IMG/VR virus record: IMGVR_UViG_3300034062_003837 | Coordinates: 1-20,017 of that record | Length of the DNA: 20,017 nucleotides | Source of the DNA: a virus | Reading direction: 5' to 3' (one strand) | In this document: positions 1 to 20,017 of the stretch, piece by piece | Numbering within the stretch: position 1 is the stretch's first letter | How the letters are laid out: every line of letters starts with the position of its first letter | The notes under the pieces: generated by a model | Seen by the model: only the letters and a program-made list of their open reading frames with translations | What the model was told of the DNA's origin: nothing | Databases searched by the model: none | Translations under genes and position numbers: made by a program

Positions 1-89
1 TCTGCTGAGATAATTTCTCCCGTAAGTGTGCGGGACTTATAAGTTTTTCCTACAAGTAGGTTTTCTATTGTATAGACATTTGCTGACAT
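1..89 (-). CDS. small phage protein, C-terminal part beyond the window
   Basis: The reading frame opens at ATG (complement of 87-89) and runs off the left edge, leaving 29 residues that begin MSANVYTIENLLVGKTYKS. A good ribosome-binding site, AAAGAGG, lies 7 nt upstream. A promoter (134-156) and a CRP-type site (205-220) sit in the proper order behind it. I do not recognise a function; short proteins of this general look are common in early operons of actinobacterial phages. The start is well supported; the product is unknown because most of the gene may be missing. Confidence 0.7.
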   Translation of the reverse strand, partial: MSANVYTIENLLVGKTYKSRTLTGEIISA

Positions 90-133
90 TTGCCAACCTC
101 TTTCTTTTTGTTTAATTGCTTTATTACTCTGTA

Positions 134-220
134 ATCCTATCATTACCTACTGACAAAAATCTAATTACTAGCGAGTAATCTTAAATAGTGAGACGCTCAA
201 GTTTTGTGAGAAAAATCACA
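134..220 (-). promoter_or_regulatory. early promoter P1 with CRP-type site
   Basis: On the minus strand there is an extended -10, TGA-TAGGAT (-10 at 134-139). TTGTCA (151-156) ends exactly 11 nt before that -10. A perfect CRP/GlxR-type palindrome TGTGA-N6-TCACA occupies 205-220, centred about 85.5 bp upstream of the predicted start near 127. GTAAT and ATTAC arms (131-135, 142-146) form a dyad over the -10. It would drive the partial gene at 1-89. Sequence match only; the transcription start is predicted. Confidence 0.65.
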
Positions 221-232
221 TCGTACGTAAAG

Positions 233-241
233 TTATCCACA
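233..241 (+). promoter_or_regulatory. DnaA box
   Basis: An exact TTATCCACA, the strict DnaA-box consensus, lies 12 bp beyond the CRP-type site of P1. The same box recurs upstream of two other early promoters. It could bind host DnaA for transcriptional control or as part of an origin. Confidence 0.6.
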
Positions 242-256
242 GCATGTGTACGACAC

Positions 257-279
257 GCCCGAACGCGCCGGGCATTTTT
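257..279 (+). terminator. possible intrinsic terminator (rightward)
   Basis: GCCCG (257-261) and CGGGC (269-273) form a 5-bp stem with a 7-nt loop, followed by ATTTTTA. Odd point: no rightward gene is visible upstream. It may end an unseen short RNA or be part of the recurring GC-rich block that also includes the CGACACGCC motif (251-259). Confidence 0.35.
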
Positions 280-292
280 ATTTGAAAAGATC

Positions 293-313
293 AAGCAGTT
301 TTAAATCATGCTT
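293..313 (-). terminator. weak hairpin after the 327-916 operon
   Basis: AAGCA (293-297) pairs with TGCTT (309-313). On the minus strand the hairpin is followed by GATCTTTTC. It lies just downstream of the last gene of the leftward operon, so it could terminate it. The stem is only 5 bp and the loop 11 nt, so the call is tentative. Confidence 0.35.
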
Positions 314-326
314 AGGATTTTTATTT

Positions 327-521
327 TTATTTTAGTGTTGCAAGAAATTCTTGACTATCAACGCAAGCATCATAGAATTTACTTTCATCAAATCTAGGAT
401 TGTCAGAAGCAAACCACTCACTGAATTCAAAAATTAAATCATCAAAATCATGAGCGTCAATTCTATCAGCAAACTTATTTAGAATTTTTGCAGTTTCTAC
501 ATAGTCTTTGCGTGTCATCAT
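327..521 (-). CDS. small early phage protein with an NPRFD motif
   Basis: A 64-residue acidic protein of unknown function. The N-terminus reads MMTRKDYVETAKIL, followed by a helical middle and the motif FASDNPRFDESKF near residues 37-49. This pattern (an N-terminal TRKDY-like stretch and a C-terminal NPRFD segment) is familiar to me from small early proteins of many actinobacterial phages, where no function is assigned. It is the last gene of a three-gene operon. Its start overlaps the stop of the 521-730 gene (TAATG), which favours the first of two adjacent ATG codons, and AAGGTGG lies 7 nt upstream. A shadow of another frame is unlikely given the coupling and recognisable motif. Confidence 0.8.
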   Translation of the reverse strand: MMTRKDYVETAKILNKFADRIDAHDFDDLIFEFSEWFASDNPRFDESKFYDACVDSQEFLATLK

Positions 522-730
522 TAGTCTGCCACCTTTAGGATTGCATAGGACCCACCCTCATTGATGTGGTCCAAGATTGGCTGAAGTTTTGGTGCAAGCA
601 ATTCCTTTAGCATTGACTCTAGCATAACAACACGCATCGACTCAGGAAGGTTTAGCATTTGCATAGTTACAGGGTGGTCCTCTTGAAATTCAGTTACGAA
701 TTTTAGATTGTGTTCGATTTTGATTGTCAT
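521..730 (-). CDS. hypothetical early phage protein
   Basis: A 69-residue protein, middle gene of the leftward operon 327-916. The start codon directly follows the TAA of the upstream gene and the stop overlaps the start of the downstream gene, so translation is probably coupled. The sequence contains an amphipathic leucine- and methionine-rich stretch (residues 25-53) and ends YAILKVAD. I see no catalytic or metal-binding motif, signal peptide or membrane segment. Function not recognised. Confidence 0.75.
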   Translation of the reverse strand: MTIKIEHNLKFVTEFQEDHPVTMQMLNLPESMRVVMLESMLKELLAPKLQPILDHINEGGSYAILKVAD

Positions 731-916
731 TTATAGTACAGCCTTTCCTCTTAGTGTTCCGCTAATTCCGAGAGTGTCGCAAGCGACTTTAACAGATACG
801 CCAACAGGTAATTGTGTTGGGTATGTTGAGATGAATTGAGCAACCGCACCTTTAGAAGGTAGCGAGATTGTTTTGGTAGAACCTGAAAAGGTTTCTAGTT
901 TTACAGTGTAAGTCAT
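731..916 (-). CDS. hypothetical early phage protein, first gene of its operon
   Basis: A 61-residue protein rich in Ser, Thr and Val (start MTYTVKLETFSGSTKTISLP), probably a small beta fold. The ATG is preceded by GAAAGGAAG, a strong ribosome-binding site. Two stacked promoters lie upstream: an extended -10 promoter at 950-972 and a TTGACT promoter at 1069-1097. Each carries its own CRP-type site. No family recognised. Confidence 0.75.
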   Translation of the reverse strand: MTYTVKLETFSGSTKTISLPSKGAVAQFISTYPTQLPVGVSVKVACDTLGISGTLRGKAVL

Positions 917-949
917 TGAGTGACTTCCTTTCGTTTAATTGATAAGACT

Positions 950-1015
950 ATCCTATCATTGGGGGCTGACAAATCGGGGTATTTATTCGCTAGGCTCATT
1001 GTGATTTGCATCACA
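950..1015 (-). promoter_or_regulatory. early promoter P2a with CRP-type site
   Basis: Minus strand: extended -10 TGA-TAGGAT (-10 at 950-955), TTGTCA at 967-972 with the fixed 11-nt gap, and a perfect TGTGA-N6-TCACA at 1000-1015, centred about 64.5 bp upstream of the predicted start near 943. A run of C on the minus strand lies between TTGTCA and the -10, as in P3 and P4. Confidence 0.65.
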
Positions 1016-1034
1016 CTTATTTGCTAGGCTCACT
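983..1034. repeat. direct repeat around TTYGCTAGGCTCA
   Basis: Two near-identical 18-bp copies (983-1000 and 1017-1034) differ at two positions and start 34 bp apart. They flank the CRP-type site of P2a and lie downstream of P2b. Role unknown. Confidence 0.55.
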
Positions 1035-1068
1035 ACCTGATTTATCTTTATTTAATTGTTATAGTAGA

Positions 1069-1134
1069 ATACTACACTAGAAATGTCAAAAAGTCAAGCC
1101 CAAACACGGCGTGTCGTATGTGATTCTTAACACA
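1069..1134 (-). promoter_or_regulatory. early promoter P2b with CRP-type site
   Basis: Minus strand: TTGACT (1092-1097), 17-bp spacer, TAGTAT (1069-1074). The palindrome ACACGGCGTGT (1104-1114) sits beside the -35. A one-mismatch CRP-type site (TGTGA-N6-ACACA, 1119-1134) starts after a 21-bp gap (1098-1118), the same gap as at P5 and P6. It drives the 327-916 operon from a longer leader than P2a. Confidence 0.6.
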
Positions 1135-1195
1135 TCTTACCTGAGAGTAGTCTGAGAGGGCCCGGCATTTTTTATGCAACGATCTGAATTTTTAT

Positions 1196-1258
1196 TTACA
1201 AATTACTTTGTGCGTACAAAAAACCAAACACTAACATTGCAATACACACTACTAACAT
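1196..1258 (-). CDS. 20-residue membrane micropeptide, operon-terminal
   Basis: The ATG overlaps the stop of the preceding gene (TAATG), with GAGGAAAAG just upstream as ribosome-binding site. The product, MLVVCIAMLVFGFLYAQSNL, is one hydrophobic segment long enough to cross a membrane once. It is the last gene of a six-gene leftward operon. The neighbouring operon ends with a very similar 19-residue peptide at 2150-2209, which argues that both are real. Function unknown; small membrane-active regulators or superinfection-type peptides are possibilities only. Confidence 0.6.
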   Translation of the reverse strand: MLVVCIAMLVFGFLYAQSNL

Positions 1259-1347
1259 TACTTTTCCTCAATCTCATCTAGCAATTCCCAGAGAATTGGT
1301 TCTAATTCTTTAGAAACCAAATCTAATTTTTCTTGAAGTGTTTTCAT
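1258..1347 (-). CDS. 29-residue acidic micropeptide
   Basis: Encodes MKTLQEKLDLVSKELEPILW and nine more residues, mostly E, D, L and K, probably one amphipathic helix. Both ends overlap neighbouring genes as TAATG, so it fits the coupled operon 1196-1950. Too short for family recognition. The tight TAATG chain is the main support. Confidence 0.55.
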   Translation of the reverse strand: MKTLQEKLDLVSKELEPILWELLDEIEEK

Positions 1348-1484
1348 TAAACAATCTCCTCAATGTCAATTTCTAAACAATCTGTTTTTAGATTTTCTAG
1401 TTTAGAATTGTAGATTAACCAAGTTGCTTCATCTTGGTCAATAGCATCAACCTCAACGGCAATAGTATAAATAAACTTTGTCAT
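1347..1484 (-). CDS. small hypothetical protein, possible paralogue of the 2213-2353 product
   Basis: A 45-residue acidic protein beginning MTKFIYTIAVEVDAIDQDEA. The pattern of a beta strand, V-E-V-D-A, an acidic turn, A-x-W-L and a later I-D-I is shared with the 46-residue product at 2213-2353, which has V-D-V-E-A and S-W-L. Start and stop overlap neighbours (TAATG on both sides), with GGAGGCTG upstream. Function unknown. Confidence 0.6.
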   Translation of the reverse strand: MTKFIYTIAVEVDAIDQDEATWLIYNSKLENLKTDCLEIDIEEIV

Positions 1485-1645
1485 TATTCAGCCTCCTTAT
1501 CTTTTAGTATGTCAAGAATTAAATCTAATTGTTTTGCAGTAAGCAAAGCCTGAGCACAACCCCATGACCACGCAAGTGCCATGTCACCATAGTGTTTTTT
1601 AGCAAGAGTATTTATCTCTGCAATTATTTCGTTATTGCTTTTCAT
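1484..1645 (-). CDS. small hypothetical phage protein
   Basis: A 53-residue, mostly helical protein containing MALAWSWGCAQALL at residues 22-35 and ending DILKDKEAE. The start overlaps the stop of the preceding gene and the stop overlaps the next start, both as TAATG. It is the third gene of the leftward operon 1196-1950. No recognised domain. Confidence 0.65.
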   Translation of the reverse strand: MKSNNEIIAEINTLAKKHYGDMALAWSWGCAQALLTAKQLDLILDILKDKEAE

Positions 1646-1791
1646 TAGTTTTCTACTTTCTTTAATTCATGATTATTGTTAAGGGGGCGATTGTTATTTG
1701 AGAACATGGACTCAATAACCGCTTTATTTTTTTCTAGTTGAGCAAGTCTTTTTTCTTGTTGCTCTTTTAGTATTCTGTTATAAGTATCCAT
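1645..1791 (-). CDS. 48-residue protein, paralogue of the 3453-3599 product
   Basis: Encodes a charged, helical, glutamine-rich protein (start MDTYNRILKEQQEKRLAQLE). It ends in the motif MFSNNNRPLNN followed by a short polar tail. The rightward operon encodes a same-length relative at 3453-3599 that shares LEQQE/LKEQQE, MFSNN and RPLNN. An independent copy in an opposite operon makes both genes convincing. The single-helix profile suggests a DNA-, RNA- or protein-binding adaptor, but nothing specific is shown. The start lies 1 nt from the preceding stop. Confidence 0.75.
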   Translation of the reverse strand: MDTYNRILKEQQEKRLAQLEKNKAVIESMFSNNNRPLNNNHELKKVEN

Positions 1792-1950
1792 TTATTTAAC
1801 CTCTACTTCTAAGATAGTCCAACCCTTAGACACTTCATAGTCTAAGAGTGAGTTAATTGCTAACTCATCTTTCATTTTAAGAGTTGTTGTAGCAAACTCT
1901 GGATTTCCATAGCGACCAATTCGCTCTACTTTATACTTTAGTGAAAACAT
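1792..1950 (-). CDS. small hypothetical protein, first gene of the 1196-1950 operon
   Basis: A 52-residue protein beginning MFSLKYKVERIGRYGNPEFA and ending GWTILEVEVK, an alternating strand-helix-strand pattern. A strong ribosome-binding site (GAAAGGA) lies 9 nt upstream. It follows a 5'-UTR hairpin (1968-1986) and promoter P3 (2002-2024). The pattern is reminiscent of small phage proteins of unknown function; no family assigned. Confidence 0.7.
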   Translation of the reverse strand: MFSLKYKVERIGRYGNPEFATTTLKMKDELAINSLLDYEVSKGWTILEVEVK

Positions 1951-1967
1951 TTTGTTTTCCTTTCTTT

Positions 1968-1986
1968 GTTGATAACCTTTATCAAC
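1968..1986 (-). promoter_or_regulatory. 5'-UTR hairpin below P3
   Basis: A perfect 8-bp stem, GTTGATAA/TTATCAAC, with loop AGG on the minus strand. It begins about +10 from the predicted start of P3 and precedes the ribosome-binding site. The equivalent hairpin below P4 has the same size, loop and position but a different stem sequence. Confidence 0.6.
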
Positions 1987-2001
1987 TTTCTTTATACTGA
2001 A

Positions 2002-2077
2002 AGTCTACCACGGGGGACTGACAAATTAGGGACATTCTCGGGCGTGTCGAAAAACTATTTTTGTGATAAACATCACA
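2002..2077 (-). promoter_or_regulatory. early promoter P3 with CRP-type site
   Basis: Minus strand: extended -10 TGG-TAGACT (-10 at 2002-2007), TTGTCA at 2019-2024 (11-nt gap), GGCGTGTCG at 2041-2049 on the plus strand, and a perfect TGTGA-N6-TCACA at 2062-2077, centred about 74.5 bp upstream of the predicted start near 1995. The whole layout repeats at P4 with an offset of exactly 973 bp. Confidence 0.7.
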
Positions 2078-2081
2078 TAAC

Positions 2082-2102
2082 TTATCCACAGAGTTATCCA
2101 CA
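2082..2102 (+). promoter_or_regulatory. two DnaA boxes in direct repeat
   Basis: Exact TTATCCACA at 2082-2090 and 2094-2102, 12 bp apart start to start, right beyond the CRP-type site of P3. Confidence 0.65.
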
Positions 2103-2112
2103 GGGCCCGGTC

Positions 2113-2148
2113 AAAAAATCGCAAGTTTTTAGTTTGCGATCTTTTTTT
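2113..2148. terminator. bidirectional intrinsic terminator
   Basis: ATCGCAA (2118-2124) and TTGCGAT (2134-2140) form a perfect 7-bp stem with a 9-nt loop. It is flanked by A6 on the left and T7 on the right, so it can work on both strands. It directly follows the stop of the last gene of the leftward operon 2150-2924. Confidence 0.8.
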
Positions 2149-2149
2149 A

Positions 2150-2209
2150 TTAACTATGAATTGCAATTACAAAAGCAAAACAAGTTATTGCGATTAGAAT
2201 AACCAACAT
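2150..2209 (-). CDS. 19-residue membrane micropeptide, operon-terminal
   Basis: Encodes MLVILIAITCFAFVIAIHS, a single hydrophobic segment. GGAGAATAACTA precedes the ATG. It is the last gene before the terminator at 2113-2148, the same position as the similar 20-residue peptide at 1196-1258 in the next operon. Both begin MLV. Small size makes the call moderate; the repeated architecture is the main support. Confidence 0.6.
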   Translation of the reverse strand: MLVILIAITCFAFVIAIHS

Positions 2210-2212
2210 TAG

Positions 2213-2353
2213 TTATTCTCCTTTCATTTCTGTATAGTCAATAACATGAAAGTCTAATTGTCTTTCTAATGGCATAGCCTTTAGCCATGAATAAGCAGAC
2301 TCAAAGTCATCTGCCTCAACATCAACGAACAACTCAAAATTAAAAATTGGCAT
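2213..2353 (-). CDS. 46-residue hypothetical protein
   Basis: Starts MPIFNFELFVDVEADDFESA and contains S-W-L at residues 22-24. It is an acidic strand-helix-strand profile resembling the product at 1347-1484. GGAG lies upstream of the ATG, and the preceding stop is 4 nt away. Fourth gene of the leftward operon 2150-2924. Function unknown. Confidence 0.65.
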   Translation of the reverse strand: MPIFNFELFVDVEADDFESAYSWLKAMPLERQLDFHVIDYTEMKGE

Positions 2354-2357
2354 TTAG

Positions 2358-2522
2358 TTATTCTCCTTTCTTGTATAAAAAGTCCCAAGCCTTACGGCAT
2401 AACACAATTGATTTGCAATTGTCACAACAGATAACCCCATGAGGGTTAAGGTCTAAGTCATAGACATCTACGCTTGCAGATGTTGCCCCGCATACGGAGG
2501 GTAGATTTACAAAAGTACTCAT
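2358..2522 (-). CDS. cysteine-rich small protein
   Basis: A 54-residue protein with Cys at 11, 32, 33, 36 and 42. The cluster ICCDNCKSIVLC could bind zinc. The start overlaps the stop of the upstream gene (ATGA), and the operon has several other Cys-rich proteins. Probably a zinc-stabilised adaptor; no specific role can be assigned. Confidence 0.65.
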   Translation of the reverse strand: MSTFVNLPSVCGATSASVDVYDLDLNPHGVICCDNCKSIVLCRKAWDFLYKKGE

Positions 2523-2695
2523 TTAGATACATACCAATCTGTCCACATAGGGAATTGCTCAGGGTCACTATCATAGTAGTAACGCTCAATGTTTTGTTCA
2601 CAATCCATGCAGAAAGTGAATTGCTCATCTCCTACCTCAGAGATAGCAGATACCATAGGTGTATGGTCTTTACATAGTGTGTTTAGTGTAGTCAT
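2519..2695 (-). CDS. small zinc-ribbon-like protein
   Basis: A 58-residue protein with a C-x2-H pair (C8, H11) and a C-x2-C pair (C29, C32), followed by an acidic, aromatic C-terminus (PMWTDWYVSK). The spacing suits one zinc-binding ribbon. Similar short H/C plus C-x-x-C proteins occur in actinobacterial phages, without known function. Ribosome-binding site AAAGGTGG; the stop overlaps the next start. Confidence 0.7.
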   Translation of the reverse strand: MTTLNTLCKDHTPMVSAISEVGDEQFTFCMDCEQNIERYYYDSDPEQFPMWTDWYVSK

Positions 2696-2759
2696 TTATT
2701 GACCACCTTTCTTTTTTTTATTAGTTAATTTTTATTAAGTTTTTTATTTATCTAATTGC

Positions 2760-2924
2760 TTAGAGTGAGCGACCACATTGTGAGTGGAAGCAAGTACCAT
2801 CTGCTTTGCAGATGTCATGGATAGTAGCAGGTGCTAATACAACCTGACCACATTGACAGAGGTTCATTAACCCCTGTGGGTAGTCGCTAAGTGTAGCGAC
2901 TCTTGCAAAGATTGAGTTTGTCAT
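2760..2924 (-). CDS. cysteine-rich small protein, first gene of operon
   Basis: A 54-residue protein with Cys at 23, 25, 39, 45 and 50 and His at 36 and 47, probably zinc-binding. AAAGGAG lies upstream of the ATG. Transcription would come from P4 through a 5'-UTR hairpin at 2941-2959. A 64-nt AT-rich gap separates it from the next gene. Function unknown. Confidence 0.65.
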   Translation of the reverse strand: MTNSIFARVATLSDYPQGLMNLCQCGQVVLAPATIHDICKADGTCFHSQCGRSL

Positions 2925-2940
2925 TTCTGACTCCTTTCTT

Positions 2941-2959
2941 GTTAAAGACCTTCTTTAAC
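2941..2959 (-). promoter_or_regulatory. 5'-UTR hairpin below P4
   Basis: A perfect 8-bp stem, GTTAAAGA/TCTTTAAC, with loop AGG on the minus strand. It lies at the same distance from the promoter as the hairpin at 1968-1986. The stem sequence differs while pairing and loop are kept. Confidence 0.6.
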
Positions 2960-2974
2960 TTTCTTTATACTAGA

Positions 2975-3050
2975 AGTATAACAGGGGGGTCTGACAAATT
3001 AGCCTGTTTCTCGGGCGTGTCTGCAAAGTATTTTTGTGATAAGGGTCACA
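2975..3050 (-). promoter_or_regulatory. early promoter P4 with CRP-type site
   Basis: Minus strand: extended -10 TGT-TATACT (-10 at 2975-2980), TTGTCA at 2992-2997 (11-nt gap), GGCGTGTC at 3014-3021 on the plus strand, and a perfect TGTGA-N6-TCACA at 3035-3050, centred about 74.5 bp upstream of the predicted start near 2968. TATACT-TCT-AGTATA forms a 6-3-6 dyad over the -10. Confidence 0.7.
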
Positions 3051-3054
3051 TGGT

Positions 3055-3088
3055 TTATCCACAGATGAATGGTCTGACCTGTGGATAA
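3055..3088. promoter_or_regulatory. inverted pair of DnaA boxes
   Basis: TTATCCACA (3055-3063) and its complement TGTGGATAA (3080-3088) form a 10-bp inverted repeat, counting the extra G/C, between the divergent promoters P4 and P5. The left box is in register with the one at P3. Confidence 0.65.
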
Positions 3089-3100
3089 CGGCCGGGCAAC

Positions 3101-3166
3101 TGTGGCGCACATCACATTAGAAACACGGCGTGTCGTCTTGACTTTTGGGGGTATCCATGTTATACT
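3101..3166 (+). promoter_or_regulatory. early promoter P5 with CRP-type site
   Basis: TTGACT (3138-3143), 17-bp spacer, extended -10 TGT-TATACT (3161-3166). ACACGGCGTGT lies at 3123-3133. A one-mismatch CRP-type site, TGTGG-N6-TCACA (3101-3116), ends 21 bp before the -35. Predicted start near 3173, so the site is centred at about -64.5. Drives the rightward early genes. Confidence 0.7.
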
Positions 3167-3177
3167 TGCAGTATTAG

Positions 3178-3196
3178 ATAGTTAAAGTATAACTAT
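3178..3196 (+). promoter_or_regulatory. 5'-UTR hairpin below P5
   Basis: ATAGTTA (3178-3184) pairs with TAACTAT (3190-3196) around a 5-nt loop, a few nucleotides after the predicted start of P5 and just before the ribosome-binding site AAGAAAGGA. Confidence 0.5.
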
Positions 3197-3212
3197 AAGA
3201 AAGGAATTCAAA

Positions 3213-3344
3213 ATGAATTCACTGTTTGAAAACAGAAACATAGACCCTAACGCTGAGGAGCGTTTGGCTCAGTTTCGTTGCTCAGAGTGTGGCTATGTAG
3301 GCTCACACAAGCAATACCCTCTATGCTCAAAGCGTGTGGGTTAA
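3213..3344 (+). CDS. 43-residue zinc-ribbon-like protein
   Basis: Start MNSLFENRNIDPNAEERLAQ, then C23-x2-C26 and C38, with H32 as a possible fourth ligand. This is a half-ribbon typical of tiny phage proteins. AAGAAAGGA lies upstream of the ATG, below P5. The last codons overlap the CRP-type site of P6 (3335-3350), so its 3' end doubles as regulatory DNA. Function unknown. Confidence 0.7.
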   Translation: MNSLFENRNIDPNAEERLAQFRCSECGYVGSHKQYPLCSKRVG

Positions 3345-3401
3345 ATCACATCAGCCTAACGGCGTGTCGCCTTGACTTTTGTCGGCGGTATCTGATAGGA
3401 T
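3335..3401 (+). promoter_or_regulatory. early promoter P6 with CRP-type site
   Basis: TTGACT (3372-3377), 18-bp spacer, extended -10 TGA-TAGGAT (3396-3401). CGGCGTGTCG lies at 3360-3369. TGTGG-N6-TCACA at 3335-3350 ends exactly 21 bp before the -35, as at P5. ATAGGA-TAC-TCCTAT (3395-3409) is a perfect dyad over the -10. Drives the genes from 3453. Confidence 0.65.
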
Positions 3402-3452
3402 ACTCCTATAACAATTAAATAAGATTAACTACTAAAGAAAGGTACTCATTAA

Positions 3453-3599
3453 ATGAATACACTAGAAAGAATTAGACTAGAACAGCAAGAACGCTACGCT
3501 AAACAGCGTGAGGCTAATCAGGCTAAGATAGAGGCTATGTTCTCTAACAATGTTCGCCCCCTAAATAACTCATACCTACTAACGAAAGAAGAAAACTAA
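3453..3599 (+). CDS. 48-residue protein, paralogue of the 1645-1791 product
   Basis: Starts MNTLERIRLEQQERYAKQRE and carries MFSNNVRPLNN near the C-terminus. It has the same length as the leftward gene at 1645-1791, with close similarity in the central helix and this motif. AGAAAGG lies upstream, below P6. Likely a single long helix plus a polar tail. Function unknown; the duplication across opposite operons points to a useful early role. Confidence 0.75.
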   Translation: MNTLERIRLEQQERYAKQREANQAKIEAMFSNNVRPLNNSYLLTKEEN

Positions 3600-3601
3600 T
3601 T

Positions 3602-3769
3602 ATGACTATCACATTCTCAATTTGGCAAGGCTCAAAACTCATCTCAATCGATAACACTGCTAATGATGTTAAGTTTATTGACAATCTAATCAACACGCTA
3701 AACGATAGCGAATTAGGCAAGGGTAAGAAATTTACTGCTAACGTTATGGACATTAAGGTAACTAACTAA
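3602..3769 (+). CDS. 55-residue hypothetical early protein
   Basis: Starts MTITFSIWQGSKLISIDNTA and ends KKFTANVMDIKVTN, a probable alpha/beta mini-domain with terminal strands. It begins 2 nt after the preceding stop and its own stop abuts the next ATG, so it is part of the rightward operon 3213-4015. The opposite strand also has an open frame over part of this stretch, but this strand has the operon structure. No family recognised. Confidence 0.7.
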   Translation: MTITFSIWQGSKLISIDNTANDVKFIDNLINTLNDSELGKGKKFTANVMDIKVTN

Positions 3770-3910
3770 ATGACAATCGAATTAGATAACTATGGCTTTA
3801 TGCTTGACCTAGGTGACTTGCTCTATGTATCTCTATCATGGGCTATGCTAATTACTAGCGCAGTTATTTTTGCGGGGTATAAGATTTACAAAAGAAAGAA
3901 GGCTAAGTAA
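3770..3910 (+). CDS. 46-residue single-pass membrane protein
   Basis: An acidic N-terminus (MTIELDNYGFMLDLGD) is followed by a hydrophobic segment at about residues 17-36 and a basic tail (KIYKRKKAK). By the positive-inside rule the C-terminus should face the cytoplasm. Start and stop directly abut the neighbouring genes. It could be a small early membrane protein that modifies the host envelope; nothing more specific is visible. Confidence 0.7.
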   Translation: MTIELDNYGFMLDLGDLLYVSLSWAMLITSAVIFAGYKIYKRKKAK

Positions 3911-4015
3911 ATGCTATCAGCAATGTATGCACACACATGTGAAACATGTGGAGATACAGGCTTGATTATATTTGATCAAGACAAAACACACATAGACCCT
4001 TGCAAATGTAATTAG
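3911..4015 (+). CDS. 34-residue zinc-ribbon protein
   Basis: Starts MLSAMYAHTCETCGDTGLII and ends IDPCKCN. C10-x2-C13 and C31-x-C33 form a complete four-cysteine set, similar to a DnaJ-type or transcript-factor mini-ribbon. Last gene of the rightward early operon; the ATG abuts the previous TAA. Function unknown. Confidence 0.65.
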   Translation: MLSAMYAHTCETCGDTGLIIFDQDKTHIDPCKCN

Positions 4016-4021
4016 GGTATA

Positions 4022-4044
4022 GGGTAGGGGGTACGCCCCCTCCC
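4022..4044 (+). terminator. GC-rich hairpin after the rightward early operon
   Basis: AGGGGG (4026-4031), loop TACG, CCCCCT (4036-4041), extended by GGG/CCC with one bulge. It is a very stable stem right after the last early gene. There is no adjacent T run (the nearest is at 4074-4080), so it may act as a pause site, an mRNA 3'-end stabiliser or a non-canonical terminator. The DNA from here to 4186 shows no gene, only short repeats of CAGATTTTGC. Confidence 0.45.
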
Positions 4045-4186
4045 AAGTGTGTGCTCACTAAAATTTATCAATTCTTTTTTCAAAATGTCGCATCATACAA
4101 ACCAAACAAATATTCAGATTTTGCCAAAATAAAAATTTTTACAGATTTTCAGATTTTGCTATTTTGCCAGGGTATATAACTCTGGA

Positions 4187-4387
4187 TCACCATTTATCCA
4201 CAGGACATTTAGCATTCTTAAGGGTAGTCTTTAATGTCATAAAACATCCACACTTTCTACATGTTTGAGATAGTTTTCTAAAAAATGGACATCCTCTACA
4301 AATTTCAAGGCGGTATGCAACCAATTCCTCCTGGGACCTAGGTGAATTAGGATTTAATAAATCCCATGGCTTAACATCATCTGACAT
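4187..4387 (-). CDS. 66-residue phage zinc-ribbon protein
   Basis: I chose the internal ATG at 4387 (MSDDVKPWDLLNPNSPRSQE) over an upstream start at 4459. The upstream extension is AT-rich, hydrophobic and unlike the rest, and a TATAAT box (4394-4399) places the predicted transcription start exactly on this ATG. Six cysteines (30, 33, 43, 46, 48, 61) appear as C-x2-C, C-x2-C-G-C and a final CPVDKW. This pattern (C-x2-C, then CxxCGCxM, then CPxxKW) is widespread in tailed phages, always as an unknown small zinc ribbon. It is leftward and alone between the early and late blocks, probably leaderless. Confidence 0.8.
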   Translation of the reverse strand: MSDDVKPWDLLNPNSPRSQEELVAYRLEICRGCPFFRKLSQTCRKCGCFMTLKTTLKNAKCPVDKW

Positions 4388-4393
4388 ATATAG

Positions 4394-4399
4394 ATTATA
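4394..4399 (-). promoter_or_regulatory. -10 element giving a leaderless start at 4387
   Basis: A perfect TATAAT on the minus strand ends 7 nt before the A of the ATG, so the predicted first base is the A of the start codon. A TTCAAG hexamer lies 16 bp further upstream as a possible -35. Confidence 0.55.
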
Positions 4400-4425
4400 T
4401 CCTATAGCACCTATACTTGAATATA

Positions 4426-4467
4426 TATAACATTTCGTTATAAAGTATATATGTAACAAATTGTTAT
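4426..4467. repeat. two TAAC-N5-GTTA inverted repeats, left group
   Basis: ATAAC-N5-GTTAT at 4427-4441 and GTAAC-N5-GTTAT at 4453-4467, with centres 26 bp apart. The same motif occurs twice more at 5062-5098. This looks like a repressor or activator operator set, upstream of the leftward gene at 4187-4387. Confidence 0.55.
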
Positions 4468-4500
4468 ACTTCCCCCATACTAGAGCAAACTAACCTTTAT

Positions 4501-4536
4501 TAGACATATCGTATGCTTGCATACATTGTTTGTCTA
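4501..4536. repeat. nested inverted repeat (hairpin)
   Basis: Outer arms TAGACA (4501-4506) and TGTCTA (4531-4536) enclose inner arms GTATGC (4511-4516) and GCATAC (4519-4524). It lies in the otherwise gene-free 4460-4627 gap between divergent genes. It could be an RNA structure, a binding site or a recombination site; there is no T run for termination. Confidence 0.5.
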
Positions 4537-4609
4537 TAGGGGGTTTGGGTAACTCTATTTTCGGCTTCGACTTATACCGCCGCATAAAAGCATTTTTGAT
4601 CTCAAATAA

Positions 4610-4618
4610 TGATATAAT
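4610..4618 (+). promoter_or_regulatory. late extended -10 promoter, near-leaderless
   Basis: TGA-TATAAT, with the ATG of the next gene 10 nt after the -10 and no ribosome-binding site between. Predicted leader about 3 nt. Confidence 0.6.
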
Positions 4619-4627
4619 AATCTTATT

Positions 4628-4915
4628 ATGACAACTACCGATTGGGCTCAATTTATTCTTGCTTTGCTTTCAATCGGAGCAATTATAGTTAGTTCAATTC
4701 GCTGGTATATAAAGGTTCAAATTAAACCCATAGCCGAAGCCATTGAAGATATTCGTGCCGAGACTAAAACAAACGGCGGAACTTCAATGCGTGATGAAAT
4801 TAAATTTATTAAACTTGAGCAAGAAAGATCTGCTAAGACTAGAGCAGCATATAATAACAAGTTAGATCATATGTACGAAATTCTTATAGAGTATATATCT
4901 AAAAACTCTAAATAG
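4628..4915 (+). CDS. small membrane protein, holin-like candidate
   Basis: A 95-residue protein with one hydrophobic segment near residues 8-25 after MTTTDWA, then a basic RWYIK stretch, NGGTSMRDEI at residues 49-58, and a charged helix that may form a coiled coil. One transmembrane helix plus the 'NGG-S-M-R-D' motif is common in actinobacterial phage membrane proteins, often annotated as holin-like or simply membrane protein. It stands alone, separated from the lysozyme gene at 16077-16643. A holin role is therefore only inference. Start supported by the adjacent -10 box. Confidence 0.7.
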   Translation: MTTTDWAQFILALLSIGAIIVSSIRWYIKVQIKPIAEAIEDIRAETKTNGGTSMRDEIKFIKLEQERSAKTRAAYNNKLDHMYEILIEYISKNSK

Positions 4916-4984
4916 TATATATAAAAGATATCTTAAAAACCTCTTACTTTATACTTCTTTTCTTTATATATTTTAAGTATACAC

Positions 4985-5057
4985 CTTAATACCCTGGATT
5001 TCTACTTTTTAAGTAAAGTTGTTTATAACAATTTTGTAACAATTCTTAATACCCTGG
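4985..5057 (+). repeat. direct repeat CTTAATACCCTGG
   Basis: An exact 13-bp repeat at 4985-4997 and 5045-5057, exactly 60 bp apart. The ACCCTGG core recurs inside the hairpin at 5144-5184. The whole stretch 4916-5216 has no gene; it is very AT-rich and packed with repeats. Confidence 0.6.
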
Positions 5058-5061
5058 GTTT

Positions 5062-5098
5062 ATAACTTTTTGTTATCATATATATAACGTTTTGTTAT
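5062..5098. repeat. two ATAAC-N5-GTTAT inverted repeats, right group
   Basis: Perfect dyads at 5062-5076 and 5084-5098, with centres 22 bp apart (two helical turns). They match the pair at 4427-4467. They overlap TGTTATAAT promoter-like boxes (5093-5101), so binding there would affect transcription toward 5217. Confidence 0.55.
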
Positions 5099-5123
5099 AA
5101 TCTTATTTATTTATATAATTTAA

Positions 5124-5132
5124 TGTTATAAT
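5124..5132 (+). promoter_or_regulatory. extended -10 box before the 5144-5184 hairpin
   Basis: TGT-TATAAT, with a predicted start near 5139, just before the hairpin. A second identical box is at 5093-5101. Either could produce a short RNA ending at the hairpin. Confidence 0.4.
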
Positions 5133-5141
5133 AAAAACGCT

Positions 5142-5199
5142 GGCACCCTGGCTTGCTCTACCCACCCCCACTGCCGCCAGGGTGTTCAGCCTTTATTTA
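5142..5199 (+). terminator. hairpin upstream of the late block (terminator or small RNA)
   Basis: CACCCTGGC (5144-5152) and GCCAGGGTG (5176-5184) form a 9-bp stem, extendable by two G-T pairs, around a 23-nt C-rich loop. A T-rich stretch follows. It may end transcripts of the 4628-4915 gene or be the body of a short RNA started near 5139. Confidence 0.5.
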
Positions 5200-5208
5200 T
5201 GGTATAAT
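5200..5208 (+). promoter_or_regulatory. late extended -10 promoter, leaderless
   Basis: TGG-TATAAT ends 9 nt before the ATG at 5217. No ribosome-binding site fits between. This would be the leftmost promoter of the tail-fibre block. Confidence 0.65.
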
Positions 5209-5216
5209 CAATAATT

Positions 5217-5627
5217 ATGACATGTTCATCTTGTTCCCCGCAAATTCAAAAATATGGTGCAGATCCTGCAAGCATACAATGGAAGGTTGTGCGTGGAGAC
5301 ACCGCAAGCCTAGAGGTTGAGTTCTTAGAGATAGATGAAACCACACCGTTTGACACCGATGGATGGACGTATAAGGCCACAGCATACGATGCCACGGGTG
5401 ATGTCTTAGATGCTTTAACAGTAACGGCTACAACAGGCTCTGCGGTCATTACAGCAGATTCATGCCTTACAGAAAAATGGGGAACAACATATAAATCAGT
5501 GGTAGCAGAATTGCCATTTGATTTACAGATAACAATTCCAACAAATGGACCAAATGACACAATTTGGACACCAGTTATTGGTACAATATGTGTACTAGGC
5601 GATATTACACCAGGAGGAAGTCTATAA
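5217..5627 (+). CDS. virion/tail protein with N-terminal RGDT beta domain
   Basis: A 136-residue protein starting MTCSSCSPQIQKYG (a C-x2-C pair at 3 and 6), then Q-W-K-V-V-R-G-D-T-A-S at about residues 21-31 and a beta-rich body. The same W-(T/K)-(I/V)-V-R-G-D-T-A-S start is found at 17313-17687 and a looser version at 5727-6074. In other phages this kind of small domain is part of baseplate or fibre proteins, resembling the BppU-type N-terminal fold; the link is from memory. First gene of the late block, probably leaderless, with a TAATG overlap to the next gene. Confidence 0.8.
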   Translation: MTCSSCSPQIQKYGADPASIQWKVVRGDTASLEVEFLEIDETTPFDTDGWTYKATAYDATGDVLDALTVTATTGSAVITADSCLTEKWGTTYKSVVAELPFDLQITIPTNGPNDTIWTPVIGTICVLGDITPGGSL

Positions 5628-5725
5628 TGATTACATTATCACCAGTTGTTAAAGTAAGTAACAACAAAGAAAACTTGCCTCCAATTATTAAGGTAAACAA
5701 TAAAATATTTAAGGTAAAGGCTTAA
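5627..5725 (+). CDS. 32-residue basic hypothetical protein
   Basis: The ATG overlaps the preceding stop (TAATG), and AGGAGG lies 8 nt upstream, the best ribosome-binding site of the region. The product begins MITLSPVVKVSNNKENLPPI and repeats the pattern P-(V/I)-(V/I)-K-V twice, ending KIFKVKA. It stops 1 nt before the next ATG. The tight packing and strong ribosome-binding site support it. Function unknown; perhaps a small fibre-associated or linker peptide. Confidence 0.6.
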   Translation: MITLSPVVKVSNNKENLPPIIKVNNKIFKVKA

Positions 5726-5726
5726 G

Positions 5727-6074
5727 ATGGCATTTCCAGGTACATATAATTTTAGTTATTACAAGGGTGATACAAGTCAGTTTGTTATTCGTCCTAAAAA
5801 TTCTGATGGATCATCATTTGATCTAACTGGATATACCGCTGATTTTTTTATTGCATCAGCACGTGGTAACAACCCTTCATTTAGAGTTGAAGGACAAGCA
5901 GTAGTAAGTGCTGTAAACGATACAGTTACATGCACAATCTTGCCAGGTGTTGGTGGAACGCTTAATGCAGGTTCTTATGTATATGACGTTGAAATTACAT
6001 CTGGACCTTCTACAGTTTTTACATTGGTTACAGGAAATATCACGGTAACAGAGCAAGTAACTGGAGCATCGTAA
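5727..6074 (+). CDS. tail/virion beta-domain protein (KGDT family)
   Basis: A 115-residue protein: MAFPGTYNFSYYKGDT at the N-terminus, DLTGYTADFFI near residues 32-42, and a C-terminal strand pattern ending GNITVTEQVTGAS. It is a small Ig-like or BppU-N-like domain common in tail genes of marine and freshwater phages. The stop overlaps the next start. Likely a structural connector between fibre and baseplate; the exact place is not shown. Confidence 0.8.
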   Translation: MAFPGTYNFSYYKGDTSQFVIRPKNSDGSSFDLTGYTADFFIASARGNNPSFRVEGQAVVSAVNDTVTCTILPGVGGTLNAGSYVYDVEITSGPSTVFTLVTGNITVTEQVTGAS

Positions 6075-6652
6075 TGCCAGAGGTAGTATTAAATACCGAT
6101 AGCATCACAGTTCTTGCCCCACCTTCTGTAATTGAACTGCTTGTAGATATTGGGCCACAAGGAATTCGTGGAAGCCAATTTTTTGTCGGAGTAGGAAATC
6201 CAAACTCAATAAATATTGGACAAGAACCAAACCTTAATGATCTTTATATAAATACATCTCCTGGTGGAGAACTAGGATATTTGTATCAATATCAGTCACA
6301 GCCAGGAGGAGATCTTTGGGTACAAGTACTTGATATTTATCCTTCAGTATATTCAGAAAATGCACAGGTCACATTTGAGGCAGGCAGTGCAGAAGTTGTT
6401 ATTCCAGTAGCAGATATTGTAACTGTTACTGGTACCCCGCTAACATCAGATAATTTTAGTGTGCAATACAGTATCGCCCATACCAATCCAGTTGCTTCAG
6501 CAATGCAGATTCCAGCACTAGTAGGTGCAGGAACTAATCTTGTCATTAACCTTGAAGCCGTTGAGTATGCTGGCGCTGCATGGTCGGCACTAGATGAGTC
6601 AGTTACAATTCACTTCAACATAACCATTGTTGATGCGGGTGCAGTATCATAA
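6074..6652 (+). CDS. tail fibre/virion protein with GPQG-RG motif
   Basis: A 192-residue protein. The N-terminal third carries DIGPQGIRGSQFF and a following G-x-P, L-N-D-L-Y-I-N region, a combination seen at the base of many phage fibre proteins. Residues about 85-190 form a beta-rich domain. Valine- and threonine-rich throughout, with no cysteine. Overlaps the preceding gene by one base. Probably a structural tail protein. Confidence 0.8.
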   Translation: MPEVVLNTDSITVLAPPSVIELLVDIGPQGIRGSQFFVGVGNPNSINIGQEPNLNDLYINTSPGGELGYLYQYQSQPGGDLWVQVLDIYPSVYSENAQVTFEAGSAEVVIPVADIVTVTGTPLTSDNFSVQYSIAHTNPVASAMQIPALVGAGTNLVINLEAVEYAGAAWSALDESVTIHFNITIVDAGAVS

Positions 6653-6654
6653 TA

Positions 6655-6663
6655 TGGTATAAT
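6655..6663 (+). promoter_or_regulatory. late extended -10 promoter, leader starts at the RBS
   Basis: TGG-TATAAT, then exactly 6 nt, then GAGGTGA. The predicted first base is the G of the ribosome-binding site, giving a leader of about 11 nt to the ATG at 6681. Confidence 0.65.
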
Positions 6664-6680
6664 TTTCAAGAGGTGATCTA

Positions 6681-7847
6681 ATGGCAACAGAGTCAATTGG
6701 TACGTTAATACCAACAGCAATTCCAGGGTATACTGATTCAGCAGATATCCAAGCAGCACTACGTGCATACCACTATGGTTCATATTCTTATGACCCTGCA
6801 AATACGTCAACAGCATCACTTGTAACGCCATCTATGGCAAAGACTATTTATGATATTCAAACAGATATTACTGCTCTTGAAAACCGTCCTTCATCAGGTG
6901 GAGAAGTAGACAATACAGAGCCAGTACCAGCAGATTTTACACCACCAGAAATTCCAGACGGATTTATCTGGGTAGATTCAAATGGCACAGTAGGTGGACA
7001 ACCAACATCTGCAACTTCAGTATTTACAAACTCTGTTCCAACAACATCACTTACAACTGGTGTAATTTGGGTAGACAAAGATGCAACAGAAATTACAGCA
7101 AATCCATATATCCCAACATCTGCAATTGCAGCAAAGGGTGATTTAATTGCAGGAAGTGCAAATGATGCAGTAACTATTTTATCTGCTGCTTCTACAAATG
7201 GATTCGTTCTTAATGTTAACTCTTCAACAACTTCAGGACTTGCTTGGGTTGATTCAGCAGCAAGCACACAAACATTAACAAATAAGTCAGTTGCACTTGG
7301 TTCAAATACCGTAACAGGAACAATTGCACAATTTAATACCGCAGTAACAGATGCAGACTTTGCAACAGTTGCAGGTAGTGAGACACTTACAAACAAAACT
7401 TTAACATCTGCAAACTTAACAGCACCAGTTATTACTGGAACTGCTTCAATTTGGCAGATGATGGAAAATGTGGCGGTATCTGCAACAGCAGCAACTGGTA
7501 CAGTAAACTATGATGTTCTAACAAATGGAGCAGTTACATACTACACAGCAAATGCAACAGGAAACTGGACACTTAATTTGCGTGGAGATGGATCTACCAC
7601 AATGAACTCAGTTATGTCTACTGGAAAATCTTTAACAGTTGCATTTCTTGTAACAAATGGTGGTACAGCATATTACCAGACAGCACTTCAAGTTGATGGA
7701 ACAACATCTGGAGTAACAGTAGAGTGGCAAAACGGTGCAGCACCTGCTGCTGGAAACATAAACGGAATTGATGCTTACTCAATTACAGTTATTAAAACTG
7801 GTACTGCAACATACACAGTATTAGCATCTCAAACCAGATTTGCATAA
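6681..7847 (+). CDS. tail fibre with LTNKT repeats and SQTRFA C-terminal domain
   Basis: A 388-residue fibre. Residues about 193-240 hold the module L-T-N-K-(S/T) ... TDADFAT ... ETLTNKTLTS, also present in the long fibre at 18358. The last about 130 residues form a domain beginning near W-Q-M-M-E-N-V, with WTLNLRGDGSTT and AYYQTALQVDG, and ending SQTRFA. The same domain ends the 9589-10314 protein. Domains of this kind are frequent at the tip of marine and freshwater phage fibres. First gene of the duplicated three-gene cassette; receptor contact or attachment of the adhesin encoded next is the likely job. Confidence 0.85.
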   Translation: MATESIGTLIPTAIPGYTDSADIQAALRAYHYGSYSYDPANTSTASLVTPSMAKTIYDIQTDITALENRPSSGGEVDNTEPVPADFTPPEIPDGFIWVDSNGTVGGQPTSATSVFTNSVPTTSLTTGVIWVDKDATEITANPYIPTSAIAAKGDLIAGSANDAVTILSAASTNGFVLNVNSSTTSGLAWVDSAASTQTLTNKSVALGSNTVTGTIAQFNTAVTDADFATVAGSETLTNKTLTSANLTAPVITGTASIWQMMENVAVSATAATGTVNYDVLTNGAVTYYTANATGNWTLNLRGDGSTTMNSVMSTGKSLTVAFLVTNGGTAYYQTALQVDGTTSGVTVEWQNGAAPAAGNINGIDAYSITVIKTGTATYTVLASQTRFA

Positions 7848-7859
7848 GGGGGATAGAGG

Positions 7860-9209
7860 GTGCCATTTTTAGGAACTCGTGGAGCAGGAAGCAACAAAGG
7901 CTTTGGCTTTTCTTCCCCTGCAAAACCAAATCAAGTAACAGAGTTAACTGCTACAGATTTTGGCACTTCAAGAGCATTTAATAATGGACGAATTGATTTG
8001 TCTTGGACAGCACCTGGAAACAACGGGTCAACAATTTCAGGGTATTTTATTGAAAGATCTACAGATGGATCTTCATACTCTACTTTAGTAGCAAATACAG
8101 CATCAGGTGCAACAACATACTCTGATACATCACTAACTAGTGCACAAATTTATTATTATAGGGTTTCTGCTATAAATTCTATTGGAACTGGAGATGCATC
8201 TACCGCTGCAAGTGCAACAGCAACAACTGTTCCACAGGCTCCTACTATTGGCACCGCTACAGGTGGAAATGCGTCTGCCACAGTTACTTATACCGCAAAT
8301 GCAACAGGCGGAAAGGTAGTGTCTACTTTTACAGCAACATCGTCTCCAGGTTCATTAACTGGAACAGGTGCAAGCCCCATTACAGTTTCAGGTCTTACAA
8401 ATGGAACTGCTTATACATTTACAGTCACCGCAACCAATGCTAATGGTACCTCTACAGCATCTGCTGCATCTAACTCTGTTTCTCCAGTTGCACCAGTTTA
8501 TTCATTAGCGCAGACATTTAACTCATCTGGTACCTTCACAGTTCCTGCTGGTAAAAATGCTATTGCTGTTGCTCTTATCTCTTCTGGAGCATCTGGAGGT
8601 GCAGGTAACTCTGGCTACGCTGATTCTAACACTGCCATTGGAGGAAACGGTGGCAGTGGAGGAAAAAGTGGCGGCGGCGCTCAAATGAAAGACTTCAGCG
8701 TTACTCCAGGTGCAACATACTCTGTCACTGTAGGATCAACTAGTTCTTTTTCAAATCTATTAAGCGCTTCATCAAATAGTCAAAGTTCAACAAACGGAAC
8801 CACAAGAGCCGCTGCTAATGCTGGTGCAAATAATGCTGGAATTGCTATCAGTGGGGTAGCAAACTACTCTATTGGCGGAGGCGGTGGCAATGGCGGAAAC
8901 GGCGGTGCTGGAAACGCTGGCGGCCAGATTGATGTAGGTTATAACGGTAACGGTGGCGGTTCTGGTGGTACTGGCGGCGGCAGCGGCGGCACTGGCGGCA
9001 ACGGCTACATCGTCTTTGAACCAGGTGAAGGTATTTTTTCTGGTGCAAGTGCTGGAAATACTGGTGGTAATGGAAACGTTTCTGGCGGCGGTGGCGGTGC
9101 AGGTGGCGGCGGTGGCGCAATAACAAGTTCTAACCGAGGCCCATACGCTGGTTCTGGCGGTAACGGTGGCAATGGCGCTGCTGGCGTAGTTTATGTTTGG
9201 ACAATATAG
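7860..9209 (+). CDS. FN3 plus glycine-rich adhesin (tail-tip protein)
   Basis: A 449-residue protein with a GTG start, supported by AAGGGGGA just upstream. Residues about 24-117 and 125-210 are two fibronectin type III-like domains (WTAPGNNG; SGLTNGTAYTFTVTATN). Residues about 215-449 are a glycine-rich domain starting with the pattern T-F-x-V-P-A-G-K and ending AAGVVYVWTI, with many G-G-x-G-G runs. Such domains occur at phage tail tips; the polyglycine helices of the Salmonella phage S16 gp38 adhesin are a possible structural analogue. It follows its fibre gene by 12 nt. A paralogue is at 10325-11701. Confidence 0.85.
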   Translation: MPFLGTRGAGSNKGFGFSSPAKPNQVTELTATDFGTSRAFNNGRIDLSWTAPGNNGSTISGYFIERSTDGSSYSTLVANTASGATTYSDTSLTSAQIYYYRVSAINSIGTGDASTAASATATTVPQAPTIGTATGGNASATVTYTANATGGKVVSTFTATSSPGSLTGTGASPITVSGLTNGTAYTFTVTATNANGTSTASAASNSVSPVAPVYSLAQTFNSSGTFTVPAGKNAIAVALISSGASGGAGNSGYADSNTAIGGNGGSGGKSGGGAQMKDFSVTPGATYSVTVGSTSSFSNLLSASSNSQSSTNGTTRAAANAGANNAGIAISGVANYSIGGGGGNGGNGGAGNAGGQIDVGYNGNGGGSGGTGGGSGGTGGNGYIVFEPGEGIFSGASAGNTGGNGNVSGGGGGAGGGGGAITSSNRGPYAGSGGNGGNGAAGVVYVWTI

Positions 9210-9218
9210 GGATAAAAT

Positions 9219-9557
9219 ATGAGTGAAGTTACTTATGGTTTTGTAGATGAAAACAATATTCTTTTTGCAACAGCAGTTTTTGTTGATGGAGATATAGAGA
9301 CTATTGATCGTGTAAAAAATGAATATTCTGCAAGTGCTTGCTATAAGATGGATTTAGAAAAAGAAATTGCTTTATTTGGAACTGCTTATTGGAGCGGTTC
9401 TAGATTTTTATTACCATCGCCATATCCTTCTTGGATATTTAATGAAGAACTAAATGATTGGGTTGCACCAGTTGCACTACCAGAGTTTGATCAAGAAAAC
9501 CCTAAGTATTATGTTTGGAATGAAGAAATATTAAATTGGGAAGAGGTATCAGAGTAA
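9219..9557 (+). CDS. small cassette protein with PSWI-NEELN-W motif (possible fibre assembly factor)
   Basis: A 112-residue acidic protein with Y-P-S-W-I-F-N-E-E-L-N-D-W near residues 69-81, then APVALPEF and YYVWNEE. The paralogue at 11713-12039 shares PSWI, NEELN, W-x-APV and YVW. Proteins with a 'PSW-x-x-N-E-E' stretch followed by 'Y-x-W-(D/N)-E' often follow fibre genes in cyanophages and similar phages. They may be fibre-assembly chaperones or small virion proteins. Third member of the cassette; starts 9 nt after the adhesin stop. Confidence 0.8.
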   Translation: MSEVTYGFVDENNILFATAVFVDGDIETIDRVKNEYSASACYKMDLEKEIALFGTAYWSGSRFLLPSPYPSWIFNEELNDWVAPVALPEFDQENPKYYVWNEEILNWEEVSE

Positions 9558-9561
9558 CATC

Positions 9562-9570
9562 TGATATAAT
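9562..9570 (+). promoter_or_regulatory. late extended -10 promoter, leader starts at the RBS
   Basis: TGA-TATAAT, exactly 6 nt, then GAGGAGA. Predicted leader about 12 nt to the ATG at 9589. It opens the second cassette copy. Confidence 0.65.
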
Positions 9571-9588
9571 AAACCAGAGGAGATTAAA

Positions 9589-10314
9589 ATGGCAACTATT
9601 AACACTACCGATCCAAAACCAGGGTTTGTCTATGACCTAGACACTGACACCTGGTTCCCATTGCAGGGTATTGCAACAACTACTCTGGATGCATTGAGTG
9701 ATGTCATTATTACATCTCCAGCCACAAATCAGGCATTAGTTTATAATGGTACTAATTGGGTAAATGCTACTGAGTCTGGTGACATTACCGCCGTGAGTTC
9801 AGGAACAGGAATCACAGTAACCAACGGCACTGGTCCAATTCCTACAATTGCAATTGATACTGCTTCAACTGTAGATTTAAATACCGCTCAAACACTAACA
9901 AACAAATTGTTATCAGGTAACGTTTTGTTATCTCCAGAAGAGCGATGGAATGTTACAGCAACTGCTGCAACAGGAACAGTAAATCTAGATGTTCTAACTG
10001 CTGGGGTATATTATTCAACAGCATCTGCTACTGGTAACTGGACACTAAATGTTCGTGGTAGTTCATCAACATCTTTAGATTCAGTAATGACAACTAATGA
10101 TTCAATTACAGTAGTAATGTTTGCAACACAAGGTTCTCCTGCATACTATCAAACAGCATTAAATATTGATGGAAGCGCAGTTACTCCAAAATGGCAAAAC
10201 GGTGTTGCTCCTTCTGCGGGTAATGCAAACAGTATTGATATTTATTCATTTACAATTGTAAAGACAGGTTCGGCTACTTTTACAGCCTTTGGATCACAAA
10301 CAAGATTTGCATAA
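9589..10314 (+). CDS. tail fibre, second cassette copy (SQTRFA domain)
   Basis: A 241-residue protein. N-terminal region KPGFVYDLDTDTWFP and LDALSDVII, then a GDITAVSSGTGITV segment, then QTLTNK. The C-terminal about 130 residues match the tip domain of the 6681-7847 product (WTLNVRGSSST, AYYQTALNIDG, final SQTRFA). Shorter and with a different N-terminus, so domain shuffling rather than simple duplication is likely. Followed after 10 nt by the second glycine-rich adhesin gene. Confidence 0.85.
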   Translation: MATINTTDPKPGFVYDLDTDTWFPLQGIATTTLDALSDVIITSPATNQALVYNGTNWVNATESGDITAVSSGTGITVTNGTGPIPTIAIDTASTVDLNTAQTLTNKLLSGNVLLSPEERWNVTATAATGTVNLDVLTAGVYYSTASATGNWTLNVRGSSSTSLDSVMTTNDSITVVMFATQGSPAYYQTALNIDGSAVTPKWQNGVAPSAGNANSIDIYSFTIVKTGSATFTAFGSQTRFA

Positions 10315-10324
10315 GGAGTTTTAA

Positions 10325-11701
10325 ATGCCTATTATTGGTGGAAGACAAATTGGTGTAAGAGGTTTAGGTTTTCAGGGTGCTGGAAAACCTAGCGTACCAA
10401 CATCAGTTTCTGCTACTGATGTAGGAACAGGTCGTGCATTTAATAATGGTGCAGCAAATGTAAGTTGGACTGCACCTTCTTCAAACGGTGCACCAATTAC
10501 TTCATATACTGTTTTATCTTCTCCAGGATCATTTACAGCAACAACATCTTCTACTTCTGTACAAATTACAGGATTACAATCAAATACATCTTATACTTTT
10601 ACTGTTACTGCTACTAATGCAGTTGGAACATCTGATGCAAGTTCTGCTTCTGCAAGCATTACTGCAACTACTATTCCACAAGTACCTACTATTGGAACTG
10701 CAACTGCAGGAAATGCTTCTGCCACCGTTACATATACAGCAGGGGCCACAGGTGGTAAGGCTGTTACTTACACGGCAACATCATCTCCTGGATCACTAAC
10801 TGGAACTGGCTCAAGTCCAATTACAGTTTCAGGTCTTACAAATGGAACTGCCTACACATTTACTGTTACGGCAACTAACGCAAATGGAACTTCTGCGGCT
10901 TCCGCAGCATCTAATTCCGTAACTCCTGTTATTCCTACTTATGCTCTTGCTTTAACTGCTAATAATACACAAACTTATACAATTCCCGCAGGCAAAACAC
11001 TTATGGCCGCATGGGTTAAAGGTGGTGGCCAAAGTGGTGCGAGTGGAATTTCACCAAATACAGTTGCCGCATCAGTAACAGGTGGCGCAGGTGGTGCAGG
11101 TGGCCGAGTTTCAGCGTTTAAGGATTTAACAGTGTCGCCAGGTCAGGTGTATACAATTACGGTTGGTGGATCTAATGGTGCTTCAACTATTGTTTTAGGT
11201 GGAACAACTTTTGCTAATGCTTCTGCAAATGAAACAGGTAGTAATGTAGGTGGTGCGGTTTCAGGAGTGGGCGGTAATGGTGGTGCTGGTGGTAATTCAC
11301 AAGATGCAAATGTCAGCGGTACTGGTGGCGGAGGTAGTGCAGGTAATACCTCTACGGCTGTTTCTCAAAATCTAAGTGGTGTGGGATCTGTTACCCCCAT
11401 GAATGTTGGTTATGGCGGCGGTGGCGGTGGCGGTGGAGGAACTAGAAACGCGTCTGGTGGTACCAGCGGAGGTAGTGGTTCTCCTACATACACTCAAGGT
11501 GGTAATGGCGGCAGCGCTGGTTTTGCTTGCGGTGAAACTCTTGTTAATGCAGGCAACGCTGGTTCTGCTGGTGCGGCTAATACTGGACACGGAGGCGGCG
11601 GAGGCGGCGGAGGCGGCGCTTTTGGTACAAACGTAACATTTGCTGGCGGCGGACCAGGTGGCGCTGGCGGCACAGGTCAAGTTATTATTTATGTAGCATA
11701 A
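10325..11701 (+). CDS. FN3 plus glycine-rich adhesin, second copy
   Basis: A 458-residue paralogue of the 7860-9209 product. The N-terminus MPIIGGRQIG leads into GRAFNNG and WTAPSSNG (first FN3-like domain, about 22-117). A second FN3-like domain follows (about 118-203, SGLTNGTAYTFTVTATN nearly identical to the first copy), then a glycine-rich domain (about 205-458) ending GGTGQVIIYVA. The FN3 part is much more similar to its paralogue than the glycine-rich part, as expected when receptor-binding loops diversify. AAGGAG precedes the ATG. Confidence 0.85.
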   Translation: MPIIGGRQIGVRGLGFQGAGKPSVPTSVSATDVGTGRAFNNGAANVSWTAPSSNGAPITSYTVLSSPGSFTATTSSTSVQITGLQSNTSYTFTVTATNAVGTSDASSASASITATTIPQVPTIGTATAGNASATVTYTAGATGGKAVTYTATSSPGSLTGTGSSPITVSGLTNGTAYTFTVTATNANGTSAASAASNSVTPVIPTYALALTANNTQTYTIPAGKTLMAAWVKGGGQSGASGISPNTVAASVTGGAGGAGGRVSAFKDLTVSPGQVYTITVGGSNGASTIVLGGTTFANASANETGSNVGGAVSGVGGNGGAGGNSQDANVSGTGGGGSAGNTSTAVSQNLSGVGSVTPMNVGYGGGGGGGGGTRNASGGTSGGSGSPTYTQGGNGGSAGFACGETLVNAGNAGSAGAANTGHGGGGGGGGGAFGTNVTFAGGGPGGAGGTGQVIIYVA

Positions 11702-11712
11702 AAGGAGTAAAA

Positions 11713-12039
11713 ATGACACAACAAAATTATGCATTTATAAAAAACAATAATGTTATTAATATTTGTGCATTTGAAAACCCAAGTGATGATTTATTAAATC
11801 ATTGTAAAAATGAATTTGAATTAGATGAAATAGTTTTAGCAACAGATCAAATATCAGTTAACGATACTTATGATGGAACAAAATTTTGGCCATTACAACC
11901 ATTTCCATCTTGGATTAAAAATGAAGAATTAAATAAGTGGCAGGCCCCAGTCCCGTACCCTGAAATTGAAGATGGTAGCGATGAAAAATACGTCTGGGAT
12001 GAAAATACAATATCTTGGCTCTTGCTTCCACCAGCATAA
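11713..12039 (+). CDS. small cassette protein, PSWI family, second copy
   Basis: A 108-residue acidic protein starting MTQQNYAFIKNNNVINICAF, with PSWIKNEELNKWQAPVPYPE near residues 76-95 and YVWDENTISW near the end. Same family as 9219-9557. The N-terminal (A/G)-x-(I/V)-x-x-N-N-V half resembles the 64-residue product at 15656-15850. AAAGGAG lies upstream. Likely a fibre-linked assembly factor or virion protein. Confidence 0.8.
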   Translation: MTQQNYAFIKNNNVINICAFENPSDDLLNHCKNEFELDEIVLATDQISVNDTYDGTKFWPLQPFPSWIKNEELNKWQAPVPYPEIEDGSDEKYVWDENTISWLLLPPA

Positions 12040-12044
12040 TAGTG

Positions 12045-12050
12045 TATACT
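12045..12050 (+). promoter_or_regulatory. weak late -10 box
   Basis: TATACT preceded directly by TG. It lies 43 nt before the ATG at 12088, whose ribosome-binding site is a GGGGGA run. Weaker than the other late boxes. Confidence 0.35.
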
Positions 12051-12087
12051 TTTAAGTAATAGAGATTAAAATTCGGGGGAATTAAAG

Positions 12088-12792
12088 ATGAAGCATATTA
12101 TAACATTTACAGACATTGATAATCCAGAAGGTGTATTAGAAAAACCACGTCCAGCATCAGAATTTATTCCAGAATGGTATAAAAATGCAAAAACATACCT
12201 TCACCCAAGTGGTAAACAAAAACTAATAGATGATGGATCGCCTTATTCATCAGTAAAAAAATGTATGCCAGTATTTGATATGATGACTGCTGGATATATT
12301 ATGCAAACACCTTATGATATTTATATAACTCAAACTCCAGATGGTCCATATTTTCAGTGGGGCGAAATGAAAGCAATACACTTTCAATCAATGGAGCAAA
12401 CACAAAATCATCCATATTTTAGAGATATAAACTATGCTGCAAGAATCATACATCCTTGGAGTATTAAAACTCCAAAAGGCTGGTCTATTATGGTTATGGA
12501 GCCACAACATCATGAGCCAGGCCCAATTGCTGTTTCTAGCGGTATTGTTGATACAGACAAACACCAGATGCCATTTAATATATTTTTAAAACTTAGAGAT
12601 TCAAATTTTGAAGGAGTGATAGAAGCAGGAACCCCATTGGTTCAGATTATTCCATTTAAAAGACAAGACTGGGAGTCTAGACTAGGAAAAGAAAAAGATA
12701 AAGATAATATTAAAGTGTATTCTCGTAAATGGAATACAAGGTTTTTTGATCAATATAAAAAAATGTCTTGGAGCAGAAAGAGTTATAAATAA
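12088..12792 (+). CDS. DUF6065-like phage protein, copy 1
   Basis: A 234-residue protein. Conserved blocks shared with the next gene: KPRPASEFIPEWYKN near the N-terminus, KKCMPVFDMMTAGYIM at residues about 54-69, H-F-Q-S-M-E-Q with a following HP, I-H-P-W-S-I-K-T-P-K-G, SSGIVDTD, EAGTPLVQIIPFKR, and a terminal FFDQYKKMS-type tail. I recall a family of about 240 residues with 'P-x-W-Y-K' and 'C-M-P-x-x-D' in marine phages, named DUF6065 in Pfam; I could not check it. No signal peptide or membrane segment. It sits among receptor-binding genes, so a role in fibre modification or as a virion enzyme is possible but unproven. Confidence 0.8.
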   Translation: MKHIITFTDIDNPEGVLEKPRPASEFIPEWYKNAKTYLHPSGKQKLIDDGSPYSSVKKCMPVFDMMTAGYIMQTPYDIYITQTPDGPYFQWGEMKAIHFQSMEQTQNHPYFRDINYAARIIHPWSIKTPKGWSIMVMEPQHHEPGPIAVSSGIVDTDKHQMPFNIFLKLRDSNFEGVIEAGTPLVQIIPFKRQDWESRLGKEKDKDNIKVYSRKWNTRFFDQYKKMSWSRKSYK

Positions 12793-13541
12793 TGACAATT
12801 ATTAAATTTACAGATACAATAGGTGTTCCTGAAGAATACCGTCCAAAACCAGCAGATAGGTTTGTACCTGATTGGTATAAAAATTTAGAGTCTTATATTA
12901 GTGGTGAAAAAAAACCTGATGGAAATGGTGGAACTAGCGCAACAGCAAAAAGATGTATGCCTATCTTTGATGCAATTTCAGGCGGGTATATATTAACTAC
13001 CTATGTTGATGTATGGGTAAAACAAGTTCCTCAAGTTCCAGAAGCAACCCTTGTAGATGAAAATACAGATATGTCACAATTTCCAACACAGCCATTTTAT
13101 GAATGGCCTTCATTTGGTCCATTAGGATTTCATCCATTAGAGCAGGCTCCTCAGCATCCAGGAAAGGGTGCTCATAAATTATCATATCCAAAATGGATTA
13201 ACCCTTGGGCAATTACAACACCGCCAGGGTACTCAACATTATTTATTTCTCCAATGCATAGAGAATCTATGTTTACTATTCTTCCTGGTATTGTAGATAC
13301 CGATCAATATAAGGCTGCTGTTAATTTCCCATTTGTATTAAATGAGGCAGATAAGTTTGAGGGTCTAATTCCTGCAGGTACCCCGATGGCTCAGGTTATT
13401 CCATTCAAGAGAGATTCTTGGCAGATGGAGTTAGGTACTATGGAGGACTTCAATGAACAGGCCAGGGTAACAAGTAAACTACGCACCAAATTCTTTGATT
13501 CCTACAAAACACAGTATAGGCAACTAAAAGAATATAAGTAG
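12792..13541 (+). CDS. DUF6065-like phage protein, copy 2
   Basis: A 249-residue tandem paralogue of the preceding product; the ATG overlaps the previous stop by one base (TAATG). Shared blocks: YRPKPADRFVPDWYKN, RCMPIFDAISGGYIL, F-H-P-L-E-Q, N-P-W-A-I-T-T-P-P-G, PGIVDTDQY, PAGTPMAQVIPFKR and FFDSYK. An insertion near residues 85-105 (PEATLVDENTDMSQFP) is absent from copy 1. Conserved His, Asp and Cys positions could be catalytic, but no known active-site signature is evident. Function unknown. Confidence 0.8.
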   Translation: MTIIKFTDTIGVPEEYRPKPADRFVPDWYKNLESYISGEKKPDGNGGTSATAKRCMPIFDAISGGYILTTYVDVWVKQVPQVPEATLVDENTDMSQFPTQPFYEWPSFGPLGFHPLEQAPQHPGKGAHKLSYPKWINPWAITTPPGYSTLFISPMHRESMFTILPGIVDTDQYKAAVNFPFVLNEADKFEGLIPAGTPMAQVIPFKRDSWQMELGTMEDFNEQARVTSKLRTKFFDSYKTQYRQLKEYK

Positions 13542-13546
13542 TCTTG

Positions 13547-13590
13547 TGGTATAATTTCTATGAGGAGATAGCAGAAATAACTGCTATAAT
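13547..13590 (+). promoter_or_regulatory. double late promoter with RBS, hairpin and second -10
   Basis: TGG-TATAAT (13547-13555) is followed after 6 nt by GAGGAG (13562-13567). An inverted repeat ATAGCAG/CTGCTAT (13568-13587) follows, and its right arm overlaps a second box, TGC-TATAAT (13582-13590), 8 nt before the ATG at 13598. The gene may be read leaderless from the second box. Alternatively it may use the distant GAGGAG brought close by the hairpin. Confidence 0.6.
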
Positions 13591-13597
13591 TTAAACT

Positions 13598-14077
13598 ATG
13601 GCAATTACATTTGATAATAGCGGCAAACCAACATATATGTTCCAGGCTGGAGCAACTTCTACTGATGGTGTTTGGTATGCCGTTGGTGCCAAGATTGATA
13701 CCGCCGCAGGATACGAATGGGCTGGCGCACAAACATTTTTAAATACAGTAACTACTGATGCTGCTGTTATTTTAAGAGATGGTTTTAATAATTTTCTAAA
13801 CCCTGCTGCTAGAGATGCTGCTTTGACAGCACCAGTTGCAGGTACTCTTGTTTTTGTAAGACAAGATGCAGGTGGCTCACCACTTAATCAAATTCAATTT
13901 TATAATGGATCCGCTTGGGTTGCAAATGACGGAGATATTTCTGGAGTTACAGCAGGCACAGGTTTAACAGGCGGCGGTACATCAGGAACAATTACTCTAA
14001 GCGTTGATACATCTTATGTTGCTCTAAAATCAGATTTAGAAACACTAGAGATTAGTTCAATTATGGGGGTATATTAA
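13598..14077 (+). CDS. tail fibre protein
   Basis: A 159-residue protein: MAITFDNSGKPTYMFQAG, WYAVGAKIDTAAGYEWAGAQ, FLNPAARDAALTAPVAGTLV near residues 65-85, IQFYNGSAWVANDGD, and a GTGLTGGGTSGTITLSVDTS segment near the C-terminus. These are standard phage fibre motifs: a decoration-like N-terminal domain, then G-T-G-L-T-G-G linked to a triple-helical stem. No glycine-rich tip of its own, so it may anchor the fibre proteins encoded next. Confidence 0.8.
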   Translation: MAITFDNSGKPTYMFQAGATSTDGVWYAVGAKIDTAAGYEWAGAQTFLNTVTTDAAVILRDGFNNFLNPAARDAALTAPVAGTLVFVRQDAGGSPLNQIQFYNGSAWVANDGDISGVTAGTGLTGGGTSGTITLSVDTSYVALKSDLETLEISSIMGVY

Positions 14078-14084
14078 AATGTTA

Positions 14085-14090
14085 TATAAT
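14085..14090 (+). promoter_or_regulatory. late -10 box, leader starts at the RBS
   Basis: TATAAT, 6 nt, then GGAGG (14097-14101), 9 nt before the ATG at 14111. Same -10-to-ribosome-binding-site spacing as at 6655, 9562 and 13547, without the TGN extension. Confidence 0.5.
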
Positions 14091-14110
14091 ACTATTGGAG
14101 GTAGTAATTA

Positions 14111-14425
14111 ATGGCTACAACAACAAAGGCACTATATAGAGGTGCTGCTGCAACAAGCAACACCACTCTATATACAGTTCCAAATACATCTACAACAGCA
14201 GTTGTAACAAATATCCTTATTGCAAATACTGCAGGATCTGCTGGAACATTTACACTTAATATTGATGGCGTAGCCATCGCATCTGCTGCTGCTATTTCTG
14301 CAAATGGTGTTACTACTATTGATTTGAAGCAAGTAATTCCTGCAAATGCAACACCTAAGACAGTTTCTGGTAGTGCATCTGCAACAACGATTAACTTCCA
14401 CATCAGTGGCGTAGAAATATCATAA
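14111..14425 (+). CDS. small virion protein (ALYRGAAAT family)
   Basis: A 104-residue protein of low charge, starting MATTTKALYRGAAATSNTTL and ending INFHISGVEIS, rich in A, T, V and S in a beta-sandwich pattern. Similar 'L-Y-R-G-A-A-A-T' and 'H-I-S-G-V-E' proteins occur in tail-fibre regions of cyanophages and marine phages, in my recollection, as virion components. A strong GGAGG lies upstream. The opposite strand is also open over this stretch, but the motifs and packing favour this strand. Confidence 0.8.
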   Translation: MATTTKALYRGAAATSNTTLYTVPNTSTTAVVTNILIANTAGSAGTFTLNIDGVAIASAAAISANGVTTIDLKQVIPANATPKTVSGSASATTINFHISGVEIS

Positions 14426-14436
14426 GGAGAAATTAA

Positions 14437-15429
14437 ATGGCTATTGACAGAATTCCTGGAGTAGGCCCAGCAAATACAGATATTGCTACAGCAGTTGCTG
14501 CAGCAGTTCCTACTAACTCAACCATTGCAAATGCAGTAGCAGCAGCGGTACCAACTAATTCAAGCATTGCTAATGCTGTAGCAGCAGCAGTACCTACAAA
14601 TAGTTCTATTGCATCAGCGGTAGGTACATCATATAACCCAACAACTATATCTGCTCAACAAACATTTAATACATCTTCTAACAACGTTACTGTATCGGGT
14701 AAAAACTTTGTTTATGCTGTGGTAGTTGGTGGTGGCGGTGGTGGTGGAAGTGGCTCTAACGGTGGAGGAAGTAATGGCGGTGGAGGAGGCGGATATGCTT
14801 TCGGTTTAGTTCAAGTTAGACCAACAGTTACTATTGGCAGTGGTGGAACTGGTGCAAGTACAGCACCAAACAATTCTCCAAACCTGGGTAACGCTGGTGG
14901 AGATAGTTTTTATTCAACAATAGGTGCACGAGGCGGATATCCTGATACTAATACAAATAGGCCTGGATATCAAATGGGGCCTCTTTGGGGAGGTTACAAC
15001 TTTGCAAGCGTTGATACTCCTACTTCATTTGCAATTGCACAAAATTTTGGTGGTAGATCTTCATCAAATACAGACAACACCGCATCAGCAACAGCACCAA
15101 ATGCATCTGTTGGTGGCGGAGGATGTTCTGTTTCCAACGCTACAGGAGCAGGCGGAAGTGGTGGTAATAGTTTTAACCATACAGGTGGTGCTGGAGGAAA
15201 CAACAGCGGTTCTAACACAAACGGCAGAGGCGGCGGCGGTGGCGGTGCAGGATTAGTTGGTAATGGAACTGCGGGAAATAACGGAACTAACACTGCTGCT
15301 GGAAATGGAGGCTCTGGAGGCGCTGGAGGAGGCGGCGGCGGTGGCGGAGGTGTTTGGAATCCTAGCCCTGGAAACGCATCTGGTTCAGGTGGCAACGGTG
15401 GAGCAGGCTGCGTAATTTTATACTACTAA
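14437..15429 (+). CDS. glycine-rich adhesin with alanine-rich repeat stem
   Basis: A 330-residue protein. Residues 16-57 are three 14-residue units (consensus I-A-N-A-V-A-A-A-V-P-T-N-S-S), with a partial fourth from residue 58, probably a trimeric stalk. From about residue 75 it is a glycine-rich tip domain beginning TFNTSSNNVTVSGK and ending GAGCVILYY, with G runs up to nine. Only one FN3-free glycine domain, unlike the two cassette adhesins. Likely another receptor-binding tip. AAGGAG precedes the ATG. Confidence 0.85.
   Translation: MAIDRIPGVGPANTDIATAVAAAVPTNSTIANAVAAAVPTNSSIANAVAAAVPTNSSIASAVGTSYNPTTISAQQTFNTSSNNVTVSGKNFVYAVVVGGGGGGGSGSNGGGSNGGGGGGYAFGLVQVRPTVTIGSGGTGASTAPNNSPNLGNAGGDSFYSTIGARGGYPDTNTNRPGYQMGPLWGGYNFASVDTPTSFAIAQNFGGRSSSNTDNTASATAPNASVGGGGCSVSNATGAGGSGGNSFNHTGGAGGNNSGSNTNGRGGGGGGAGLVGNGTAGNNGTNTAAGNGGSGGAGGGGGGGGGVWNPSPGNASGSGGNGGAGCVILYY
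14482..14607 (+). repeat. three 42-bp coding repeats
   Basis: Three in-phase copies encode I-A-x-A-V-A-A-A-V-P-T-N-S-x. Many differences between copies are synonymous, so the protein repeat is under selection rather than freshly duplicated. Confidence 0.75.
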
Positions 15430-15430
15430 T

Positions 15431-15646
15431 ATGACAGAAGCGCCAGATTTTCCAATGTTTGCCATAATAGATGCCGAAAAGTATGTTGTTGGGTATGGAT
15501 TTGGTAATTTAGAACAAGTTAAGTCTATGGTTGATAATAAAATTTATGAAAAAAACAATGGATTTGATTTTATTGAAATGACTATAGAAAACGGTATGGC
15601 AAGTGCTGGAATGAAATACAAAGATAACAAATTTTATTATGAATAG
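15431..15646 (+). CDS. 71-residue hypothetical protein after the adhesin
   Basis: Starts MTEAPDFPMFAIIDAEKYVV, with an alpha/beta profile and GMKYKDNKFYYE at the C-terminus. It starts 1 nt after the adhesin stop. Position and size match the small proteins that follow the other two glycine-rich adhesins, though the PSWI motif is absent; the F-A-I-I-D start and the final G-M-K-Y-K-D-N-K-F echo their layout. Possibly a divergent fibre-assembly factor. Confidence 0.65.
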   Translation: MTEAPDFPMFAIIDAEKYVVGYGFGNLEQVKSMVDNKIYEKNNGFDFIEMTIENGMASAGMKYKDNKFYYE

Positions 15647-15655
15647 GAGAAAGTA

Positions 15656-15850
15656 ATGGCTAATTTTGCTGTAATTAATGGAAATAAGGTTGTTAATATT
15701 ATAGTTGCTGAAACTCTTGAAGATGCAGAAATTAATGTTTCTGCTACATGTGTTGAAATAACAGATGATCTTACTCCAAAACCGAGTTTGGGTTGGTCTT
15801 GGGATGGAAACGTTTTTAGCAATGTACTTGATGATCCTATTGTTGAGTAA
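15656..15850 (+). CDS. 64-residue fibre-linked protein
   Basis: Starts MANFAVINGNKVVNIIVAET and contains GWSWDGNVF near residues 46-54. The pattern 'A-V-I-N-G-N-K-V-V-N-I-I-V-A' followed by 'G-W-x-(Y/W)-D-G' is typical of short proteins following phage tail fibres, often grouped with fibre-assembly chaperones. It resembles the N-terminal half of the 11713-12039 product. AGGAGAAAG lies upstream. Confidence 0.75.
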   Translation: MANFAVINGNKVVNIIVAETLEDAEINVSATCVEITDDLTPKPSLGWSWDGNVFSNVLDDPIVE

Positions 15851-15864
15851 ACAGAAATTTAAAT

Positions 15865-15870
15865 TATAAT
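15865..15870 (+). promoter_or_regulatory. late -10 box, leader starts at the RBS
   Basis: TATAAT, 6 nt, then AGAAAGGA, before the ATG at 15892. Fifth case of the same -10-to-ribosome-binding-site spacing. Confidence 0.5.
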
Positions 15871-15891
15871 TCTATAAGAAAGGAACAAACA

Positions 15892-16020
15892 ATGCCTACA
15901 TATAAGTATAAATGCAGCGGATGTGACAAGACCTATCTTGAACACAGACTTGTAACAGACTCACAATCATTTACACATTGTGATATATGTGGAACAGAAT
16001 ATGTTCCAGTTACAGAATAA
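15892..16020 (+). CDS. FmdB-like zinc-ribbon protein
   Basis: A 42-residue protein starting MPTYKYKCSGCDKTYLEHR, with C8-x2-C11 and C30-x2-C33. The M-P-T-Y-x-Y-x-C-x-x-C start is the signature of the FmdB/C-x-x-C ribbon family of putative regulatory proteins found in bacteria and phages. Its role here is unknown. It is the last rightward gene before a terminator and has its own -10 box and AAAGGA ribosome-binding site, so it may be expressed independently of the fibres. Confidence 0.8.
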   Translation: MPTYKYKCSGCDKTYLEHRLVTDSQSFTHCDICGTEYVPVTE

Positions 16021-16033
16021 TTAAATAAAAAAA

Positions 16034-16071
16034 TAACCCCCAAAGGATATTCTCCAATGGGGGTATTTTTT
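16034..16071. terminator. bidirectional intrinsic terminator
   Basis: CCCCCA (16037-16042) pairs with TGGGGG (16058-16063). An inner GGA/TCC stem sits within, and A-rich and T-rich flanks lie on both sides (T run from 16066). It sits between convergent genes and can end both the FmdB-like and lysozyme transcripts. Confidence 0.85.
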
Positions 16072-16076
16072 ATCCC

Positions 16077-16643
16077 TTAAATCATTTTACTGGGAAATTT
16101 CTTTAACCATTTGTAATGAGCACCCTTTTTATAGGATGACCAAGCACTCCAATTAATACCGCCTTTTGTCATGTGTAACACGATTTGAGCATTCTTAACT
16201 GGGCTAAAGAGTTCAGCATTTAAATCAAGATTGAATTTGTCTTTTCTATCTGGACCTAAATTACCGATCATGTTGATCTGGAAGATTCCATATGAGGAGT
16301 CTCCTGTCTCAGCATTGCCATTGAAAGCAAAAGGACGACCATTAGATTCTGCCTTGGCAACAGCCCAAGCAGTCTTTAGTCTTTCTCCCTTAAATCCAAC
16401 GGCTTTCAGTAATTCAACCAACTGGCTGTCAGTCAAACTTGTAGCGTCCGCATACTTAGCAAGCACCACATCAGTAGTAGGCTTAGAAAGCAAAAAAGCC
16501 GCTTTGTCGGCGGCAGGTTGGCTTACGGCGGTACTACTTAGTAAATTGTTCTTTGTAGCATGTGCAATACCAAGACCATTATTTAATAATGTTAAAGTTA
16601 GCAATGTTACAAGAACCCCCGATAGTATTTTGTTGTCTCTCAA
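16077..16643 (-). CDS. secreted or membrane-anchored lysozyme/transglycosylase-like endolysin
   Basis: A 188-residue protein. The N-terminus (MRDNKILSGVLVTLLTLTLL) is a signal peptide or membrane anchor, with a possible A-H-A-T cleavage site near residue 30. The catalytic domain follows from about residue 72: A-V-A-K-A-E-S-N-G places a likely catalytic Glu at 99, SSYGIFQINM at 117-126, and NAQIVLHM plus GINWSAWSSYKKGAHYKWL near the end. This is the goose-type/SLT lysozyme-like layout that cuts peptidoglycan. The start codon is TTG, fixed by AGGAGG (complement of 16650-16655) 6 nt upstream. It is the only leftward gene in the fibre block, with its own strong promoter. A signal-bearing endolysin would depend less on a holin. 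Confidence 0.85.
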   Translation of the reverse strand: MRDNKILSGVLVTLLTLTLLNNGLGIAHATKNNLLSSTAVSQPAADKAAFLLSKPTTDVVLAKYADATSLTDSQLVELLKAVGFKGERLKTAWAVAKAESNGRPFAFNGNAETGDSSYGIFQINMIGNLGPDRKDKFNLDLNAELFSPVKNAQIVLHMTKGGINWSAWSSYKKGAHYKWLKKFPSKMI

Positions 16644-16664
16644 GTTTTTCCTCCTAGACTACAA

Positions 16665-16684
16665 ATGCTACTTTTCAGTAGCAT
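16665..16684 (-). promoter_or_regulatory. 5'-end hairpin of the lysozyme mRNA
   Basis: ATGCTACT (16665-16672) and AGTAGCAT (16677-16684) form a perfect 8-bp stem with a 4-nt loop. It begins at the predicted first base (about 16684) and stands 9 nt before the AGGAGG. It could protect the mRNA 5' end or act as an operator. Confidence 0.6.
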
Positions 16685-16690
16685 AAGATA

Positions 16691-16720
16691 ATTATAGCAT
16701 CTTTTGGCCTTTTAAGTCAA
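16691..16720 (-). promoter_or_regulatory. lysozyme promoter
   Basis: Minus strand: TTGACT (16715-16720), 18-bp spacer, TGC-TATAAT (-10 at 16691-16696). The strongest housekeeping-type promoter in the window. Confidence 0.75.
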
Positions 16721-16758
16721 ATATACGTAATAATAATCAAAATTATTTTAATTGCAAG

Positions 16759-16767
16759 TGGTATAAT
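16759..16767 (+). promoter_or_regulatory. late extended -10 promoter, near-leaderless
   Basis: TGG-TATAAT ends 10 nt before the ATG at 16777, with no ribosome-binding site. Divergent from the lysozyme promoter. Confidence 0.6.
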
Positions 16768-16776
16768 AATAAGACT

Positions 16777-17313
16777 ATGGCATCAGGCGAAACAACGGTA
16801 TATGATTTACCGTATCCAGTTAACTCAGACCCTGTAAACGTAGCAGGGGATATTCAATCACTTGCTGAACGTATTGAGGTTATTTTACCAACTCTTGGAT
16901 TACCATTTCATACATTAGAAGTTGTAAATAATAGTGGTGTTTCTATTGCTAAGGGTGATCCTGTATACATATCAGGTTTTGGTACCAGCAAACCAAGAGT
17001 AGCAAAATCACAAGCATCAAGTATTGCTACATTTCCAGTAATTGGATTAGCACAATCTGCAATTGGAAACGGTAATGATGGAGTTGTTGTTTTATCTGGT
17101 GTATTTACTGGAATTGATACTTCTTCATATGCCGCTGGAGATAGGCTATATGTTGGATCAAGCGGTGGTCTTACAGCAACTCAGCCAATTACTACTACAA
17201 CAAATTCTGGAGTAGTTGGAATTGTTGCAAAAGCAAATATTAATGGTGTAATTTTAGTTGGAGCATTTAAAGGCAACGGCACTTGGGGATCAATGAAAGC
17301 AGGGTTAGCATAA
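16777..17313 (+). CDS. tail fibre/virion protein (PYPV-DPVNV family)
   Basis: A 178-residue protein. MASGETTVYDLPYPVNSDPV and the following N-V-A-G-D-I-Q-S-L-A-E-R-I are the typical N-terminus of many phage fibre or virion proteins. Residues about 50-170 form a beta-rich domain with AKGDPVYISG, GIDTSSYAAGDRLYVG and GVVGIVAKANINGVILVGAF. This domain also recurs in fibre proteins of various phages, in my recollection. Overlaps the next start (TAATG). Structural role likely. Confidence 0.8.
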   Translation: MASGETTVYDLPYPVNSDPVNVAGDIQSLAERIEVILPTLGLPFHTLEVVNNSGVSIAKGDPVYISGFGTSKPRVAKSQASSIATFPVIGLAQSAIGNGNDGVVVLSGVFTGIDTSSYAAGDRLYVGSSGGLTATQPITTTTNSGVVGIVAKANINGVILVGAFKGNGTWGSMKAGLA

Positions 17314-17687
17314 TGGCACAGTATAGAAGTCAAACACCTTATCAAATTGGTTCAGAGCCACCACAATCTATCTGGACAATTGTTAGAGGAGATACAGCAT
17401 CTTTTAAAATGTATGTACAAGATGATGCTGGTGATCCATTAATAATTGAAGACTGGACAATTACAATGGACTTTGCTAGACCAAATACATCTTCTGTAAT
17501 TTTAACAGTAACACCTTCTGCAGAAGAAGGCGAGCCAGACGGAGAGTTCACAGTTTATCTTGAGTATGATGAAACAGAACTTTTAGAAACAGATGACGAG
17601 TTTGATATTCAAATGGCCAATAGCGGTAATGCAGTTGTTTGGACAGTTTTGCAGGGCAAGGTTAAAATGATTGAAGACATTACTTAA
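17313..17687 (+). CDS. virion/tail protein with RGDT beta domain
   Basis: I start at 17313 (MAQYRSQTPY), which overlaps the previous stop, not at the upstream ATG at 17283 inside the previous gene. 124 residues: S-I-W-T-I-V-R-G-D-T-A-S at about 19-30, then a beta domain with D-G-E-F-T-V-Y-L and V-W-T-V-L-Q-G-K-V, ending MIEDIT. It aligns with 5217-5627 over the whole domain (same W-x-(V/I)-V-R-G-D-T-A-S and final (D/E)-D-I-T). Confidence 0.8.
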   Translation: MAQYRSQTPYQIGSEPPQSIWTIVRGDTASFKMYVQDDAGDPLIIEDWTITMDFARPNTSSVILTVTPSAEEGEPDGEFTVYLEYDETELLETDDEFDIQMANSGNAVVWTVLQGKVKMIEDIT

Positions 17688-17689
17688 AA

Positions 17690-17890
17690 ATGGCTCTAGC
17701 AAAAGTAATTAATACTGAAGCCAATAGAGTAATAGAAGTAAATTCAACATGTAAAAAACGCCAGGCCTTGGTAATAAGTCAACTTCCTTTTAAGATTAGA
17801 ATTACTAATATAACGGTTCCAGCCTACTCTCCAATTAATGTACCGCCGATTGGCATAGCCATCATCGGATTAAATAACTATATTTTATGA
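17690..17890 (+). CDS. 66-residue hypothetical virion-region protein
   Basis: Starts MALAKVINTEANRVIEVNST and continues with short beta segments and PAYSPINVPPIGIAIIG near the C-terminus. It starts 2 nt after the previous stop. No family recognised; position suggests a small structural or linker protein. The ribosome-binding site is weak, so coupling to the previous gene is likely. Confidence 0.65.
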   Translation: MALAKVINTEANRVIEVNSTCKKRQALVISQLPFKIRITNITVPAYSPINVPPIGIAIIGLNNYIL

Positions 17891-17896
17891 TATAAT
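17888..17896 (+). promoter_or_regulatory. late extended -10 promoter, leaderless
   Basis: TGA-TATAAT overlaps the stop of the previous gene and ends 8 nt before the ATG at 17904. Confidence 0.6.
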
Positions 17897-17903
17897 CTAA
17901 GAT

Positions 17904-18341
17904 ATGGCCGTTCTACCAATAAACACCCTTAAAGCAAAATTTGAGACTGGCGACAGGCCAACAGGTTCAGACTTTACTGATTTAATAGATACCACATCAT
18001 ACAGAGCAGACTCCCTTGGTGGAGATGGAAACAACTCGGTAACAATCAACGGTATTGAATCAGCAACAGTATTTGACACAATAGACACTGCTACCTGGAG
18101 AACAATCAAGTACATGGTTCAAATGTCCCATGCTGGATCTTCTTCATATAGAAGTGCAGAAATAAACATAGTTTTTGATGGTACCAATCAAAATATTACA
18201 GAATTTGCCTCTGTTGCTAATACCAATAGTAATGTAGGAAATATCACTGCTAATTTAAATTCTGGTACAATTAGCATGACAGTTACACCAGCACTAAGCC
18301 CGATGACCATGCGGTTCTACCGTACAGGTTTGAAGGCCTGA
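17904..18341 (+). CDS. tail fibre protein (GDRPTG-DF-LID family)
   Basis: A 145-residue protein. LKAKFETGDRPTGSDFTDLI at residues 9-28 is the classic N-terminal attachment motif of many phage fibre proteins. The C-terminal about 95 residues (from about FDTIDTATWRTIKYM) form a separate beta domain ending YRTGLKA. Probably a short fibre or connector next to the long fibre gene that follows. Confidence 0.8.
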   Translation: MAVLPINTLKAKFETGDRPTGSDFTDLIDTTSYRADSLGGDGNNSVTINGIESATVFDTIDTATWRTIKYMVQMSHAGSSSYRSAEINIVFDGTNQNITEFASVANTNSNVGNITANLNSGTISMTVTPALSPMTMRFYRTGLKA

Positions 18342-18357
18342 CCTAAAGGAGAAGTAA

Positions 18358-20017
18358 ATGGCTACAGTCGACAAAGCCTTTCGCATTAAAAATGGCCTGG
18401 TAGTTGAAGGCTCATCGGCTACTGTAAATGGATCAACAGTCCTTACAGAAGCATCTACAGAATTTTTACAAGATACCACAGCAGCCATGTTTGATGGCTC
18501 TCAGAGCGGTATCTCATTTTCATATAATGATACATCAGGAAAGATTACTGCAACAGTATCTACAACACCAACATTTGCAGATAGAATTACATTTGAAGGT
18601 GCAACACCTGATGATTTTGAATTAACTCTTCTTGTTACAGAGCCAACACAAGATGTAACAGTAACCCTTCCAAATGCTACAGATACTTTGGTTGGTAGAG
18701 CAACAACAGATACTCTTACAAATAAGACTTTAACAACTCCAATAATTTCATCAATTTCAAATACTGGAACTTTAACATTACCTACAAGTACAGATACTCT
18801 TGTTGGTCGGGCTACAACAGACACTCTTACAAACAAGTCTGTTTCTCTTGCTACAAATACACTAACTGGCACCCTTGCAGAGTTTAACGCTGCACTAACA
18901 GATGCTGATTTTGCAACTATTGCTGGAACAGAAACTCTTACAAATAAGACACTTACTTCTCCAGTCGTTACAGGACTTACACTTAATGACTCAAGCATTG
19001 TCTTCGAAGGTTCATCAGCAGATGCACATGAAACTACTCTTACAGTTACAAATCCTACAGAAGACCGCACTATTACGCTTCCAAACGTTAGCGGTACAGT
19101 AGTAACAACAGGTGATACAGGTTCTGTTACAAACACAATGCTTGCAGGATCAATTGCAAACGAAAAACTTACAAACTCTTCTATTACAATTAATGGAAGC
19201 GCAATTTCTCTTGGTGGATCAGTAAGCATTACATCTGGAGTATCAAGTGTTTCTGGAACAACTAATCAGATTGCAGTAAGTGCAACAACTGGAGATATCA
19301 CACTATCACTTCCAAGCGCAGTAACATTCCCAGGAACAGTTACTCTTAATGCAGCACCAACAGAAGAATTTCAAGCAGCAACAAAGGGATACGTAGACTC
19401 TGTTGCACAGGGACTAGATATTAAAGCCTCTGTAAAGGCTGCTACAACCGAAAACGGAGAACTTGCTACCGCATTTGATAACGGAAGTGTAATTGACGGT
19501 GTAACACTTGCAACAGGAGATAGAATTCTTATCAAGAACCAAACAGATGCAACAGCAAATGGTATTTACGTAGTTGCAGCATCTGGAGCACCTACTCGTT
19601 CAACAGATATGAATGCAGCCGCAGAATTTCCAGGAGCATTTACATTTGTTGAGCAAGGAACTACAAATGCAGATACTGGATACGTATGTACTAACAACTC
19701 AGTAGTTGTTGGAACAACTGAAATTACTTTTGCACAGTTCTCTGGTGCAGGATCATATGTTGCAGGCAACGGATTAACACTAACTGGTAACTCATTTAGC
19801 ATTAATACAACAATTACTGCAGACCTATCAACAGCACAGACATTTACAAACAAGACATTAACGAGCCCAACAATTACAACACCAGTTGTAACTGGACTTA
19901 CATTAAATGACTCAAGCATTGTATTTGAGGGATCAAGTGCTGATGACCACGAAACAACTCTTACGGTAACAAATCCAACCGCAGATAGAACAATTACATT
20001 TAAGGATGATTCTGGAA
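18358..20017 (+). CDS. long tail fibre protein, partial (continues beyond the window)
   Basis: AAAGGAG precedes the ATG at 18358; the frame stays open to the right edge (553 residues so far). Starts MATVDKAFRIKNGLVVEGSS. LTNKT modules recur at about residues 120-130, 155-205 and 495-505, and the TDADFAT module is shared with 6681-7847. Residues about 345-465 hold a fibre domain with GLDIKASVKAATT, GDRILIKNQTDATANGIYVV and DTGYVCTNN, familiar from many tail fibres. A 45-residue block (VVTGLTLNDSSIVFEGSSAD) appears twice, about 300 residues apart. Very likely a long side-fibre or distal-fibre protein. Confidence 0.9.
   Translation, partial: MATVDKAFRIKNGLVVEGSSATVNGSTVLTEASTEFLQDTTAAMFDGSQSGISFSYNDTSGKITATVSTTPTFADRITFEGATPDDFELTLLVTEPTQDVTVTLPNATDTLVGRATTDTLTNKTLTTPIISSISNTGTLTLPTSTDTLVGRATTDTLTNKSVSLATNTLTGTLAEFNAALTDADFATIAGTETLTNKTLTSPVVTGLTLNDSSIVFEGSSADAHETTLTVTNPTEDRTITLPNVSGTVVTTGDTGSVTNTMLAGSIANEKLTNSSITINGSAISLGGSVSITSGVSSVSGTTNQIAVSATTGDITLSLPSAVTFPGTVTLNAAPTEEFQAATKGYVDSVAQGLDIKASVKAATTENGELATAFDNGSVIDGVTLATGDRILIKNQTDATANGIYVVAASGAPTRSTDMNAAAEFPGAFTFVEQGTTNADTGYVCTNNSVVVGTTEITFAQFSGAGSYVAGNGLTLTGNSFSINTTITADLSTAQTFTNKTLTSPTITTPVVTGLTLNDSSIVFEGSSADDHETTLTVTNPTADRTITFKDDSG

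Follow-up and report, generated by a model that had tools for sequence, protein, structure and literature searches.

The control region studied here recurs as a cassette at the heads of operons of tiny viral genes, and we consider it probable (roughly 0.7) that such cassettes are class-I-CRP-like promoters which double as homologous joints for the shuffling of accessory operons. The window, i.e. the whole stretch of DNA analysed, is an entire IMG/VR virus record of 20,017 bp (38.6% GC); the record is classed as linear and is probably a fragment. A preliminary description had reported a duplicate of one early control region, corresponding to P3 and P4 in Table 1. The two copies are real, but the term understated the situation, as the window contains seven cassettes, not two, of two promoter architectures.

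The TGTGAN6TCACA dyad (≤1 mismatch) occurs seven times in the whole window (1.1 expected), a number reached in 0 of 100 shuffles, and each of the seven dyads has a promoter downstream of it, of type A in four cases and of type B in three. The element GACACGCC, equivalent to GGCGTGTC, and the DnaA box TTATCCACA are each present six times (0.14 and 0.27 expected, respectively), and no shuffle reached either count. All six copies of GGCGTGTC and five of the six DnaA boxes lie at cassettes, the remaining box being at position 4194. The order of the elements is as follows: a GC-rich element close to where the preceding unit ends; in several of the copies, one or two DnaA boxes; the CRP/GlxR-type dyad; usually GACACGCC; and then a core promoter of type A or B. 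In some copies the leader also forms an AGG-loop hairpin ahead of the ribosome site. The type A core consists of TTTGTCAG and an extended -10, without a normal -35, and in the window cassettes its -10 hexamer begins 18 bases downstream of the first T of TTTGTCAG. The type B core consists of TTGACTTTT and an extended -10; the three window examples have TTGACT followed, after 17-18 bp, by a -10, and two of the three have it in extended form.

Table 1. Cassettes, operons and associated features of the window (positions in bp).
Feature	Coordinates	Strand	Parts and remarks
P1, type A	134-259	-	-10 TAGGAT 134-139; TTTGTCAG 150-157; CRP dyad 205-220; DnaA box 233-241; GGCGTGTC 252-259
P2, type A	950-1015	-	-10 950-955; TTTGTCAG 966-973; CRP dyad 1000-1015; serves the 61-aa gene 731-916 (-)
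P2b, type B	1069-1134	-	upstream of and in tandem with P2; -10 1069-1074; TTGACT 1092-1097; GACACGCC 1108-1115; CRP-like dyad (1 mismatch) 1119-1134
P3 operon	1196-1950	-	ORFs 1792-1950, 1645-1791, 1484-1645, 1347-1484, 29-aa ORF, 20-aa peptide
P3-operon terminal peptide MLVVCIAMLVFGFLYAQSNL	1258-1196	-	20 aa, hydrophobic
P3, type A	1968-2102	-	hairpin 1968-1986; -10 2002-2007; TTTGTCAG 2018-2025; GACACGCC 2041-2048; CRP dyad 2062-2077; DnaA boxes 2082-2090 and 2094-2102
10-bp hairpin	2118-2140		between the P4 operon and P3; T on one side, A on the other
P4 operon	2150-2924	-	ORFs 2760-2924, 2519-2695, 2358-2522, 2213-2353, 19-aa peptide
P4-operon terminal peptide MLVILIAITCFAFVIAIHS	2209-2150	-	19 aa, hydrophobic
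P4, type A	2941-3063	-	hairpin 2941-2959; -10 2975-2980; TTTGTCAG 2991-2998; GACACGCC 3014-3021; CRP dyad 3035-3050; DnaA box 3055-3063
P5, type B	3101-3166	+	divergent from P4; CRP-like dyad 3101-3116; GGCGTGTC 3127-3134; TTGACT 3138-3143; -10 TATACT 3161-3166; reverse DnaA box just upstream, 3080-3088
P5/P6 tiny-gene units	3213-4015	+	P5: 3213-3344; P6: 3453-3599, 3602-3769, 3770-3910, 3911-4015
P6, type B	3335-3401	+	CRP-like dyad 3335-3350; GGCGTGTC 3361-3368; TTGACT 3372-3377; -10 TAGGAT 3396-3401

The distance from the dyad centre to the first base of the -10 is 52.5 bp in P2, P2b and P5, 53.5 bp in P6, 62.5 bp in P3 and P4, and 73.5 bp in P1, so that the spacings differ by whole turns of DNA; the centre lies 29.5 bp from the -35 in P2b, P5 and P6. 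Displacement in phase with the helix, as seen here, is the hallmark of CRP activation of the class I type. If transcription is presumed to start 7 bp downstream of the -10, the dyad centres fall at about -64.5, -74.5 and -85.5, i.e. around 3 bp further upstream than the E. coli class I register of -61.5, -71.5 and -82.5.

The preliminary description had proposed searching relatives for more copies, and hundreds were found in related viral contigs, either in the same register or displaced from it by a whole number of helical turns. In IMG/VR, 231 stretches encode a relative of the 61-aa P2 protein, and the type B core GGCGTGTCGNCTTGACTTTT is matched exactly in at least 119 stretches. In approximately 200 related stretches there were 363 matches to the type A pattern and 367 to the type B pattern (6 and 26 in shuffles, respectively), although a dyad (≤1 mismatch) was absent within the searched range from about one third of the former and one fifth of the latter. 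Spacing was counted in a set of 200 loci (1.15 Mb of unique DNA), in which perfect dyads number 328, compared to 1-3 in shuffles. The distance from the start of TTTGTCAG to the dyad centre is mostly 34.5 (17 cases), 44.5 (14) or 55.5 bp (12), TTTGTCAG never lies on the wrong side of the dyad, and the -10 is found at exactly +18 from TTTGTCAG in 135 of 178 cases. From the start of TTGACTTTT the dyad (≤1 mismatch) is 29.5 bp (65 cases) or 39.5 bp (16 cases) away. The spacings fall into only about five classes on one lattice, with a Rayleigh p of ∼3e-9 or smaller, a value that overstates the significance because the relatives share kinship and are not independent. One type A class, with a spacing of 57.5-58.5 bp, misses this lattice by half a turn, but in 28 of the 29 cases there is a further dyad (≤2 mismatches) at 70.5-74.5 bp, which is in phase. 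In the long relatives (117-119 kb), the cassette elements are grouped in one part of the genome.

The cassettes with the 57.5-58.5 bp spacing (e.g. L107 2793 and L215 9931) contain two abutting CRP dyads and TGTCCG, which usually replaces GACACGCC, and represent a third cassette architecture. In relative G024 (L213/L214), the upstream edge of cassettes is marked by a GACGTC palindrome (complete or partial GGGACGTCCC), examples being the cassettes whose dyads are at 94980, 97221, 98569, 99813 and 102827; its position is occupied in the window by GGGCCCGG or GCCGGGC. This palindrome may be a phage-specific operator or a boundary element.

The P3/P4 pair was described as a gapless alignment of 1968-2091 with 2941-3064 at an offset of 973 bp, and this was reproduced, with 97 of 124 positions identical (blastn E 1.2e-25); an unguided repeat search extended the match to 1966-2092 and 2939-3065 (79%). 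All of the named elements are present in both copies in the same register, namely the extended -10, TTTGTCAG, GACACGCC, TGTGAN6TCACA and TTATCCACA. The statement that spacing was kept while the filler drifted also holds, because 50 of 53 element positions are identical, compared to 47 of 71 in the bases between them.

Both leaders contain the same 8-bp hairpin with an AGG loop but different stems, GTTGATAA/TTATCAAC in P3 and GTTAAAGA/TCTTTAAC in P4, and the changes are compensated (folding z of -7.5 and -3.2, respectively). Across the cassettes, 20 distinct hairpins show two-sided changes in 42 cells, compared to 11.7 in shuffles. Because these hairpins had been picked for their stems, a second, unbiased set was picked solely by the position of A-AGG-T. 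This set is bimodal: 42 of 110 contexts have 6-7 of 7 pairs, none has 5, and the rest, which are ordinary ribosome sites, have 0-4 of 7. The AGG-loop hairpin is therefore real and covaries; its role may be stabilising or translational.

As described previously, the P3 and P4 copies each head an operon of tiny ORFs, the last of which encodes a hydrophobic peptide of 19-20 aa; counting both window copies, peptides related to these two occur 21 times in 12 variants. The hairpin between the P4 operon and P3, reported on the plus strand, is probably a bidirectional terminator, its minus-strand T run being read from the sequence. No paralogy was detectable between the genes of the P3 and P4 operons. 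The only clear pair of paralogues is 1645-1791 (P3 operon) and 3453-3599 (P6 operon), with a z of 19, and duplication at the operon level was rejected, this being the sole clear pair. The incidence of the genes ranges from near-core (731-916, 177 loci) to rare (1347-1484 and 3213-3344, one locus each). The 61-aa protein encoded by 731-916 is 78-92% identical across sampled contigs of relatives (231 stretches), and the cassette in front of its gene keeps the 52.5-bp spacing throughout. The protein gave no match in Pfam or among 50,697 phage records. The control regions themselves had no DNA match among these 50,697 records, and the exact pattern TTTGTCAGNCCCCCNNTGNTANNNT had none in IMG/VR, the probable cause being its C-run constraint. 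Searches of Rfam and for tRNAs gave no matches.

Conservation of the cassette does not extend to the genes behind it, and the cassette may therefore also serve as a stretch of homology for joining and swapping operons. Among 609 pairs of similar cassettes (≥85% identity over ≥95 nt), 81, representing 20 family pairs, precede unrelated first genes; swaps are the minority, with the same first-gene family kept in 528 pairs. The cluster containing P3 and P4 of the window heads five first-gene families. One cassette (L009) is 93.9% identical to P4, yet a different gene lies behind it. This cassette is chimeric, P3-like upstream and P4-like downstream (p 0.0017), and its single operon merges homologues of 2519-2695 from the P4 operon and 1484-1645 from the P3 operon. 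A second candidate chimera, L036, was unsupported (p 0.53). Homologous recombination between cassettes is thus the likely route of operon exchange. The idea of an expandable cassette put forward in the preliminary description is borne out by the near-identical cassettes before unrelated first genes, the chimeric cassette and the lack of paralogy between the P3 and P4 operon genes.

No CRP-family HTH domain was detected in the window or in the 41 relatives searched with it (42 records), whereas each of the 14 control genomes has one. A phage-encoded CRP was rejected on this basis, and the reader of the cassette must therefore be host-derived; it is likely to be a host CRP/GlxR protein. The dyad consensus TGTGAtNtaNaTCACA agrees with the GlxR consensus TGTGANNTANNTCACA (PMC4254451). 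WhiB is encoded in 25 of the 42 related records and, among the controls, only in C. glutamicum, and the group was therefore marked as actinophages; WhiB was not found in the 20-kb window fragment. We infer an actinobacterial host for this fragment, possibly of the freshwater Nanopelagicales type, isolated phages of which have been described (PMC10202952). The sole match in a bacterial genome was a 7.9-kb contig carrying the phage gene in a Flavobacteriia MAG (L202, CANHQP010000079.1). It was set aside as evidence of the host, the contig being judged to be probably mis-binned phage DNA.

In the mechanism that we propose, host cAMP-CRP (GlxR) would bind the dyad at a helix-phased distance and, acting as at class I promoters, would bring host RNA polymerase to the tiny-gene operon, and the conserved cassette would supply the homology at which phages join and swap operons. 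Binding and activation by CRP are predicted; early timing of the cassettes is presumed, as are roles for DnaA and for a factor recognising GACACGCC. Could the cassettes instead be primarily repressor operators, used in immunity or temporal shut-off in the manner of stoperators, with repressors bound at TTTGTCAG, GACACGCC and the dyad, and CRP not activating? The exact distance between the -10 and TTTGTCAG, which is placed in the promoter spacer, and the occurrence of GACACGCC in both orientations would fit such operators, and there is a precedent in phage T1, where cAMP-CRP represses a phage promoter (PMC6737242). However, the dyad shifts by whole turns and always stays upstream of the core, which activation needs and simple blocking does not, and the Cluster A stoperator sequence is absent (no window match with ≤2 mismatches to the consensus GGTGGMTGTCAAG). 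We regard this explanation as unlikely.

Considerably less probable is that the cassettes are replication elements, i.e. iteron or DnaA-box arrays whose likeness to promoters is secondary. The enrichment of TTATCCACA and its concentration in the cassette region of complete relatives agree with this, but the DnaA boxes are not phased to the dyad (R 0.16), several cassettes (P2, P2b) have none, and relative G001 has five boxes packed densely together in a different place; moreover, conservation extends to the core promoter, the leader hairpin and the ribosome site. Two gapless copies at a single offset would also result from a plain, recent duplication in tandem with no regulatory meaning. This reading hardly deserves credence, given that the elements were kept while the filler drifted, the hairpin changes are compensated, copies exist in more than 100 other contigs and the genes behind the copies are not paralogous.

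The reading as phased promoters that also act as joints has partial parallels in several known systems. The SAS/ESAS elements of cluster K mycobacteriophages, with a 13-bp translation-start core and 17-bp inverted repeats (PMC3203893), are likewise multi-copy conserved elements of actinophages, placed immediately before many small genes that belong to different families. The present cassette differs in that it comprises a complete promoter and, in phase with it, a CRP-type dyad, and the SAS consensus GGGATAGGAGCCC next to a start codon had no match with ≤2 mismatches. The class I promoters of E. coli CRP and C. glutamicum GlxR share with the cassette a TGTGAN6TCACA dyad upstream of the core, at distances on a ∼10.5-bp lattice of integral helical turns; in contrast to them, the cassettes are phage-borne, present in many copies per genome and often accompanied by GACACGCC and DnaA boxes, and their register would be offset by ∼3 bp at the presumed start sites. 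At the phage T1 pir promoter, host cAMP-CRP represses a lysis switch in E. coli (PMC6737242). There, too, a phage promoter reads host CRP, which in our case is a prediction from sequence, whereas the present geometry suggests activation, and many accessory operons of actinophages are concerned. The stoperators of Cluster A mycobacteriophages are also repeated regulatory sites in actinophages, whereas those described here are found only at operon heads.

WhiB is a known partner of WhiA in Streptomyces, and the relatives carry WhiB. The WhiA core GACAC occurs in either orientation at Streptomyces targets (PMC3781837) and is contained, again in either orientation, in GACACGCC, the phage element being longer and stricter; so short a motif cannot prove that WhiA is involved, and WhiA is a lead as a candidate reader. 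The action of host CRP on a phage promoter is already known (T1, repression), while multi-copy cassettes phased to CRP sites were not found described for phages in the open-access literature.

More tentatively, and with somewhat less than even confidence, we suggest that, throughout a group of freshwater actinophages, one standard cassette links the accessory genome to the cAMP-CRP/GlxR, the DnaA and perhaps the WhiA of the host and also serves as a recombination joint. If this is right, phages of uncultured bacteria wire accessory genes to the metabolic state of the host using many copies of one activator-type promoter, and the shared promoter homology physically explains the rapid exchange of tiny genes. 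The cassette would then be a signature for locating accessory operons of unknown function and a source of ready-made promoters for CRP/GlxR studies.

Two further observations concern other loci. The five-box cluster of G001 (L216, 20709-20786), with five TTATCCACA in 77 bp away from the cassettes, is a candidate replication origin. In the window, 12088-12792 and 12792-13541 (+) are tandem paralogues of phrog_7084, and the best named-phage matches of the latter copy are haloarchaeal tailed viruses.
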